Assembly (NCBI RefSeq): GCF_015223355.1
Contig: NZ_JADFFK010000024.1
Span: forward strand, 1-64,000
DNA length: 64,000 nt
DNA from: Salipiger mangrovisoli
GTDB lineage: Bacteria; Pseudomonadota; Alphaproteobacteria; Rhodobacterales; Rhodobacteraceae
Reading direction: 5' to 3'
In this document: positions 1 through 64,000 of the stretch, in pieces
Layout of the letters: each line of letters opens with the position of its first letter
Position numbering within the stretch: position 1 is the stretch's first letter
Notes under the pieces: generated by a model
What the model saw: only the letters and a program-made list of their open reading frames with translations
Database searches by the model: none
Told to the model about the DNA's origin: nothing
Made by a program: the position numbers and the translations under genes

Positions 1-82
1 CCAGCTCGTCGCGCAGCTGCTGGCGCTCCGCTTCCCAGCCGCCACCGTCGGAGACGGCGCCATCTTTTTCCGCTTCGACCAT
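1..82 (-). CDS. 5' end of a divergent gene, product unknown (partial)
   Basis: An open frame starts at an ATG on the minus strand (82-80) and runs off the left edge, giving an N-terminus of about 27 residues (MVEAEKDGAVSDGGGWEAER and on), acidic and glycine-rich. An A/G-rich stretch (AAGAAAAG) lies a few bases upstream and could act as a weak ribosome site. It faces away from the hydroxyproline operon, which is where a pathway regulator often sits, but no domain can be seen in so few residues. The call rests only on start codon, codon phase and position. Confidence 0.4.
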   Translation of the reverse strand, partial: MVEAEKDGAVSDGGGWEAERQQLRDEL

Positions 83-240
83 AAGTTTTTCTTTTCTTAC
101 CACGTTTGATCGTTTATGCCAATATTTGCGTTGAATGCAACAGTAGCAAGCCGACGCGGCGGAAAGGAACTGTTTTTGTCCCCTTTTCGCCGAGTTTTCC
201 GATCCGTCAGGCGAAATCCGACCACCCGAGGGGACCCGAG
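83..240. promoter_or_regulatory. Divergent intergenic region before the hydroxyproline operon
   Basis: This 158-base gap separates the leftmost minus-strand gene from the AcnX gene. It is clearly more AT-rich than its flanks (TTTGATCG, CAATATTTGCG) and holds a small dyad, GTTG-AATG-CAAC, at 130-141. The promoters of both genes and an operator should lie here, but I cannot assign -35 and -10 boxes with confidence. Confidence 0.35.
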
Positions 241-1950
241 ATGCCGAAATCGATCGTAGCCGCGACAGCCCAGGGGCCGATCCTGGTGTGTGACGAGGGT
301 CTCAGCGTCTGGGGTGGGGTCGATCCCGCGACCGGGCGGATCATCGATGCGCTGCATCCGCAGCACGGGCAGGGGCTTGCGGGTCGGGTGGTGATGATGC
401 CGACCAGCCGCGGCTCCTGCACCGGCAGCGGCGTGCTGCTTGGACTTGCCTTCGCCGGTGCCGCCCCAAAGGCGCTTGTCTTCCGCGAGGGCGAGGACAT
501 CCTGACCCTCGGCGCGCTGGTCGCCGCGCGGCTCTTCGGCCACGAGATCGCCGTGCTGCGCCTCTCCGGCGCCGACTATGACGCGCTGGCCGGCGAGAGC
601 CAGGCCGAGATCACCCCTGACCGCCTGCGTGCCGGGGCGCTCGACTGGCCGCTGACGCCGGAAACCGCCGAGGTGCAGCTCACCGCGCAGGACCGCGCCT
701 TCCTCGACGGTGCCCATGGCGCGGCGGCGCAGCTGGCGATGGAGATCATCACCACCATGGCCGCGGCGCAGGGCGCGACCGAGCTGGTCGACGTCAGCCG
801 CGTGCATATCGACGGCTGCATCTACGCCAGTCCCGCCTTCCTGACCTTTGCCCGCGCCATGGCCGACAAGGGTGGCCGGGTGCGCGTGCCGACGACGATG
901 AATGCCATTTCGGTCGATCACGCCAACTGGCGCGCGCAGGGCGTGGCCGAGGACTTCGGCCTGCCCGCCAGCCAGCTCGCCGACGCCTATGTCGAGATGG
1001 GTGCCCGCCCCAGCTTCACCTGCGCCCCCTACCTGCTCGACGATCGCCCGTCGGAGGGCGAGGACATCGCCTGGGCCGAGAGCAACGCGGTGATCTACGC
1101 CAACAGCGTGCTCGGTGCCCGCACCGTCAAGCACGCCGACTTCATGGACCTGTGCATCGCGCTCACCGGGCGCGCCGCCCGCGCCGGGGTCTACCTGACG
1201 CCCAACCGCGCGCCGCGCCGCATCCTCGACGTGACCCTGCCCGAGGGCGCCGACGATGCCTTCTGGCCGATGCTCGGCTGGCTGGTCGGCCAGGCCGCGC
1301 CCGACCGCATCCCGCTGATCCGCGGGCTTGAGGGCAGCGCACCCTCCGAGGATGACCTCAAGGCGCTCTGCGCCGCCTATGGCACCACCTCGGCCTCGCC
1401 GATGCTGCATATCGCCGGGATCACCCCCGAGGCGGAGCTTGCCCCGGCGCCGGAGGCCGACCGCATCGCCATCACGCCGGCGGATTTCGCGCGGCTCTGG
1501 CGGGAGTTCAACAAGGGGGCGGAGAAGGTCGATCTTGTCGCTTTCGGCAGCCCGCACTTCTCGGAGAGCGAATGCGCCGCGCTGGCCGATCTCATGGATG
1601 GCCGGACCGTGCATCCCGAGGTGGCGGCGATCGTCACCCTGGGCCGCGGCTCGCTGGCGGCGATCACCGCAAGCGGCGTGAAGGCGCGGCTCGAGGCGGC
1701 GGGGCTCACGCTGGTGCCCGATCTGTGCTGGTGCTCGATCTCGGAGCCGGTCTTCCCGCCCTCGGCAGAGGTGCTGATGACCAATTCCGGCAAATATGCC
1801 CATTACGCGCCCGGCCTGAGCAACCGCGCCGTGCGCTTCGGGTCGCTGGCAGATTGCGCCGAAACCGCCTGCATCGGGCGCGCGCCCGGCGTCCCGCCGC
1901 GCTGGATCGACAGCGGCGCGGCCTCTCCCGCCCCATCCGGTCGCGCGTGA
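241..1950 (+). CDS. AcnX-type cis-3-hydroxy-L-proline dehydratase (aconitase X, fused swivel and catalytic domains)
   Basis: About 569 residues. Residues 1 to about 135 form the small swivel domain (DUF126) with the hallmark PTSRGSCTGSGVL, and the rest is the large DUF521 catalytic domain (IDGCIYASPAFLTFARAMAD, FTCAPYLL, ALTGRAARAGVYLTP, DLCWCSISEPVFPPS). Many proteobacteria carry these as two proteins, so this is the fused form. Characterised AcnX enzymes dehydrate cis-3-hydroxy-L-proline to delta-1-pyrroline-2-carboxylate, using an iron-sulfur centre held by cysteines such as those seen here. I chose ATG 241 because DUF126 begins there and GAGGGGAC lies just upstream; an in-frame ATG at 106 would add an unconserved 45-residue leader. 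It is first in an operon with a DapA-like deaminase, an epimerase and an FAD dehydrogenase, which supports a role in hydroxyproline use. Exact substrate is inferred. Confidence 0.85.
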   Translation: MPKSIVAATAQGPILVCDEGLSVWGGVDPATGRIIDALHPQHGQGLAGRVVMMPTSRGSCTGSGVLLGLAFAGAAPKALVFREGEDILTLGALVAARLFGHEIAVLRLSGADYDALAGESQAEITPDRLRAGALDWPLTPETAEVQLTAQDRAFLDGAHGAAAQLAMEIITTMAAAQGATELVDVSRVHIDGCIYASPAFLTFARAMADKGGRVRVPTTMNAISVDHANWRAQGVAEDFGLPASQLADAYVEMGARPSFTCAPYLLDDRPSEGEDIAWAESNAVIYANSVLGARTVKHADFMDLCIALTGRAARAGVYLTPNRAPRRILDVTLPEGADDAFWPMLGWLVGQAAPDRIPLIRGLEGSAPSEDDLKALCAAYGTTSASPMLHIAGITPEAELAPAPEADRIAITPADFARLWREFNKGAEKVDLVAFGSPHFSESECAALADLMDGRTVHPEVAAIVTLGRGSLAAITASGVKARLEAAGLTLVPDLCWCSISEPVFPPSAEVLMTNSGKYAHYAPGLSNRAVRFGSLADCAETACIGRAPGVPPRWIDSGAASPAPSGRA

Positions 1951-2000
1951 TCCCCGCGCCGACACGCCCTTCCACCCCCTCCTAGCCTACGGACATTCCC

Positions 2001-2960
2001 ATGAACAAAGACGTCTTCTTCGGCACCATCCCCGCCCTGCTCACCCCCTGCACCCCCGACCGTCAGCCCGATTTCGACGCGCTGGTGAAGAAGGGCAAGG
2101 AGATGATCGCGGCGGGCATGTCGGCGGTGGTCTACTGCGGCTCCTGCGGCGACTGGCCCCTGCTCACCGACGCGCAGCGCATGGAAGGTGTTGCGCGGCT
2201 GACCGAGGCGGGCGTGCCCGTCATCGTCGGCACCGGCGCGATCAACACCAAGTCCGCCGTCGCCCATGCCGCCCACGCGCAGAAGATCGGCGCTGCCGGT
2301 CTCATGGTGATCCCGCGCGTGCTGTCGCGCGGCCTGTCGGTCGCCGCGCAGCGCAACCACTTCAAGGCGATCCTCGACGCCGCGCCGGACGTGCCCGCGA
2401 TCATCTACAACAGCCCCTATTACGGCTATGCCACCAAGGCGGACCTGTTCTTTGCCCTGCGCGCCGAACACCCCAACCTGATCGGCTTCAAGGAGTTCGG
2501 CGGCAAGGCGGATCTCAGCTACGCGGCCGAGCACATCACCTCGCAGGACGATAACGTGATCCTGATGGTCGGCGTCGACACCGAGGTCTACCACGGCTTC
2601 GTCAAATGCGGCGCGGTCGGCGCGATCACCGGCATCGGCACGATCTTCCCCACCGAGGCGCTGCTGCAGGTCGAGCTGTCGCGCCGCGCCGCGACCGGCT
2701 GCCCCGAGGCCGACCTGCGCGCCCGCGAGCTCGCCGAGGCCTTCTCGGTGCTGGCGAAATTCGACGAGGGTGTCGACCTGGTGCTCTATTTCAAGCACCT
2801 GATGGTGCTGAAGGGCGAAGAGGAATACCGTCTCAACATCTACGAGACCGACGCGCTGTCGCCGTCGCAGGCGAAGTTCTGCGAGGCGCAGTTCCACCAG
2901 TTCAACCGCTGGTTCGCGACCTGGTCCAAACAGGGTGGAGTGATCGCCGAATGCATGTGA
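2001..2960 (+). CDS. DapA-family enzyme, likely 1-pyrroline-4-hydroxy-2-carboxylate deaminase
   Basis: 319 residues of the class I aldolase / dihydrodipicolinate synthase superfamily (TIM barrel). The Schiff-base lysine is K164 in GFKEFGG and the catalytic tyrosine is Y136 in IIYNSPYYG, both intact. In the bacterial trans-4-hydroxy-L-proline pathway a DapA homologue deaminates and dehydrates 1-pyrroline-4-hydroxy-2-carboxylate to 2-oxoglutarate semialdehyde. The neighbours, a hydroxyproline epimerase (10-base overlap at the 3' end) and a D-amino acid dehydrogenase, point to that reaction rather than lysine synthesis. No semialdehyde dehydrogenase, the next step, lies in this window. The start at 2001 is 50 bases after AcnX, consistent with one transcript. 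Confidence 0.85.
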   Translation: MNKDVFFGTIPALLTPCTPDRQPDFDALVKKGKEMIAAGMSAVVYCGSCGDWPLLTDAQRMEGVARLTEAGVPVIVGTGAINTKSAVAHAAHAQKIGAAGLMVIPRVLSRGLSVAAQRNHFKAILDAAPDVPAIIYNSPYYGYATKADLFFALRAEHPNLIGFKEFGGKADLSYAAEHITSQDDNVILMVGVDTEVYHGFVKCGAVGAITGIGTIFPTEALLQVELSRRAATGCPEADLRARELAEAFSVLAKFDEGVDLVLYFKHLMVLKGEEEYRLNIYETDALSPSQAKFCEAQFHQFNRWFATWSKQGGVIAECM

Positions 2961-3883
2961 TCGACAGCCACACCGGGGGCGAGCCCACGCGTGTGATCCT
3001 TGACGGGGGGCCGGACCTCGGGTCCGGGCCGCTGGCCGAGCGCGCCGCGAAGCTGGCGAGCGAGCACCGCGCCTTTTACCGTTCGGTCAGCCTCGAGCCG
3101 CGCGGCCAGGTCGCGATGGTCTGCGCGCTGCTGGTGGAGCCGGTGGATCCGGATTGTGTTACCGGCGTCATCTATTTCGACGCCGAGGCGGTGCTGGGCA
3201 TGTGCGGTCACGGCACCATCGGGCTGGCGGTGACGCTGGCGCACATGGGCAGGATCGGGCCCGGCAAGCACCGGATCGAGACGCCCGTAGGCGTGGTCAC
3301 CGTCGAGGTCATCGACGCCAACACCGTCACCGTGACCAACGTCGAGAGCCGCCGCACGCAGGCGGGCGTCTCGGTCGAGGTCGAGGGGCTTGGCACGGTG
3401 ACCGGCGATGTCGCCTATGGTGGCAACTGGTTCTTCCTTGTCGATCCCAGCCCGATCCCGGTGGTCTCGTCGAACATCCGCCAGCTCACCGACATGACCG
3501 TCGCCACCCGCACGGCGCTCAAGGCACAGGGCATTGCCGGCGAGAACGGCGGCGAGATCGACCACGTGATCTTCTACGGGCCTTCTGACAGCGCCGAGGT
3601 GCACAGCCGCAACTTCGTGCTCTGCCCCGACGATGCCTACGACCGCTCGCCCTGCGGCACCGGCAGCTCGGCGCGGCTTTCGTGCCTCGCCGCCTCGGGC
3701 CGCCTCGCCGAGGGCGCGGAGATCGTGCAGGAAAGCGTCATCGGCAGCAGCTACCGGCTGTCCTATGCCGCGGGGCCGAGCGGCGGCGTGATCCCCTCGA
3801 TCACCGGCCGCGCCTACGTCATGGCGGAAAGCAAGCTGCTCTTCGATCCGGCCGATCCGTTCAAGCACGGCATCGAGCTCTGA
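2951..3883 (+). CDS. 4-hydroxyproline 2-epimerase (proline racemase family)
   Basis: 310 residues opening with MHVIDSHTGGEPTRV, the signature of this family. Both catalytic cysteines are present: C85 in MCGHGTIG and C235 in SPCGTGSS. Two cysteines mark a racemase/epimerase, whereas trans-3-hydroxyproline dehydratases of the same fold replace one of them. The enzyme should turn trans-4-hydroxy-L-proline into cis-4-hydroxy-D-proline in the cytoplasm, the substrate of the next gene. The ATG at 2951 lies inside the last codons of the DapA-like gene, so the two are translationally coupled. The frame is open further upstream, but that extension lacks family similarity. Confidence 0.9.
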   Translation: MHVIDSHTGGEPTRVILDGGPDLGSGPLAERAAKLASEHRAFYRSVSLEPRGQVAMVCALLVEPVDPDCVTGVIYFDAEAVLGMCGHGTIGLAVTLAHMGRIGPGKHRIETPVGVVTVEVIDANTVTVTNVESRRTQAGVSVEVEGLGTVTGDVAYGGNWFFLVDPSPIPVVSSNIRQLTDMTVATRTALKAQGIAGENGGEIDHVIFYGPSDSAEVHSRNFVLCPDDAYDRSPCGTGSSARLSCLAASGRLAEGAEIVQESVIGSSYRLSYAAGPSGGVIPSITGRAYVMAESKLLFDPADPFKHGIEL

Positions 3884-3889
3884 TCCCCC

Positions 3890-3925
3890 GCCGCCGCGCG
3901 CCCCCTGCTCCCGGCGCGCGGCGGC
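3890..3925 (+). other. Strong intercistronic hairpin
   Basis: Perfect 13-base arms, GCCGCCGCGCGCC (3890-3902) and GGCGCGCGGCGGC (3913-3925), sit between the epimerase stop and the FAD dehydrogenase start. There is no U-tract, so it is more likely an RNA-stabilising or attenuating element within the operon than a full terminator. Confidence 0.6.
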
Positions 3926-3959
3926 GCTTCTCTTCATTCCGCGCAGATCGAGGTCCGCC

Positions 3960-5210
3960 ATGGCTGAGGCCGAGCACACAGAAATTCTTGTCATCGGGGC
4001 GGGCATCATCGGCGTCACCGCCGCTCTGGCGCTGCAATCCGAAGGCCACAAGGTCCGCCTGCTCGACCGCGCCGGTGTCGCCGCCGGGACCTCGGTGGGC
4101 AACGCCGGGGCCTTCGCCTATGCGGACGTCGAGCCGCTGGCGACGCCGGGGATCATCCGCAAGGCCCCGAAATGGCTGCTGGATCCGCTCGGCCCGCTGT
4201 CGCTGCGTCCCGGCTACGCCCTGCAACTCACCCCCTGGCTGCTGAAGTTCTGGCGCGCCAGCCGCAAGGACCGCTACGCCGCCGCCGTCAAGGCGCAGTC
4301 CGAGCTGATGCATCTTGCGCAGGCGGCGCAGGAGCGGCTGATCACCGAGGTCTCGGGCGAGCCGCTGATGCGCCGCGAGGGACAGATGCAGCTCTACGAG
4401 GGCGCGGCCTCCTACCGCGCGAGCCTGCCGTCCTGGGAGCTGCGCCGCCAGCATGGGGTAACGTTCGAGCTGTTCGAAACCCCCGACGCCATCGCCGAGA
4501 TCCAGCCCGGCGTCGCGCGGCGCTTCACCCATGCAGGCTACACGCCCGAGTGGATGAACACCGTCGATCCGGCGCTCTGGACCCGCCATGTCGCCGAGGC
4601 CTTCGTCGCGCGGGGCGGCACGATCGAGATCACCGAGATCCGCGCGCTGCGCCCGCTTGGGCAGGGCGTCGAGGTCGAGACGGCCAGCGGTCCCCTGCGG
4701 GCCGCCAAGGTCGTGCTGGCCGCCGGGGCGTGGTCGCACCGCATCGCCCGCACGCTCGGCGATCGCATCCCGCTCGACACCGAGCGCGGCTACAACACCA
4801 CCTTCCCCACCGCCAGCTTCGATCTGCGCACCCACCTGACCTTCAGCGACCACGGTTTCGTCATCAGCCGCATCGGCGAGGGGCTGCGCGTCGGCGGCGC
4901 GGTGGAGCTGGGCGGGCTGGAGCTGCCGCCCAATTACAAACGTGCCGAGATCCTGGTGGACAAGGCCGCGACATTCCTTCCGGGCTTCGAGACCACGGGC
5001 GGCACGCAGTGGATGGGCTTCCGCCCGTCGATGCCAGACAGCCTGCCGGTGATCTCGGCCTCGCCGACGTCGCGTGACGTGATCTACGCCTTCGGCCACG
5101 GCCACCTCGGGCTGACGCAATCGGCGGGCACCGCGCAGCTGGTCGCCGCGCTCTGCGCCGGCCGCGCGCCGGGCATCGATCTATCGCCGTTCCGCGCCGA
5201 CCGGTTCTGA
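3960..5210 (+). CDS. FAD-dependent D-amino acid (D-hydroxyproline) dehydrogenase, DadA/DAO family
   Basis: 416 residues. An N-terminal Rossmann motif GAGIIG (from about residue 11) binds FAD, followed by VAAGTSVGNAGAFAY and a C-terminal FGHGHLGLTQSAGTA segment that closes the flavin site in DadA-like enzymes. The likely reaction is oxidation of cis-4-hydroxy-D-proline, made by the preceding epimerase, to 1-pyrroline-4-hydroxy-2-carboxylate, the substrate of the DapA-like enzyme two genes upstream. It is last in the operon, 76 bases after the epimerase. Substrate is inferred from context; the oxidoreductase fold is clear. Confidence 0.85.
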   Translation: MAEAEHTEILVIGAGIIGVTAALALQSEGHKVRLLDRAGVAAGTSVGNAGAFAYADVEPLATPGIIRKAPKWLLDPLGPLSLRPGYALQLTPWLLKFWRASRKDRYAAAVKAQSELMHLAQAAQERLITEVSGEPLMRREGQMQLYEGAASYRASLPSWELRRQHGVTFELFETPDAIAEIQPGVARRFTHAGYTPEWMNTVDPALWTRHVAEAFVARGGTIEITEIRALRPLGQGVEVETASGPLRAAKVVLAAGAWSHRIARTLGDRIPLDTERGYNTTFPTASFDLRTHLTFSDHGFVISRIGEGLRVGGAVELGGLELPPNYKRAEILVDKAATFLPGFETTGGTQWMGFRPSMPDSLPVISASPTSRDVIYAFGHGHLGLTQSAGTAQLVAALCAGRAPGIDLSPFRADRF

Positions 5211-5253
5211 GACGTCCGGCGGCCGCGCGAAGGCGGCCTGGCGATCAAGGAAA

Positions 5254-5281
5254 GCGGGCCCGGAGACGCCTCCGAGCCCGC
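5254..5281. terminator. Hairpin between convergent genes (probable terminator)
   Basis: GCGGGC-CCGGAG (5254-5265), loop ACGC, then CTCCGA-GCCCGC (5270-5281): a 12-base stem with one mismatch. It lies 44 bases after the dehydrogenase stop. On the minus strand it is followed by TTTCCTT, so it may also stop transcription coming from the H-NS-like gene. Confidence 0.55.
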
Positions 5282-5348
5282 CATGAGGGGATCGTTTCCG
5301 GGAAGTCTGGGGGGTGGTCCTGTGCTGGCTGTTCAATTCCACCCCGGC

Positions 5349-5380
5349 CCGATTGGCGCGCCGTTCTTTCTGCCAATCGG
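5349..5380 (-). terminator. Inverted repeat just past the H-NS-like gene
   Basis: Perfect 9-base arms CCGATTGGC (5349-5357) and GCCAATCGG (5372-5380) begin 14 bases beyond the stop codon of the minus-strand H-NS-like gene. The loop is 14 bases and no T-tract follows, so it is only a candidate terminator. Confidence 0.4.
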
Positions 5381-5393
5381 CGCCCCGCGGCGC

Positions 5394-5717
5394 TCAGGAG
5401 GCGATCGCGAGTTCGGTCAGTTCGCCGCCCGAAGAAAGATGCGCCTCGACCCATTTCGGTTTCCGGCCGCGGCCAGTCCAGGTTTGCGAAGGGTTTTCCG
5501 GGTGCGCGTACTTCGGAGCGCCCTTGCTTCCCTTTGTGGCCGGTGCATCGAGAAGGTCCGAAAGAGAATAGCCGTGTTCCTTGGCTAGCGCTTCGGCAGC
5601 GGCGCGCGCCTTGGCTTTCTGGCGGGTGTCGTAATCCGCCAAGGCCTTAGAGACGCGTTTGCCGAGTTCCGTCAGCTCTTTCTCGTTCATGTCTTGTAGA
5701 TTTATATCGTTCTTCAT
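5394..5717 (-). CDS. H-NS/HvrA-family nucleoid-associated DNA-binding protein
   Basis: 107 residues. The N-terminal half is a charged helical oligomerisation region (NEKELTELGKRVSKALADYD, then KARAAAEALAKEHG) and the C-terminal half holds the H-NS core YAHPENPSQTWTGRGRKPKWV, with the GRGRKP hook that enters the minor groove. HvrA of Rhodobacter is the best-known relative, a regulator of photosynthesis and nitrogen genes. Start ATG at 5717 has GGAG (CGGAGACC) upstream; a start 10 codons earlier is possible but less well placed. The gene sits beside the most AT-rich DNA in the window, the kind of sequence such proteins bind and silence. Its own promoter lies in that AT-rich DNA. Confidence 0.85.
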   Translation of the reverse strand: MKNDINLQDMNEKELTELGKRVSKALADYDTRQKAKARAAAEALAKEHGYSLSDLLDAPATKGSKGAPKYAHPENPSQTWTGRGRKPKWVEAHLSSGGELTELAIAS

Positions 5718-6144
5718 TTTTTTGGTCTCCGCTTCCGATGGCCGCAAATATAAACTCAGGCGCTAATAAAGCAAGTTCTCTTATCGGTCACCAATTGGCA
5801 TCGACAGCTATGGCATGTTTCCGCTTGAGGTTTCCGCATGTGTTTGGTGAGGCAAGAGAGGAAAAAATAATTATTTTGATAATGTTTTGCAGCCGGCCCG
5901 CTTGCTTCACCCGCTCCGTATCCCCACATCCGCGACTGAAACGCGATTGGGTTTTGCGCCACGAAAAAACAATCAATGCATACGCAAGAATGCGCATTGG
6001 AAATGTAATTTGCGTCAATATGATTTGTGTTCAATGTGTTACGCGGAACTCCCGCCGCGCGTGCTCGGCTTGTCTCACCATGCTTTGAAAAGGATTTTTC
6101 CGGGACCATCGCATGTATCTGAATTGGAGGTCCGAAGGGCGTGA

Positions 6145-6180
6145 TGAAAATTTTCCGGGTCACCTCCTGGAAAATTTTCA
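6145..6180. repeat. Inverted repeat with self-palindromic arms
   Basis: TGAAAATTTTCC (6145-6156) and GGAAAATTTTCA (6169-6180) are perfect 12-base arms around a 12-base centre. Each arm contains GAAAATTTTC, itself a 10-base palindrome, so the site is at once an inverted and a direct repeat. It looks more like a two-site protein-binding element than a terminator. The centre, GGGTCACCTCCT, carries an anti-Shine-Dalgarno-like CCTCC. Confidence 0.5.
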
Positions 6181-6700
6181 CAAAGTAACCAGGTCATGTT
6201 GGCTTATTTTTATTCAAGAAAAGAGTATTCACAGGCAATTTTTGGAATGTTCGCAACATCAGGTTTGCGCGTTTCGCGCGATCCGGCGGGGAAATGTCGG
6301 CCGAGGTGAACGCAAAAGCGAGCCCCTTGCCTTCCAGCGGGAGAGGGTAAGTCCGGCGGGCTTCCCGGCTGCGACGCACCGCCGGTTCTGCGGCGGTCGC
6401 TTTGCGCCCCCATTCGCCGCCCCCGGCATACACAAAGGTTTTGCCCGGTCGGGGCTGGGCAATCGTGACTGTCGGCCATTCCAATGATCGGTGCGCAGGC
6501 GTGTATCGCGGTGTGACGGGCAGGTGGGGCGAAGGCCGTGACGGCGCAATGCGCCGGGCGGGGCGACGCCCAATGCGCCCGCTCGCCATCACGCGGAACT
6601 GGCGGGCGCGGGCGGGTCATCGCGGCGAGGCCGGGGAAGAAATGCCGCCGACGCCACGCGGGATCCATCGCGCCCCCTCCCCGCGGTTTCCGTGCCGGGT

Positions 6701-6738
6701 AAAAAAAGGCCGCCCGGACCTGGAGTGGTCGGGGCGGC
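6701..6738 (-). terminator. Rho-independent terminator of the 56-aa gene
   Basis: On the minus strand GCCGCCCCG (6738-6730) pairs with CCGGGCGGC (6717-6709) with a single mismatch, and is followed at once by seven T residues (6707-6701). It lies about 48 bases past the stop of the small gene at 6786, which it supports as a real transcription unit. Confidence 0.75.
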
Positions 6739-6785
6739 AATATCGAGGGGCACTGCGCGCGAATGACTCGCGCCTTGGGGGAAAA

Positions 6786-6956
6786 TCAGGAGTGGCGCAC
6801 GATACGCTTTTCGGCCCAGGGCGGAGCAACTTTCATCTCCCGGTTGATGGGGAGATTGACGTAATATTCCATATCGCCGTAACGGCGGTCGTAGACACCC
6901 CAATCGCAAACGTATTCGACGCGGTATCCTGCGAGTTTCAGAAGTCCTTGGACCAT
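6786..6956 (-). CDS. Small protein of 56 residues, function unknown
   Basis: The product starts MVQGLLKLAGYRVEYVCDWG and ends KRIVRHS. It is rich in tyrosine, valine and arginine, with no signal peptide, no membrane segment and a single cysteine. I recognise no family. It is taken as real because AAGGAGA sits eight bases before the ATG at 6956, a T-tract terminator follows the stop, and the residue make-up is protein-like, unlike the arginine/alanine/proline-rich shadow frames around it. It is flanked on both sides by non-coding DNA, so it is probably monocistronic. Upstream in-frame sequence to 7328 is open but lacks a start with a ribosome site. Confidence 0.6.
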   Translation of the reverse strand: MVQGLLKLAGYRVEYVCDWGVYDRRYGDMEYYVNLPINREMKVAPPWAEKRIVRHS

Positions 6957-7469
6957 TTTCTTCTCTCCTTCCGACCAGCCTCTGCGAACATCTCTTGATC
7001 TCCGCGGCGTAAGTTGAAGGTAGCGCATCCTGCGCCCGTGCCTCCAGACCCGCGCAGGGATGGGCATTGAGCGTCGGAGGAGTGCCAACCTCGCCAAACG
7101 GGTAGGTCCGCCCTGCCCGCCGGTCGAGGGGATGACCCGCTTGTGGCGCCCCGAGTGTCGCGGCCGCGACATTCGCCCGGATCGGGGGCGGCAGTCGCGC
7201 TTAAGGAGAAAGGATCGCCGGTGAAGATCGCTTTTCGCGAACAAGCCGTAATTGTATTCCTGGCTCGATATGATTGAATTGATGCGCGTGCCGGTGTTGC
7301 GCCACATAGGGCGAATGCCAAGTGTCATCCTGGCGACAATTAATTGAGTGGATTTTTTAACCCGGCATTAATCCGGTGAGTCAATATCAATTCCCGGATG
7401 CGCTTGTTTTGCGTCCCGAGCCAAGAGCCAGAACGGCACATCGGCTTGAGTGTGTTTGGAGCATGAGTG
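6957..7469. other. Non-coding region between the small gene and flagellin
   Basis: Roughly 510 bases without a convincing gene. The left part must hold the promoter of the minus-strand 56-aa gene; the right part, more AT-rich from about 7200, holds the flagellin promoter and a CtrA-type box at 7357-7371. Open frames here are short, arginine/proline-rich and lack ribosome sites. Confidence 0.5.
7357..7371. promoter_or_regulatory. CtrA-binding box upstream of flagellin
   Basis: TTAA-CCCGGCA-TTAA matches the alphaproteobacterial CtrA consensus TTAA-N7-TTAA exactly. It lies about 100 bases before the flagellin start. CtrA is known to control motility genes in Rhodobacteraceae, so placing this gene under the chromosomal CtrA phosphorelay is a reasonable inference. 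Confidence 0.6.
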
Positions 7470-8384
7470 ATGACGTCGGTACGGACCAATATTTCATCAA
7501 TGTCTGCCTTGTTGACGCTGACCCAGATCGGCAAGGACCTTGAGACCACGCAGACGCGGATTTCCACGGGCCTGAAGGTCGCGTCCGGCAAGGACAACGC
7601 CGCCTATTACGCGATCTCAGAGAGCATGGGCAGCGATGCCTCGGTCTATGGCGCGATCAGCGAAGGGCTGACCCTGACCCGCAACTCGCTGTCCACCGCG
7701 CGGCTCGGGGCAGAGAGCTTCCAGGACATCGCCGGAGAGTTCGTCGACCGGCTCGCCTTCGCGCAGGGGGCAGAGGGTGGCATGGGCTCGATCGAGACCG
7801 ACCTGAAGGGCCTGGTGTCGCAGATGAAGGACATCATCGCGCAGGCCACCTTCAACGGCAACGACCTGGTCAACGCCGCGGGGGCAAGCTCGGGGACGGC
7901 GGCGGTGACCGCGCTTGGCGTGCTCACCACCTCCGCCACGGTCAGCGCGGTGCAGACCGTGGTTACCGGCATCACCCGCGGCGGTGGCAGCCTGTCAACC
8001 ACCAGCACCACGTTCCAGTCCGAGGACCTGACGCGGTTGATGCTGGGCTTCGACGCCATCGCCACGGGTTTCGAAGCCCATGCCACCGCCGCGACGGGAC
8101 CCACCTTTCTGCAGAACGTGCTGTCCGCCGCCGACGGGCTCTTGTCGGGATCGATCGCGGCCGCCACCCGGCTTGGCGTCGCGGAGAAGGGGATCGAGAA
8201 GCAGCAGGACTTTCTTTCGGCGCTGGTCGACAACCTCAAGACCGGCATCGGTGGCATGATCGATGCCAATATGGAGGAGGAGGCCGCGCGGCTGCAGGCG
8301 CTGCAAATCCAGCAGCAGCTCGCCACGCAGGCGCTGTCGATCGCCAACGCGCAGCCACAGGGAATCCTCGCACTGTTCCAGTAA
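7470..8384 (+). CDS. Flagellin, divergent and without other flagellar genes nearby
   Basis: 304 residues. The N-terminal D0/D1 helix reads SALLTLTQIGKDLETTQTRI then STGLKVASGKDNAAYYAI, and the C-terminal D1/D0 helix reads GGMIDANMEEEAARLQALQI then QQQLATQALSIANAQPQGIL, both typical of alphaproteobacterial flagellin. The variable centre is short and rich in Thr, Ser and Ala. It has no signal peptide, as expected for export by the flagellar type III apparatus. ATG 7470 is preferred, with GGAG eight bases upstream; a GTG one codon earlier is possible. No hook, motor, chaperone or flaF/flbT-like gene is visible, so it is an accessory filament gene that would depend on a basal body encoded elsewhere. 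Confidence 0.9.
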   Translation: MTSVRTNISSMSALLTLTQIGKDLETTQTRISTGLKVASGKDNAAYYAISESMGSDASVYGAISEGLTLTRNSLSTARLGAESFQDIAGEFVDRLAFAQGAEGGMGSIETDLKGLVSQMKDIIAQATFNGNDLVNAAGASSGTAAVTALGVLTTSATVSAVQTVVTGITRGGGSLSTTSTTFQSEDLTRLMLGFDAIATGFEAHATAATGPTFLQNVLSAADGLLSGSIAAATRLGVAEKGIEKQQDFLSALVDNLKTGIGGMIDANMEEEAARLQALQIQQQLATQALSIANAQPQGILALFQ

Positions 8385-8509
8385 GCCGCCCGGCGCATCG
8401 CGCGGCTCAGGCCAAGTCCCGCCGCCCCGATATTTTCCGGTGGCTGGCCCTGCCCGACTGCGCGACACTGCGGTCATTGAATCGCACGCATTTCACGGGA
8501 GAATTCGGC

Positions 8510-8929
8510 ATGGGACTTTTCAGCTTCCTCAAGGGCAAGGGCAAGAAACTCGGCACCGAGCCGACTCCGGCCAAGGCCGAGCTCGAGGCGGAACTCGACA
8601 CGCTCGGGCTCGACAAGACCGGCGTTGATATCGAGGTCGATCCGGACACGTCGAAGGTGAAGATCAAGGGCCAGCCCAAGGACCAGGAGACGCGCGAGAA
8701 GATGATCCTTGCGGTGGGCAACATCGAGGGCGTGGCCGAGGTCGAGGATGAGGCCGAGGGTCCGGCGCCGGTGTTCCACACCGTGAAAGAGGGCGAAAAC
8801 CTGTGGAAGATCGCCGAGGCCACGCTTGGCGAGGGCGCGCGCTACACCGAGATCTTCGAGGCCAACAAGCCGATGCTCAGCGACCCGGACAAGATCTACC
8901 CCGGACAGGTGCTGCGGATTCCCGCCTGA
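8510..8929 (+). CDS. BON-LysM protein, Kbp/YgaU-like
   Basis: 139 residues. After a short MGLFSFLKGKGKKLG leader comes a BON domain (about residues 25-80, VDIEVDPDTSKVKIKGQPKD through IEGVAEVEDE) and a C-terminal LysM domain (about 88-138, HTVKEGENLWKIAEATLG through IYPGQVLRIP). This architecture matches E. coli Kbp/YgaU, a soluble potassium-binding protein linked to osmotic stress. No signal peptide is visible. Start ATG 8510 follows GGGAGA; an upstream in-frame codon at 8477 would add an unconserved stretch. It is followed by a strong hairpin and is probably monocistronic. Confidence 0.85.
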   Translation: MGLFSFLKGKGKKLGTEPTPAKAELEAELDTLGLDKTGVDIEVDPDTSKVKIKGQPKDQETREKMILAVGNIEGVAEVEDEAEGPAPVFHTVKEGENLWKIAEATLGEGARYTEIFEANKPMLSDPDKIYPGQVLRIPA

Positions 8930-8935
8930 GCGCCC

Positions 8936-8967
8936 GGATGCGCCGCCAATGGATGAGCGGCGCATCC
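8936..8967 (+). terminator. Hairpin after the BON-LysM gene
   Basis: Perfect 11-base arms GGATGCGCCGC (8936-8946) and GCGGCGCATCC (8957-8967) start six bases past the stop codon. No U-tract follows, but the position suggests a transcript end. Confidence 0.55.
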
Positions 8968-9123
8968 CAGCCGCAATCATGAGATGCAGATCGGCAGGGC
9001 GCCGCCGAGAAAGCCGCCCGTTGCCCCGCGGCCCGATCCGCAAGGCCGGGCATGACAAAAGGCTGGCTTGCCTTTCGTCCGCGACCCGACAACACTCGCC
9101 GGAACTGCAATTTCGGGTTGCCC

Positions 9124-9606
9124 ATGCCACGGGAAATCGAACGCAAGTTTCTGGTCGCAGCGGACAGTTGGCGCCCGCGTGTCCTGCATCGTGTCGAGCT
9201 GCGCGACGGCATCATTGCCCTGCGCGATGGCCGCAAGATACGCGTGCGTTTCTACGGCGATACGCGTGCGACGCTCTGCGTGAAGGGGCCGCGCAGCGGC
9301 ATGTCTCGCGACGAGTTCGAATACACCATCCCCTGTGAGGACGGGCTGGTGATGCTCACCCACCATTGCGATGGTCCGCCGATTCGGAAGACCCGTCACC
9401 ACCTGAGCCACGAGGGGCGGGCCTGGACGATCGACGAATATCACGGCGTGCTGGACGGAATCCTGATCGCCGAGATCGAATTGCCGTCTGAAGACAGCGA
9501 CTTCCCGCGTCCACCCTGGCTGGGGATCGAGGTGACCTTCAACCGCGACTACCGGCAATCGGCGCTGCTTCGCCGCCACATGTCGGCGCTGGCCGACAGC
9601 GCCTAG
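9124..9606 (+). CDS. CYTH-domain triphosphate tunnel metalloenzyme
   Basis: 160 residues starting MPREIERKFLV, the ExExK metal/triphosphate motif that opens CYTH domains. Further strand motifs fit the eight-stranded tunnel: KIRVRFYGD, ATLCVKGPRSG, DEFEYTIP, WTIDEYHG, and IAEIELPSED with the late acidic pair. Bacterial relatives hydrolyse inorganic triphosphate or similar polyphosphates, and some are adenylate cyclases; this short single-domain form fits a triphosphatase better. No CHAD domain is attached. Start 9124 is chosen because the motif must be N-terminal; no clear Shine-Dalgarno precedes it. Confidence 0.8.
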   Translation: MPREIERKFLVAADSWRPRVLHRVELRDGIIALRDGRKIRVRFYGDTRATLCVKGPRSGMSRDEFEYTIPCEDGLVMLTHHCDGPPIRKTRHHLSHEGRAWTIDEYHGVLDGILIAEIELPSEDSDFPRPPWLGIEVTFNRDYRQSALLRRHMSALADSA

Positions 9607-9801
9607 TCCAGAATTCTTTACAAAACCCTAACGTGTGTGGTTACTTTGTGGGACGAGTCCGCGAGGCGCGGTGTTCATTCAGTTAATTTTAAGCGCTTCC
9701 CTGCGCCGTTTCGGGCGGACCCGCGCAAGACCCGGCCATTTTCCCGCCGGACCACAGACCCACGACACAATTCACGTCGCGTTTTTATACTGTGAGGATT
9801 T

Positions 9802-10701
9802 ATGAAGTACGTTTGTATCGGTACGGCCGCGCTGGCACTCCTGTCAGCCTGCGGCGACGGCAGCAAGAGCTCCAACAGCGGTTCGGCTGTCCCCGGCTTC
9901 ACGTCATTCAGCGCCATGGGGACGTCCGGTGACGGCACCTATCGCGCCAATGGCATGGCGCTTTCGACCAGCTACGTGACCGACGCGGAGGGCAATGTCA
10001 CCTCTGTCGGCGCGCCGGTTCTGGACCGGAACATCACCACGGATCTGACCTATGCGGGGGGCGAGCTGACTGGCGCGACGATCCGCACCAGCAAGGGGAC
10101 GATCACGCTCTCGACCGCCAATGGCGACACGTTCGACGTCACCTCGATCGACGGCGGCTTCCTGGCCACCAGCGCCGATGGCGACAGGTTCCTCGTTGCC
10201 GCGGACCCCTTCCAGCAGGGCTACGAGTATCAGACCTTCGGCACCTGGCAGACCGGGATGACCGGCACCAGCCGGGTCGCCGGAGCCGGCTCGGTGGGCA
10301 GCCGCACCTCGGCCAGCCAGATGCCGGCCACCGGCAGTGCCAGCTATTACGGCGACAGCCTCGGGCAGGTGATCACCGATGGCCAGGTGGCGGTCACCAC
10401 CTCCTATATCGCGGTGGACACGCCCGATTTCTCGACGGTCGAGATCTACAGCAGCGACACGATCACCGCCGATCCCCTCACCGGGGCAAAGATCGCCGAC
10501 CGGGCGGACCTGGATTTCTACGCCGCCGGCACGGTCAGCGGCACGGGGTTCGCCGCCGATATCGACACCGGCGTGCTGACCGGCGCGGTCGACGGGCAGT
10601 TCTACGGCAGCAACGCGCAGGAGGTCGGCGGCACCTTCTCGGGCACCACCGCCGACAGCACCTATATCGGTGCCTTCGGCGCGGTCGACGTCAGCCGCTG
10701 A
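9802..10701 (+). CDS. Surface lipoprotein with TbpB-like beta-barrel end, probable Slam substrate
   Basis: 299 residues. A lipoprotein signal peptide ends in the lipobox LSAC with C17 as the acylated residue, followed by a Ser/Gly-rich linker. The C-terminal half has the Gly/Thr/Ser-rich strand pattern of transferrin-binding-protein-like barrels, ending TGAVDGQFYGSNAQEVGGTF then SGTTADSTYIGAFGA, the classic closing motif of TbpB/HpuA/haemophilin-type proteins. The next gene, two bases on, encodes a Slam-type exporter, so this is probably its cargo, moved to the cell surface or released. The ligand is unknown; metal or haem capture is plausible from the fold. No Fur box was found in the 195-base upstream gap, where TATACT at 9786-9791 could be a -10 element. 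Confidence 0.8.
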   Translation: MKYVCIGTAALALLSACGDGSKSSNSGSAVPGFTSFSAMGTSGDGTYRANGMALSTSYVTDAEGNVTSVGAPVLDRNITTDLTYAGGELTGATIRTSKGTITLSTANGDTFDVTSIDGGFLATSADGDRFLVAADPFQQGYEYQTFGTWQTGMTGTSRVAGAGSVGSRTSASQMPATGSASYYGDSLGQVITDGQVAVTTSYIAVDTPDFSTVEIYSSDTITADPLTGAKIADRADLDFYAAGTVSGTGFAADIDTGVLTGAVDGQFYGSNAQEVGGTFSGTTADSTYIGAFGAVDVSR

Positions 10702-10703
10702 CC

Positions 10704-11975
10704 ATGCCCGCCCGCAAGGCCCTGCGCGCTGGCCCCCGCTGGGGGCTGGCCGCTGCGCTCGCGCTGGCCGCTCTGCTCCCGGCGGCCGAGGCGCGAGCGC
10801 AACAGGCCCCCGCCCCGGCGGCCGCCGAAATGGAGGCCGGGTTCCAGCAGGCGCTGGCCGCGCTGGCGCAGCGCCAGCCCGAGACCGCCGTCCGGCTGCT
10901 GCGCAGGCTGCTTGCCACCGATCCCGGCCTGCTGCGCGTCCGCCTCGAACTGGCGCGGGCGCTCTTCGAGGCCGGCGATTACGCGCAGTCGCGCGAACAG
11001 TTCCGCATCGTGCTGTCGAGCCCGGACCTGCCGCCGTCGGTGCGCGCCAACGTGATGCGCTTCATGCGGGCCATCGACGAGAAGCGCGGGCTGCGCACGC
11101 GGTTCTCGTTTGCCCTGCGCGCCCCCGAGGGCGCGGGCCGCAGCTACGACAGCGACCAGATCCAGTCCGTCCTCGGCGATCCGCCGATCGTCCTGTCGAT
11201 GACCCGAGAGGAGGCGCCGCTGACCGGCCTAGAGCTGTCCGGGGCGCTGCGCAAGCAATGGCCGCTGCGCACGCTTGCCGGCGGTGCTGGGCTGACCGGC
11301 TACGTTGCGGCCGAGGGCGATCTTTACCAGACCGGCGGCAGCGACTGGGACGAGCTGGGGGCCGAGCTGAGCGCCGGCCTGCAGCTGACCTGGCCGCAGA
11401 CGACGGCCTGGGCCGAGGTGATCGCGGGCACCGATTACTTCGGCGGCGAGCGGGTCGAGGACCGCTACGGGCTCGGCGTGGGGGTCACCTGGCGAAGCGT
11501 CTCGGGGCTGACCACGACGCTCGAGGGTGAGCTGATGACGGTGGACCTGGGGAGCGTGCCCGAGGTCGATGTGACCCGTTCGAGCGCCCGGCTTTCGGTG
11601 ATCCGCCCGCTGCGCGGCCGCGCGCAGATCGCCGGCAGCCTGTCGCTCCAGCACCAGCAGGCAGAGCGCGACGACCTGTCCTACGATTATGCCGAGCTGC
11701 GGCTTGGCGCGCGCAGCGAGGTCGGCGGCGGCTTCCTGATCGAGCCGTCGGTCTATGCCGCGGCCTTCGACCAGGTCGGCGCCTCGCCGGTGCTGGGCAA
11801 GACGCGCAACGAAACCGAATACGGCATCGAGCTGCGCATCGACAAGACCGACAGCTTCCTGTTCGGACGGCTCACACCCTATGTGCAGATCGAGGCGGCG
11901 CGGCGCGAGAGCAATTTCGACGCCTACAGCTATCGCGATCTGCGGCTCAGTGCCGGGCTGACCAGCGCGTTCTGA
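10704..11975 (+). CDS. Slam-type outer-membrane lipoprotein exporter (type XI secretion)
   Basis: 423 residues. A signal peptide (about 1-33, ending AEARAQ) leads into a TPR-rich periplasmic domain (about 40-115: FQQALAALAQRQPETAVRLL, LARALFEAGDYAQSREQFRI), then a beta-barrel of alternating residues to the terminal phenylalanine (SAGLTSAF), as usual for barrel proteins. This is the layout of Slam (surface lipoprotein assembly modulator, former DUF560), which moves TbpB-like proteins across the outer membrane. Neisserial Slam1 is somewhat longer, so this is a compact version. It starts two bases after the stop of the TbpB-like lipoprotein, so cargo and exporter form an operon. Confidence 0.8.
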   Translation: MPARKALRAGPRWGLAAALALAALLPAAEARAQQAPAPAAAEMEAGFQQALAALAQRQPETAVRLLRRLLATDPGLLRVRLELARALFEAGDYAQSREQFRIVLSSPDLPPSVRANVMRFMRAIDEKRGLRTRFSFALRAPEGAGRSYDSDQIQSVLGDPPIVLSMTREEAPLTGLELSGALRKQWPLRTLAGGAGLTGYVAAEGDLYQTGGSDWDELGAELSAGLQLTWPQTTAWAEVIAGTDYFGGERVEDRYGLGVGVTWRSVSGLTTTLEGELMTVDLGSVPEVDVTRSSARLSVIRPLRGRAQIAGSLSLQHQQAERDDLSYDYAELRLGARSEVGGGFLIEPSVYAAAFDQVGASPVLGKTRNETEYGIELRIDKTDSFLFGRLTPYVQIEAARRESNFDAYSYRDLRLSAGLTSAF

Positions 11976-11976
11976 A

Positions 11977-11999
11977 AAGGGGGGGCGCAGGCCCCCCTT
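11977..11999. terminator. Terminator between convergent genes
   Basis: AAGGGGGG (11977-11984) and CCCCCCTT (11992-11999) form an 8-base stem just past the Slam stop. Read on the minus strand the stem is followed by TTTT, serving the TetR-fusion gene that ends at 12009. Confidence 0.6.
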
Positions 12000-12008
12000 C
12001 CCCGCATG

Positions 12009-13670
12009 CTAGATCGCCGTCTTCTTCAACCAGGCGCTCATTTCGCGCAGCCGGTCCTCGGCGGCGCTGCCGAAGCCGATCGCATGCAGGTAGTCGCGCA
12101 CCAGCCCCTTGCCGGGATCGATCTGCGCGCTCACCCCCGCCTCTTCCAGGGCCTCGGCATAGGCGATGCCGCTGTCGCGCAGCGGGTCATGCTCGGCCAG
12201 CGCCAGATAGGCCGGCGGCAGCCCGTCGTGCGAGCTTGCCAGCAGCGGCGCGACCAGTGGATCGCTGTAGCGCAGCTGGGTGTCCGGGCAATATTGCACA
12301 TGCGCCGAGAGCAGCTGCGCCAGCGTCCAGAGCGGGCCTTCGGCATATTCCGTGCAGGAGGGCCGCGCGGTGTCGAAGTCGCAGATCGGGTAGATCAGCA
12401 GCTGCGCCGAAAGCGCGATGCCCGCCTCGCGGCAGAGCAACGTGGCCGCCGCGGCGAGGTTGCCGCCCGCGCCATCGCCGCCGATCGCCAGCCGCGCCGG
12501 ATCGAGGCCGAGCATCTCGGCCTGCTCGCGGGCCCAGAGCAGCACCGCGGGCACCTGCCCCAGCGCCTCGGGGTAGGTGTGTTCGGGCGCCAGCGCGTAG
12601 TCCACCGAGATCACCAGGTGCCCCGACCAGGCGGCGAGCCGCGCGGTGATGTTCCAATGGGTCTCGGGGCTGCCCTGACGCCAGGCCCCGCCGTGCAGGT
12701 AGATCAAGGCGGGCAGCGGACCCTGACCCGCCGGGCGGAACAGCCGCACCCGCACCGGGCCGCTGTCGGTGTCGATCCAATGCTCTTCGTCGGTCTCGAC
12801 CCCCTCGGGGCTGGGCAGGCGCATGGAGCGCGAGACGGATTCGAAATGCAGCCGGCGGGTGGCGGCGTCGCCCTCGGTCGGCAGCGTTGCCCAGGTGGCG
12901 TCCCAGGTCTCGCGGAAGCGGTAGATGTCGGGGTGGATGGCGCGGGTCTCGGTGATCGGCCGGGCCGAGGCTTCCTCGACCGAGAGCCCCGGTTTCATCA
13001 CGAAGCGCAGCAGCATGTCGCCGACATGGCGGCGCAGCTGCTGCTGGCCCTTGGGTTGGAACAGCGTGTCGCCGAAGAGGCTGGAAAAGGTCGCCCGGTT
13101 TGCGACGTTGAAGATCGCCAGCGCCGAGATGTGCCAATGCAGCTCGAGCGCGGTCAGGCCGCGGCGGAACAGCCCTTCGGCGCAGCCGCGCTGATAGATC
13201 TGGTCGAGCAGGCGGATCGCCGAGATGTTCTGCCCGGAGAGGTCCCCGGCCCTTTCCATGTGGCGCGCCTTTTCCAGGTTCTCGACCATCACCAGCCGCA
13301 CGAAATCCGCGTGTTCGGCATGGTGGTCGAAGGTGAATTCCGCCAGCCGCCGCAGCGCCTCGACCGGGTGCAGGCTGGCCAGTTCCAGCCGGTCTTCGGC
13401 GGCGCGCACGCGCGCGTAGGCATCGGCGAGCACCGCGCGGTAGAGCCCTTCCTTGTCGCCGAAGTAATAGTAGATCATTCGCTTCGAGGTCTCGGTGCCC
13501 GCAGCGATGTCGTCGATCTTGGCGCCGGTCAGGCCGTGCTCGACAAAAGCCTTGCGGGCGACCTCGAGAATATTGGCGCGCACCGCCTCGGGGTTCTGCT
13601 TCCAGTGACGCCGCGACGCCCCATTGGCATCATGCTCCGAGTCGCCTTTGATCACGGTGCTGTCCTCCAT
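12009..13670 (-). CDS. TetR-type regulator fused to an HSL-family alpha/beta-hydrolase fold lacking its catalytic serine
   Basis: 553 residues. The N-terminal domain (about 25-215) is a TetR/AcrR regulator with the helix-turn-helix KIDDIAAGTETSKRMIYYYF. The C-terminal domain (about 265-550) is a hormone-sensitive-lipase type hydrolase with the oxyanion motif YLHGGAW, then IGGDGAGGNLAA, AEHDPLRD and the histidine in DYLHAIGF. The family nucleophile motif is GDSAGG; here residue 400 is Gly (codon GGC), one base change from AGC. The acid and histidine remain. I infer a regulator that uses a dead esterase pocket to sense an ester, lactone or acyl ligand; loss of an ancestral activity by mutation is the alternative. 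Start ATG 13670 follows GGAGAG. No frameshift separates the domains. Confidence 0.85.
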   Translation of the reverse strand: MEDSTVIKGDSEHDANGASRRHWKQNPEAVRANILEVARKAFVEHGLTGAKIDDIAAGTETSKRMIYYYFGDKEGLYRAVLADAYARVRAAEDRLELASLHPVEALRRLAEFTFDHHAEHADFVRLVMVENLEKARHMERAGDLSGQNISAIRLLDQIYQRGCAEGLFRRGLTALELHWHISALAIFNVANRATFSSLFGDTLFQPKGQQQLRRHVGDMLLRFVMKPGLSVEEASARPITETRAIHPDIYRFRETWDATWATLPTEGDAATRRLHFESVSRSMRLPSPEGVETDEEHWIDTDSGPVRVRLFRPAGQGPLPALIYLHGGAWRQGSPETHWNITARLAAWSGHLVISVDYALAPEHTYPEALGQVPAVLLWAREQAEMLGLDPARLAIGGDGAGGNLAAAATLLCREAGIALSAQLLIYPICDFDTARPSCTEYAEGPLWTLAQLLSAHVQYCPDTQLRYSDPLVAPLLASSHDGLPPAYLALAEHDPLRDSGIAYAEALEEAGVSAQIDPGKGLVRDYLHAIGFGSAAEDRLREMSAWLKKTAI

Positions 13671-14030
13671 AAAAATCTCTCCACAAAAAATCACGGTCAG
13701 GGACTGCGGTCCCGGCCTGCCTTGGTTCAAAGATCGCGCCAAGAGCTTGAGCTCATTCGTTAATTTGTCCAGGCGCGAGCGGCATGCGCCGAAAATGCAG
13801 CGTTAATTAAACAGATCGTTAAAATTTGACGCCCCGCGGGCCGGGTCAGGACCACCGAAACATGGTGCCCCCGCGGACCCGACGCGGTGCGCTACATCTA
13901 TAGGTATAATGAAAATCACCCCGCGTCACGACCGGAGCGGATGAAACTGCCCTGCTCGTACATTTCTGATGCCAATGCGCGTCAAGCTTTGCCCCGGTGC
14001 CTGCCGGTTGGGCACCGCGGGGAGCCCGGC
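13671..14030. promoter_or_regulatory. Intergenic region with three CGTTAA repeats upstream of the TetR fusion
   Basis: This 360-base gap has no gene. The part next to the regulator is AT-rich and carries three direct copies of CGTTAA at 13758-13763, 13801-13806 and 13817-13822, the last two within TTAATTAA-rich sequence. A TetR protein commonly controls its own promoter, so these could be operator half-sites. Further right TATAAT occurs at about 13909-13914, with no matching -35 box recognised. Confidence 0.35.
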
Positions 14031-15548
14031 CTAGGGTTTGGCCGGCCCGTCCTCCGGTTGCCGGGCCTGTCCCGCCAGCGCCCAGCGGGAGAGCGGCCAG
14101 GACAGGGCGATGAGCACCAGCCCGGCGACGGCGCTGCCGAAGAACAGCTGGTTGAACAGCCCCGGCAGGGCAGAGGGGGTTTCCGTGTCCATGCCCGCCG
14201 CCAGCAGCCCGGCCAGCAGGTTGCCGAGCGAGGCGGCGACGAACCAGAAGCCCATCATCTGGCTGACGAAACGCTCCGGCGCGAGCCGCGAGAAGGTCGA
14301 CAGCCCCACCGGGCTGAGCAGCAGCTCGGCGCAGGTGTGGATGAAGAAGGTGGCGATGAGGAACAGCGCCGAGACCTTGGCGCCGGTCATGGCGATCTTG
14401 GCCGCCGGCACGAGGATCCAGAAGCCGAGGCCGACCAGCACCAGTGCCAGCCCGAACTTGACGAAGACCGAGATCTCCCAGCCGCGGTCCTGCGCCCAGG
14501 TCCAGAAGGCGGCGAAGAGCGGCGTCAGCAGGATGATGAAGGCCGGGTTGAGGTTCTGGAACCACGAGGCGGGCACCTCGAAGCCGACGAGGTCGCGGCG
14601 GGTCAGCTCGGCGGCGAAGATCGACAGCGACGATCCGGCCTGCTCGAAGCGCGACCAGAACACCGCCGCGCCGACGAAGAGCACCGCCAGCACGATCATC
14701 CGCTTCTTCTCGTCGGCCGAGAGGTCTCCGGCGACGAAGATGTTGAGGAAGAAGCCCACGGCGATGGTCACGATCAGCACGCCCGTCGCCTGCGCCACGC
14801 CCTCGGCGCTGCCGACGTCGATGGTGCCGCTGCCGATCAGCACCGCAAGCAGCGCCACCACCGCAGCGGTGATGCCGAGGCTGACCATGCGGTCGCGCCG
14901 ATGGGTCGCCGCATCGACCAGCTTGGGCGGTGGCCGCTCGCCCTTGCCGCGCAGCGAGCGGTTGCCGGCATAGAGGAAGTTGACCAGCCCCAGCGCCATC
15001 GCAAGCGCCGCCGCGCCGAAGCCCCAGTGCCAGCCCCAGACCTCGCCGAGATAGCCGGCGATGAAGCCGCCGAGGATCGCGCCGAGATTGATGCCCATGT
15101 AGAAGAACGAGAAGCCCGCATCGCGCCCGCCGACATCGTCCTTGTCGTAGAGCTCGCCCACCATGGTCGAGATATTGGGCTTCAGCAGCCCCGTGCCCAC
15201 CGCGATGCAGACAAGTCCGGCAAGGAAAATCCAGGCCGTCGAGCCGGAGATCGCCAGCAGGATGTGGCCGATGATGATCACCACCGCCCCGGCGATGATC
15301 GCCTTGCGCGCGCCCCAGAACCGGTCGGCGATCCAGCCGCCGGGCAGGGCGAGGATGTAAACGGCGGCCGAGTAGATGCCGTAGATGGCCACCGCCTCCG
15401 AGGTTTGCAGCCCCATCCCTCCGGTTTCCACCGCATCGACGAGGTAGAGCACGAGGATCGCCCGCATGCCGTAGAAGCTGAAGCGTTCCCACATCTCGAC
15501 GAGAAACAGCGAGGGCAACCCGGCGGGGTATCTTGCAAATCTGGACAT
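14031..15548 (-). CDS. POT/PTR2-family proton-coupled di- and tripeptide transporter
   Basis: 505 residues with 12-14 predicted hydrophobic helices. The PTR2 signatures are clear: ERFSFYGMRAILVLYL in the first helix (the ExxER-type region) and VGTGLLKPNISTMVGELYD with FFYMGINLGAILGGFIAGYL further on. Such carriers bring small peptides into the cytoplasm with protons. Start ATG 15548 fits the family N-terminus; an upstream in-frame codon would add a leader with no resemblance. It is divergent from the arabinofuranosidase operon and is not obviously co-regulated with it. Confidence 0.9.
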   Translation of the reverse strand: MSRFARYPAGLPSLFLVEMWERFSFYGMRAILVLYLVDAVETGGMGLQTSEAVAIYGIYSAAVYILALPGGWIADRFWGARKAIIAGAVVIIIGHILLAISGSTAWIFLAGLVCIAVGTGLLKPNISTMVGELYDKDDVGGRDAGFSFFYMGINLGAILGGFIAGYLGEVWGWHWGFGAAALAMALGLVNFLYAGNRSLRGKGERPPPKLVDAATHRRDRMVSLGITAAVVALLAVLIGSGTIDVGSAEGVAQATGVLIVTIAVGFFLNIFVAGDLSADEKKRMIVLAVLFVGAAVFWSRFEQAGSSLSIFAAELTRRDLVGFEVPASWFQNLNPAFIILLTPLFAAFWTWAQDRGWEISVFVKFGLALVLVGLGFWILVPAAKIAMTGAKVSALFLIATFFIHTCAELLLSPVGLSTFSRLAPERFVSQMMGFWFVAASLGNLLAGLLAAGMDTETPSALPGLFNQLFFGSAVAGLVLIALSWPLSRWALAGQARQPEDGPAKP

Positions 15549-15702
15549 CAAAGGCCTGCAACGAAAGCAATTCCCCGACGATAGCGCGAAAACCCGCAAG
15601 GCGCGAAGTATTTGGCGGAAGCTCGCCTAACTCAGGCGGCGGCTTGCCGACGCGGTCCCTGCCCCGGGGACAGGGTGATCTCCTTAACGGACGCATGAGT
15701 GG

Positions 15703-15740
15703 TTGACAGGTCGTCTCTGGGTCTATTTTTTGTAGGACAA
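15703..15740 (+). promoter_or_regulatory. Promoter and GntR operator of the arabinofuranosidase operon
   Basis: TTGACA at 15703-15708 is followed by a T-rich -10 region, and TTGTAGGACAA at 15730-15740 matches the FadR/GntR consensus TNGTNNNACNA exactly. The operator would cover the -10 or start site, fitting repression. AAGGAGGAGAG follows as a strong ribosome site. A near copy of the operator covers the start of the GntR gene at 26350-26360. Confidence 0.6.
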
Positions 15741-15757
15741 ATAAGGAGGAGAGTCGG

Positions 15758-17263
15758 ATGCGGGTCACTGCTGCCATCCATCGGGCGTTTGAAATCGCAA
15801 AGATCGACGACAGGCTGTATGCCGCGTTCATCGAGCACATGGGCCGGGCGATCTATTCCGGCATCTACGAGCCGGGCCACCCGCAGGCGGACGGAGACGG
15901 TTTCCGCCGCGACGTCGCGCAGATGGTGCGGGATCTGAAGATCCCGGCAATCCGCTATCCGGGCGGCAATTTCGTCTCGGCCTACAACTGGGAAGACGGG
16001 ATCGGGCCGAAGGAGGATCGGCCGGTGCGGCTCGACCTCGCCTGGCGCAGCAAGGAGAGCAACCAGGTCGGCATCAACGAGTTCGCCATCTGGGCACAGG
16101 ACCTTGGCATCGACATGATGCTGGCGGTGAACCTCGGCTCGCGCGGCATTTCCGATGCGCGCAACTTCATGGAATACGTCAACCACCCCTCGGGCAGCTA
16201 CTGGTCCGACCTGCGCCGCAGTCACGGGGTGGAGCAGCCCTACAACGTGAAAATGTGGTGCCTCGGCAACGAGATGGACGGCCCCTGGCAGATCGGCCAC
16301 AAGGAGGCCAAGGAATACGGCCGCCTTGCCGACGAGACCGCCAAGGCGCTGCGCCAGCTCACGCCGGGTGCCGAGATGGTGGTCTGCGGCTCGTCCAACG
16401 ACGAGATGCCGACCTATCCCGACTGGGAGCGCGGCGTGCTGGAGGAATGCTACCAGAACGTCGACTACATCTCGCTGCACAAGTATTTCGGCAATTCCAG
16501 CCACGACACGCTGAATTTCTTCGGCAAGGTCGAGGAGACCGGCCGCTACATCCAGGCCATCGCCGGGGTGATCGACTTCGTGAAGGCCAAGAAGCGGGCG
16601 AAGAACGACGTCTACATCTGCTTCGACGAATGGAACGTCTGGTACCACAAGCGCGAGCAGGACTCGAAGAACTGGAAGAGCTGGGACTGGCCCGAGGCCC
16701 CTGCCCTGCTCGAGGAAGACTACAACTTCGAGGACGCGCTCTTCGTCGCCTGCCTGCTCAACGAGTTCATCCGGCGCTCGGACCGGGTGAAGATCGCCTG
16801 CATCGCGCAGCTGGTGAACGTCATCGCGCCGATCCGCGCCGAGAAGGACGGCCCGGCCTGGCGGCAGTCGATCTACTGGCCCTATCAGCTTGCCTCGCTC
16901 TACGGGCGCGGCACGGCGCTGCGGGTCTCGGTGGACGGGCCGACCTACGACTGCGCGGTCGCCGATGACGTGCAATATCTCGACGTCGCGGCGACCCATG
17001 ACACGGCGGGCGGCACGGTGACGCTGTTCATCGTCAACCGCCACCTGACCGAAGCCGCCGACCTGCGGCTGGCGCTGACCGGCTTCGAGGGGGCCTCGGT
17101 TCTGGACCACCAGGTGATGGAGGGCCACGACCTGCGCGCCACCAACGGGCCGGGCCGCGAGGCCATCGTGCCGGCGCAGGGCAGCGGGCTCGCGGTCGAG
17201 GACGGCACGCTGGGCGGCTCGGTCGCGCCGCTGTCCTACCATGTCGTCCGGCTCAAGGTGTAA
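15758..17263 (+). CDS. GH51 alpha-L-arabinofuranosidase (intracellular)
   Basis: 501 residues of glycoside hydrolase family 51: an (alpha/beta)8 barrel with the acid/base E172 in CLGNEMDG and nucleophile E291 in CFDEWNVW, followed by a C-terminal beta-sandwich ending in APLSYHVVRLKV. The enzyme removes terminal alpha-L-arabinofuranosyl units. No signal peptide is visible, so it acts in the cytoplasm on imported oligosaccharides, which fits the sugar ABC importer encoded directly downstream. First gene of a five-gene operon. AAGGAGG lies about ten bases before the ATG. Confidence 0.9.
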   Translation: MRVTAAIHRAFEIAKIDDRLYAAFIEHMGRAIYSGIYEPGHPQADGDGFRRDVAQMVRDLKIPAIRYPGGNFVSAYNWEDGIGPKEDRPVRLDLAWRSKESNQVGINEFAIWAQDLGIDMMLAVNLGSRGISDARNFMEYVNHPSGSYWSDLRRSHGVEQPYNVKMWCLGNEMDGPWQIGHKEAKEYGRLADETAKALRQLTPGAEMVVCGSSNDEMPTYPDWERGVLEECYQNVDYISLHKYFGNSSHDTLNFFGKVEETGRYIQAIAGVIDFVKAKKRAKNDVYICFDEWNVWYHKREQDSKNWKSWDWPEAPALLEEDYNFEDALFVACLLNEFIRRSDRVKIACIAQLVNVIAPIRAEKDGPAWRQSIYWPYQLASLYGRGTALRVSVDGPTYDCAVADDVQYLDVAATHDTAGGTVTLFIVNRHLTEAADLRLALTGFEGASVLDHQVMEGHDLRATNGPGREAIVPAQGSGLAVEDGTLGGSVAPLSYHVVRLKV

Positions 17264-17266
17264 GCC

Positions 17267-18340
17267 ATGTCGGGCGTGAAGCTGACGAACGTTAAGAAGT
17301 CCTTCGGGGCGCATGACGTCATCAAGGACGTGTCGCTGGAGATCCCGAAGGGCGAGTTCGGGGTCTTCGTCGGCCCCTCGGGCTGCGGCAAGTCCACGCT
17401 GCTGCGGATGATCGCCGGGCTGGAGGAGAGCAGCGGCGGCACCATCGAGATCGGCGGGCGGGACGTCACCCATGTCGAGCCCGCCAAGCGCGGCGTCGCC
17501 ATGGTGTTCCAGTCCTACGCGCTCTACCCGCACCTGAGCGTCGCCGAGAACATGGGCTTCTCGCTGCGCCTCGCCCGCGCCCCGCGCCACGAGCGCGAGG
17601 AGAAGGTGCGCGAGGCGGCGCGGATTTTGCAGCTGACCGATCACCTCGACAAGAAGCCCTCGGCGCTCTCGGGCGGGCAGCGCCAGCGCGTCGCCATCGG
17701 CCGCGCCATCGTGCGCGAGCCCGAGGTGTTCCTGTTCGACGAGCCGCTGTCGAACCTCGACGCCGAGCTGCGGGTGCAGATGCGGCTCGAACTGACCCGG
17801 CTGCACCGGCAGATCGGCGCGACGATGATCTACGTCACCCACGACCAGGTCGAGGCGATGACCCTGGCCGACGACATCTTCGTGCTGAAGGGCGGCCACG
17901 TGATGCAGGCGGGGCGTCCGCTGCATCTCTACGACGATCCCGACAACCGCTTCGTCGCGGGGTTCATCGGCTCTCCGGCGATGAACTTCGTCGAGGCCGT
18001 GGTCACCGGCAGCGACGAGGGCACCATCACCGCAGAGGCCGAGGAGGGCCTTCTGCGCGCGGCGCTGCGCGGGCCGAAACCGGCCGAGGGCAGCCGTGTG
18101 GTGCTGGGCGTGCGCCCCGAGCACCTGGTGCCGACCGAGACCGGCGGCCTGCCGGTGACGGTCGAGGTGGCCGAGGAGCTGGGGGGCAATTCCTACCTGC
18201 ACACCCGCTCGGCCTCGGGCGCGGACATCGTCTTCGAACGGCGCGGCAGTCGCGATCGGCTCGAGGGACAGCGGCTCAATATCGGCGCCGAGCCGGACAA
18301 GGTTTTTGCCTTCACGCCCGAGGGCGTGAGGCTTCGCTAG
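17267..18340 (+). CDS. Sugar ABC importer ATP-binding protein (UgpC/MsmK type)
   Basis: 357 residues. Walker A GPSGCGKST (about 37-45), Q-loop FQSYALYPHLSV, signature LSGGQRQRVAIGRAI, Walker B EVFLFDEPLSNLDAEL and the H-loop in YVTHDQVEAMTLAD are intact. The C-terminal MOP/TOBE-like regulatory domain (about 240-357, GVRPEHLVPTETG) is that of carbohydrate importers. It starts three bases after the arabinofuranosidase stop, so the enzyme and importer are made together. Its partners are the binding protein and two permeases that follow. Confidence 0.92.
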   Translation: MSGVKLTNVKKSFGAHDVIKDVSLEIPKGEFGVFVGPSGCGKSTLLRMIAGLEESSGGTIEIGGRDVTHVEPAKRGVAMVFQSYALYPHLSVAENMGFSLRLARAPRHEREEKVREAARILQLTDHLDKKPSALSGGQRQRVAIGRAIVREPEVFLFDEPLSNLDAELRVQMRLELTRLHRQIGATMIYVTHDQVEAMTLADDIFVLKGGHVMQAGRPLHLYDDPDNRFVAGFIGSPAMNFVEAVVTGSDEGTITAEAEEGLLRAALRGPKPAEGSRVVLGVRPEHLVPTETGGLPVTVEVAEELGGNSYLHTRSASGADIVFERRGSRDRLEGQRLNIGAEPDKVFAFTPEGVRLR

Positions 18341-18408
18341 GGTCTGCTGGAGGGCGGACCGACACGGGACGGGGCGCCTTTCGCCCCACGGTCAAGGAGG
18401 AGGACCGA

Positions 18409-19695
18409 ATGAAACTGAAAACATTGGCACAGGTCTCTGCAATCGCGGCGCTTGCCGGCATCGGCATGCCCGCCTTCGCGCAGCAGACCGTCACCTGGTG
18501 GGATTTCTTCGCCGGCGGCGACGGCGTGCGCATGAAGGCGCTGATCGAGCAGTTCAACGAGGAACACCCCGACGTGCAGATCGAGGGCACCACGCTGGAA
18601 TGGGGCGTGCCCTTCTACACCAAGGTACGCACCTCCGCCGCCGTGGGCCGCGGGCCGGATCTCATGACCTACCATCTGTCGCGCATGCCGCTCGGCCTCA
18701 GCGAGGGGGTGCTGACCCCGATCACCGCGGCCGACCTGGACGCCGCGGGCCTCAGCGAGGGTGATTTCTTCGCCAGCTCGCTCGACGCGGCCAAGGGGCC
18801 GGACGGCGCGCTCTACGCGGTGCCCTTCGACATCCATTCGATCGTGCTCTACTACAACAAGTCCTACCTCGAGGGGACGCGCTTCCTCGACGCCGAGGGC
18901 AAGCTGACCGGCATCGAGAGCCTCGCCGACTTCGAGGAAGCGCTGCAGGCCGCCGCCGACAATGGCTCGGAGGCCCCGGTGACCTATGCCACCGGCGACG
19001 ATGGCGGCACCTACCGCGTGTTCTACACGCTGCTCTCGCAGCAGGGCGGCACGCTGATCTCGGACGATGGCGAGGTGCTGCCCGGCGACAGCGCCGAGAA
19101 GGCGGTCAAGGCGCTCGAGATCATGACCAACTGGCACGACAAGGGCTGGCAGCCCGAGCAGGCGCTCTACGAGGCCTCGGTCGCGCTCTTCACCTCGGGC
19201 AAGTCGGCGTTCCAGCTCAACGGCGTCTGGGAAGTCCCGACGATGAAGGACCTCGAGAAGAACGGCAACCTCGGCTTCGAATGGGGCGCGGTGGAGATCC
19301 CCAAGCTGATGGACACCCAGACCACCTGGGCCGACAGCCACGCCTGGGCGATCCCCGTGCAGGGCGACACGGAGATGGATCCCGCCAAGCGCGAGGCGGT
19401 CATGCAGGTGATCGGCTGGATGGAGAAACACGCGATCCAATGGGCCGACGCGGGCCACATCCCGGCCTACAAGCCGGTGGCCGAGAGCGAGGAGTTCAAG
19501 ACCATGGAGCCGAACGCGACCTACTCGTCGCTGGCCGATGGCGCGACCTACGATCCGCGCAGCGAGGTCGCCGGCGTGGCCTCGCCCGCCTATGACGCGG
19601 CGCAGAACATCATCTCGCCCGCGATGCACGGCTACCTGTCGCCCGCCGATGCGATCGAGCAGGTGAAATCCGAGCTGGAAAGCAAGATGAACTGA
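18409..19695 (+). CDS. Sugar ABC transporter substrate-binding protein
   Basis: 428 residues with a clear signal peptide (MKLKTLAQVSAIAALAGIGM, cleaved near PAFA-QQ). The mature part is an extracellular solute-binding protein family 1 fold (VTWWDFFAGGDGVRMKALIE, ALYAVPFDIHSIVLYYNKSY). With an intracellular arabinofuranosidase in the same operon, arabino-oligosaccharides are the most likely ligand, but this is inference. A GGAGGAGG ribosome site precedes the start. A strong hairpin follows, as often seen after binding-protein genes whose mRNA is kept more abundant. Confidence 0.9.
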   Translation: MKLKTLAQVSAIAALAGIGMPAFAQQTVTWWDFFAGGDGVRMKALIEQFNEEHPDVQIEGTTLEWGVPFYTKVRTSAAVGRGPDLMTYHLSRMPLGLSEGVLTPITAADLDAAGLSEGDFFASSLDAAKGPDGALYAVPFDIHSIVLYYNKSYLEGTRFLDAEGKLTGIESLADFEEALQAAADNGSEAPVTYATGDDGGTYRVFYTLLSQQGGTLISDDGEVLPGDSAEKAVKALEIMTNWHDKGWQPEQALYEASVALFTSGKSAFQLNGVWEVPTMKDLEKNGNLGFEWGAVEIPKLMDTQTTWADSHAWAIPVQGDTEMDPAKREAVMQVIGWMEKHAIQWADAGHIPAYKPVAESEEFKTMEPNATYSSLADGATYDPRSEVAGVASPAYDAAQNIISPAMHGYLSPADAIEQVKSELESKMN

Positions 19696-19713
19696 GGCGC
19701 GACCCGCGTCCAC

Positions 19714-19743
19714 GCCCCCGCGCGTCGTCGCGCGCGCGGGGGC
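19714..19743 (+). other. Intercistronic hairpin after the binding-protein gene
   Basis: GCCCCCGCGCG (19714-19724) pairs perfectly with CGCGCGGGGGC (19733-19743). It has no U-tract and lies between the binding protein and the first permease, so it probably protects the upstream mRNA from 3' decay, giving excess binding protein over membrane components. Confidence 0.65.
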
Positions 19744-19774
19744 AGAATACCCCCCTGGGAGGAGAATTGACGAC

Positions 19775-20662
19775 ATGGCCATGATCCGGAACCGGTCACG
19801 GCACAGGCTGGTGGCCTATTCGCTGATCCTGCCCTTCGTGGCGATCTTCGCGCTGGTCTTCGCCTACCCGGTGATCGAGGTGGTCCGCATGAGCTTCACC
19901 GACGCGCCGCTGATCGGCGGCGGCGACTGGGTGGGCTTTGACAACTACGCGCGGCTGCTGTCCGACAAGCTGTTCTACAAGTCGCTGGTGAACAACGGCT
20001 ATTTCGTTCTGCTGACGGTGATCCCGACAACGGTGATCGCACTGGTCATCGCGCTGGCGGTGAACCGGCTGTCGGGGCGGATGCAGGCGCTGGCGCTGGT
20101 GCTCTTCTTCATGCCCTACGTGCTGCCGGTCTCGGTGGTGACGCAGATCTGGGCCTGGATGCTCGACTTCCAGTTCGGCATCCTGCAACCGGTCATAGAA
20201 TTCTTCACCGGCAAGCCGGTGCCCGTCTTCAAGAACCCCTTCTGGGTGATGCCCGCCGTGGCGGTGGTGACGATCTGGTGGACCAACGGCTTCAACGTGC
20301 TGCTGTTCCTCGCCGGTCTGCGCAACATCCCCGAAGAGCTCTACGAGGCCGCCAAGCTCGATGGCGCGACGCGCAGGCAGCTGTTCCTGCGGGTGACATG
20401 GCCGCTGCTGTGGCCGGTGACCGCGCTGGTGCTGACGCTGCAACTGATCCTGCAACTGAAGATCTTCGACCAGGTCTACCTGCTGTCCGAGGGCGGGCCG
20501 TTCAACTCCAGCTACGTGCTGCTGCTGATGGTCTACCGCGAGGCCTTCCAGCTCAACCACGGCGGCTATGCCGCGGCGATCTCGCTGGTGCTGTTCCTGA
20601 TCATCGTGGTGATCTCGGTGCTGCAATTCCAGATCCTGCGCATCGGGGGGAAAGACAAATGA
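19775..20662 (+). CDS. Sugar ABC transporter permease (MalF/UgpA type)
   Basis: 295 residues with six predicted membrane helices. The EAA loop that docks on the ATPase is visible: EELYEAAKLDGATRRQLFLR followed by VTWPLLWP. It forms the transmembrane channel with the next protein. GGGAGGAGAA precedes the ATG, and the stop overlaps the next start (ATGA). Confidence 0.9.
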   Translation: MAMIRNRSRHRLVAYSLILPFVAIFALVFAYPVIEVVRMSFTDAPLIGGGDWVGFDNYARLLSDKLFYKSLVNNGYFVLLTVIPTTVIALVIALAVNRLSGRMQALALVLFFMPYVLPVSVVTQIWAWMLDFQFGILQPVIEFFTGKPVPVFKNPFWVMPAVAVVTIWWTNGFNVLLFLAGLRNIPEELYEAAKLDGATRRQLFLRVTWPLLWPVTALVLTLQLILQLKIFDQVYLLSEGGPFNSSYVLLLMVYREAFQLNHGGYAAAISLVLFLIIVVISVLQFQILRIGGKDK

Positions 20663-21489
20663 CCCGGCAGAGACGTTTCGAGAACCTCGCGCTCACCGCG
20701 ATCACGCTGCTTGCCGGGCTGATCTGGATCTTCCCGCTCTACTGGGCCTTCGTCACCTCGATCCGCTCGGAAAACCGGGTGGTCTCGGAGGCGGCGGGGC
20801 TGCTGCCGGACGAATTCAACCTGTCGTCCTATGTCGATGCGCTGTTCAACACCTCGCTGATCGACTGGTACATCAACTCGATCGGCACCTCGGTGATCAT
20901 CACCGCGGTGGTGCTGCTGACCGGCATGATGTGCGCCTATGCGCTCAGCCAGATGGAATTCCCCGGCCGCCGGCTGCTCTACGGCATCGTGCTGGCCAGC
21001 TTCATGGTGCCGGCGCAGGCGCTGGTGGTGCCGCAATTCGTGCTGATGAACGATCTCGACCTGATCAACCGCTGGGGCGGGATCATCCTGCCGCAGCTGG
21101 TCGTGCCGGTGGTGATCATCGTCTACAAGCAGTTCTTCGACGCGGTGCCGAAGGAGATGAAGGAGGCCGTGGTGCTGGATGGCGGCGGCGACTACACGCT
21201 GCTCTTCAAGGTCTACCTGCCGCTCAACTGGGGCATCACCACGGCGCTTGGCATCATCACCTTCATCATGAGCTGGAATGCCTTCCTCTGGCCGTTCCTG
21301 GTGATCACCACCGAGGACATGATGACCATTCCCGTCGGCATCACCCAGGTGAACGACGCCTTCGGCGTGGCCTACGCGCGGATCATGTCGGTGGCGCTGC
21401 TGGCCGCCGCCCCGGTGGTCATCGCCTACCTGATCTTCCAGAAGCGGGTGACCGAGGCGGTGATGATCTCGTCGGGCGTCAAGGGCTGA
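20659..21489 (+). CDS. Sugar ABC transporter permease (MalG/UgpE type)
   Basis: 276 residues, six predicted helices, starting MTRQRRFENLALTAITLLAG. EAA loop: KEMKEAVVLDGGGDYTLLFK then VYLPLNWG. The ATG at 20659 overlaps the preceding stop by four bases, so the two channel subunits are translationally coupled. It is the last gene of the operon and is followed by a rho-independent terminator. Confidence 0.9.
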   Translation: MTRQRRFENLALTAITLLAGLIWIFPLYWAFVTSIRSENRVVSEAAGLLPDEFNLSSYVDALFNTSLIDWYINSIGTSVIITAVVLLTGMMCAYALSQMEFPGRRLLYGIVLASFMVPAQALVVPQFVLMNDLDLINRWGGIILPQLVVPVVIIVYKQFFDAVPKEMKEAVVLDGGGDYTLLFKVYLPLNWGITTALGIITFIMSWNAFLWPFLVITTEDMMTIPVGITQVNDAFGVAYARIMSVALLAAAPVVIAYLIFQKRVTEAVMISSGVKG

Positions 21490-21526
21490 CCCTTCCGATC
21501 CTCCCGGGAACCCTGGTCCCGGACCT

Positions 21527-21558
21527 GGCCCCCGCCGCGATCGGTGGGGGCCTTTTTT
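21527..21558 (+). terminator. Rho-independent terminator of the arabinofuranosidase-ABC operon
   Basis: GGCCCCC (21527-21533) pairs with GGGGGCC (21546-21552), with an inner CCG/CGG extension, followed by six T residues (21553-21558). It marks the end of the five-gene operon. Confidence 0.8.
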
Positions 21559-21602
21559 GCGCGGCGTGGCCGCCGTGCCTTGCGGGCGCAGAAAGGTGGT
21601 GC

Positions 21603-22286
21603 CTAGCTGTTCTGGGCCTCTGGCCGGGCGGGCGACCGCGCGGCCTGCCAGGCTCCGCGCCAGTAGTCGGCAAGCGCGCACGACAGGTCGCGGCCGAAAT
21701 CCACCCGCGCGAAGGGCTGCCCCGCGAAACCGGGAAAGGCCCGCACCGCCTCGGGCAGGTCGGAGAGCTGCCATAGGCCGCGGGTCATCGCATAGGTGCG
21801 GAACAGCAGGGTCAGCCCCTCGCCCGAGCGCAGATCCAGCGCCGCCTCCATGGCCCGGCCCGCCTCTTCGAGCGCGCCGGAGAACCGCAGCTTGAAATCG
21901 GCCAGCGCCGCGTCCGAAAGCGCCGGTTCGAGCATGGCATAGCCCATGGAGTCGAGCCGCATCAGCGCCGGATGGTCAAGGATATGCGCGACATAGACCT
22001 CGATGAACCCCGCCAGCCTCTGCTCGGGCGTGCCCGTGGCGCTGGCGAAATAGCCGCTGATCAGCCCGATGAAATCGCGCCAGTCGCGTACCAGCAGCGA
22101 GGCGAAGATCTGCTCCTTGCTGTCGAAGTAGAGGTAGACCGTGCCCTTCGCCAAGCCCGAACGGGCGGCCACGGCGGCGACGGTGGGCAGGCGGCGGGTG
22201 TCCTCGAGAAACAGCGCCAGCGCGGCCTCGAGAATGACATCCCGGCGCGCTTCCTTGTCTTCCGCGGCGGTTGCATATTGCACCAT
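21603..22286 (-). CDS. TetR/AcrR-family transcriptional regulator
   Basis: 227 residues. The N-terminal helix-turn-helix reads VAAVAARSGLAKGTVYLYFD followed by SKEQIFASLL; the C-terminal ligand domain resembles TetR C-terminal families with no recognisable ligand. Start ATG 22286 is favoured because AGGAGG lies eight bases upstream; an earlier in-frame start is poorer. It lies 97 bases downstream of the Crp/Fnr-like gene on the same strand. Its target is unknown. Neither it nor the Crp-like gene shares a visible operator with the arabinofuranosidase operon. Confidence 0.85.
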   Translation of the reverse strand: MVQYATAAEDKEARRDVILEAALALFLEDTRRLPTVAAVAARSGLAKGTVYLYFDSKEQIFASLLVRDWRDFIGLISGYFASATGTPEQRLAGFIEVYVAHILDHPALMRLDSMGYAMLEPALSDAALADFKLRFSGALEEAGRAMEAALDLRSGEGLTLLFRTYAMTRGLWQLSDLPEAVRAFPGFAGQPFARVDFGRDLSCALADYWRGAWQAARSPARPEAQNS

Positions 22287-22383
22287 GTCTTCGGCCTCCT
22301 GCTCGTCCGGGCCTCGCGGCACGCGACCTCCCTAATCTGACCGCGGGTCACTTTCAACAGGGCCGACTCCGCCTGTCGCAAGG

Positions 22384-23082
22384 TCAGCCGGTGCCGCGCC
22401 GAAGGTCCTCTTCCATCACGCGCGCCAGGTGCACCGGGTTGAAACTGATCACGCCGGAGCCCTCGCGCCGGATCAGCCCGCCACGTTCGAGCGTCCGGAA
22501 CACCGGGCCGATGCTGTTGCGCGACAGGCCGGCCATCTCGCCAAGCTCCTGCTGGGTGCAGGGGATCGAGATCTGCGCATCATAGGGCATCTCGGGACCG
22601 GCGAGCCGCACCAGCGTGCTGATGATCTTGGTCCGCGCGTCGCCCTTCAGAAGCGCGGCGGCATACATCAGCGCATTGTCCAGGTGCAGCACGGTGAGCT
22701 GCCCAAGCGCGCGCCACAGGTCGGGGAAGACGCTCTCGAGCTCCGTGAGCCGCTGGAGCGCGACATAGCAGACGGTCAGCCCGGTCCGGGCGCGGACCTC
22801 GACGCGGCGCGGCGAGCCGGTGACCGCGGCCGCCTCGCCGACCCACCAGCCGGGCCGCGCGATATGGCCGAGCACCGGCGGCTGATAGCCCGATGCGGCC
22901 AGCACGTCGGCGAAGCCCTCGGCGATGCCGTAGACCCCGCCGGGCGGATCCCCCAGAGAGTACAGCCGATCACCCCGCGGGACCGCGCGAAACTCGGCGA
23001 CATCGAGCCAGGCACGCCGGAACGGGGCCGGCTGCGTCGCCAACCAGCCGCGCCGGTGAAAAATATCCTCAGGCTCGCCCAT
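22384..23082 (-). CDS. Crp/Fnr-family transcriptional regulator
   Basis: 232 residues. An N-terminal cyclic-nucleotide-binding-like beta-roll (about 30-130; GDRLYSLGDPPGGVYGIAEG) is followed by a C-terminal winged helix with PCTQQELGEMAGLSRNSIGP. There is no Fnr-type four-cysteine cluster at the N-terminus and no canonical cAMP phosphate-binding RxS motif, so the effector is unclear. Start ATG 23082 follows GGAAGG; a TTG ten codons earlier is also open. It is divergent from the arylsulfatase gene across a 164-base gap and may control it. Confidence 0.85.
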   Translation of the reverse strand: MGEPEDIFHRRGWLATQPAPFRRAWLDVAEFRAVPRGDRLYSLGDPPGGVYGIAEGFADVLAASGYQPPVLGHIARPGWWVGEAAAVTGSPRRVEVRARTGLTVCYVALQRLTELESVFPDLWRALGQLTVLHLDNALMYAAALLKGDARTKIISTLVRLAGPEMPYDAQISIPCTQQELGEMAGLSRNSIGPVFRTLERGGLIRREGSGVISFNPVHLARVMEEDLRRGTG

Positions 23083-23246
23083 GGTGCTGAAAAACCTTCC
23101 AAAAATGCCCAATTCTGTGCATCGTAACCGTGCCGACCATGCTAATCAATCGGGGCGACGCGGACAGTTGGCCGGTCGCGAATTTTAAGGACCAATTTTT
23201 GACCGAGCCAGCGCCCGGCGCAGGCATTGAGAGCAAAGGTGCTGAC

Positions 23247-25580
23247 ATGAAACGATATTTCATTGCCGTGGCCGTGATGAGCCTTGCTGCGCCGGGCCAT
23301 GCGCAGGATTGGCCAGACCGCAGCAAGCTACCGGTGCCGCTGGCACCCTTCGAAGGCACCATCGGCGAGACCTACGAGGACTCCGAGGCCGACTGGCAGG
23401 AGCCGGTCGCCGCGCCCGAGGGGGCGCCCAATGTCATCGTCATCCTGCTCGACGACGTGGGCTTCGGCCAGACCTCGACCTTCGGCGGGCTGATCCCGAC
23501 CCCGGCGCTCGACCAGCTCGCCGCCGAGGGGCTGCGCTACACGCGCTTCCACACCACCGCCATCTGCGGCCCGTCGCGCGCCGCGCTGCTCACCGGGCGC
23601 AACCACCACAGCACCGGAAACGGCTTCCTGATGGAATGGGCGACGGGCTTTCCCAGCTATTCGACCATGCTGCCGAAGGAGACCGCGACCATCGCCGAGA
23701 TCCTCAAGGACAACGGCTATGCCACCTGGTGGTTCGGCAAGAACCACAACACGCCCGACTGGGAGCAGACCGTCACCGGCCCCTTCGACCGCTGGCCCAC
23801 GGGCATGGGCTTTGACTATTTCTACGGCTTCAACTCGGGCGAGACGCACCAGTACTACCCTGTGCTCTTCGAGAACACCGTCCCGGTCGAGCCCGACAAG
23901 ACGCCCGAAGAGGGCTACCACCTGATGACCGACATGACCGACCGCGCCATCGCGCGGATGAAATTCGCCAAGTCGGTCGCGCCGGGCAAACCCTTCTTCA
24001 TGTATTTCGCCCCCGGCGCCATGCACGCGCCGCACCATGTCACCGCCGAGTGGCGCCAGCAGTTCGACGGCGCCTTCGACATGGGCTGGGAGGAATACCG
24101 CACCCAGGTCTTCGCCAAGCAGCAGGAGATGGGTCTTCTTCCCGAGGGCACCGAGCTGACCCCGCGCCCCGAGTGGGTGCCCGCCTGGGACACGCTCAGC
24201 GACGTGCAGAAGGAGGTCTACGACGACCTCATGGAGAATTTCGCCGGCTACTTCGCCTTCACCGACCACGAGGTCGGGCGGCTGCTCGACGCGGTGAAGG
24301 AGCTGCCCGACGCCGAGAATACCATGGTGGTCTATATCGTCGGCGACAACGGCGCCTCGTCCGAGGGCGGGCCGGACGGCACGCTCAACGAGATCATGAA
24401 CCTCAACGGCATCCCCTCGGACCTCGAGGACATCAAGGCCAATATCGACAAGCTGGGCGGGCCGGAGTCCGAGCCGCATTACCCGGTCGGCTGGGCCTGG
24501 GCCGGGAACACGCCGTTCCAATGGGTCAAGCAGGTGGCCTCGCACCTCGGCGGCACGCGCAACCCGATGGTGATCAGCTGGCCGGCGAAGATCCAGCATG
24601 ACGACGCGCCGCGCACCGCCTTCCTGCACCTCGTCGACGTGGTGCCGACCATCCTCGAGGCGGCGCATATCCCCATGCCCGACAGCGTCAACGGCATCGA
24701 CCAGAAGCCGCTCGAGGGCGAGAGCTTCCTTGCCAGCTTCACCGACCCCGAGTTCAAGGGCCGCACCCAGCAGTATTTCGAGGTCTTCTCGAACCGCTCG
24801 ATGTACGCCGACGGCTGGAAGGCCAACGCCCAGCACACCTTCCCCTGGCGGTAGGACTTCGCGCCGGGCAACTGGGACCAGGACAAGTGGGAGCTCTACA
24901 ACCTCGACGAGGACTTCTCGGAGGCCAACGACCTTGCCGCCGAGAACCCCGAGAAGCTGGAAGAGCTGAAGGCCATGCTCGACGAGGCCTTCGAGAAATA
25001 CGGCGTGCTGCCGCTGGATGACCGGGGCGCGGGGCGGCTCGCCATCGCCAAGCCGCCGGTGCCGGGGGCGGTCGAGGGCACAAAGATCTTCACCTACTAC
25101 GAGGGCGCGATCCGCATCGCCGAGCCCGCCGCACCGCCGATGAAGAACCGCTCGTGGACGCTGACCGCCAAGGTCGAGACCGAGGGCGCGGCAACCGAGG
25201 GGGTGATCATGGGCTTCGGCGGCGTCGCCGCGGGCATGGCGCTCTACGTCGAGGGCGGGGTGCCGATCTTCGATTACAACCTCTTCGAGGAGCACACCGT
25301 GGTGCAGGGCAGCGAGCCGCTGCCCGAGGGCGCGGCAGAGATCACCCTCGACTTCGCCTACCAGGGCGGCGAGGGCGAGGCCGGCAAGGGCGCCGAGATC
25401 ACCCTGTCGGTGAATGGCACCGAGGTGGCGACGGGGTCCATGGAGTCCACCGTCGCGGGGCGCTTCGGCATCGACACCTTCGGCATCGGCGAGGACAGCG
25501 GCCAGCCGGTGACCGCCGCCTACAAGCCGCCCTTCAAGTTCACCGGCGCGATCGAAAGCGTGGTGGTCGAGGTGGAGTGA
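23247..25580 (+). pseudogene. Large periplasmic arylsulfatase interrupted by an in-frame amber stop
   Basis: One continuous frame of 777 codons is broken only by TAG at 24852-24854 (codon 536). Before it lie a signal peptide (cleaved near PGHAQ), the nucleotide-pyrophosphatase-like sulfatase fold with N-terminal metal ligands ([13 protein letters not shown]) and CGPSR, whose C107 is converted to formylglycine in active enzymes. After it come the conserved [17 protein letters not shown] segment and a C-terminal beta domain. The length matches the ~780-residue arylsulfatases known from mycobacteria and proteobacteria. A CAG-to-TAG change would explain the stop. Downstream codons keep normal bias and no other lesion is seen, so it is either a very recent nonsense mutation or a sequence error. 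Readthrough is possible but unsupported. No sulfatase-maturation gene is in the window. Confidence 0.85.
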
Positions 25581-26360
25581 TCAGACCTTCAGCGTCGGCA
25601 AACCGAGGTCGAACACCGTGGTGCCCTTGGAATCGAGCAGCGCGGTGTCCACCAGTTCGGTCATCAGCCGGCGCGCCCCCACCGGGTCCCGCGCCGCGAT
25701 CCGCTCGAAGACCGCCGCGTGCTCCTCGACCGGGTTGCGGGTGTGCGGGTTGGGCATGTCGCGGTAGCGGAAGGCGGTGGTGTAGGCGACGGCGGCGCAG
25801 ATGCCCGATTGCAGCGACAGCAGCACCGGGTTGTGCGAGCTGATCAGAATCGCCCGGTGAAAGCTCGCGTCGGCGTTGTGCCAGCTGTCCTCGGTCATGT
25901 CGCAGTAGCGCATCGCGTGCAGCGCCTCGCGGAACAGCGCCAGATCCGCCTCGCTGCGGCGCTCGGCGGCGAAGGCGGCGGCGGGCGGCTCGATCATCGC
26001 GCGCATCTCGTAGAGGGCGCGGATGTACCAATCGGGCGGCGCGCCGCTCTCGAAGCTCCAGCGCACCACGTCGGGATCGAGCAGCGACCAGTTCTCGCGC
26101 GGGGTAACCCGCGTGCCGCTGCGGGTGCGGGTGACGAGCATGCCCTTGCCCGCCAGGCGGCGCAGCGCCTCGCGGTAGGCGCCGCGCGAAATCCCCGTTT
26201 CCGAAAGGAAATCCATCTCCTTCGGGATGGGATCGCCGCTCGCGTAGACACCGCTGACGATCTGGCGGCCAAGCCAGTCAGCGATGGATTCATTCTTGCG
26301 TTTCTCGGGCGCGGCCTGCGTATCGAAGCCAAGCCCCACCATGTTTAATTTGTCCGACAT
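25581..26360 (-). CDS. GntR-family (FadR/FCD) transcriptional regulator
   Basis: 259 residues. The N-terminal winged helix reads GDPIPKEMDFLSETGISRGA followed by YREALRRLAGKGMLVTRTRS; the C-terminal FCD domain carries the acidic/histidine metal-ligand pattern (ASFHRAILISSHNPVLL, EEHAAVFERIAARD). FCD regulators usually sense sugar acids or other carboxylates. The gene converges exactly on the arylsulfatase end (no gap). A candidate operator overlaps its own start codon and recurs in front of the arabinofuranosidase operon, so it probably represses both. Confidence 0.88.
   Translation of the reverse strand: MSDKLNMVGLGFDTQAAPEKRKNESIADWLGRQIVSGVYASGDPIPKEMDFLSETGISRGAYREALRRLAGKGMLVTRTRSGTRVTPRENWSLLDPDVVRWSFESGAPPDWYIRALYEMRAMIEPPAAAFAAERRSEADLALFREALHAMRYCDMTEDSWHNADASFHRAILISSHNPVLLSLQSGICAAVAYTTAFRYRDMPNPHTRNPVEEHAAVFERIAARDPVGARRLMTELVDTALLDSKGTTVFDLGLPTLKV
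26350..26360. promoter_or_regulatory. Second copy of the GntR operator, over the regulator's start codon
   Basis: Read on the minus strand, ATGTCGGACAA and the following bases match the site before the arabinofuranosidase gene over TGT-N-GGACAAAT. It fits TNGTNNNACNA except at one outer position. Placement over the start codon suggests autoregulation by roadblock, or that the true translation start is the ATG six codons downstream. Confidence 0.5.
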
Positions 26361-26548
26361 ATTCCAAGTCTATCCGGCGCACCGCGGCTGTCAATCGCGC
26401 CCGGCGGCTGCCGCGGGGGCGCAGGTGAACTTCGCCGCCGGGCGTGGCTTGCCGGCACGGATGCCCGCGGCGGGCAGAGAGGGATTGCAACCGGGCCGCC
26501 GGGCGTCGTACCCCGGACCGACGTCGGATCGCAGGGAGAAGCGCGCGG

Positions 26549-27262
26549 GTGCTTGAGCTCAGGAATGTCTCGGTGAAGCTTGGCGGCACGCAGGCGCTGC
26601 GGCAGATCTCGGTGCGCGCGGCCGAGCGGCGCATCGCCATCGTCGGCCGCAACGGCTCGGGCAAGACCACGCTGGCGCGGGTGATCGCTGGCTTGCAGAC
26701 GCCCGACGAGGGCAGCGCCGAGATCGGCGGGCGCGACATGGCGCGCGACCGCAAGGCGGCGCTGCGCGCGGTCGGCATCCTGTTCCAGAACCCCGACCAC
26801 CAGATCATCTTCCCCACCGTCGAGGAGGAGATCGCCTTCGGCCTCGTGCAGCTCGGGCGGCCCCGCGCCGAGGCCGCGACCGAGGTGCAGGCGATCCTCG
26901 CGCGCTTCGGCAAGAGCCATTGGGCCAGCGCGCCGACGCACGGGCTGTCGCAGGGGCAGAAACAGCTGGTCTGCCTGATGTCGGTGCTGGCGATGCAGCC
27001 CGCGCTGATCGTGCTCGACGAGCCCTATTCCGGGCTCGACATCCCCACCCGCCTGCAACTGATGCGCTACGTCGGCGAGGTCGAGGCCAGCGTCCTGCAC
27101 ATCACCCACGACCCCGAGAGCGTGCGGCACTACGACCGGGTGATCTGGATCGACGAGGGCGCGATCCGCGCCGACGGCCCGCCCGCCGAGGTGCTGCGCC
27201 AGTTCGAGGCGCAGATGCGGCTCTGGGGAGGGTGCGATGATCTCTCTGACCTCGCCGGTTGA
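26549..27262 (+). CDS. bioM: Biotin ECF transporter ATPase BioM
   Basis: 237 residues. Walker A GRNGSGKTT, the Q-loop region FQNPDHQIIFPTVEEEIAFG characteristic of energy-coupling-factor ATPases, signature LSQGQKQ, Walker B LIVLDEPYSGLD and H-loop HITHDPE. The GTG start at 26549 follows AGGGAGA. It overlaps bioN by 26 bases and is followed by bioY, the order known for alphaproteobacterial bioMNY. No BioR box (TTATNNATAA) was found upstream, unlike many alphaproteobacterial biotin operons. Confidence 0.9.
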   Translation: MLELRNVSVKLGGTQALRQISVRAAERRIAIVGRNGSGKTTLARVIAGLQTPDEGSAEIGGRDMARDRKAALRAVGILFQNPDHQIIFPTVEEEIAFGLVQLGRPRAEAATEVQAILARFGKSHWASAPTHGLSQGQKQLVCLMSVLAMQPALIVLDEPYSGLDIPTRLQLMRYVGEVEASVLHITHDPESVRHYDRVIWIDEGAIRADGPPAEVLRQFEAQMRLWGGCDDLSDLAG

Positions 27263-27854
27263 GACCTGGGCCCACCGCGTGCCCGCGGGGGTCAAGCTCG
27301 CGGCGCTGTCGCTGGCGACGATCGGGCTCTTCGCGCTGGAGGACCCGGCGCCGCTCGCGCTCGCCTTCGCCGGATCGGTGGCGCTGGTGCTGTCGGGCGG
27401 CTGGCGCTTCGCCGGTGCGGCGGCGCGCAGCCTGCGCATCCTCTGGCCCTTCCTCGGTCTCATCGCGCTCTGGCACGGCGTCACCGGGCAGCTGGCCGAG
27501 GGACTCGCCGTGGCGCTGCGGCTGCTGGCGGCGCTGACGCTGGCCAGCTTCGTGACCATGACCACGCGGCTCACCGACATGGTGGCGGTGGCGAGCTGGC
27601 TGCTGGCGCCCTTCCGCCGCTTCGGTCTCTCGACCCGCGCGCTTGAGCTGTCGGTGGCGCTGGTGGTGCGCTTCACCCCCTCGATCGCGCGCAAGGGCGG
27701 GCTGCTGACCGAGGCCTGGCGCGCCCGCTCGGCCCGCCGCGCCGGCTGGCAGGTGGTGATGCCCCTTGCGGCCCTGGCCATCGATGATGCAGAACATGTC
27801 GCCGAGGCGCTGCGCGCCCGCGGCGGTGTCGTACCGCCCGAACACACCGGATAG
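27237..27854 (+). CDS. bioN: Biotin ECF transporter transmembrane protein BioN (EcfT)
   Basis: 205 residues with about five hydrophobic segments and the cytoplasmic coupling helix containing the Ala-Arg-Ser type motif (LLTEAWRARSARRAG) that contacts the ATPase. It links BioM to the substrate-binding BioY. The start lies inside the end of bioM, implying translational coupling. Confidence 0.88.
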   Translation: MISLTSPVETWAHRVPAGVKLAALSLATIGLFALEDPAPLALAFAGSVALVLSGGWRFAGAAARSLRILWPFLGLIALWHGVTGQLAEGLAVALRLLAALTLASFVTMTTRLTDMVAVASWLLAPFRRFGLSTRALELSVALVVRFTPSIARKGGLLTEAWRARSARRAGWQVVMPLAALAIDDAEHVAEALRARGGVVPPEHTG

Positions 27855-27866
27855 GAGGATCCGCCC

Positions 27867-28409
27867 TTGGAACGCACTCTCACCCTCGTGGCGCTGTTTG
27901 CCGCGCTCATCGCCGGGCTCGGGCTGATCCCCAAGTTCACCCTCGCCTTCGGCGTGCCGATCACCGCGCAGACGCTGGGCGTGATGCTCGCCGGCACCGT
28001 GCTCGGCGCGAAACGCGGCGCGCTGGCCTGCCTGCTGTTCATCGCGCTGGTGGCGCTCGGCCTGCCGCTTCTGGCCGGTGGCCGCGGCGGTCTCGGCGTC
28101 TTCGCCTCGCCGACCGTCGGCTTCCTCGTCGGCTGGCCCGCCGCCGCCTTCGTGACCGGCTTCATCGTCGAGCGCTGGCGCGGCAACCTGGCGCTGGTCT
28201 CTTCCATCGCCTCGGTGATCGGCGGCATCCTCGTGCTCTATGTCTTCGGCGTCATCGGCATGTCGGTGACCCTCGGCAAGACCCTCCCCGAGGCGGCGCT
28301 GCTGGTCACCGCTTTCATCCCCGGCGACGTGATCAAGGCGGTTCTGGCGGGCCTCATCACCTCGGCGCTGGCGCGCTCGCGCCCGGCCAGCGTGCTGTCG
28401 CGCGGCTGA
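27867..28409 (+). CDS. bioY: Biotin-binding membrane protein BioY
   Basis: 180 residues with six predicted helices and the BioY hallmarks VPITAQTLGVMLAGTVLGAK then GLGVFASPTVGFLVGWPAAA. BioY captures biotin in the membrane and can work alone or with BioMN. It starts at a TTG codon (27867) preceded by TAGGAGG. The presence of a full uptake system suggests dependence on external biotin. Confidence 0.92.
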   Translation: MERTLTLVALFAALIAGLGLIPKFTLAFGVPITAQTLGVMLAGTVLGAKRGALACLLFIALVALGLPLLAGGRGGLGVFASPTVGFLVGWPAAAFVTGFIVERWRGNLALVSSIASVIGGILVLYVFGVIGMSVTLGKTLPEAALLVTAFIPGDVIKAVLAGLITSALARSRPASVLSRG

Positions 28410-28416
28410 TCCGGGG

Positions 28417-29097
28417 ATGAGCGTCACGGCGGCAGAGGAGCTGCTCTTCGCGCGCCGCTCCGCCCGCGCCTTCCTGAAAGACCCCGTGCCGCGCGCCGAT
28501 CTCGAGCGGATCCTGCGCGCGGCGCGCTCGGCGCCGAGCGGCGCCAACCTGCAACCCGGCCGCTTCCACGCGCTGACCGGCGCGCCGCTGGCCGATCTGA
28601 GCGCGGCGCTGCTCGGGGCGATCGACGCCGGCCGCCCGCAGGTGTCGCAATATTCCTATTTCCCAAGCCCCATGCCGCCCGAGCTGAAGGCCAAGCAGCG
28701 CGCGGCGGGCTATGCGCTCTACGCCGCGCTGGGGGTCGCGCGGCGCGACCTCGACGGGCGCCGCGCCCAGTTCACCCGCAACTACGGCTTCTTCGACGCC
28801 CCGGTCGGCATCGTCGTGACCATCCACCCGGAGATGGGCAAGGGCTGCTTCATGGATCTGGGCATGGCGCTGATGGCACTGATGGTCGCGGCGCAGGGCA
28901 TGGGCTACGCCACCTGCGGCATCGGGGCGCTGGCCAATTACGCCGATGTCGCCCACGCCCAGCTCGGCCTCGGCGCCGACGAGATGGTGGTCTGCGGCAT
29001 GGCCCTGGGACGCGCCGACCCCGAGGCGGCGGCCAACATGGTCGAGACCGCCCGCGACCCGCTTGACGATTTCTCCACCCTGCGCGGCTTCAGCTAG
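28417..29097 (+). CDS. Nitroreductase-family FMN oxidoreductase
   Basis: 226 residues. FMN-binding motifs of the family are present: RRSARAFLKDPVPRADLERI at the N-terminus, RSAPSGANLQPGRFHAL, and the C-terminal GMALGRADPEAAAN. These enzymes reduce nitroaromatics or quinone-like compounds with NAD(P)H, but natural substrates are mostly unknown. It starts 7 bases after bioY, so it is co-transcribed with the biotin uptake genes; whether it has a role in biotin chemistry is open. Its last 8 bases overlap the convergent thiolase gene. Confidence 0.85.
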   Translation: MSVTAAEELLFARRSARAFLKDPVPRADLERILRAARSAPSGANLQPGRFHALTGAPLADLSAALLGAIDAGRPQVSQYSYFPSPMPPELKAKQRAAGYALYAALGVARRDLDGRRAQFTRNYGFFDAPVGIVVTIHPEMGKGCFMDLGMALMALMVAAQGMGYATCGIGALANYADVAHAQLGLGADEMVVCGMALGRADPEAAANMVETARDPLDDFSTLRGFS

Positions 29098-30190
29098 ACA
29101 GCAGCACCGCCGTCCCCAGCCCGCCCGCCGCCGCGATGGTGGCAAGCCCGGTGCCGCCGCGCGCCGACAGCGCGTGGAACAGCCGCACCGCGTTGATCGC
29201 GCCCGAGGCCCCCACCGGGTGCCCGCGCGCCAGCCCGCCGCCGCCGGGGTTGACGATCCCCGGATCGATCCCGGCCCCGCGCACGCAGGCGATCGCCTGC
29301 ACCGCATAGGCCTCCATCACCTCGGCGACGCTCAGATCCGCCGCGCCCAGCCCCTGCCGTTGCAGCAGCGTCCGGATCGCCGCCACCGGCGCAAGGCCGG
29401 GCCGGTCGGGCCGCCCGCCCAGCGTCAGCCCGCCGCGCCAGCCAAGCCCGTCCCGCCCGAGCCGCGCCGCCACCCGCTCCGAGACGAGGATGCAGATCGC
29501 CGCCCCATCCGCCGCCACGGCGGCGTTTGCGGCGGTGATCGCGCCCGACAGCACCGGCGCCCGCGCCGCCAGCCGCGGCGACACCGCGCGGCTGAAGGCA
29601 TCGCGCTCCAGCCCCGCCAGCGGCACGATCTCGGCCGAGAGCTCGGCGGCCAGCGCCTTGCGGTGGCTCTCGATGGCCCAGGCGTCCTGCTCTGCCCGCG
29701 CGATGCCGCCCTCGGCCCCCAGCGCCTCGGCGGCGACGTCCATCTCCGGGTCGAGCTCGGGCCAGGGGGTGAAGGGCGGGCGGTCATAGGCGGTGGCCGC
29801 ACCGCCCTCGGGATCGCTGCGCAGCCGCAGCGGCCGGCGCGAGTAGGATTCGACCCCGCCCGCCGCCACCACCTCGGCCTGCCCCGAGGCGATCATCGCC
29901 GCGCCGACCACCAGCGCATCCAGCCCGCCGCAGCATTGCCGGTCAATGGTCAGCCCGGCCACCCGCTCGGGCAGCCCCGCCGCCAGCGCCACCAGCCGCG
30001 CCGGGTTGCCGCCCGCGCCGAGCGCATTGCCCAGCACCAGCTCGTCGACCTCGCCGGGCTCCAGCCCCGCCGCCGCCAGCGCCGCCCGCAATACCGGGGC
30101 CGCCAGATCGGGGATCTCCAGCCGCGACAGCGCCCCGCCGCGCGGCGCGACGGGCGAGCGCAGCGCCGAGAGGAGCCGCACCCCGCTCAC
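29090..30190 (-). CDS. Thiolase-family protein with an altered active site
   Basis: 366 residues of the thiolase superfamily. The acylated cysteine is present in IDRQCCGGLDAL and the C-terminal histidine in GGGLARGHPVGASGA. Two family motifs are changed: NEAF(A/G) reads MEAYA, and the second catalytic cysteine (usually CxGGG near the C-terminus) is replaced in TIAAAGGLG. Without that cysteine normal Claisen condensation is unlikely; thioester transfer or cleavage with different acid/base chemistry is possible. GTG start at 30190 overlaps the ligase stop (GTGA), so the two are coupled. Placement beside bioMNY raises a link to a pimelate-like or biotin-related thioester, which is only inference. 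Confidence 0.8.
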   Translation of the reverse strand: MSGVRLLSALRSPVAPRGGALSRLEIPDLAAPVLRAALAAAGLEPGEVDELVLGNALGAGGNPARLVALAAGLPERVAGLTIDRQCCGGLDALVVGAAMIASGQAEVVAAGGVESYSRRPLRLRSDPEGGAATAYDRPPFTPWPELDPEMDVAAEALGAEGGIARAEQDAWAIESHRKALAAELSAEIVPLAGLERDAFSRAVSPRLAARAPVLSGAITAANAAVAADGAAICILVSERVAARLGRDGLGWRGGLTLGGRPDRPGLAPVAAIRTLLQRQGLGAADLSVAEVMEAYAVQAIACVRGAGIDPGIVNPGGGGLARGHPVGASGAINAVRLFHALSARGGTGLATIAAAGGLGTAVLLSS

Positions 30191-31341
30191 GCCTCCGCCT
30201 CCAGCCAAAGCCCGATCGCGCGCAAATCCGGCTTGCCGGAGACGGTCAGCGGGAAATCCGCCATGCCGAGAACCCGGCGCGGCGCGGCCAGCGGGCCGAA
30301 GGCGGCGCGGCCAAGTGCCAGCAGCCGCTGCGAGCGCGCCGCGTCGCAGGGCCCGGCGATCACCGCCACCAGCTGCACCCCCCGGCGCGGGTCCGGAAGG
30401 GGCAGCACGGCGCAATGCGCCACCTCGGGATCGGCGAGCAGCAGCGCCTCGATGTCCTCGGGAAAGACGTTCTGATCGGCGATGGTCACCATGCGCGAGC
30501 GCCGCCCGGCGACGCTCAGGACCCCCTCGGCATCCAGCCGCCCCATCTCGCCCACGGTCAGGAACCCGTCCCGCCAGCGCGTGTCGGCGCTGGAGCCCTC
30601 GGCGTAGCCCTCGAAAAGATAGGGGCTGCGCACCCAGATCTCGCCGAAGCCCCCTTCGGGCGCGTCGATGCGGATCTCGACGCCCGGATAGGCCCGGCCC
30701 ACCGCCCCCTCGGGCGTCAAGGCATCGCCCCAGGCGATGAAGCTGGTCTCGGCGGCGCCGTAGAATTCGCGCAGCTCGGCCCGCGGGCAGAGCGCCGCCA
30801 GCCGCGCCCGCAGCCCCTCGGGCATCCGCCCGCCGCCGCAGAGGATGTGCCGCAGCGACGGCAGCCCCTGCCCCGCCTCGCAGAGCAGGCGCAACTGGGT
30901 GGGCGTGGCGTAGAGCAGCGTCGCCGCCGTCTCGCGCAGCGCCGCCGCCTGCCGCGCCGGGCGCTGCCCGCCGAGGCACAGCAGATCTGCCCCCAGCCAG
31001 GCCGCCTCGGCAATGGCGTAGAGCGCCAGCGAATGCTGCGGCGCGCCCAGAACCGCGCAGGTGTCGCGCGGGGTGATCCCGAGCGCCGCGGCATTGACCT
31101 CGAAGCTGGCGATCCACGAGCCATGGCTGCGGCGGATCGCCTTGGCCGCGCCGGTGGTCCCCGACGAGCGGCTCTGCATCAGCCCGCGCCGCGCGCCCGG
31201 CAGCGGTGTCACCCCCTCGGGGCCGATGGTGAAGCCGGCCCCGGCCGCCAGCGCCGCGCGCAGGTCGCGCAGCACCGGGTCCGGCGGCGCGGCGCGCAGC
31301 AGGCGGCAGTCGGGATGCCAATGGAAAACGGCGTCACTCAT
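30187..31341 (-). CDS. Short AMP-forming acyl-CoA/acid ligase
   Basis: 384 residues of the ANL superfamily, well short of the 500 or more usual for acyl-CoA synthetases, mostly through a reduced N-terminal domain. The ATP motif SSGTTGAAKAIRRS, the FYGAAETS motif, the hinge-side GEMGRLDAEG and the terminal lysine motif LTVSGKPDLRAI are all present, so catalysis is plausible. It would activate a carboxylic acid, perhaps passing the thioester to the coupled thiolase-like protein downstream. Confidence 0.82.
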   Translation of the reverse strand: MSDAVFHWHPDCRLLRAAPPDPVLRDLRAALAAGAGFTIGPEGVTPLPGARRGLMQSRSSGTTGAAKAIRRSHGSWIASFEVNAAALGITPRDTCAVLGAPQHSLALYAIAEAAWLGADLLCLGGQRPARQAAALRETAATLLYATPTQLRLLCEAGQGLPSLRHILCGGGRMPEGLRARLAALCPRAELREFYGAAETSFIAWGDALTPEGAVGRAYPGVEIRIDAPEGGFGEIWVRSPYLFEGYAEGSSADTRWRDGFLTVGEMGRLDAEGVLSVAGRRSRMVTIADQNVFPEDIEALLLADPEVAHCAVLPLPDPRRGVQLVAVIAGPCDAARSQRLLALGRAAFGPLAAPRRVLGMADFPLTVSGKPDLRAIGLWLEAEA

Positions 31342-31500
31342 CAGGACAGGCCCCTCCGGATACGCGGCTCGCCGCCCTTTTCGCCGATGCCGCGGCGCAA
31401 CGCAAAGCCGATCGGGGCGGGTCGTTCTTCTAGGATCAAATATCCCGGGGGACGCCGCGCAGCGGCGGGGGGCAGAGCCCCCGCAGCCCGGCGCCCGGGG
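31342..31500 (-). terminator. GC-rich hairpin region after the helicase gene
   Basis: The gap between ligase and helicase, both on the minus strand, holds GGGGGC-AGA-GCCCCC (31468-31482) followed, on the minus strand, by CCCCCGGGATATTTGATCC. This kind of hairpin plus GATATTTGATCC resembles a 3'-end element familiar from Rhodobacteraceae genomes. It probably ends the helicase transcript, while the right-hand side carries the ligase promoter. Confidence 0.5.
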
Positions 31501-33606
31501 TCAGCCCCACATGTCGCGCATCTGCGCGGCGATGTCGATCCGCCCCGGCGCCGGGGCCGCGCCGCCGCCCTGCGGGGCGGGCGACCAGTGGCTGCTGTCG
31601 AAATGCCCGAGCAGCTCGCGCGGGATGAAGCGGGTGCGCGTGGCGTAGACATGGCGGTCGCCGCCGCGGCTCTGCTGGGTGACGTAGAAGCGCAGCGGCA
31701 GCCCCAGCGTCAGCCGGTCCTTGGCGCGGGTCATGGCGACGTAGAGCAGGCGCCGCTCCTCCTCCAGCTCCGGGGTCGATCCGGTGCCGAGATCCGAGGG
31801 GATGCAGCCGTCGACCGCGTTGAGCAGGTAGACCGATTTCCACTCCTGCCCCTTGGCGGAATGGATGGTCGAGAGGATCAGGTAGTCCTCGTCCTTCAGC
31901 GGCACGCCGGATCGGTCCGAGGTGGCGTCGGGCGGATCGAGCGTCAGCTCGGTGAGGAAGGCCTCGGCCGAAGGGTAGCCCATGGCGATCTGCTCCAGTT
32001 GCAGCAGGTCGTCGCGGCGGGTGTCGGCGTCTTCGTGGATGCGCGTCAGGTGCGGCTCGTACCACGCGCGCGCCAGCCCGATGGCGGCGGGCCAGGGCGC
32101 GCGGGTGGTCATCGCGGCGACGAAGGCAGGCCAGTCGGCCTCGGCCTTGGCGGGGGGCGCGACGTCGTTCAGCGCCGCGGCGGGATCGGGCGAGAGGTCG
32201 AGCGCATTCAGGATGTTGGCCGCCGACTTCGGCCCGATGCCGGGAATGAGCTGCAGCACCCGGAAGCCCGCCACCCGGTCGCGCGGGTTGCGCGCGAGCC
32301 GCAGCACCGACAGCAGGTCCTTCACGTGGGCGCTGTCGAGGAATTTCAGCCCGCCGAATTTCACGTAGGGCACGTTGCGGCGGGTCAGCTCGGCCTCGAG
32401 CTGCACCGAGTGGCTGGAGGTGCGGAACAGCACCGCCTGCTGCTTGAGCGTGGTGCCGGTCTCGCGGTCCTCGAGGATGCGGCCGACGATGTAGCGCGCC
32501 TGGTCGGCCTCGGTGTTGACCGTCACCAGCCGCGGCTTCTCGGCCGAGGCGCGGGTGGTCCAGAGGTTCTTGGTGAAGCGCTCGCGCGCCTGCCCGATCA
32601 CCGCGTTGGCGGCGTCCAGTATCGGCGCGGTCGAGCGGTAGTTGCGGTCGAGCGTGATGACATCGGCGGGCGGCGCGAAGGCGGCGGGGAAGTCGAGGAT
32701 GTTGCGCACCGTGGCGGCGCGGAAAGCGTAGATCGACTGCGCGTCGTCGCCGACCACCGTGAGCCCGCGCCCGTCCGGCTTCAGCGCCATCAGGATGCGC
32801 GCCTGAAGGCGGTTGGTGTCCTGGTATTCGTCGATCAGCACGTGGTCCCAGGCGCTGCCGATATGGGCGGCGAACTCGGCGTCCGACATGACCTGCGCCC
32901 AGGCCAGCAGCAGGTCGTCGTAATCGAGCACGTTCTGCTCCTGCTTGGCGCGCACATAGGCGCCGAAGAGCTGTCTCAGCTCCGCCTCCCACATGGCGCA
33001 CCAGGGGAAGTGGTCGCGCAGCACCTCGTCCAGCGGCTCGCCGGCGTTGACCGCGCGGGAATAGATCGACAGGCAGGTGCCCTTGGCCGGGAAGCGCTTC
33101 TCGGTGGCCGAGAACCCCAGCGCGTTGCGGCAGAGGTTCATCAGGTCGGCGCTGTCCTCGCGGTCGTGGATCGAGAACTCGGGGTTCAGCCCGATGGCCG
33201 GCGCGTGCTCGCGCAGCAGCCGCGCGCCGATGGCGTGGAAGGTGCCGGCCCATGTGAGCGCCTCGGCGACGATGCCGGTGCCCATGGCGCGGGTGGTGAT
33301 CGTCTCGACACGGCGGGTCAGCTCGGACGCGGCGCGGCGCGAGAAGGTCATCAGCAGGATGCGCTGCGGATCGGCGCCGTTCATCAGCAGCTGCGCCACG
33401 CGGTGCGCCAGCGTGCTGGTCTTGCCCGAGCCCGCCCCGGCGATCACCAAGAGCGGCCCGGCCGGCGACGCATCGCCGGCGCTGATGCCGAAGGTGGCGG
33501 CGGCGCGCTGGTTGTCGTTCAGCGCCGCGAGAGGGTCCGTCTGCGCCGCGCCCGCGCCCGGCTGGAGATCCGTCGCCGGACCTGTGCTGAGGTCTGCCTG
33601 TGTCAT
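31501..33606 (-). CDS. UvrD/Rep/PcrA-family superfamily 1 DNA helicase
   Basis: About 701 residues with the SF1A motifs in order: motif I AGAGSGKTSTLAHRV, Ia LLMTFSRRAASEL, II LIDEYQDTNRLQ, III VVGDDAQSIYAFRAA, IV NYRSTAPIL, V STIHSAKGQEWKSV and VI RRLLYVAMTRAKDRL. It unwinds DNA 3'-5' in repair or replication restart. An insertion around LIPGIGPKSAANI resembles a helix-hairpin-helix element. It lacks the very long C-terminus of UvrD proper. Start is uncertain: ATG 33606 or 33633. It is a housekeeping-like gene among catabolic cargo. Confidence 0.88.
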   Translation of the reverse strand: MTQADLSTGPATDLQPGAGAAQTDPLAALNDNQRAAATFGISAGDASPAGPLLVIAGAGSGKTSTLAHRVAQLLMNGADPQRILLMTFSRRAASELTRRVETITTRAMGTGIVAEALTWAGTFHAIGARLLREHAPAIGLNPEFSIHDREDSADLMNLCRNALGFSATEKRFPAKGTCLSIYSRAVNAGEPLDEVLRDHFPWCAMWEAELRQLFGAYVRAKQEQNVLDYDDLLLAWAQVMSDAEFAAHIGSAWDHVLIDEYQDTNRLQARILMALKPDGRGLTVVGDDAQSIYAFRAATVRNILDFPAAFAPPADVITLDRNYRSTAPILDAANAVIGQARERFTKNLWTTRASAEKPRLVTVNTEADQARYIVGRILEDRETGTTLKQQAVLFRTSSHSVQLEAELTRRNVPYVKFGGLKFLDSAHVKDLLSVLRLARNPRDRVAGFRVLQLIPGIGPKSAANILNALDLSPDPAAALNDVAPPAKAEADWPAFVAAMTTRAPWPAAIGLARAWYEPHLTRIHEDADTRRDDLLQLEQIAMGYPSAEAFLTELTLDPPDATSDRSGVPLKDEDYLILSTIHSAKGQEWKSVYLLNAVDGCIPSDLGTGSTPELEEERRLLYVAMTRAKDRLTLGLPLRFYVTQQSRGGDRHVYATRTRFIPRELLGHFDSSHWSPAPQGGGAAPAPGRIDIAAQMRDMWG

Positions 33607-33747
33607 CTGCTGCCCGATCCTGCCCTGCGGCATGTTCTGATCGGGCCGAGCATAGCCGAGAAGGAACATAATGGGAACGCCGATCTGCCGCGCCGTGGCG
33701 TCCCGCCGCCGCCGGATGACGTGGCCGGATGACGTGGCAGGGGGCGG

Positions 33748-35394
33748 CTAGGGCCGCCCCACCGGCGACAGGCTGTCGAAGGGCTTGCCGGTCACCTCCT
33801 CGTATTCCTGCGCGTCCCAGAAGCCGATGAGGATGCCGGTCTCGGCCGCCTTCTTCTGCCGCGCCAGAACCGTCGGCGTTGCGGTGATCCGCGTGTGGTG
33901 CCGCCGCGCCCAGTCGAGCAGCGCCGCCTCCATCCGCGCGCGCACCGAGGCATGGTCTGCCGCCTGCGACGCCCCGAGGTCCGTCAACTCGTCCGGGTCG
34001 GTCTCCAGGTCGAACAGCACCGGGCGGAACCCCTCGCAGCGGATGTATTTCCAGCGCCCGTCGCAGATCATCACCGTATGCGCGTCTTCCTGCGGCTGGT
34101 TCAGGCTGCGGGCCATGTCGGACCAGTGGTAGTCGTGCTCGCTGATCACGTAGCGGCGCGCGAAGCCCCCGGTGCCGTGCAGGATCGGGGTGAGGTCGCG
34201 GCCCTCGATCACATGCGGCTTGGGCGCGCAGCCAACGGCGGCCATGAAGGTCGGCGCGAGGTCGATCATCTCGACCAGCGCATCCGAGACCAGTCCGCGC
34301 GTGCCCTCTGCCTCGGGGCGCGGATCGGCGATGATCAGCGGCACCTTCACCGCCATCTCGTGGTAGAAATCCTTGTCCCCCATCCAGTGGTCGCCCATGT
34401 AGTCGCCGTGGTCCGAGGTGAAGGCGACGATGGTGTTCTCGCTCAGTCCCTGCGCGTCCATCCAGGCGAAGAGCCGCCCGAGGTTGTCGTCGAGCTGCTT
34501 GATGAGCCCCATGTAGGCGGGGATCACGTGCTCTCGGACGTGATCGCGCGAGAAGCTCTTGCAGACCCGCGCCGCGTGGTAGGCGCGCAGCAGCGGGTGA
34601 TCGGTCTCGCGTTCGGCCCCGGAGCGGACCGGCGGCAGGATGTGACTTTCGTCGTACATGTCGTGGTAGGGCGCGGGCACGATGTAGGGCCAATGCGGCT
34701 TGATATAGGACAGGTGGCACACCCAGGGGCGCCCGTCCGCCTGCGCCGCGCGCATGAAGTCCATCGCCCGGTCGGTCATATAGGCGGTTTCCGAGTGCTC
34801 CTCGGGGACATTCGCCGCGAGCCGCGAGTTCTTCAGCAGCCAGGCCGAGAGCAGCTCGCCGTCCGCGTCGAGCCCCGAGTTGGCAAAATCCTCCCAGGGG
34901 TTTTCGGAGGCGTAGCCCTGCGCCACGAGGTAATCGTCATAGGCCGACCAGTTCTGCCGCGCGCTGTCGGGGTGCAGCCCGTCGTCGCGCTCGAAAGGCT
35001 CGAAGCCGCATTCCGAGACCCGCACGCCGATCTCGCTTGTCGGGTCGATCCCCAGCCACGCCATGCCCTCGGCATCGGCGGTCATATGGGTCTTGCCGAC
35101 CAGCACCGCGCGGGCACCGACCTCGCGCAGGTGATCGCCGAGCGTCGGCTCGCCGACCCGCAGCGGCATGCCGTTCCAGGTCGAGCCGTGGCTGCGCACG
35201 TAGCGCCCGGTATAGGCCGACATGCGCGACGGGCCGCAGACCGGCGACTGCACGTAGGCATTTGTGAAGCGCACGCCGCGCGCCGCCAGCGCATCGATAT
35301 GCGGCGTGTGCAGATGCGGGTGGCCGGCGCAGCTGAGGTAGTCGAAGCGGAGCTGGTCCGCCATGATCCACAGAACGTTGGGTGGGGTTGTCAC
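33748..35394 (-). CDS. Sulfatase-superfamily hydrolase (type I sulfatase or phosphonate monoesterase)
   Basis: 548 residues, no signal peptide, so cytoplasmic. NVLWIMADQLRFDYLSCAG supplies N-terminal metal ligands, CGPSRMSAYTGR holds the formylglycine precursor C53, and FTSDHGDYMGDH supplies further metal ligands. Cytoplasmic members with this start are often annotated as choline sulfatase-like or phosphonate monoester hydrolases; the sequence alone does not decide the substrate. GTG start 35394 overlaps the MarR stop (GTGA), giving a two-gene regulator-enzyme operon, divergent from a TAXI-TRAP importer that may bring in the substrate. Confidence 0.85.
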   Translation of the reverse strand: MTTPPNVLWIMADQLRFDYLSCAGHPHLHTPHIDALAARGVRFTNAYVQSPVCGPSRMSAYTGRYVRSHGSTWNGMPLRVGEPTLGDHLREVGARAVLVGKTHMTADAEGMAWLGIDPTSEIGVRVSECGFEPFERDDGLHPDSARQNWSAYDDYLVAQGYASENPWEDFANSGLDADGELLSAWLLKNSRLAANVPEEHSETAYMTDRAMDFMRAAQADGRPWVCHLSYIKPHWPYIVPAPYHDMYDESHILPPVRSGAERETDHPLLRAYHAARVCKSFSRDHVREHVIPAYMGLIKQLDDNLGRLFAWMDAQGLSENTIVAFTSDHGDYMGDHWMGDKDFYHEMAVKVPLIIADPRPEAEGTRGLVSDALVEMIDLAPTFMAAVGCAPKPHVIEGRDLTPILHGTGGFARRYVISEHDYHWSDMARSLNQPQEDAHTVMICDGRWKYIRCEGFRPVLFDLETDPDELTDLGASQAADHASVRARMEAALLDWARRHHTRITATPTVLARQKKAAETGILIGFWDAQEYEEVTGKPFDSLSPVGRP

Positions 35395-35900
35395 TTGGCT
35401 GTCTCCTCCTTCAGCACCTGCTCCACGGGCCTGCGCAGGAAATCCTCGAAACGGTCGAGAAAGCCCACGAAGACCGCGATCTCCTCCTCCGAGAACACCT
35501 CGCGCAGCGCGGCGCGGCGGCGCGCCATCACCGGCGCGGCCCGGTCGTAGGCGGCGCGGCCCGCCGGGGCGATCTCGACGATGGTCTGCCGCCCGTCGCC
35601 CTCGTCCCGGCGCATCGTCACATAGCCCTTGCGGCGCATGTCGGGCAGCGCCCGGCTGAGCAGCGAATGGTCCGCGCGCTGGATCGTGGCGAGGTCGCGG
35701 ATGGTCATCGGGCCGACCTCGTGCAGATCCCACAGCGTCCGCCATTCGACGATCGACAGGCCGCCGCCGTGCTGCAGGAACTGCTGCCCCTGCATCCGCG
35801 AGGCGGCATAGATCGCCGGGAGCCGCGAGAAGAGGTTGTAATCCTCGCGCGCCTGACGCGCCGCGATGCGCGCTTCGTCCCGTTCCGTCGCTGTCGTCAT
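35391..35900 (-). CDS. MarR-family transcriptional regulator
   Basis: 169 residues. The winged helix runs from SIVEWRTLWDLHEVGPMTIR through DLATIQRADHSLLSRALPDM to the wing RRDEGDGRQTIVEI, flanked by dimerisation helices. The start is ATG 35900, where AGGAGG has good spacing (six bases); the preceding ATG is too close. A 30-base dyad in the divergent gap (35935-35964) is its likely operator, so it should control both its own operon with the sulfatase and the TRAP transporter. Confidence 0.88.
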   Translation of the reverse strand: MTTATERDEARIAARQAREDYNLFSRLPAIYAASRMQGQQFLQHGGGLSIVEWRTLWDLHEVGPMTIRDLATIQRADHSLLSRALPDMRRKGYVTMRRDEGDGRQTIVEIAPAGRAAYDRAAPVMARRRAALREVFSEEEIAVFVGFLDRFEDFLRRPVEQVLKEETAK

Positions 35901-35934
35901 CATCCGCCTCCTGTTGTGCCGATAAAGCCCGAAT

Positions 35935-35964
35935 AGATATTACGTGACAAGTCATATAATATCT
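35935..35964. promoter_or_regulatory. Extended dyad operator, probable MarR site
   Basis: Outer arms AGATATTA (35935-35942) and TAATATCT (35957-35964) and inner arms TGAC (35945-35948) and GTCA (35951-35954) are all perfectly symmetric about one centre; only three base pairs break the symmetry. TATAAT at 35955-35960 is inside it and could be the -10 box of the TRAP operon. It is located between the divergent MarR and TAXI genes. Confidence 0.65.
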
Positions 35965-36039
35965 GCGAGCGTTTCCCCATGCCTCCGGAAAATGGGGGCA
36001 TCCGCCTTTGGAGGAGGGCGGTGACCGAAGGGAGGACCC

Positions 36040-37095
36040 ATGCTCAAACAGACGCTGATGGGCGGCGTTCTGGCGCTTGCGCCGATGCTCGCCTCGGCCC
36101 AGGCCACGCTGACCGCCGAAACCACTACGCCCGGCTCGACGCCGCATTACATCGATTCCACGCTCGCTGCGGTGCTCGACAGCGCCGGGGTTGCCACACT
36201 GCAGATCACCGAGGGCGCAACGCTGACCAACTCGGTTCTGGCGGTGGCCGAGGGCCGGCTCGACATGGCCCCCGCGCCGCTGATCCTGCCGTTCCTGCTG
36301 TCGCGGGGCATCGGCCCCTACGCCGGGGTCGGCCCGGAAAAGGGCGCAGAACTGGCCGCGAACCTGCGCGCGATCTTCTTCAACGCCGGTTCGGCGCAGA
36401 TGCTGGGCTATTTCAACAGCAACCCGATCGAGGACATCCGCGACATGGCGGGCAAGCGGGTCTGGAACGGCCCGCCGCGCGGCGCGGCGCTGACCTCGGG
36501 GCGGGCGATGATCCAGCTGCTGTCGGGGCTCAAGGACGGCGAGGGCTACGAAGGCATCCAGACCGCCTGGCCCGACACCGTCCCGACGATCACCGGCGGC
36601 GGCGTCGATGCCTGGACCATCCCCGAGGGCCTGCCCTCGGGCCGGCAGATCGCCATCGCCTCGGCCGGCGGCATCACCATCCACGACGTGCCCTCGGACC
36701 TGCTCGCCAGCGAGCTCGGCCAGCAGATCATCGCCGCGCCGGGCCATGCGCCCTATTCGGTGCCGGTCGAGGCCTTCCGCGCCGCCTATGCCGGCAATGA
36801 CATCACCGTGGTCACCGACGACGACACCTTCGACAGTTTCGCCACCGCGTTCGGCCAGATGGTCCCGGCGAGTCTCGACGAGGATCTCGTCTACCAGATC
36901 ACCCGCGCCTACCTCGAGGGCGAGCAGCGGTTCATCACCGGCTCTCCGCGCGGGCCCTTCGCGGTGATGAGTTTCGGCGACATCGACGGCACCAGCCAGG
37001 GCGCCTGCGGCGCGGTGCAGATCAAGATGCACCCCGGTGCCATCCGCGCCTTCGAAGAGGCCGGCCACAGCATCGCCGACTGCCTGCGGCCCTGA
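36040..37095 (+). CDS. TAXI-family TRAP transporter solute receptor
   Basis: 351 residues with a signal peptide (about 1-20, ending ASAQA). The mature protein follows the TAXI pattern (Thr/Ser-rich start TTTPGSTPHYIDSTLAAVL; GRLDMAPAPLILPFLLSRGI; IRDMAGKRVWNGPPRGAALT). TAXI receptors bind small carboxylates or other anions and deliver them to a fused TRAP permease. Here the divergent, co-regulated sulfatase suggests a sulfate ester or sulfonate-like ligand, which is inference. Confidence 0.85.
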   Translation: MLKQTLMGGVLALAPMLASAQATLTAETTTPGSTPHYIDSTLAAVLDSAGVATLQITEGATLTNSVLAVAEGRLDMAPAPLILPFLLSRGIGPYAGVGPEKGAELAANLRAIFFNAGSAQMLGYFNSNPIEDIRDMAGKRVWNGPPRGAALTSGRAMIQLLSGLKDGEGYEGIQTAWPDTVPTITGGGVDAWTIPEGLPSGRQIAIASAGGITIHDVPSDLLASELGQQIIAAPGHAPYSVPVEAFRAAYAGNDITVVTDDDTFDSFATAFGQMVPASLDEDLVYQITRAYLEGEQRFITGSPRGPFAVMSFGDIDGTSQGACGAVQIKMHPGAIRAFEEAGHSIADCLRP

Positions 37096-37151
37096 TCCCG
37101 TAACCCCGGCGGGACCGCTCCGGCGGTCCGGCCCGAACAACACCCGGTGCC

Positions 37152-39452
37152 ATGACACAACAGCAGATCACCCGCCCGCTGGGACAGCGGATCGCCCTTG
37201 TTCTGGCCGTCATCCTGGTGATCGTCGGCATGATCAACACCATGCCCGAGATCCCCGGCCTCCAGGACTGGGCGCGCGAGATCACCGGGCGGCCGTTCTT
37301 CCGCGTCTCGGGCTTCCCGCCGGAATATTTCTACCCGCCGGTCTTCCTCGTGATGATGCTGATCGTGGCGCTCGATTCCAGCGTCTACCGGGCGTGGAAA
37401 TGGGACCATCCCGACCGCGCCTGGCTCGGCGCGCTGCTCGACGCGGGGCTGATCCTCGCCGCGGTGCTGGCGGCGGTCGGCTTCCTGGTCGAGATCGACT
37501 CGATCTGCCTGATCGACCAGCTCACCGGCGAGCGCGCGCGGCTCATCCAGGAGGCCGCCGAGCGCTCGGCCGGGGTGATCCCCGGCATCTCCTTCGAGGC
37601 CGAGGTGCCCGCCTGCCAGGCCCGCTTCGGCATCTGGATCATCCCGCTGCTGTTCACCATCATCACGCTGTTCTTTCTCTATAACGTGCGGGTCTGGGGG
37701 CTGCCGCTGGTGGCGGTGGCGAGCGTCGTTGTGCTCTATACCGTGGCCACGGCGCTGATCTGGATGTTCGACCTGTCGGACAACAGCTTCCTGCTGACCA
37801 AGCTCGGCGCCGACGGCGGCGACACGCGCGCCGCCGCCATCCAGAAGGCCACCAATGTCTTCATCACCCCCGACGGTTTCATGGGGCGGTTCATGGACAT
37901 CGTGGTCAACCAGGTCTTTCCCTACGTCGTCCTGGGCGCGCTCTTCGGCACCTCGGCCGGCGGCACCTCGCTGATCAAGCTGGCGGTGCGCCTGACCCGC
38001 CGGCTGCGCGGCGGCCCGGCGCATGCGGCGATCGTCTCCTCGGCGCTCTTCGGCACGATCACCGGCGGGCCGGTCACCAACGTGCTCTCGACCGGGCGGC
38101 TGACCATTCCGATGATGCGGCGCAACGGCTTCTCGCCGCAGTTCGCCGGCGGGGTCGAGGCGGCAGCCTCCTCGGGCGGGCAGATCATGCCGCCGGTGAT
38201 GGGGGTCGCGGCCTTCGTGCTGGTGGCGCTGACCGCCGTGCCCTACACCAAGGTGATCACCGCCGCCTTCCTGCCGGCGCTGGCCTTCTTCTTCTCGATC
38301 TTCCTCGCGGTGATGTTCCAGGCCCGCAAGGACCGCATCGAGGCGATGCAAGAGATCCCCGACGACCTGGTGATGCACCGCCAGGACTGGCTGAACCTGG
38401 TGATCATCCTGCTGCCGATCCTGACCATCCTGCTGCTGCTGCTCGGCACCAAGGACGCGGTCGGCAGCGGCCGCGCGGCGCAGATCCTGCCCGGTTTCGT
38501 GACGCAGACGCTGGTCAATGCCACCGGCGACGCGGTCTCGGCGGGCTGGTGGGCGGTGGTGGTGCTGCTGCCGCTGCTCTTCCTCGATCCCGGCACCCGC
38601 GCGAAACCGTCGAAGGTGCTGCTGTCGCTGGCCGACGGCGGCATCCTGATCTCGCGGCTGTTCCTGCTGCTTTTCGCGGTGTCGGTCATCTCGGCCTTCC
38701 TCAACGAAAGCGGGCTGACCGGCGAGCTGACCCGCGCCGTGACCACCTGGCTCGAACACGCGCAGGTGCTGAACCTCTTCGGCCTCGAGATCCACATCGT
38801 CGGCGGCGTCTACCTGATGCTCGCGCTGATCTGCGCCATGCTCTGCGCCATCCTGCTGGGCATGGGGATGCCGACGGTGCCCGCCTATGTGAACGTGGCG
38901 CTGCTGCTCGGGCCGCTGCTGTCGAGCCTCGGCGTCAGCTTCTTCACCGCGCATATGTTCGTCTTCTACTTCGCCGTCGCCTCGGCGATCACCCCGCCGG
39001 TGGCCATCGCCGCCTTTGCCGCCGCCTCGATCACCCGCACCGAGCCGATGCGCACCGGCATCGCCGCCGTGCGCGTGGGCATCGTGATGTTCGCCATCCC
39101 CTTCGTCTTCGCCTGGTACCCCGAGCTGCTGCTGATCGAAGAGGCGGTGACGATCACCGACGACACGGGCCGCCGGGCGCTGATCGAGGGCTACACCGGG
39201 CAGACGGACGTGACCGCGCTGCTGCTCCTCGGCGGGCGGCTGGGGCTGACGCTCTACCTGCTGGCCTCGGCGCTGACACGCTTCGACCGTGGCCGCCTGC
39301 GCTCTTGGGAGGTCGCGCTGCGGCTTCTGGCGGCGGTCCTCGTGCTATGGAAGACCGCCGGATTGATGAGTGTCGGGCTGGCCCTCGGGCTGGGGCTGAT
39401 CGCCCTGCATGCCCTGCGCGCCCGTCCCGAACCCGCGCGGACCCCGGCCTGA
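37152..39452 (+). CDS. TRAP transporter fused DctQM permease
   Basis: 766 residues. An N-terminal four-helix DctQ-like part with an extracytoplasmic loop (about 80-150) leads into a large DctM part with around 12 helices: VLGALFGTSAGGTSLIKLAV, SSALFGTITGGPVTNVLSTG and GMGMPTVPAYVNVALLLGPL are typical. This QM fusion is the form that works with TAXI receptors. The gene begins 56 bases after the receptor and completes the transporter. Confidence 0.9.
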   Translation: MTQQQITRPLGQRIALVLAVILVIVGMINTMPEIPGLQDWAREITGRPFFRVSGFPPEYFYPPVFLVMMLIVALDSSVYRAWKWDHPDRAWLGALLDAGLILAAVLAAVGFLVEIDSICLIDQLTGERARLIQEAAERSAGVIPGISFEAEVPACQARFGIWIIPLLFTIITLFFLYNVRVWGLPLVAVASVVVLYTVATALIWMFDLSDNSFLLTKLGADGGDTRAAAIQKATNVFITPDGFMGRFMDIVVNQVFPYVVLGALFGTSAGGTSLIKLAVRLTRRLRGGPAHAAIVSSALFGTITGGPVTNVLSTGRLTIPMMRRNGFSPQFAGGVEAAASSGGQIMPPVMGVAAFVLVALTAVPYTKVITAAFLPALAFFFSIFLAVMFQARKDRIEAMQEIPDDLVMHRQDWLNLVIILLPILTILLLLLGTKDAVGSGRAAQILPGFVTQTLVNATGDAVSAGWWAVVVLLPLLFLDPGTRAKPSKVLLSLADGGILISRLFLLLFAVSVISAFLNESGLTGELTRAVTTWLEHAQVLNLFGLEIHIVGGVYLMLALICAMLCAILLGMGMPTVPAYVNVALLLGPLLSSLGVSFFTAHMFVFYFAVASAITPPVAIAAFAAASITRTEPMRTGIAAVRVGIVMFAIPFVFAWYPELLLIEEAVTITDDTGRRALIEGYTGQTDVTALLLLGGRLGLTLYLLASALTRFDRGRLRSWEVALRLLAAVLVLWKTAGLMSVGLALGLGLIALHALRARPEPARTPA

Positions 39453-39477
39453 CGGCGCGGGCCGCGCGGCGCGGGCC

Positions 39478-39891
39478 TTACGCGGCGAACAGACCGTCGA
39501 AGTCCTTGAAGCCCTTGATTTCGATCGGGTTGCCCGAGGGATCGAAGAAGAACATCGTGCGCTGCTCGCCCGGCTCGCCCTCGAAGCGGATCACCGGAGG
39601 AATGTCGAACTCGATGCCCTTCGCGGCCAGACGGTCGGCCAGCGCCAGCCAGTCGTCGAGCCGCAGCACCGCACCCATGTGCGGCATCATCACCATGTGA
39701 TCGCCGACCTTGCCGGTGCGCGTCACCGGGAAGGGCTCGCCAAGGTGCAGCGAGAGCTGGTGGCCGAAGAAGTCGAAATCGACCCAGGTGTCGGTCGAAC
39801 GTCCTTCCTGGCAGCCGAGCACGTCGCCGTAGAAGGCGCGGGTCTCGTCGAGGTCTGTGACGTGGATCGCGAGGTGGAAGAGGGATTTCAT
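39478..39891 (-). CDS. VOC-family (glyoxalase/bleomycin-resistance fold) protein
   Basis: 137 residues made of two beta-alpha-beta-beta-beta modules: FHLAIHVTDLDETRAFYGDV with the first metal histidine, and the closing EQRTMFFFDPSGNPIEIKGF with the terminal glutamate. The first half also has HQLSLHLGEP. The metal site looks complete, so an enzymatic role (dioxygenase, lyase or isomerase) is possible, but the substrate cannot be told. Start ATG 39891 follows AAGGGG. It is convergent with the TRAP permease. Confidence 0.82.
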   Translation of the reverse strand: MKSLFHLAIHVTDLDETRAFYGDVLGCQEGRSTDTWVDFDFFGHQLSLHLGEPFPVTRTGKVGDHMVMMPHMGAVLRLDDWLALADRLAAKGIEFDIPPVIRFEGEPGEQRTMFFFDPSGNPIEIKGFKDFDGLFAA

Positions 39892-40315
39892 GGCGGGCCC
39901 CTTGCAGGTTTGAGAAATGGAGTCGGCGTCGAAGCGAGACTCGGGCGGCACCGGACGGTCCACCCGGCGCGCGGTGGCTCAGGGATTGCTCATTCAATGA
40001 GCATCGTAAAGGGGGGGTGCGCGGGATGCCCTCCGGCCCGTCGAGGCCGTCGCGCCTGCCGCAGCAGTCGCGCAACGGGTGACGCACCGCGACTACAGAC
40101 CCTGCGAAATCAACTGGTTGTGTATCCCATTGCTGCCCCGCGCCGATCGGGGGCGGCGTCCCAGCTCACCACATATATAAGCGCAGATTATAATTATAGT
40201 TTAATTATAATCCTGATTTGTATTGCTCCCGAACCGGTCCGGCGGCTTTTTCGAAGTCACGTCTCGCATCCTCCCGATGCCAAGAAAACAGACCCAACCA
40301 ACACGGAGCCACCCC
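39892..40315. promoter_or_regulatory. Upstream region of the hydantoin operon with two palindromes
   Basis: A 424-base gap with no gene. It carries TGCTCAT-TCA-ATGAGCA at 39987-40003 (7-base arms) and, closer to the operon, a 27-base perfect palindrome at 40186-40212 inside a strongly AT-rich patch (40170-40215). The first may belong to the VOC gene promoter, the second to the ABC/hydantoinase operon. Confidence 0.5.
40186..40212 (+). promoter_or_regulatory. 27-base palindrome, likely operator of the hydantoin/amino-acid operon
   Basis: GATTATAATTA (40186-40196) and TAATTATAATC (40202-40212) are perfect 11-base arms around a 5-base centre. TATAAT occurs in both arms. The long AT-rich dyad fits the T-N11-A pattern of LysR-type binding sites, and a LysR gene lies inside the operon (46495). 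It ends 103 bases before the first start codon. Confidence 0.55.
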
Positions 40316-41149
40316 ATGACATCCAAGAGCCTTCTCTTCTCCGCCGCGCTCGCCGCGCTTGCGCTTCCGGCCCATGCCGAGGGCTACAAGGTCGCGCTCG
40401 ACGGCACCTTCGCCCCCCACGCCATGCCCAGCCTCTCGGGCGGGGTCGAGGGTTTCAACGTCGATCTCGCCGCCGCCATCGGCGAGAAGCTCGGCACCGA
40501 GATGGAGGTGGTCGCCGCGCAGTTCTCCGGGCTGATCCCGGCGCTGCAGGCGGGCACCTACGACTTCCTCGTCGCCCCCACCACCGTCACCGGGGAGCGC
40601 GCGTCGAACCTGCTCTTCTCCGAGGGCTTCATGGACACCAACTTCGCCTTCACTGTGCCCGCCGGCAGCGAGAAGATGGAAGGTCTCGACGCCTTCAAGG
40701 GCAAGACCATCGCGGTCAACAAGGGCTCGGTCTATGAAAGCTTTCTGACCGAAAAGGCCGAGGAATACGGCTGGGAAGTGGTGGCCTACGGCACCAACAC
40801 CGACGCGGTCGAGGCGGTCTCGACCGGCCGCGCCGATGCCAACCTCGCCGGCGCCACCGTCTCTGCATGGGCCGCCAAGCAGAACCCGCGCATCGACCTC
40901 AGCTACGAATACCCCACCGGCCTCGTCTGGGCCTTCCCGTTCCGCAAGGACGACGTGGAGACCCGCAACAAGATCGACGCCGTGCTGGAATGCCTGAAGA
41001 CCGACGGCACGATGGTCGCCCTTTCGGAGAAATGGTTCGGCGTGACCCCGACCGAGGGCACCGCCATCGTCACCCCGACCCCCGGCTACGGCACCCCCGG
41101 GTTCGACGGCTACGACGAGACCGCGCACGACGTCTCCTGCGACTTCTGA
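40316..41149 (+). CDS. Amino-acid-type ABC transporter substrate-binding protein (family 3)
   Basis: 277 residues with a signal peptide (ending ALPAHAE) and the family 3 solute-binding fold (FNVDLAAAIGEKLGTEMEVV, FDAFKGKTIAVNK-like region, YEYPTGLVWAFPFRKDD). It is the first gene of an operon that continues with ATPase, two permeases and D-hydantoin-processing enzymes, so hydantoins, N-carbamoyl amino acids or D-amino acids are the probable ligand. Start ATG 40316 follows GGAG. Confidence 0.88.
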   Translation: MTSKSLLFSAALAALALPAHAEGYKVALDGTFAPHAMPSLSGGVEGFNVDLAAAIGEKLGTEMEVVAAQFSGLIPALQAGTYDFLVAPTTVTGERASNLLFSEGFMDTNFAFTVPAGSEKMEGLDAFKGKTIAVNKGSVYESFLTEKAEEYGWEVVAYGTNTDAVEAVSTGRADANLAGATVSAWAAKQNPRIDLSYEYPTGLVWAFPFRKDDVETRNKIDAVLECLKTDGTMVALSEKWFGVTPTEGTAIVTPTPGYGTPGFDGYDETAHDVSCDF

Positions 41150-41176
41150 TCCCTGACACTGCTCCCTGAACCCCTC

Positions 41177-41201
41177 GGACGGGGCGCCCGCCGCCCCGTC
41201 C
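41177..41201 (+). other. Intercistronic hairpin after the binding-protein gene
   Basis: Perfect 10-base arms GGACGGGGCG (41177-41186) and CGCCCCGTCC (41192-41201) with a 5-base loop and no U-tract. Like the one at 19714, it follows a binding-protein gene and probably favours its mRNA over the downstream part. Confidence 0.6.
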
Positions 41202-41221
41202 TCCCATCCGAAAGACAGCCC

Positions 41222-42007
41222 ATGCCCGCAGCCCCCTCCGCCTCCGCCGCAAAGGTCCACCTCAGGCCGATGCTCGAGATCAACCAGCTCGAGAAGAGTT
41301 TCGGCGATACCCAGGTGCTGACCTCGATCGACCTCAGCGTGAAGCCGGGCGAGCTGGTCTTCGTCATCGGCCCCTCGGGCTCGGGCAAGTCGACCATGCT
41401 CCGCTGTTGCAACCGGCTCGAAGAGCCGACCTCGGGCAGCATCCTGCTCGACGGCGAGCATGTCACCGCCTGCCACGGCGCGGCGCTCGACAAGATGCGG
41501 CTGAAGATCGGCATGGTGTTCCAGGGCTTCCACCTCTACCCGCACAAGTCGGTGCTGGCGAATGTGATGCTGGCGCAGGTCAAGGCGCTGAAACGCTCCA
41601 AGGAAGAGGCCAAGGCGCGCGCAATGGAGATGCTGGACCACGTCGGGCTGGCGCATAAGGCCGATGCCATGCCGTCGGAACTCTCGGGCGGCCAGCAGCA
41701 GCGCGTCGCCATCGCCCGCGCATTGGCGCTCGACCCCAAGGTGATGCTCTTCGACGAGCCGACCTCGGCGCTCGATCCGGAACTGGTCGGCTCGGTGCTG
41801 AAGGTGATGAAGCAGCTGCGCGACGAGGGCATGACCATGGTCGTGGTCAGCCACGAGATGGATTTCGCCCGCGAGGCCGCCGACCGCGTCGTCTTCATGG
41901 ACGGCGGCGTGGTGGTCGAGGCCGGCACCCCCGAGGAGATCTTCGGCAGTCCGAAATCCGAGCGCCTGCGCGCCTTCCTCTCGCGCCTGCACCCGAGCGC
42001 GTCATGA
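41222..42007 (+). CDS. Amino-acid-type ABC transporter ATP-binding protein (GlnQ/HisP type)
   Basis: 261 residues. Walker [11 protein letters not shown]-loop [16 protein letters not shown], signature [15 protein letters not shown], Walker [18 protein letters not shown] and H-loop [16 protein letters not shown] are the standard polar amino acid importer set. ATG 41222 adds about 16 residues before the usual start ([11 protein letters not shown] at 41270), so the true start may be the later one. The stop overlaps the next start (ATGA). Confidence 0.9.
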
Positions 42008-42672
42008 GGTTCCTCGACACGTTCTTCGACGGCGCGGTGATGGCGAAATACCTGCCGGACCTGCTGTCGGCCATCGTCACCACGCTCTGGCTCAGCGTCA
42101 TCATCGTGCTCGGCGGGCTTGCCCTCGGCCTCGTGCTGGCCTGCCTGCGCACGCTCGGCCGCTGGTACCTGACCCTGCCCATCGTCGCCTTCGCCGACAT
42201 CGGCCGCGCGCTGCCGCCGCTGGTGGTCATCCTGATCTTCTACTTCGGCCTGCCCGGCCTCGGCCTCAACCTCTCGGGGCCGATGGTGCTGATCCTCGTG
42301 CTCGGCGGCGTGCTCGCCGCCTTCGCCGAGGAGATTTTCTGGGCCGGTCTCACCGCCGTGGCCAAGGGCCAATGGGAGGCGGGCCGCGCCACCGGCCTCA
42401 GCTTCGCGCAGACGCTCTTCGAGATCGCCCTGCCGCAGGCCATCCGCATGGGCATCCCGCCGCTGGTCAACCGCGCGCTGGCGATCACCAAGATGACCGC
42501 GCTCGGCTCGGTGATCGGGGTGAAGGAAATCCTCGCGGTGTCGTCGTCGGCGCAGAGCTTCTCGGGCTCGGCAACGCCGCTGACCATGGCCGCGCTCGCC
42601 TATCTGGCGATCTTCCTGCCGGTGGTCATCCTCTCGCGCCTGCTCGAACGGCGCTACGCCTGGGCCGTGTAA
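42004..42672 (+). CDS. Amino-acid-type ABC transporter permease 1
   Basis: 222 residues, about five helices, with the His/Glu/Gln-type permease signature ([20 protein letters not shown] then [20 protein letters not shown]). It forms the channel with the next protein and is translationally coupled to the ATPase by a four-base overlap. Confidence 0.9.
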
Positions 42673-42683
42673 GGGCACATGAC

Positions 42684-43352
42684 ATGAGCAACTTCATCGA
42701 CCTTTTCTTCAACTTCAGCATCATGGCGCAGGCCTGGCCGCTGCTGCTCAAGGGGCTGATCGTCACGCTCGAGCTTTGCGCGGTGGTCATCGGGCTCGGC
42801 CTGATCGGCGGTCTGTTCCTGGCGCTCGCCGCGCTCTCGCCCAGCAAGGCGCTGAAATGGCCCGCCGTCGGCTTCATCGACCTCTTCCGCGCGCTGCCGC
42901 CGCTGGTTCTGCTGGTCTTCGTCTTCTCGGGCCTGCCCTTCGCCGGGCTGGAACTGAGCCCCTTCATGGCCGTGGTCGTCGCCTTCTTCCTCAACAACTC
43001 GGCCTATTTCGCCGAGGTCTTCCGCGCCGGCATCCAGTCGGTGCCCAAGGGCCAGACCGAGGCCGCCCGCGCCACCGGCCTGAGCAAAGCGCAGACCCTC
43101 GGTCACGTGGTCCTGCCGCAGGCCGTGCGCAACGTGCTCCCCGACCTGCTGTCCAACACCGTCGAGGTGGTCAAGCTGACCTCGCTCGCCTCGGTCGTCT
43201 CCCTCTCCGAGCTGCTCTACTCGGCCAACATGGCCCGCTCGGTCACCTACAACTCCTCGCCGCTGATCCTCGCGGCGCTGATCTACCTCGCGATCCTCTG
43301 GCCGCTGGTGCGACTGATCTCGCGGTACCAGCGCGGGCTCGCGGTGCACTGA
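42684..43352 (+). CDS. Amino-acid-type ABC transporter permease 2
   Basis: 222 residues, about five helices, with the same signature (TEAARATGLSKAQTLGHVVL then PQAVRNVLPDLLSNTVEVVK). ATG 42684 is 11 bases after the first permease's stop. The two are similar in size and layout and make a heterodimer. Confidence 0.9.
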   Translation: MSNFIDLFFNFSIMAQAWPLLLKGLIVTLELCAVVIGLGLIGGLFLALAALSPSKALKWPAVGFIDLFRALPPLVLLVFVFSGLPFAGLELSPFMAVVVAFFLNNSAYFAEVFRAGIQSVPKGQTEAARATGLSKAQTLGHVVLPQAVRNVLPDLLSNTVEVVKLTSLASVVSLSELLYSANMARSVTYNSSPLILAALIYLAILWPLVRLISRYQRGLAVH

Positions 43353-43374
43353 ACGTCCCTGAAAGGAAATTCCC

Positions 43375-44301
43375 ATGACGAAGATGATTATCGGCGGCGC
43401 CCAGATCGGCGGCATCCAGAAGGACGAGACCCGCGAAGAGGTGATCGCCCGGATGATCGCCCTGATGGACGAGGCGCAGGCAAAGGGCGTGAAGTTCCTC
43501 GTCTACCCCGAGATGACGCTGACCACCTTCTTCCCGCGCTTCTACGTCGAGGACCGCGCCGAGTTCGACCACTGGTTCGAGACCCAGATGCCGAACCCCG
43601 CCGTGCAGCCGCTCTTCGACAAGGCGAAGGCCTGCGGCATGGGCTTCACCTTCGGCTACTGCGAGCTGACCCCCGAGGGCGAGCACTTCAACACCTCGAT
43701 CATCGTCTCCCCCGAGGGCGAGATCGTGCTGACCTACCGCAAGACCCACCTGCCCGGCCACGCCGAGTTCGAGCCCGAGCGCACCCACCAGCACCTGGAA
43801 AAGCGCTACTTCCTGCCCGGCGACACCGGCTTCGGCGTGGTCAAGAACCAGGGCGTGATCATGGGCATGGCGATCTGCAACGACCGCCGCTGGCCGGAAA
43901 CCTGGCGCGTGCTCGGCCTGCAGGGCGTGCAGCTGGTGACCATCGGCTACAACACCCCGTCGCAGAACAACCTCTCGGCCGAAGAGGGCATCGAGCGGCG
44001 CATGTACCACCACGAGCTCTCGGTCTGCGCCGGCGCCTACCAGAACGCGACCTACGCGGTGGCCGTGGCCAAATGCGGCATGGAAGACGGCAACCACATG
44101 TTCGCCGGCTCGATCATCGTCGACCCCGACGGCTTCGTCGTGGCAAAGGCGGAAGGTGAAGGCGACGAGCTCATCGTGCACGAGGCGGATTTCGCCAAGT
44201 GCGATTTCGGCAAGTCCACCGTGTTCAACTTCGCGGCGCACCGCCGGATCGAGCACTACGGGCTGATCGCCAGCCAGACCGGCGTCAAGGTGCCGGAATA
44301 A
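43375..44301 (+). CDS. N-carbamoyl-D-amino acid hydrolase (D-carbamoylase)
   Basis: 308 residues of the nitrilase superfamily with the catalytic triad E46 (YPEMTL), K123 (RKTHLPG) and C168 (AICNDRRWPE). The sequence matches D-carbamoylases closely in pattern (GYNTPSQNN, HHELSVCAGAYQNATYA). It hydrolyses N-carbamoyl-D-amino acids to free D-amino acids, CO2 and ammonia. AAAGGAAA precedes the start. It follows the importer genes by 22 bases and precedes the D-hydantoinase, giving a full hydantoin-to-D-amino-acid route. Confidence 0.92.
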   Translation: MTKMIIGGAQIGGIQKDETREEVIARMIALMDEAQAKGVKFLVYPEMTLTTFFPRFYVEDRAEFDHWFETQMPNPAVQPLFDKAKACGMGFTFGYCELTPEGEHFNTSIIVSPEGEIVLTYRKTHLPGHAEFEPERTHQHLEKRYFLPGDTGFGVVKNQGVIMGMAICNDRRWPETWRVLGLQGVQLVTIGYNTPSQNNLSAEEGIERRMYHHELSVCAGAYQNATYAVAVAKCGMEDGNHMFAGSIIVDPDGFVVAKAEGEGDELIVHEADFAKCDFGKSTVFNFAAHRRIEHYGLIASQTGVKVPE

Positions 44302-44390
44302 GACAGACGCGCCAAGGCCCCTGCCCCGGCGCCCGTCCCCGCGGGGACAGACGGATAGGCCGCCCGCGGCGGCACGGAAGGAGAGACGAG

Positions 44391-45845
44391 ATGCAGTTCG
44401 ACACGGTGATCCACGGCGGCCTGATCGCGACCGCCGATTACACGGCCAAGGGGGACATCGGCATCAAAGACGGGCGCATCGCCGCCGTGGCCGAAAAGCT
44501 CGAGGGCGGCGACCGCCGCATCGACGCGGGCGGGCGCATCGTCGTGCCCGGCGGCATCGAGGCCCACGCCCATATCGCGCAGGAAAGCTCCTCGGGCGTG
44601 ATGACCGCCGATGACTACCTCTCGGGCTCGATCTCGGCGGCCTTTGGCGGCAACTCGTCGTTCATCCCCTTCGCGGCGCAGCAGCGCGGCCAGTCGGTCG
44701 ATGACGTCATCGCCACCTACGACGCCCGCGCCGCCCGCTCGGTGATCGACTATTCGTATCACCTGATCATCTCCGACCCGAAGCCCGAGGTTCTGGAAGA
44801 CCAGCTGCCCCGCGCCTTCGCCCGCGGCATCACCTCTTTCAAGGTCTTCATGACCTACGACCTGATGAACCTCGGTGACGGCGGCATGCTCGACATCCTG
44901 ACCGTGGCGCGCGAGCACGGCGCGATCACCATGGTCCATGCCGAGAACAACGACATGGTCAAATGGATGAACAAGCGGCTGGCGGCGAAGGGGCTTACGG
45001 CACCCAAGTACCACGCCATCTCGCGCCCCGAGCTGGCCGAGCAGGAGGCGATCAACCGCGCCATCCAGCTCGCCAAGCTGGTCGACGCGCCGCTCTTCAT
45101 CGTGCACGTCTCGACCGAAGGCGGGGCCGAGATCGTCCGGCGGGAAAAGTTCAACGGTGCCAAGCTCTTCGCCGAAACCTGCCCGCAGTACCTCGCGCTC
45201 ACCCGCGCCGATCTCGACCGGCCCGGCATGGAGGGGGCGAAATACATCTGCTCGCCGCCGCTGCGCGATACCCGCACGCAGGACGCGCTCTGGCACCACA
45301 TCGCGCAGGGCACTTTCGAGAGCGTCAGCTCCGACCACGCGCCCTACCGCTTCGACGAGACCGGCAAGTTCCTGAACGGCAAGGACATTCCCTATCCCAA
45401 GATCGCCAACGGCATGCCCGGCATCGCCGCGCGCCTGCCCTATCTCTTCTCCGAAGGCGTGGTGAAGGGCCGCATCACGCTGGAGCAGTTCGTGGCGCTC
45501 TCGTCCACCAATGCCGCCAAGACCTTCGGCTGCGACACCAAGGGCCGCATCGCGCCGGGCATGGACGCCGACATCGCCATCTGGAACCCCGAGGCGCGCG
45601 TCACCGTCACCGCGGCAGACCAGCACGACAACATGGATTACACCCCCTTCGAGGGCATGGAGATCACCGGCAAGCCCGAGATCGTCCTGAACCGCGGCGC
45701 GGTGATCGTCGAGCATGGCGCGCTGAAGGCCAGGGAAGGCCAGGGCCGCTTCGTCGCCCGCCAGCCGGTCGACCTGCGCGGCAAGCCCGGCGTCACCGCC
45801 AAGGAGTTCGACCCGGCGCAGAACTTCGGCGCGGAGCTGCGCTGA
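44391..45845 (+). CDS. Dihydropyrimidinase / D-hydantoinase
   Basis: 484 residues of the cyclic amidohydrolase family. The binuclear metal site is complete: H59 and H61 (EAHAHI), carbamylated K151 (FKVFMTY), H183 (VHAEN), H239 (IVHVSTE) and D315 (SSDHAP). It opens 5-substituted hydantoins or dihydropyrimidines to N-carbamoyl products, the substrate of the preceding gene. AAGGAGA lies ahead of the ATG. The stop overlaps the racemase start (TGATG). Confidence 0.92.
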   Translation: MQFDTVIHGGLIATADYTAKGDIGIKDGRIAAVAEKLEGGDRRIDAGGRIVVPGGIEAHAHIAQESSSGVMTADDYLSGSISAAFGGNSSFIPFAAQQRGQSVDDVIATYDARAARSVIDYSYHLIISDPKPEVLEDQLPRAFARGITSFKVFMTYDLMNLGDGGMLDILTVAREHGAITMVHAENNDMVKWMNKRLAAKGLTAPKYHAISRPELAEQEAINRAIQLAKLVDAPLFIVHVSTEGGAEIVRREKFNGAKLFAETCPQYLALTRADLDRPGMEGAKYICSPPLRDTRTQDALWHHIAQGTFESVSSDHAPYRFDETGKFLNGKDIPYPKIANGMPGIAARLPYLFSEGVVKGRITLEQFVALSSTNAAKTFGCDTKGRIAPGMDADIAIWNPEARVTVTAADQHDNMDYTPFEGMEITGKPEIVLNRGAVIVEHGALKAREGQGRFVARQPVDLRGKPGVTAKEFDPAQNFGAELR

Positions 45846-46498
45846 TGGGCCCGATCCTGATCATCAACCCCAACTCCGCCGCCAGCGTGACGCGGGGCAT
45901 CCGCGAGGCCATCGCCCATCTCGCCCCGGCCAATGGCCCCGCCTTCGAGGTCACCGACCTGCCTGCCTCCCCGGCGACGATCATGACCGCCGAGGACGTC
46001 GCCCGCGCCGGGCTCGGCTTTGCCGCGGCGGCGCAGGCGCGGCCCGACGCCGCCGCCTATGTCTCGGCCTGTTTCTCCGATCCGGGGGTGGAGTTGACGC
46101 GCACGCTGGTCAAGCAGCCGGTGATCGGCGTGCAGGAGGCGGGCATCCTGACGGCCATGGCCCGTGCCGATCTTTTCGGCATCATCGCGCTGGCCCCCGG
46201 CTCGGTCGCCCGCCACCGGCTGAGGATCCGCGCCATGGGCGTCGAAAGCCGCCTCGCCGCGGAGCTTGCCCTGCCCGGTGTCTCGGCCGAGGCCTCGGGC
46301 CGCGACCCGGAGGTCTACGGCATGTGCGTTACCCTGGGCCGCGAACTGGCACAAAAGGGCGCGGGCGCGGTGGTGCTCGGCTGCGCCGGCATGGCGCCGA
46401 TCCGGGCCAGGCTGGAACGCGACATCGGCATCGCGGTCATCGACCCGGTGCAGGCCGCCGCCGCCATGGCACTGGGTCTGGTCGGAGCGTCCGAATGA
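45845..46498 (+). CDS. Hydantoin racemase (Asp/Glu racemase superfamily)
   Basis: 217 residues. Two-cysteine catalysis is supported by C76 (SACFSDPG) and C180 (GCAGMA), with the N-terminal ILIINPNSAASVT typical of hydantoin racemases. It interconverts D- and L-5-monosubstituted hydantoins so that the D-specific hydantoinase can use both. It is coupled to the hydantoinase upstream and the LysR gene downstream by overlapping start/stop codons. Confidence 0.9.
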   Translation: MGPILIINPNSAASVTRGIREAIAHLAPANGPAFEVTDLPASPATIMTAEDVARAGLGFAAAAQARPDAAAYVSACFSDPGVELTRTLVKQPVIGVQEAGILTAMARADLFGIIALAPGSVARHRLRIRAMGVESRLAAELALPGVSAEASGRDPEVYGMCVTLGRELAQKGAGAVVLGCAGMAPIRARLERDIGIAVIDPVQAAAAMALGLVGASE

Positions 46499-47436
46499 CC
46501 ACCGAACCGGGCCTGCCGGACGTCTCGCTGCGGCTCTTGGAGATCTTCGCCGCGATGATGCGCTGCGCCACCACGGTGGAAGCCGCCGAGCAGCTGCGGG
46601 TCTCGCAGCCGGCGGTCTCCGCCGGGCTGCGGCAGCTGGAAACCCAGCTCGGCCTGACGCTCTTCGAGCGCACCGGCCGACGCCTGCAGCCCACCGCCGA
46701 GGCGAAATCCCTCTACGAGGAGATCCGCCCGGTCTTCGGCCTGATGCGCGGCTTCTCGCAGCGCGCCCGCGACATGAAGCTCGGCATGGCCGGGCGGCTC
46801 AAGGTGATCGCCACGCCGCCGCTCGGCTACTCGGTCGCCCCGGTTGCCCTGCGCCGCTTCCTCGACGCGCGGCCCGACGTGTCGGTCGCCTTCGACGTGC
46901 GGCGGCTGGAACAGGTGAAGGACGCGGTGCAGAGCGGCCAGGCCGACATCGGCCTTGCCATCGACCACGACCGGCAGACCGCGGTGAACAGCGACGTGCT
47001 GCAGCGCGCGCATATGGTGGCGCTGGTGCCGCGGGAAAGCCCGCTGGCGCAAAAGCCGCATCTCACCGCGCTCGACCTGCAGTCCGAGCCGCTGGTCGGG
47101 CTCGAGATGGGCTCGAACCTCGGGCAGCTGGTGCGCAAGGCCTACGAGCAGGTCGGCGCCACCTACGCGCCGCGCATCGAGGTGCGCTATTGCGCCACCG
47201 CCACGGTTCTGGCGGCGCAGCATCTCGGGGTCACCGTGGTCGATCCCTATTCCGCCACCACCCATGCGACCGACGCGCTGGTCTGCAAGCCCTTCCTGCC
47301 CGCCTGCGAGGTCAAGGCGGTGATGTACACCCGCCGCGGCGTGCCCTACTCGGGCCTGCTGCACAGTTTCATGTCGGACCTGCGCGCCGCCTTCGCCGAC
47401 AGCGACCTGCTGATCGCCGAGCCGCCGCGGGGCTGA
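46495..47436 (+). CDS. LysR-family transcriptional regulator inside the operon
   Basis: 313 residues. The N-terminal winged helix (TTVEAAEQLRVSQPAVSAGL, RQLETQLGLTLFERTGRRL) is followed by a two-lobed effector domain (residues about 95-305). It overlaps the racemase stop by four bases, so it is made from the operon it probably controls, an arrangement unlike the usual divergent LysR. The palindrome at 40186-40212 is the candidate target. Confidence 0.9.
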   Translation: MTTEPGLPDVSLRLLEIFAAMMRCATTVEAAEQLRVSQPAVSAGLRQLETQLGLTLFERTGRRLQPTAEAKSLYEEIRPVFGLMRGFSQRARDMKLGMAGRLKVIATPPLGYSVAPVALRRFLDARPDVSVAFDVRRLEQVKDAVQSGQADIGLAIDHDRQTAVNSDVLQRAHMVALVPRESPLAQKPHLTALDLQSEPLVGLEMGSNLGQLVRKAYEQVGATYAPRIEVRYCATATVLAAQHLGVTVVDPYSATTHATDALVCKPFLPACEVKAVMYTRRGVPYSGLLHSFMSDLRAAFADSDLLIAEPPRG

Positions 47437-47463
47437 CCCCTCCATTCCCCAAGGACCCCAGCC

Positions 47464-48390
47464 ATGAGCCTGCTCACCTCCGACGCCCGCGGCGTCTACG
47501 TCATCTCCGTCACCCCCTTCACCGATCAGGGCGCGATCGACTGGGACAGCCTCGACCGGGTGGTGGATTTCTACTTCGACAAGGGCGCCGACGGGCTGAC
47601 CATCCTCGGCATGATGGGCGAGGCGCCGAAGCTGACGCAGGCCGAAAGCCGCGCCGTCGCCGAGCGGGTGATCAAGCGCGCCGGTGGCAAGCCGGTGGTG
47701 GTGGGCGTCTCGGCCCCCGGCCTCGCTGCCATTGGCGAGCTGGGCCGCGCGGTGATGGACATGGGCGCGGCGGGCTGCATGGTGACCACGCCGGGCGCGC
47801 TGAAGACCGACCCGCAGATCCACGGCTACTTCGGGCAGGTCGCCCGCACGCTGGGGGACGATGTGCCCATCGTGCTGCAGGACTTCCCGCTGGCCACCGG
47901 CGTGCAGATCTCCGACGAGGTGCTGGGCCGGATCATCGACGACATCCCGCAGGTGGTCATGCTCAAGCACGAGGACTGGCCGGGCCTTGCCAAGATCAGC
48001 AGGCTGCGCCGCGCCGAAGCCGAAGGCCGCCGCCGGATCTCGATCCTCTGCGGCAACGGCGGGGTGTTCCTGCCCGAGGAGATGGCGCGCGGTGCCGATG
48101 GCGCGATGACGGGTTTCGGCTACCCCGAAATGCTGGCAGAGGTGGTGCGGCTGGCCGGCAGCGGCGACATGGACCGGGCGCAGGACATCTTCGACGCCTA
48201 CCTGCCGCTGGTGCGCTACGAGCAGCAGCCGGGTGCCGGGCTGGCGGTGCGCAAATACGTGCTGGCCAAGCGCGGGGCGATCGGCTCGGCGGCGCTGCGC
48301 GCGCCGGGCGCGGGGCTTGCCCCCGAGGCCATCGCCGAGGTCGAGCGGCTGCTCGCCCGGCAGGAGAAACGACTGAAGGAGCTGAACTGA
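47464..48390 (+). CDS. DapA-superfamily lyase/aldolase with Tyr-to-Phe change
   Basis: 308 residues, a TIM-barrel class I aldolase with the Schiff-base lysine K168 (VVMLKHEDWPG). The tyrosine that in DHDPS and N-acetylneuraminate lyase follows the YNxP pattern is F141 (LQDFPLATG), which would change proton transfer. It may cleave or dehydrate a 2-oxo acid. It lies between the LysR gene and an SDR, both tightly linked, so it likely acts on a product of the hydantoin/D-amino-acid route; the exact reaction is unknown. Confidence 0.82.
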   Translation: MSLLTSDARGVYVISVTPFTDQGAIDWDSLDRVVDFYFDKGADGLTILGMMGEAPKLTQAESRAVAERVIKRAGGKPVVVGVSAPGLAAIGELGRAVMDMGAAGCMVTTPGALKTDPQIHGYFGQVARTLGDDVPIVLQDFPLATGVQISDEVLGRIIDDIPQVVMLKHEDWPGLAKISRLRRAEAEGRRRISILCGNGGVFLPEEMARGADGAMTGFGYPEMLAEVVRLAGSGDMDRAQDIFDAYLPLVRYEQQPGAGLAVRKYVLAKRGAIGSAALRAPGAGLAPEAIAEVERLLARQEKRLKELN

Positions 48391-49139
48391 TGGATCTGGG
48401 ACTGAAGGGCAAGACGGCGCTGGTGCTCGGCGCAAGCCGTGGGCTCGGCGCGGCGAGCGCGACGCTGCTGGCCGCCGAGGGCGCGCATGTGATCGCCGCC
48501 TCGCGCAGCGGTGACGCCCCGGCGGAGGGCATGGAGGGGCTGAAGCTCGATCTCGCGGATGCGGCCAGCGTCGCGGCGCTGATCGCGCGGCTCGCCGAGC
48601 AGCCGGTCGACATCCTCGTCAACAACTGCGGCGGCCCTGCCGCCGGACCCGCCAAGGGCCAGAGCAGCGCCGCCTGGCAGGCCGCCTTCGAGGCGATGGC
48701 CGCACCGATCTTCGCGATCACCGACGCCGCCCTGCCCGGCATGATCGCCAAGGGCTGGGGCCGTGTGGTGACCATCGGCTCCTCGGGCATCGTGCAGCCG
48801 ATCCCGAACCTCGCGCTGTCGAACGGCGTGCGCGGCGCGGTGGCGGGCTGGTCGAAGACCCTCGCCGAAGAGGTCGCCCCGCATGGCGTGACGGTGAACA
48901 TGGTGCTGCCGGGCCGGATCGCGACGGACCGTCTGGCGCAGCTCGACGGCATCAAGGCCGATAAGACCGGCGCCTCGCTCGATGCGGTGCAGGAAGCCAG
49001 CCGCAGGACCATCCCCGCGGGCCGCTACGGCACCCCCGAGGAGTTCGGCGCCATGGTCACCTTCCTGTGCTCGGCGCAGGCCGCCTATGTCACCGGCTCG
49101 ATGATCCGCGTCGACGGCGGGATGATCCGGGGGATGTGA
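48390..49139 (+). CDS. Short-chain dehydrogenase/reductase-like protein lacking the Tyr-Lys pair
   Basis: 249 residues with the SDR fold: nucleotide motif GASRGLGA, NNCGG replacing NNAG, catalytic-type serine in TIGSSG, and the C-terminal TGSMIRVDGGMIRGM. Where YxxxK is expected the sequence has S144 (LALSNGV) and R148, so classical hydride-transfer chemistry is doubtful. A group of SDRs with SN..R in this place exists, so this looks like a subfamily trait and not damage. TGATG overlap with the DapA-like gene ties the two functionally. Last gene of the operon. Confidence 0.82.
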   Translation: MDLGLKGKTALVLGASRGLGAASATLLAAEGAHVIAASRSGDAPAEGMEGLKLDLADAASVAALIARLAEQPVDILVNNCGGPAAGPAKGQSSAAWQAAFEAMAAPIFAITDAALPGMIAKGWGRVVTIGSSGIVQPIPNLALSNGVRGAVAGWSKTLAEEVAPHGVTVNMVLPGRIATDRLAQLDGIKADKTGASLDAVQEASRRTIPAGRYGTPEEFGAMVTFLCSAQAAYVTGSMIRVDGGMIRGM

Positions 49140-49150
49140 GGTCCGGCAGA

Positions 49151-49283
49151 GGCCAGCGGACGACCGCGGGCTGCCGCTGCCAGCGCAGGTGGCCGGGCGC
49201 TTTGTCTCGACACCCCGACGGGCGTTGGATCGCGCGCTGCCCCCAACAAGAGCGGCCGCCCGGGGGGCGGTCGTCCGCTGGCC
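49151..49283. repeat. 17-base inverted repeat in an intergenic gap
   Basis: GGCCAGCGGACGACCGC at 49151-49167 is repeated in perfect inverted form at 49267-49283, about 99 bases apart. An 11-base direct repeat GGCCGGGCGCT lies at 49191-49201 and 49307-49317. No gene is seen between the arms. It may be a relic of a small mobile element or a structured RNA. Confidence 0.45.
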
Positions 49284-49337
49284 GGCGGCACTGCGTGCCT
49301 TGTTCCGGCCGGGCGCTCACCCATTGCCACCAAGAGC

Positions 49338-49371
49338 AGAACACCCGGGCAGTCTCCTGCCCGGGTGTTCT
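49338..49371. terminator. Bidirectional terminator between hydantoin and dpp operons
   Basis: A perfect 15-base stem (arms AGAACACCCGGGCAG at 49338-49352 and CTGCCCGGGTGTTCT at 49357-49371) with a TCTC loop lies between the convergent SDR and DppF genes. There is no long T-tract on either side, but the stem is very stable. Confidence 0.7.
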
Positions 49372-49394
49372 CATCTCACGCAAAGGCCCCTGCC

Positions 49395-50198
49395 CTAGCC
49401 GGCCGAGAGCTTCGCATCGGCGGCCATGCCCGCGTGGCCCGAGGAGCGCAGCGCGCTGTCGAGCAGGTGGCGGGTGTAGGGGTGCTCGGCCTGCAGCCTG
49501 CGCATCGCGTCCACCTCCAGCGTCTCGACGATCTCGCCGGTCTGCATCACCGCCACGCGGTCGCACATGTGGCCGATGACGCCAAGATCGTGGCTGACCA
49601 TCAGGTAGGTCAGGCCGAACTCGGACCGCAGGTCCGACAGCAGGTTGAGGATCTCGGCCTGCACCGACACATCGAGCGCCGAGGTCGGCTCGTCGAGCAG
49701 CAGCACCTTGGGCTCGGGCGCCAGCGCCCGCGCGATGGCGACGCGCTGCCGCTGACCGCCCGAGAGCTGGTGCGGGTAGCGGAAACGGAAGCCGCCGCCC
49801 AGACCCACCTGCTCCAGCAGCCGGTCGATGCGCGCATCGACCCCGTCCTTGATACCGTGCAGCGCCAGCGTCTCGCTCAGCACCCGGTCCACCGTCTGGC
49901 GCGGGTGCAGCGAGGCGTAGGGGTCCTGGAAGACCATCTGCACCCGGCGGTAGAACTCCTTTGACCGCCCGATGCGGGAAAGTTTCTCGCCGCCGACACT
50001 CATCGCGCCCGCCCAGTCCGGCACCAGCCCGACCAGCGCGCGCAGCACCGTCGACTTGCCCGAGCCGGACTCGCCGACGAGCCCGTAGCTTTCGCCCTGC
50101 GCGACGTTCAGGTCGATGCCATGCACCACGCGGGTGCGCTCGGTGCCGTCGCCGAAGAAGACCTCGAGCCCCTCTATCTGGATCTCTGGCAAGCTCAT
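49395..50198 (-). CDS. Peptide ABC transporter ATPase (DppF/OppF type)
   Basis: 267 residues. Walker A GESGSGKST, signature [15 protein letters not shown], Walker [18 protein letters not shown]-loop MVSHDLGVIGHMCDRV and the C-terminal HPYTRHLLDSAL of oligopeptide ATPases. It energises the importer with DppD; its start overlaps DppD's stop by four bases. Last gene of a five-gene minus-strand operon. Confidence 0.9.
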   Translation of the reverse strand: MSLPEIQIEGLEVFFGDGTERTRVVHGIDLNVAQGESYGLVGESGSGKSTVLRALVGLVPDWAGAMSVGGEKLSRIGRSKEFYRRVQMVFQDPYASLHPRQTVDRVLSETLALHGIKDGVDARIDRLLEQVGLGGGFRFRYPHQLSGGQRQRVAIARALAPEPKVLLLDEPTSALDVSVQAEILNLLSDLRSEFGLTYLMVSHDLGVIGHMCDRVAVMQTGEIVETLEVDAMRRLQAEHPYTRHLLDSALRSSGHAGMAADAKLSAG

Positions 50199-51052
50199 AG
50201 CAGCGCACTCACGGAAGGAGCCTCGCGCCAGGCCGGATCGCGCGTCAGCGCCTCCAGCCGCGGCCGCGGGCGTTCAAGATCGGGGACCGAGTTCAGCAGG
50301 CCCAGCGTGTAGGGGTGTTTCGCCTCGTGCAGCCTGCCCGCCTCGCAGACCTCGACGATCCGTCCGGCGTACATCACCGCCACCCGGTCGCAGAAGCCCG
50401 CCACCAGATTGAGATCGTGGCTGATGAAGATCAGCCCCATGCCGCGCTCGCGCACCAGCTTGTCCATGATCTCGAGCACCTGCAGCTGCACCGACACGTC
50501 GAGCGCCGAGGTGGGCTCGTCGGCGATCAGGATCTCGGGATTCGGGATCAGCATCATGGCGATCATGATGCGCTGGCCCATGCCGCCCGAAACCTCGTGC
50601 GGATAGAGCTTCATCACCCGCTCCGGCTCGCGGATCGCCACGGCATCGAGCATTTCCAGCGCGCGCTTGTAGGCCTCGGCCTTGCCGACCTTCTCGTGCG
50701 TGCGCAGCGCCTCGATGATCTGGTCGCCGACGGTCATCACCGGGTTCAGCGAATACTTCGGATCCTGCATGATCATCGAGATATGCTTGCCCCGGATCGC
50801 CCGCATCCGCTTCGGCGAGGCGGTGAGCAGGCTCTCGCCCTGCATCTCCAGACGGTCCGCCGTCACCTGCCCCGGCTTGCGGATGAGCCCGAGGATCGCC
50901 CGTCCGGTCATCGACTTGCCCGAGCCGGACTCGCCGACGATCCCCAGACGCTCGCGGCCGAGCGAAAGCGAGATCCCCCGCACCGCCTCGAAGCTGCCCG
51001 AGCGCGTCGGGAAGCGCACCGAGAGGTTCTCGATATCGAGAAGATTGCTCAT
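50195..51052 (-). CDS. Peptide ABC transporter ATPase (DppD/OppD type)
   Basis: 285 residues. Walker A GESGSGKSMTGRAI, a GMGQRIMIAMML signature (GGMGQR in place of GGQRQ, common in OppD-type proteins), Walker [17 protein letters not shown] and the C-terminal oligopeptide motif KHPYTLGLLNSVPDL. The ATG at 51052 overlaps the DppC stop. Confidence 0.9.
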   Translation of the reverse strand: MSNLLDIENLSVRFPTRSGSFEAVRGISLSLGRERLGIVGESGSGKSMTGRAILGLIRKPGQVTADRLEMQGESLLTASPKRMRAIRGKHISMIMQDPKYSLNPVMTVGDQIIEALRTHEKVGKAEAYKRALEMLDAVAIREPERVMKLYPHEVSGGMGQRIMIAMMLIPNPEILIADEPTSALDVSVQLQVLEIMDKLVRERGMGLIFISHDLNLVAGFCDRVAVMYAGRIVEVCEAGRLHEAKHPYTLGLLNSVPDLERPRPRLEALTRDPAWREAPSVSALL

Positions 51053-51981
51053 TTGCCACTCTCCTTCGGGTCGAGCACGTCGCGCAGACCGTCGCCGATC
51101 AGGTTGAAGGCGAGCGAGATGGCGAAGATGGCGAGACCGGGGATGGTGGCCACCCACCAGTAGTCGAGGATGTACTTGCGCCCCTCCGAGATCATCGCGC
51201 CCCATTCCGGGCTCGGCGGCTGCGCCCCGAGGCCGAGGAAGCCGAGCCCCGCGGCGGTGAGGATGATCCCCGCCATGTCGAGCGTCACCCGGATCACCAG
51301 CGACGAGATGCACAGCGGCCAGATGTGCCGCGTGATGATCCGCACCGGCCCCGCGCCCTGCAGGCGGATGGCGTGGATGAAGTCCGAGTTGCGGATGGTC
51401 AGCGTCTCGGCCCGCGCGATCCGCGCATAGGGCGGCCAGGCGGTCAGCGAGATCGCCAGCACCGCGTTCTCGATCCCCGCCCCCAGCGCCGCCACGAAGG
51501 CCAGCGCGAGGATCAGCCGCGGGAAGGCGAGGAAGATGTCGGTCACGCGCATCAGCACGGTGTCGACCCAGCCGCCGAAATAGCCCGCGGTGGTGCCGAT
51601 GATCAGCCCCAGCAGCGGCGCGACCAGCGCCACCAGCAGCACGATGTAGATCGAGATCCGCGCGCCGTAGAGCAGCCGCGAGTAGATGTCGCGGCCAAGG
51701 CTGTCGGTGCCGAAATAGTGCCCCTCCCAGCCCGGCGGCTTCAGGCGCGCGCCGAGATCCTGCGCGAACGGGTTGTCGGTGGCCAGCATCGGCGCGAAGA
51801 GCGCCGCAAGCACCAGCAGGGTCAGCACGATGAGGCCGAGCGAGGTCAGCTTGTTCGAGGTGAGCCGCAGCCAGCCCTGGTACCAGGCGGCGGCACGCGC
51901 CTGCCCGCGCGACTGCGGCGTGTCGCTCAGCAGCCAGGCCTTGAGGCCGGGCTTGGCGGATGCGTTGCTTTGCGGGGTCAT
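51049..51981 (-). CDS. Peptide ABC transporter permease (DppC/OppC type)
   Basis: 310 residues, six predicted helices, with the long N-terminal region of DppC and GTDSLGRDIYSRLLYGARIS, a hallmark of this subunit. The EAA region is IHAIRLQGAGPVRIITRHIW. ATG 51981 overlaps the DppB stop (ATGA). Confidence 0.9.
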   Translation of the reverse strand: MTPQSNASAKPGLKAWLLSDTPQSRGQARAAAWYQGWLRLTSNKLTSLGLIVLTLLVLAALFAPMLATDNPFAQDLGARLKPPGWEGHYFGTDSLGRDIYSRLLYGARISIYIVLLVALVAPLLGLIIGTTAGYFGGWVDTVLMRVTDIFLAFPRLILALAFVAALGAGIENAVLAISLTAWPPYARIARAETLTIRNSDFIHAIRLQGAGPVRIITRHIWPLCISSLVIRVTLDMAGIILTAAGLGFLGLGAQPPSPEWGAMISEGRKYILDYWWVATIPGLAIFAISLAFNLIGDGLRDVLDPKESGK

Positions 51982-53045
51982 GACTTGGCCCTCGGATCGA
52001 AGAAGCGGTACAGCAGGTCCGACAGGATGTTGAGGCACACGAAGATCGAGCCGATCACCACGGTCCCGCCAAGCACCGAGGCCATGTCGTTGGACAGCAG
52101 CGAGGTGGTGATGTAGCTGCCGATGCCCGGCCAGGCGAAGATGATCTCGGTCAGCACCGAGCCCTCGAGCAGGTTGGCATAGGCCAGCGCGATCACCGTG
52201 ATCAGCTGGATGGCGATGTTGCGGAAGGCATGGCGCCAGACCACGTGCCACTCGCTGAGGCCCTTCACCCGCGCGGTGATGACATATTCCGAGTTCAGCT
52301 GTTCGAGCATGAAGCTGCGGGTCATCCGGCTGATGTAGGCCAGGCTGAAATAGCCCAGCAGGCAGGCCGGCAGGATGATGTGCGACAGCGCGTCCTTGAA
52401 CACGTCCCAGTCGCCGGCGATGATCGCGTCGACCAGCAGCAGCCCGGTGCGCGTTGGCACCAGCCCCTCGTAGAAGACGCCGAGCCGCCCGGGCCCGGCC
52501 ACCCATCCGAGGATGCCGTAGAAGATCAGCAGACCCATCATGCCAAGCCAGAAGATCGGCATGGAATAGCCCACAAGGCCGATCAGCCGCGAGATCTGGT
52601 CGATCCAGCTGCCGCGGTAGACCGCGGCGAGAACGCCCAGCGGAACGCCGAGGACGACGCCCAGAAGCGTGCCCAGCGTGGCCAGTTCCAGCGTGGCGGG
52701 GAAGACGCGCGCAATGTCCTCGGCCACCGGCTTGCCGGTGCGGATCGAGGTGCCGAAATCGCCCTGAAGCACGTCGCCGACATAGATGCCGAACTGCACG
52801 ATCAGCGGCTTGTCGAGACCCAGCTCCAGGTAGACCTGGTCGTATTGCGCCTGAGAGGCGCGCTCGCCGATGACCGCGAGCACGGGGTCGATCGGCATCA
52901 CGCGGCCGATCATGAAGGTGACGAAGAGCAGCCCCAGCAGGGTGATCGCCACGGTGAAGGCAAGGCTGACGGTCTTCTTCAGCCAGTTCGGCGGAAAGGA
53001 GGGCGCGGCGCGCCCTCCCCCGGTGTTGGTCGTCTGATGCGTCAC
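51978..53045 (-). CDS. Peptide ABC transporter permease (DppB/OppB type)
   Basis: 355 residues, six predicted helices, with the DppB features LGLDKPLIVQFGIYVGDVLQ, GDFGTSIRTGKPVAEDI and the C-terminal FAWPGIGSYITTSLLSNDMA. It begins four bases after the binding-protein gene ends. Confidence 0.9.
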   Translation of the reverse strand: MTHQTTNTGGGRAAPSFPPNWLKKTVSLAFTVAITLLGLLFVTFMIGRVMPIDPVLAVIGERASQAQYDQVYLELGLDKPLIVQFGIYVGDVLQGDFGTSIRTGKPVAEDIARVFPATLELATLGTLLGVVLGVPLGVLAAVYRGSWIDQISRLIGLVGYSMPIFWLGMMGLLIFYGILGWVAGPGRLGVFYEGLVPTRTGLLLVDAIIAGDWDVFKDALSHIILPACLLGYFSLAYISRMTRSFMLEQLNSEYVITARVKGLSEWHVVWRHAFRNIAIQLITVIALAYANLLEGSVLTEIIFAWPGIGSYITTSLLSNDMASVLGGTVVIGSIFVCLNILSDLLYRFFDPRAKS

Positions 53046-53049
53046 GGGC

Positions 53050-54666
53050 TTACTTCGTCACGGCCCAGTAGGACACGGCGGTGGTTGCGCCACCCGCCAC
53101 GAAATGCTCGACGCCGGTCTGCATCGCGTTCTGCTCGATCTGCTGGAACATGATGGCGAAGGGCGCGGTCTTCAGGAACTCGCGCTGCAGGTCCTCGTAC
53201 ATCTTGGCGCGCTTGGCGCTGTCCTGCTCGACCACCGCGGCAAGGGTCTCTTCGCTCATTTCCGGCAGCGCCCAGGCGTTGCGCCAGGCCAGCAGGCCGG
53301 TTGCGCCGGCCTCGTCGCTGTTGTCGGGGTTATAGGCGAAGGTGCCCGCGTTGGTGTTGGGGTCGGGATAGTCCGGGCCCCAGGCTTCCAGCGAGATCTG
53401 GTGCTGACGCGCGCGGTAGGTGTCGAGCGTCTGCGCGCCGGTGCCCACCACCAGCTCGGCCTTGATGCCGATCTGGCCCCAGGTGTTCTGCAGCGACTGG
53501 CCGATGTCGATGCGGTCCTGCGCCTCGCGCACGCCGATGGTCACCTCGAAGCCGTCGGGATAGCCCGCCTCGGTCAGCAGCGCCTTGGCCTTTTCCAGGT
53601 CCAGCGAATAGGGCGTGTCGTCGATCGCCCCCATGAAGGTCTTCGGCAGGAAGGCCTGGTGGGTGATGTACTGGCCCTTCAGGAAGCTGTCCTGCATGCC
53701 CTGGTAATCGGTGGCGTATTTCATCGCCTCGATGACCTTCGGGTTCGACAGGATCTCGTTCTTCTGGTTGGCCGACCAGTACATCAGGCGGCCACGCAGC
53801 TCGTCGACGACCTTGACGGTGTCGACCGTTTCGAGACCGGCCACGTCCTCGGGCGAGAGGTTGCGGGCGATGTCGACGTCACCGCGCTCGAGCTGCAGGC
53901 GCTGGGTGGCGCTTTCCTGGATGTGCTGGACGATCACCCGCTTCATCGCCGGTGCGTCGCCGGTGAACTCGGGGTTGAGGTCGAGCGTGTAGCTCTCGTT
54001 CGGCTTCCACGCGGCCAGCTTGTAGGGGCCCGAGCCGGCGGTGTTGTCGCGCAGCCAGGCGTTGCCCATGTCGCCGTCCTGCTCGTGCTCCATGACCGTC
54101 TTCATGTCGACGATGCCGCCGATGGTCGCGGTCAGGCAGTTCAGCACGAAGGACACGGCGTAGGCCTTGTCGAGCTTCAGGACGAGCGTCTTGTCGTCGG
54201 GGGCGACGATGGTCTCTTCGACGTTCTCGGGGGTGAAGCCGAACTGCGTCAGGATGAACGAGGGCGTCTTGTTCAGCAGCACCGCGCGGCGCAGCGAGAA
54301 CTCGGCGTCCTTGGCGGTCACCGGGTTGCCCGAGGCGAAGACGTGGCCATCGGCCATGGCAAAGGTGATCTGCGTGCCGTCCTCGGAGACCTCCCAGCTT
54401 GCCGCCAGCTTGGGCTGGTAGCCGGCATCGAGGTCGAGCGGGTCGAAGTCGACCAGCGGCTCGTAGACGTTGCGGCTGATGTCGGCACCGGAGAACTCGA
54501 AGCTCTCGGCCGGGTCGATGGTCTTGATGTCGTCGATGCGCTGCGCGATCACCAGCATGTTCGGCGGCGTCTCGGCCTGTGCGGTCAGCGCGGTGCTGGA
54601 CAGCAGCGCGGCGGTCAGCAGTGCCGCGCCGAGGCGCGTGGTCCGCGACGGAATGTGACGGGTCAT
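53050..54666 (-). CDS. Peptide ABC transporter substrate-binding protein (family 5, DppA type)
   Basis: 538 residues with a signal peptide ending ALTAQAE. The family 5 motif is seen in IDDIKTIDPAESFEFSGADI and YEPLVDFDPLDL, with the long second lobe typical of oligopeptide binding proteins. It captures peptides or similar compounds in the periplasm. Start ATG 54666 follows GGGAGA. It is first in its operon; RidA lies divergently upstream. Confidence 0.9.
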   Translation of the reverse strand: MTRHIPSRTTRLGAALLTAALLSSTALTAQAETPPNMLVIAQRIDDIKTIDPAESFEFSGADISRNVYEPLVDFDPLDLDAGYQPKLAASWEVSEDGTQITFAMADGHVFASGNPVTAKDAEFSLRRAVLLNKTPSFILTQFGFTPENVEETIVAPDDKTLVLKLDKAYAVSFVLNCLTATIGGIVDMKTVMEHEQDGDMGNAWLRDNTAGSGPYKLAAWKPNESYTLDLNPEFTGDAPAMKRVIVQHIQESATQRLQLERGDVDIARNLSPEDVAGLETVDTVKVVDELRGRLMYWSANQKNEILSNPKVIEAMKYATDYQGMQDSFLKGQYITHQAFLPKTFMGAIDDTPYSLDLEKAKALLTEAGYPDGFEVTIGVREAQDRIDIGQSLQNTWGQIGIKAELVVGTGAQTLDTYRARQHQISLEAWGPDYPDPNTNAGTFAYNPDNSDEAGATGLLAWRNAWALPEMSEETLAAVVEQDSAKRAKMYEDLQREFLKTAPFAIMFQQIEQNAMQTGVEHFVAGGATTAVSYWAVTK

Positions 54667-55086
54667 GGTCTTCTCCCTGAAGTTTCTTGGTCTTTCGCTG
54701 CGCGCTCCGGCGCCGCTGCCGCCAATCTCGTCCTCCCACCGGGGGATCAAACAGGCGTCGCTGCGTCACGGGGCACGATGGCGCGAGGTTCGGTCAGTTT
54801 TTGGGCCCTGTCGATCATTTTTTGATCAAATGGGAAAATCCTCCAGTGGTATCGTCGCGTCACATTTCCACCTGGCGCAGAGCAGAGCACCACGCCCTCG
54901 CGCAGCGACCCGGCGCGGCGGGTTCCCGGCCGCGCCGCAGCGCTTTCCGGGGGGGTCTTGATGACGCCGCGTGCCCCGGTCTATCTGGTCGCGATGGCGC
55001 GGGGCAGTTTTTGCCCGGCCGCGCGCATCTTGGCTTGCGGCAGTCGCTCCGGCACGGAGCCCGCCGCCCCTTGAAAGGACGTTTCC
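54667..55086. promoter_or_regulatory. Divergent region between the dpp operon and ridA
   Basis: A 420-base gap without a gene. It contains TTTGATCAAA (54821-54830), a perfect 10-base palindrome, with a second GATCA close by at 54813-54817, and an isolated GGATCAAACAGG near 54744. These may be operator sites for the dpp operon. The right half is GC-rich and shows nothing distinctive apart from AAAGGA before ridA. Confidence 0.4.
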
Positions 55087-55431
55087 ATGACCATCACCCG
55101 CATCGAGCCCGGCGCCCGCATGAGCCAGGCCGTCGTCCACAACGGCATCGTCTACCTTGCCGGCCAGGTCGGCCATGGCGCGGACATCACCGCGCAGTGC
55201 CAGGACGCGCTGGCGCAGGTCGATCGGCTGCTGGCCGAGGCCGGCTCGGACAAGTCGCGCCTGCTGACCACCACCATCTGGCTCGCCGACATGGCCGATT
55301 TCGCCGCGATGAACGCCGTCTGGGACTCCTGGGTCGATGCCGCCAACCCGCCGGCCCGCGCCACCGGCGAAGCCAAGCTGGCGACCCCCGACTACCTCGT
55401 CGAATTCATCGTGACCGCCGCGCTCGCCTGA
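55087..55431 (+). CDS. RidA/YjgF-family protein (enamine/imine deaminase)
   Basis: 114 residues of the YjgF/YER057c/UK114 fold. VYLAGQVGHGADITAQCQDA and the C-terminal half of the family are present, but the segment usually carrying the conserved arginine (around residue 105 in RidA) reads ATPDYLVEFIVTAALA, so whether 2-aminoacrylate deamination is kept is unclear. Such proteins remove reactive imines formed by amino acid lyases and D-amino acid oxidases, which fits the amino acid catabolism on this replicon. AAAGGA precedes the ATG. Confidence 0.85.
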   Translation: MTITRIEPGARMSQAVVHNGIVYLAGQVGHGADITAQCQDALAQVDRLLAEAGSDKSRLLTTTIWLADMADFAAMNAVWDSWVDAANPPARATGEAKLATPDYLVEFIVTAALA

Positions 55432-55456
55432 TCCGGCGGCCCGCAGATCACGCCCC

Positions 55457-55481
55457 GTCAGCGCCCCTCGCGGGCGCTGAC
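55457..55481. terminator. Terminator hairpin between ridA and the convergent permease
   Basis: Perfect 10-base arms GTCAGCGCCC (55457-55466) and GGGCGCTGAC (55472-55481) with a 5-base loop, located between two convergent genes. No T-tract. Confidence 0.6.
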
Positions 55482-55485
55482 CCGC

Positions 55486-56292
55486 TCAGCCGCGCCAGCG
55501 CCGCGCGCGCCGCTCCCAGGGTTGCAGCACCAGCCATTCCACCGCCAGCATCACGGCGATGAAGGAAAAGGCGTAGACCAGCACCATCCCGACGTCGAAC
55601 AGCTGGAAGTAGAGGTGGATCTGGAATCCCACCCCGTCCGAGCGGCCGAGGAACTCCACCACCAGCACGATCTTCCAGATCACCGCCACCCCGGCCCGCG
55701 CCGCAGCGGTGATGAAAGGCGCGAGCTGCGGCAGCACCACGTGGCGCAGCCGCCGCCCCGGCGGCATGCCGTAGACCCGCGCCATCGCGTCCAGCCCCGG
55801 ATCGAGCGCCCGCGCGCCCTCGCGGATCATCGTGGCGACGCTGGGGATCTTGTTGAGCGTGACGGCGGTGATGGCCGCGGTCTCGGTCAGGCCGATCCAC
55901 AGGTAGCACAGCACGATCAGCACCAGCGCCGGCAGGTTGAGGAAGATCACCAGCCAGGGATCGAGCCAGCGGTCGAGCCGCGGCGCGCGCCCCATCGCCA
56001 GTCCCAGCGCGATGCCGAGCCCCATCGCCAGCACGAAGGCCCAGGCCACGCGGGTCAGCGTGCGGCCAAGGTGATGGACCAGCTCGCCCGAGCGCAGCGC
56101 CTCGGCGAAAGGCCCGGCCAGCGCCCAGGGTTGCGGCAGGATGCGCGCGTCGCCGGTCAACGCGGCGGCGAGGATCCACAGCAGCAGCAGCCCGCAGAGC
56201 GACAGCAGGGTGACCACGGCCCGCCCCGGCCCGCGCGGCGCCGCGCCCCCGGCCCGGCCGGTGATCCGTATCGCGCTGTCGTTGCCCTGCAC
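55486..56292 (-). CDS. ABC transporter permease, NitT/TauT (SsuC-like) family
   Basis: 268 residues, about six helices, with the family's EAA-type loop AMARVYGMPPGRRLRHVVLP followed by QLAPFITAAARAGVAVIWKI. The GTG at 56292 is preferred because GGGAGG lies five bases upstream; the frame is open another 45 codons to an ATG at 56427 with no ribosome site. No ATPase or binding protein adjoins it. The matching NMT1-like binding protein and ATPase lie at 60970-62558, across the repABC module and a MaoC gene. Confidence 0.85.
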   Translation of the reverse strand: MQGNDSAIRITGRAGGAAPRGPGRAVVTLLSLCGLLLLWILAAALTGDARILPQPWALAGPFAEALRSGELVHHLGRTLTRVAWAFVLAMGLGIALGLAMGRAPRLDRWLDPWLVIFLNLPALVLIVLCYLWIGLTETAAITAVTLNKIPSVATMIREGARALDPGLDAMARVYGMPPGRRLRHVVLPQLAPFITAAARAGVAVIWKIVLVVEFLGRSDGVGFQIHLYFQLFDVGMVLVYAFSFIAVMLAVEWLVLQPWERRARRWRG

Positions 56293-56757
56293 ATGGTCCT
56301 CCCGTCCCAGGCCGCGAAGGTGCCGCCTGCCGCGCGCCGCGTCAATCACCGCGCGCCGGACCCGCCGAACCGGCCCGCGCCATAGCGCCCGGTTCAGGGT
56401 CTCTTTCGCTTGGATTAGAGCCTTCATGTGCTTGGAATCGCCCCGACTCGTCCTTGCGTCGCGCCACGGGCGAGTCGGCCTGTCGCGGGGCGCGCCTTGT
56501 GCGCGGGCGGTCCGCGCCCGGAAAATCCGCGCCCGGCGTCCGGCGTTCGCATCTCTGGACTTAATCTATATATTCCATGTACTTGAACGAATACTTGCGG
56601 CCCCTTCGCCGGGCGGCGCAAGATGTTGGAGCCGCCCCCCTGCGCCGCCGCGTCAGGAATCTGTGGACAAACGCGCTCGCTCTTGCGTAAAGAAACGGTA
56701 ATAAAAGCGCTGGCGAAAAACAGCGTTACCCAGAAAACGGGAACACAGAGGGCAGCC
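56293..56757 (+). promoter_or_regulatory. Upstream region of repABC
   Basis: No gene is supported here. An AT-rich patch with TTAATCTATATATTCC (about 56560-56576) is the likely repA promoter area. TGTGGACAA at 56662-56670 is one base from a DnaA box read on the minus strand. RepA of this family normally represses its own promoter, so an operator should lie here. Confidence 0.4.
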
Positions 56758-57933
56758 GTGGCGGAACCGATCCATATCAACGCCCGTGTGCGGGAGAACG
56801 CCGAAGCGATCAGCGCGGCGCTCGAGGACCATATGCTGAAGGTCTTCGCCCCCGACGCGCGCAAGGAACTTCGCCGCTTCTCCGCCGGCGAGGCCGCCGA
56901 GCTGCTCGGCATCTCGCCCAGCTTCCTGCGCAAGCTGCATTTCGAGGACCGCGTGCCCGAAGTGCATACCACGCCGGGCGGAAGAAGACACTATTCCGGG
57001 GAAGATCTGCGCGAGATCCGCAAGGTCCTCGACAATACTGCCAAGACCAAGGGCACCTACCTGCGCGGCCGCCGCGAGGGCGACAAGGTGCAGGTGCTGT
57101 CCTTCCTCAACTTCAAGGGCGGCTCGGGCAAGACCACCAGCTCGATCCACACCGCGCAGCGCCTGGCGCTGAAGGGCTACCGCGTGCTGGCGGTCGACAT
57201 CGACCCGCAGGCCTCGCTGACCACGCTGTTCGGCTACCGGCCCGAGTATGATTTCCTGCATTCCGGCACGATCTACGACGCGATCCGCTACGACGATCCG
57301 GTGCCGATGTCGCAGATCATCCAGCAGACCTATTTCACCGGCATCGACCTGGCGCCGGGCGGGCTGATCCTGCAGGAATTCGAGCACGAGACGCCGCAGG
57401 CGCTGATGGCCAACATGCAGCCGCCGTTCTTCGCCCGCATGGCCGCGGCGCTGCAGGAGGTCGAGGCCGAGTACGACGTGATCATCTTCGATTGCCCGCC
57501 GCAACTGGGCTATCTGACCATGTCGGCGCTCTGCGCCTCGACCGGCGTGCTGATCACCATCGTGCCCAACATGCTCGACATCGCCTCGATGTCGCAATTC
57601 CTGCAGATGAGCGCCGACCTGCTCGACGTGGTGTCGAATGCCGGGGCCAGCATGGAGTTCGACTTCCTGCGCTTCCTGATCAACCGCTACGAGCCCAACG
57701 ACGGGCCGCAGCAGCAGGTGGTGGCCTTCCTGCGCCAGCTCTTCGGCGAGGAAGTCATGGTCGCCTCGATGCTGAAATCCACCGCGATCTCGGACGCGGG
57801 GCTGACCACGCAGACGCTCTACGAGGTCGATCGCTCGCAATTCCACCGCAACACCTACGACCGCGCGGTCGATTCACTGAATCAAGTGAATGATGAAATT
57901 GAGTCTCTCATTCAGAAAGCATGGGGACGCTGA
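56758..57933 (+). CDS. repA: Plasmid partition protein RepA (ParA-type ATPase) of repABC
   Basis: 391 residues. An N-terminal helix-turn-helix region (SAGEAAELLGISPSFLRKLH through TPGGRRHYSGEDLREIRKVL) is followed by a ParA ATPase with the deviant Walker A FKGGSGKTT, Walker A' VDIDPQAS and Walker B IIFDCPPQLGYL. It drives segregation with RepB and autorepresses the operon. The GTG at 56758 is favoured because the family N-terminus starts there (MAEPIHINARVRENAEAI); an ATG at 56623 would add 45 unconserved residues. It overlaps repB by TGATG. Confidence 0.92.
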   Translation: MAEPIHINARVRENAEAISAALEDHMLKVFAPDARKELRRFSAGEAAELLGISPSFLRKLHFEDRVPEVHTTPGGRRHYSGEDLREIRKVLDNTAKTKGTYLRGRREGDKVQVLSFLNFKGGSGKTTSSIHTAQRLALKGYRVLAVDIDPQASLTTLFGYRPEYDFLHSGTIYDAIRYDDPVPMSQIIQQTYFTGIDLAPGGLILQEFEHETPQALMANMQPPFFARMAAALQEVEAEYDVIIFDCPPQLGYLTMSALCASTGVLITIVPNMLDIASMSQFLQMSADLLDVVSNAGASMEFDFLRFLINRYEPNDGPQQQVVAFLRQLFGEEVMVASMLKSTAISDAGLTTQTLYEVDRSQFHRNTYDRAVDSLNQVNDEIESLIQKAWGR

Positions 57934-58901
57934 TGGCACGCAAGGGAATCCTCGAACCGCGCATCTCGGCGCTCGGCGGCGGTGATCGCAAGCCGAACCC
58001 GGCCGAGTCGCGGATGATGCCGCGGGGCGCGGTCGGCGCGCTGCAAAGCTCGCTGTCGAAGCTGCAGGAAAACGCCGTGCAGGAGATCGACGCCGATCTC
58101 ATCGACGACGCCGGCTTCGAGGACCGCCTCGGGCTCGACCCGGCGGCGCAGGCGCAGCTGAGGGACAGTCTTCAGATCTACGGCCAGCAGGTGCCGGTGC
58201 TGCTGCGCCCGCATCCGGCTCAGAACGGCCGCTTCGAGATCGTCTACGGCCGCAGGCGCCTTGGCGCGCTGCGCGAGCTGGGGATGAAGGTCAAGGCGAT
58301 GGTGCGCCAGCTCGACGACCACGCGCTGGTCATGGCGCAGGGGCAGGAAAACACCTCGCGGCAGGACCTCAGCTTCATCGAGAAGGCGAGCTTTGCCGCG
58401 CAGCTCCAGGATTCGGGCTACGAGCGGCAGACCATCGCCGCGGCGCTGTCGATCGACCTGCCGATGGTCAGCCGCATGCTGAAGGTCGGCACGGCCTTTG
58501 CCCTGCCCTTCCTGCGCCGCATCGGGTCGGCCCCCGGCATCGGTCGCGACCGCTGGATGGCGCTCGCCTCGGCGCTCGAGGCCGAGGCCGCGCGCACCCG
58601 CGCCGAAGCGGCCATGGCCGAGCCTGCCTTCGAGACACTGGAGTCGGATGCCCGCTTCGAGGCGGTCTACGCCGCCACCCAGCGCAAGGCGAGCGCGGCC
58701 AAGGCCCCTGCCCCGCGTCCGCGCACCCTGCGCGCGCGCGATGGCGCGGCGCTGGCAGAGATCCGCGGCAATTCCCGCGGGCTGACGCTGACCGTGCCGG
58801 CGCGCACGGCGGACGGCTTCGACCGCTGGCTCGACGCGCAGGCCGAAGAGATCATCAAGGAACTTCACGACCGCTGGCAAAGCACCCGGTCGGAAGGTTG
58901 A
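57933..58901 (+). CDS. repB: Plasmid partition protein RepB (ParB-type) of repABC
   Basis: 322 residues. The ParB N-terminal CTP-binding type domain shows QVPVLLRPHP and EIVYGRRRLGALRELG, then the helix-turn-helix TIAAALSIDLPMVSRMLKVG; the C-terminal part is the RepB-specific dimer domain. It binds parS and works with RepA. The start ATG 57933 overlaps the repA stop; a start four codons earlier is also in frame. Confidence 0.92.
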   Translation: MARKGILEPRISALGGGDRKPNPAESRMMPRGAVGALQSSLSKLQENAVQEIDADLIDDAGFEDRLGLDPAAQAQLRDSLQIYGQQVPVLLRPHPAQNGRFEIVYGRRRLGALRELGMKVKAMVRQLDDHALVMAQGQENTSRQDLSFIEKASFAAQLQDSGYERQTIAAALSIDLPMVSRMLKVGTAFALPFLRRIGSAPGIGRDRWMALASALEAEAARTRAEAAMAEPAFETLESDARFEAVYAATQRKASAAKAPAPRPRTLRARDGAALAEIRGNSRGLTLTVPARTADGFDRWLDAQAEEIIKELHDRWQSTRSEG

Positions 58902-58952
58902 GAGCAGCAGACAGCAACGGAGGCACGAGAGGACAGGCGACAAAAAAGAAAA

Positions 58953-58994
58953 GCCCCCCAGGACGGATCCCGGAAGGCCCTTCTCGAAAGTAGC
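58953..58994 (-). ncRNA. Antisense counter-transcribed RNA (ctRNA) of repABC
   Basis: Between repB and repC, on the minus strand: -35 TTGACA (59029-59024), 17-base spacer, -10 CTAACT (59006-59001), start near 58994. The RNA ends in a hairpin of 11 base pairs with a UCCG loop (58978-58953, including several G-U pairs) followed by UUUUCUUUUUU. This is the standard small antisense RNA that represses repC expression and sets copy number and incompatibility in repABC replicons. About 40-45 nt long. Confidence 0.8.
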
Positions 58995-59081
58995 ACTTTG
59001 AGTTAGCCGCCAGCGCCGTTCCCTGTCAACTCCGCATCACGGTGTGGGGCCGGAAATTTGTTGTCTTTCGTGAAAAAACAC

Positions 59082-60245
59082 ATGTTGGACACGTCCCGAT
59101 CCCCAGTCGGGCGGCCGCTATCGGCTTGCCTGACGGCGCAGGTCGGCTCCCACGACAAGTGGGCGCTGCTGCGCGACCTGACCACCGCCGCCGAGGCCTA
59201 TGGCCTGGGTCATCGTCCGCTTTCGGTGCTGAAGGCGCTGCTCAGCTTCTGGCCCGAGCGCGCCCTTCCCGGCGCGCCCGGTGCGGCCATCGTCTTCCCC
59301 TCGAACCGCGCGCTGGCCGAACGGCTTTCGGGGATGCCCGAGAGCACCCTGCGGCGGCATCTCGCGGCGCTGGTCGAAAGCGGCGTTGTCAGCCGTCACG
59401 ACAGCCCCAACGGCAAGCGCTTCGCGCGCCGCGCCGGGGCGCAGATCGGCATCGCCTTCGGCTTCGACCTGTCGCCCCTCGCCCGCATGGCCTCTGCCCT
59501 GGAGCGGGCCGTCACCGAGGCGACCCTGCGCCGCGAACGCATCGCCGTGCTGCGCGCCCGGCTCGGCATGCTGCGCCAGCGGCTGCTCGATCACGGGGCC
59601 GCGGCAGAGCAGCTCGAGGCCGCGCGCCTGCTGCTGCGCCGCAAGTGCTCGGAAACGGATCTGGCCGAGATCGTCGGCCGTCTCGAGGCGGCGCTGCCCG
59701 CCGATCCCGCGCCCGAAACCGCCCCCGAAACCGCCCCTGAAACCACCGTCGCGATGGCTGCCGACTCCGCGCAACTGAGCGCCAGCAACAGCCAGAATGA
59801 GCGGCACATACAGGAATCAGATAGATCTCTTTCTGACTCTGAAGGCGCGACCCCGGACAGGGCAGCCAGGCTGGACAGCGGTGCGACGGCAGAGAAAGAC
59901 GCGCGGCTGACCCTGCCGATGGTCGCCGAAACCTGCCAAGAGTACCGGGCCTTCTTCCCCGATGCGCCCAAGGGCTGGCAGGAGCTGGTGGCGATCTCGC
60001 ACAGGCTGGCGCCGATGATGGGGATCGAACCGCCGGTGCTGCACGAGGCGCAGCGGATCATGGGTCCGGAGCGCGCCGCGGCAACCTTGCTGTGCCTGCT
60101 CGAACGCCACGCGGACATCCGCAAGCCCGGCGCCTACCTGCGACGGCTGACACAGCTTGCCCGCCGGGGCGGATTCTCGGTCTCGGCGATGCTTTCGGCG
60201 CTGAACCAGCGGGACCGGGCGGGAAATTGTCAGCTGACAATCTGA
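59082..60245 (+). CDS. repC: Replication initiator RepC of repABC
   Basis: 387 residues. The conserved N-terminal part contains DKWALLRDLTTAAEAYGLGH, RPLSVLKALLSFWPE and the winged-helix segment FPSNRALAERLSGMPESTLR followed by RRHLAALVESGVVSRHDSPNGK, hallmarks of RepC. It is the essential initiator of repABC plasmids and binds an origin within its own gene. ATG 59082 has no strong Shine-Dalgarno, in line with ctRNA-controlled translation. The middle part is acidic and low in complexity, encoded by repeats of GCCCCCGAAACC (59712-59745). Confidence 0.93.
   Translation: MLDTSRSPVGRPLSACLTAQVGSHDKWALLRDLTTAAEAYGLGHRPLSVLKALLSFWPERALPGAPGAAIVFPSNRALAERLSGMPESTLRRHLAALVESGVVSRHDSPNGKRFARRAGAQIGIAFGFDLSPLARMASALERAVTEATLRRERIAVLRARLGMLRQRLLDHGAAAEQLEAARLLLRRKCSETDLAEIVGRLEAALPADPAPETAPETAPETTVAMAADSAQLSASNSQNERHIQESDRSLSDSEGATPDRAARLDSGATAEKDARLTLPMVAETCQEYRAFFPDAPKGWQELVAISHRLAPMMGIEPPVLHEAQRIMGPERAAATLLCLLERHADIRKPGAYLRRLTQLARRGGFSVSAMLSALNQRDRAGNCQLTI
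59790..59850. other. Probable origin region (AT-rich patch inside repC)
   Basis: In repABC replicons the origin lies within repC in an AT-richer segment. Here the only marked drop in GC within the gene is around 59790-59850 (AATGAGCGGCACATACAGGA, AGATAGATCTCTTTCTGACT). The exact limits are inferred. Confidence 0.45.
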
Positions 60246-60296
60246 AAAACGGCCTAGTTTCAGAGGTTTGTAAAATGCCTGTGCTGACAATTTCCC
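60221..60296. repeat. parS-like palindrome at the repC stop with an inverted partner copy
   Basis: ATTGTCAGCTGACAAT (60226-60241) is a perfect 16-base palindrome of the form NTTN4GCN4AAN known for repABC parS sites. It forms the last codons of repC (CQLTI then TGA). The 14 bases GGGAAATTGTCAGC (60221-60234) recur inverted at 60283-60296, about 48 bases away. This is the best candidate centromere site for RepB. Confidence 0.65.
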
Positions 60297-60340
60297 AAGG
60301 GAGGCAAGACCTTCGCCCCAACCGCGGGGCGTGCGGCCGT

Positions 60341-60814
60341 TCAGTCCGCCCCGCGCGCGAACATCACCATGCGCGACACCAGCCGCTGCCGGGGCTCGCC
60401 ATGCTGGTTCAGCGTCAGCGTCTCGACGGTGACCATCGCCCGGCCCGGACGCGAGCGCGAGGGGGTGATCTCGGTCACGGTGCTTTCCACGTGCAGCACG
60501 TCCTCGGCACGGGTCGGCTTGGGCCAGGTCAGCTCGACCCCGGCACCGATCAGCCCCTTGGCAATCGGCATCGCGGCGACGAAGAGCTTCATGGTGATCG
60601 CCGCGGTGTGCCAGCCGCTCGCCGCCAGCCCGCCGAACAGCGAGTCCTGCCCGGCCGCCTCGTCGAGGTGGAAGGGCTGCGGGTCGAACTGGCTCGCGAA
60701 GCTCTTGATCTGCTCGGCGTCGAGCGCGTGCTCGCCGCTGACGAAGCGGTCGCCGACGGCGATGTCCTCGAGATAGAGCGTGCGCGTGTCCTGGGGGCTG
60801 CTGGTGTCCGTCAT
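60341..60814 (-). CDS. MaoC-like hot-dog dehydratase
   Basis: 157 residues with the R-specific enoyl-CoA hydratase pattern: the DPQPFHLDEAAGQDSLFGGL region supplies the catalytic aspartate and histidine, then ASGWHTAAITMKL. These enzymes hydrate enoyl-CoA esters or related thioesters. Start ATG 60814 follows AAAGG. The gene stands alone on the minus strand between repABC and an ABC transporter, without linked acyl-CoA genes, so its pathway is unknown. Confidence 0.85.
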   Translation of the reverse strand: MTDTSSPQDTRTLYLEDIAVGDRFVSGEHALDAEQIKSFASQFDPQPFHLDEAAGQDSLFGGLAASGWHTAAITMKLFVAAMPIAKGLIGAGVELTWPKPTRAEDVLHVESTVTEITPSRSRPGRAMVTVETLTLNQHGEPRQRLVSRMVMFARGAD

Positions 60815-60969
60815 CTGCGGGCCTTTCTGGGTCGGTCGGATCGCGCCATATGAGGCGAGCGGCGCGGCAAGGTCCAGCCCGCGTCTTCGGCGGGACAAGC
60901 GGCGGGGTTATGCGCTACATCTTGCACATAGCCGCCGCAGGAACGGCGGGAGGAGGAGGGAGACGGACC

Positions 60970-61935
60970 ATGAAGAAAGTTCTGACCGCGCTGGCCCTGG
61001 CCTGCGCCGGGGCATTGCCAGCCGTCGCGCAGGAGCTGCCGGTGATCCGCGCCGCGGTGCTGAAGATCGGCACGGTGAACTGGGAACTGGACACCATCGT
61101 GGCGCAGGGCTTCGACAGGGCGCATGGCTTCCGGCTCGAGATGGTGCCCTATGCCGACAACGGCGCGACGCGCATCGCGGTCGAGGGCGGGGCCGCCGAC
61201 ATGGCGGTGGCCGACTGGATCTGGGTGGCACGGCAGCGCGCGGCGGGCATGGACTACGTCGTGGTTCCCTATTCTCGCGCGGTCGGCGGTCTGCTGGTGC
61301 CGGAAGGATCGGCGGCCGAGACGCTGGCCGATCTTGCCGGGGGACAGATCGGCATCGCCGGCGGGCCGCTCGACAAGTCGTGGCTGATCCTGCGCGCCTA
61401 TGCGCAGCAGGAATACGGCATGGACCTCGCCGCCGAGACCGAGCAGGTGTTCGGCGCGCCGCCGCTGATCTTCAAGGCGGGGCTCTCGGGGGACTACGCC
61501 GGGGCGGTGAACTTCTGGCACTTCCTGGCGAAGATGAAGGCCGCGGGGATGCGCGAGCTGATCTCGGTCGCGACCGCCTCCGAGGCGCTGGGGCTCGATC
61601 CCGACGTGCCGCTGCTCGGCTATTACTTCAAGGGCGATTTCCTCGCCGCGCATGAGGGCCTGGCGCAGGCCTTCTACGAGGCGAGCCGCGACGCCAAGGC
61701 GGCGCTGTCCAGCCAGGATGCCGCCTGGGAGGCGCTGCGGCCGCAGATGAACGCCGCGGACGAGGCCGAGTTCGCCGCGCTGCGCGCCGATTGGATCGCC
61801 GGTATCCCGGCGCGCGGCCCGGTGGATGGGGCCGCCGCCGACCGGCTGCTGGCGCTGATGGCCGAGCTTGGCGGGGCCGATCTGGTGGGGCAGGCGGATC
61901 ACCTGCCCGAGGGTCTCTTCGCGGAGGTCCGGTGA
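60970..61935 (+). CDS. ABC transporter substrate-binding protein, NitT/TauT (NMT1-like) family
   Basis: 321 residues with a signal peptide ending LPAVAQE. The NMT1/SsuA-like fold is shown by GTVNWELDTIVAQGFDRAHG, GAADMAVADWIWVARQRAAG and the hinge region LDKSWLILRAYAQQEYGMDL. Family members bind sulfonates, nitrate, pyrimidines or other small compounds; the ligand here cannot be told. A long GGAGGAGGGAG ribosome site precedes the ATG. Its ATPase overlaps by four bases, but the expected permease is not next; a family-matched permease lies at 55486-56292. Confidence 0.86.
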   Translation: MKKVLTALALACAGALPAVAQELPVIRAAVLKIGTVNWELDTIVAQGFDRAHGFRLEMVPYADNGATRIAVEGGAADMAVADWIWVARQRAAGMDYVVVPYSRAVGGLLVPEGSAAETLADLAGGQIGIAGGPLDKSWLILRAYAQQEYGMDLAAETEQVFGAPPLIFKAGLSGDYAGAVNFWHFLAKMKAAGMRELISVATASEALGLDPDVPLLGYYFKGDFLAAHEGLAQAFYEASRDAKAALSSQDAAWEALRPQMNAADEAEFAALRADWIAGIPARGPVDGAAADRLLALMAELGGADLVGQADHLPEGLFAEVR

Positions 61936-62558
61936 CCCGGCACCCGCGCCCCGCCGCGGTCCAGGTCGCGATCCGCCGCAAGCGCTTCGGCGAGACCCTG
62001 GTGCTGCGCGACGTCGCCTTCACCGTGGCGCGCGGCGAGACCGTGGCGCTGCTTGGCCCCTCGGGCATCGGCAAGTCGACGCTGCTGCGCATCGTCGCCG
62101 GGCTCGACCCGGAGTTCGAGGGCGAGGTGCTGCGCCCGGCACGACAGGCGCTGGTGTTCCAGGAGCCGCAGCTTCTGCCCTGGCGCAGCGCCCTGCAGAA
62201 CCTGCGGCTGGTGCATCCCGAGCTGAGCGAGGGCGCGGCGCAGGCGATGCTGGACCGGGTCGGGCTCGAGGGCCGCGGCGGGGCCTTTCCGCGCAGCCTG
62301 TCGCTCGGCCAGCAGCGGCGGCTGTCGCTGGCGCGGGCCTTTGCCGGGCGGCCCGAGCTGCTGGTGATGGACGAACCCTTCGTCTCGCTTGATCCGGCGC
62401 GGGCCGAGGCGATGCTGGCGCTGACCGAGACGCTGATCGCCGAGACCCGCCCGGCGGTGCTCTTCGTCACCCACGCACTGGCCGAGGCCGAACGGCTGGC
62501 AACCCGCATCCTCGAGCTCGATGGCGAGCCCGCGACGCTGATCCAGTCCCGGCGCTGA
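61932..62558 (+). CDS. ABC transporter ATPase, NitT/TauT family
   Basis: 208 residues, short for the family. Walker A GPSGIGKST, Q-loop VFQEPQLLPWRSALQNL (typical of SsuB/TauB), signature SLSLGQQRRLSLARAF with LSLGQ in place of LSGGQ, Walker B LLVMDEPFVSLDPARAE and H-loop FVTHALAEAERL. The GTG start overlaps the binding-protein stop (GTGA). It should energise the orphan permease at 55486-56292. Confidence 0.88.
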   Translation: MTRHPRPAAVQVAIRRKRFGETLVLRDVAFTVARGETVALLGPSGIGKSTLLRIVAGLDPEFEGEVLRPARQALVFQEPQLLPWRSALQNLRLVHPELSEGAAQAMLDRVGLEGRGGAFPRSLSLGQQRRLSLARAFAGRPELLVMDEPFVSLDPARAEAMLALTETLIAETRPAVLFVTHALAEAERLATRILELDGEPATLIQSRR

Positions 62559-62684
62559 GGACGGCGAAAAGCCGCGCGGCAGGGCGCAGATTCCGGTTGC
62601 GGCGCGGGCCGCGGTTCCCGAGGATTGGCGCAGCAATTTTGATCCAATGCCTTTTGCACCCTGCGCCACCACGGGAGCGCGCTC

Positions 62685-64000
62685 ATGACCTTCGTCATCG
62701 ATTTCCTGCTCGCCCAGCCCGAGCTGACCGTGTTCCTCACCATCGCGCTCGGCTATGCCTTCGGAACTTTGCGGATCGGCGATTTCTCCTTCGGGCCGGT
62801 GGCCGGGGCGCTGTTTGCCGGGCTGATCATCGGCCAGATCGGGGCGGTGCCGATCTCGGACATGGCCAAGAGCCTGCTCTTCGACCTGTTCCTCTTCGGG
62901 GTCGGCTATTCGGCCGGTCCGCAGGTTCTTCAGGCGCTGCGGCGGATCGGGGCGGGGGCGGTGCTGCTGGCGCTGGTGGTCAGCGGCACGGGGCTGCTGG
63001 CGGCGCTGCTCGCGGCGCGGATCGGCGGCTTCGATCCGGGGCTCGGGGCCGGGATGATGGCCGGGGCGCTGACCCAGAGCCCGGCGATCGGCGCGGCCGG
63101 CGAGGCGATCGCGCATCTGCCGCTGGACGCGGAGCGGCGCGCGCTGCTGACCTCGCATGTCGCGGTGGGCTACGCGGTCTGCTACATCATCGGCTCGACC
63201 GCGGCGATCTGGTTCTGCAGCTACATGGGGCCGAAGCTGTTGGGCATCGACCTGCCGCGCGAGGCGCGCGAGCTTGGCCGCAGCCTGGGTCTCGGCGAGG
63301 ATCGCACGGGCATCATTCCAGGCTACCAGCGCTTTCCCTTCCGCGCCTACCGCCTGCCGCCGGACTCGCCGGTGGTCGGCCAGCGCCTGGGCGAGGCCGA
63401 GGCCGACTTTGCCAGCTTTCGCATCCATGTGCTGCGCCTGCGCCGCGCCGGGGCCCTGATCACGCCCGACCTCGACACGGTGCTGCACGCCGGCGACATC
63501 CTCGCGGTCAGCGGCCAGGCGCGGGGGGTGATCGAGCTGCTGGCCGGTGCCTCGGAGGAGGTTGCCGACGAGGAGCTGCTGGACCTGCCGTTCCGCGCCA
63601 CCGGCGTCATGATCACCCGCGACGAGATCGCCGGCATGTCGCTCGGCACTCTGGGCACGCGGGACTGGGCGCGGGGCATGTACCTCGAGGGGCTGTCCCG
63701 CGCCGGTGTCGCGCTGCCGGTGGCGCCGGGGCTGGTGCTGGAGCGCGGCGACATCCTGAAGTTCATCGGCCCGCGCGACCTGCTGGACGAGACCATCGCG
63801 CGGGTCGGGCGCGAGGTCACACCGCCGAAGGCGACCGACGTGGTGGTGCTGGGGCTGATGGTCTTTCTTGGCGGGCTGGTCGGCGCTCTTGTCCATGTCA
63901 GCGTGCTGGGCATCGAGATCCGCCTTGGCAGCAGCGTCGGTATCCTGCTGGCGGGGCTGGCCACCGGCTACCTGAGCAGCCGCTTCCCGCGCTTCGGCCA
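62685..64000 (+). CDS. AspT/AAEx-family transporter with two RCK_C (TrkA-C) domains (3' end missing)
   Basis: At least 438 residues, running off the right edge. The first half is hydrophobic: FLTIALGYAFGTLRIGDFSF, GPVAGALFAGLIIGQIGAVP and GVGYSAGPQVLQALRRIGAG match the aspartate:alanine exchanger duplicated domain. Two cytosolic TrkA-C-like regions follow (about residues 220-295 and 300-380), then a second hydrophobic block begins (VVVLGLMVFLGGLVGAL). Relatives exchange aspartate and alanine or export other dicarboxylates. ATG 62685 follows GGGAG. It is probably its own transcription unit, 126 bases after the ATPase. Confidence 0.85.
   Translation, partial: MTFVIDFLLAQPELTVFLTIALGYAFGTLRIGDFSFGPVAGALFAGLIIGQIGAVPISDMAKSLLFDLFLFGVGYSAGPQVLQALRRIGAGAVLLALVVSGTGLLAALLAARIGGFDPGLGAGMMAGALTQSPAIGAAGEAIAHLPLDAERRALLTSHVAVGYAVCYIIGSTAAIWFCSYMGPKLLGIDLPREARELGRSLGLGEDRTGIIPGYQRFPFRAYRLPPDSPVVGQRLGEAEADFASFRIHVLRLRRAGALITPDLDTVLHAGDILAVSGQARGVIELLAGASEEVADEELLDLPFRATGVMITRDEIAGMSLGTLGTRDWARGMYLEGLSRAGVALPVAPGLVLERGDILKFIGPRDLLDETIARVGREVTPPKATDVVVLGLMVFLGGLVGALVHVSVLGIEIRLGSSVGILLAGLATGYLSSRFPRFG

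Follow-up and report, generated by a model that had tools for sequence, protein, structure and literature searches.

What becomes of an esterase joined in one protein with a transcriptional regulator once its catalytic residues are replaced? The question is raised by a gene in the 64-kb stretch of DNA analysed here (hereafter the window), the product of which combines a TetR regulator with an HSL-type hydrolase domain. The reading put forward below, for and against which the scales seem about level, is that of an autoregulated TetR repressor, whose fused HSL-like esterase has turned into a pseudoenzyme and is retained for allostery or for binding a ligand.

The fused gene and its catalytic residues

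An earlier note, made from the letters of the window, had claimed that the TetR protein and the esterase share one uninterrupted frame. This is borne out: the frame (12009-13670, minus strand) is open throughout and encodes 553 aa without interruption, and three Pfam domains score above their cut-offs (Table 1). The TetR part is recognized by PF00440 (TetR_N; 46.4 bits vs. the cut-off of 24) and PF17938 (135.8 bits vs. 26.2), and the hydrolase part by PF07859 (Abhydrolase_3; 191.4 bits) along with the hydrolase fold and the HGG oxyanion motif. A single CDS of like make-up is present in the plasmid records of three relatives (553 aa in two, 559 aa in one); four plasmid records give the fusion no other name than “alpha/beta hydrolase fold domain-containing protein”. 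An antisense open frame of 585 codons (window positions 12006-13763, plus strand) overlies the gene and is probably an artefact of the high G+C content.

Table 1. Features of the fused gene and its surroundings, in window positions
Feature	Position	Strand	Basis
Fused gene, TetR regulator and HSL-type pseudo-esterase, 553 aa	12009..13670	-	Frame, Pfam domains
TetR_N DNA-binding domain, residues 34-80	13431..13571	-	Pfam; includes TSKRMIYYY
TetR_C_29 domain, residues 102-219	13014..13367	-	Pfam
Start of the hydrolase domain, two helices, residues 245-300, read as N-terminal cap	12771..12938	-	Structure model, identity
Abhydrolase_3 match, residues 322-525	12096..12707	-	Pfam, structure model, Foldseek
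HGGAW oxyanion-hole motif, residues 326-330, kept	12681..12695	-	Family alignment
Gly400 (GGC) in the position of the nucleophile Ser	12471..12473	-	Family alignment
Asp495, position of the catalytic acid, kept	12186..12188	-	Family alignment
Arg525 (CGC) in the position of the catalytic His	12096..12098	-	Est2 and family alignments
Predicted operator, TTTTAACGATCTGTTTAATT on the minus strand, 134 bases from the start codon	13805..13824	.	EM operator model
POT-family oligopeptide:H+ symporter, upstream of the fusion, adjoining it in all seven Alloyangia-clade genomes	14031..15599	-	
Surface lipoprotein assembly modifier-like protein, convergent neighbour, same seven genomes	10704..11975	+	

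The AlphaFold2 model (73 rows) has a mean pLDDT of 89.7 and a pTM of 0.61, the latter leaving the placement of the domains uncertain. Among the 50 Foldseek matches listed, the titles are nearly all those of esterases or lipases, with a best target-normalised TM of 0.94. Two model helices (247-260 and 269-282) lie within residues 245-300, a stretch which we take to be a cap by analogy with HSL enzymes.

The family alignment agrees with the earlier note that the GDSAGG elbow has become GDGAGG, with Gly400 encoded by GGC, and that the oxyanion motif HGGAW and the acid Asp495 are retained. The note had also stated that the histidine remains, and here it has to be corrected: in both the Est2 and the family alignments, the catalytic His of GLIHGY aligns to Arg525 of GLVRDY, so the pair Arg525-Asp526 stands where His-Gly is expected. 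His529 was considered as the catalytic His and rejected, its column being Arg in 98% of the 53 full-triad rows. Instead of a Ser-Asp-His triad, the window protein possesses Gly400, Asp495, and Arg525, i.e., two of the three triad residues are gone. A sequencing error was rejected as an explanation, since the identical Gly and Arg occur in all seven full-length copies from the 20 genus genomes searched. Judging from these residues, the window protein has almost certainly lost catalysis.

Relatives and the order of the losses

The full-length fusion is present in 7 of the 20 genus genomes (79-100% identity). These seven copies, that of the window included, are referred to as the Alloyangia clade (the contigs matched by three of them bear the name Alloyangia pacifica or A. 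mangrovi); all are uninterrupted, and the six others are 79-88% identical to the window copy. Further sampling covered 394 genomes of the family, 390 of the order, 385 of the class, and 398 of the phylum, and the contig scan took the best 80 of 348 relatives, corresponding to 78 loci. Triads were counted in 62 distinct hydrolases of at least 42% identity, 31 unfused and 31 fused. Ser-Asp-His, called here the full triad in the sense of residues read from the sequence and not of proven activity, is found in 31/31 unfused and in 22/31 fused hydrolases; the remaining fused ones display Gly-Asp-Arg (the seven of the Alloyangia clade) or Gly-Asp-His (two from Martelella). The earlier note had proposed to tabulate the nucleophile across homologs of the same architecture, its reading to be refuted if most of them kept Ser and this gene alone were mutated: the first part holds (22/31), the second does not, as 9 of the 31 are dead and belong to one clade.

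In the hydrolase-domain tree, the nine dead hydrolases form a single clade inside the main fused clade (support 100/98), and this clade is recovered again (99/92) from an alignment of both domains in which eight motif columns had been masked; the roots were placed by midpoint. Its sister in the both-domain tree (100/98) is L051 from Pseudooceanicola sediminis, with Ser-Asp-His. Upon removal of either Martelella or Alloyangia from the tree, the remaining half still joins L051, which speaks against long-branch attraction. A quick tree of the TetR part only (130 rows) has L051 among the nine; a clade of the nine is not rejected by these data (p-AU 0.694), and the tree holding them together had the higher likelihood. 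Two independent losses of Ser, in the Alloyangia clade and in Martelella, were rejected in favour of a single loss on the basis of the hydrolase and the masked two-domain trees. Most likely, as far as can be told from the residues and the trees, Ser was lost once and His afterwards. The loss of Ser would also precede the loss of the genomic context, because Martelella retains the operon context described below.

In both the TetR and the hydrolase trees, a two-copy TetR-hydrolase fusion of another genome (G240, loci L119 and L155) branches outside the main fused clade and is possibly independent; the TetR-only tree suggests a second fusion event there.

Gene neighbourhood and the predicted operator

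Many relatives are divergent from genes for shikimate dehydrogenase, the TRAP components DctP/DctQ/DctM, and a QuiC-like 3-dehydroshikimate dehydratase (a shikimate/quinate-type operon). A Martelella fusion (L048) is flanked by protocatechuate 3,4-dioxygenase genes, and a type II 3-dehydroquinate dehydratase gene is near the fusion on a Sagittula plasmid. The representative shikimate dehydrogenase scores 383.6 bits, over the subfamily cut-off of 235, and the QuiC representative 713.8 bits, under the equivalog cut-off of 1200. The substrate of the full-triad relatives is presumably a shikimate or quinate ester, as judged from the neighbour genes.

A shikimate dehydrogenase or QuiC gene occurs within six genes of 13/22 full-triad fused, 18/22 split, and 26/30 TetR-alone loci, and TRAP genes are nearby in 20/22, 20/22, and 22/30, respectively, the lower counts being minima, since the 5 kb flanks clip many loci. 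Both kinds of neighbours are found in Martelella (2/2) and in none of the Alloyangia clade (0/7), so adjacency to the operon, expected of a shikimate/quinate regulator, is seen at none of its seven loci. Directly behind the split hydrolase, several loci harbor DUF3237 proteins (e.g., L085:5937-6410 and L067:6517-7038). In one genome (G086, L184 and L185), the operon is accompanied by an unfused hydrolase that belongs to the fused clade, and the TetR gene lies on another contig, which looks like fission of the fusion.

The Alloyangia-clade gene sits between the POT transporter and a pair of Slam-like and TbpB-like genes, and in three complete records it is carried by plasmids that belong to a single replicon cluster. 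In the window, the TbpB-like lipoprotein and the surface lipoprotein assembly modifier-like protein are in tandem (9802-11975). The linkage to the peptide transporter was rejected as functional evidence: the transporter, the Slam-like gene, and the fusion share one and the same set of 7 among the 20 genus genomes, and their co-occurrence is equally explained by the shared replicon. The idea that the gene had moved to a plasmid was dropped, as full-triad fusions are on plasmids too (three of the six plasmid records with the whole gene, the records being assigned by organism and the triad read for the L240, G257, and G630 copies).

As for other family members, contig C55 of the window genome contains a shikimate/quinate-type operon, which has its own, separate TetR (55% identity). 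Such a TetR is present at 52-55% identity in six of the seven Alloyangia-clade genomes; in the seventh (G018), none exceeds 30%. A second family member was not found in the two Martelella genomes searched, which contain the fusion and a TetR at 35-36%, one of them also with two general hydrolase matches (39% and 35%).

The operator was modelled by EM on the promoters of 75 TetR-alone genes at a width of 20. The palindrome obtained, AATgAACcanntgGTTcATT, scores 758 vs. 63 for Markov-sampled sequence; the latter replaced a reversed-sequence control, which is invalid for dyads because a reversed dyad is a dyad again. A site of at least 10 bits is present in 74/75 training promoters and, outside the training set, in 9/9 promoters of dead fusions, 21/21 of full-triad fusions, and 24/25 of split genes. 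The background quantiles of this promoter scoring are inflated by overlapping site-rich loci, and the window scan was relied on instead: of 63,981 positions, a single one reaches 10 bits, the site upstream of the fusion (17.0 bits), the next distinct site having 7.3. The best site of the six other Alloyangia-clade 20-kb loci is in the same place. When the seven intergenic stretches are aligned, the operator and some other patches are seen to be conserved amid diverged sequence. The recognition-helix stretch TSKRMIYYY is common to most fused and split relatives; IFYY or VFYY occurs in part of the TetR-alone rows, and the C55 TetR possesses IFYY for IYYY. The window protein very probably binds the predicted site.

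Further targets in its own genome were searched for with the Alloyangia-type pattern, which was matched without mismatch in the gene's own promoter only (the pattern being partly drawn from there) and, with up to three mismatches, seven times vs. six for the control. Three sites of the general palindrome type lie at C55 58918-58994; their half-sites and the recognition helix of the TetR there differ. Control of the C55 operon by the fusion is a guess, given that the C55 promoter belongs to the training set, the recognition helix of the C55 TetR is different, and G018 shows no separate TetR above 30%. A site one mismatch away from the general pattern, a candidate second target, was noticed at G000:C5:24156-24173 (L218); the nearby called genes match none of the shikimate/quinate operon clusters.

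Constraint on the hydrolase and its probable role

The view of the earlier note that the hydrolase is retained in spite of its lost catalytic residues is well supported: internal stops are absent from 9/9 dead-clade members, Ka/Ks is below 0.5 in each of the Alloyangia pairs, and the presumed cap is highly conserved. Among the Alloyangia pairs (Nei-Gojobori; 21 pairs of seven sequences, hence not independent), Ka/Ks amounts to 0.08-0.23 for the TetR part, 0-0.18 for residues 226-300, and 0.16-0.50 for residues 301-545. In independent pairs, the hydrolase values are 0.16-0.39 for dead (n = 4) vs. 0.07-0.25 for full-triad proteins (n = 7; p 0.024); the TetR values of the same pairs do not differ (p 0.79). 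The dead hydrolase is under purifying selection, weaker than in the full-triad relatives and far from neutral. A crude comparison of change in the hydrolase with that in the TetR part (ratio of 1.96 in Alloyangia vs. 1.06 in full-triad pairs) was set aside as confounded by divergence, the independent pairs giving p 0.16.

The constraint is unevenly distributed. Mean pairwise identity of the seven Alloyangia-clade proteins is 96.9% in residues 245-300, 80.2% in residues 301-545, and 88.8% in the TetR part, vs. 82.9, 82.6, and 80.9%, respectively, in seven full-triad relatives. Among positions up to six residues away from a catalytic one, 41/54 are invariant in the Alloyangia clade vs. 109/191 elsewhere (p 0.012), which is fewer than the 50/54 of the full-triad relatives (p 0.03); both this neighbourhood and the 245-300 stretch were picked after the data had been seen and are suggestive only. 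Conserved hydrolase positions are kept by the majority in 97/113 cases, and the lost ones show no significant concentration around the site (8/37 near vs. 8/76 far, p 0.15).

The weaker constraint on the hydrolase would likewise follow from a purely structural role. It is possible, if rather unlikely, that the dead esterase is a passenger, the TetR part by itself sensing a shikimate-type ligand and acting as the repressor, and the esterase merely stabilising or dimerising the protein. Such a role is in line with the intact TetR_C_29 domain, the preservation of 66/70 conserved TetR positions, the occurrence of TetR-alone relatives with a like operator beside a like operon (26/30), and the faster change of the hydrolase core, both against the TetR part and, relative to synonymous change, against the full-triad relatives. 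It accounts less readily for the higher conservation of residues 245-300 and of the near-site residues compared with the remaining Alloyangia-clade core, or for the full-length hydrolase in 9/9 dead fusions, although TetR alone is widespread.

The gene could also have lost its job on leaving the shikimate/quinate-type operon and be a pseudogene in the making, as the two missing triad residues, the context lost in 7/7 loci, and the relaxed hydrolase constraint might indicate. This is improbable: the seven copies are uninterrupted in spite of the divergence given above, every Alloyangia pair has a Ka/Ks below 0.5, the predicted operator is found in all seven, and, according to the tree, Ser was lost before the context that Martelella retains. 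The oxyanion motif, Asp495, and the intact modelled fold would be in line with an enzyme that has taken up a different nucleophile or reaction (e.g., via Asp399, or by using the pocket in the manner of a lyase). This is very improbable: both Ser400 and His525 are absent, Arg525-Asp526 replacing His-Gly, and we know of no HSL-type precedent.

The chances appear evenly divided that the dead domain, as read from its sequence, is a ligand-binding or allosteric part and not a passive one; the sensor role put forward in the earlier note is a putative one. For the repressor with a pseudoenzyme part, the following course seems the most likely. An ancestral TetR regulator and a Ser-Asp-His esterase would have been encoded by neighbouring genes beside a shikimate/quinate-type uptake and catabolism operon, presumably controlling it; the trees and synteny suggest that the two genes then fused. 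Ser would have changed to Gly in an ancestor shared by the Martelella and Alloyangia proteins; in Martelella, the fusion is still beside the operon. In the Alloyangia clade, His would have changed to Arg too, and the gene would have come to lie away from the operon, beside the peptide transporter, with its own operator kept. The TetR part, as a dimer, may bind the palindrome and repress the fused gene itself and, perhaps, the separate operon on C55 as well. Occupied by an ester or carboxylate, the dead pocket (or that of the TetR part) would shift the conserved cap helices and thereby alter the affinity for DNA, the ligand not being consumed. By analogy with GID1, the cap is the likeliest candidate for the switch; the conserved 245-300 stretch might instead serve as an interface between subunits of a dimer or between domains.

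Stages on the way from an enzyme to a part of a transcription factor seemingly coexist in living organisms: separate genes, a fused full-triad protein, a fused protein devoid of Ser, and one devoid of Ser and His, each with natural homologs for side-by-side comparison. The findings also point to shikimate/quinate-type operons in Alphaproteobacteria with TetR regulators that have an operator in common and some of which are fused to an esterase. In the open-access literature, the titles among the matches listed name neither a TetR-esterase fusion nor TetR regulators of such operons.

Among the known systems, the HSL-family esterases Est2, EstE1, and EstDL136 are alike in sequence and fold (36% identity to Est2, target-normalised TM of 0.93 to EstE1); in the NCBIfam comparison with LipP1, the window protein scores 233 bits, under the cut-off of 350. 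It differs from the bacterial HSL-family esterases in that it lacks Ser and His and is fused to a TetR. RutR-like TetR regulators share TetR_N and TetR_C_29, and RutR is the best NCBIfam regulator match; still, 41 bits vs. the cut-off of 368 show that the protein is not RutR, and the context of its relatives is of the shikimate/quinate and not the pyrimidine type. The operator of the fusion resembles what we take to be the RutR palindrome. The reuse of an enzyme fold within a transcription factor is known from the MocR/GabR and ROK repressors; those involve other DNA-binding and enzyme families, and in the present case full-triad relatives and dead descendants coexist today.

The plant gibberellin receptor GID1 is, according to the passages on it in PMC3531792, an HSL-derived, non-catalytic protein with the active-site His lost and lid helices over the pocket, which retains Ser for ligand contact and acts through DELLA proteins. 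As far as that account goes, the likeness consists in the HSL fold and the loss of the catalytic His (Arg525 in the window protein), and the difference in the Ser, kept there and replaced by Gly400 here, so that Ser and His are both absent, and in the hydrolase being covalently joined to the TetR. Tentatively, the fusion may be viewed as a counterpart of GID1 caught in steps (fusion, loss of Ser, then of His), which lead to a one-protein transcriptional receptor with the lid as the switch; its ligand would be an ester or carboxylate, either derived from shikimate or quinate or new.
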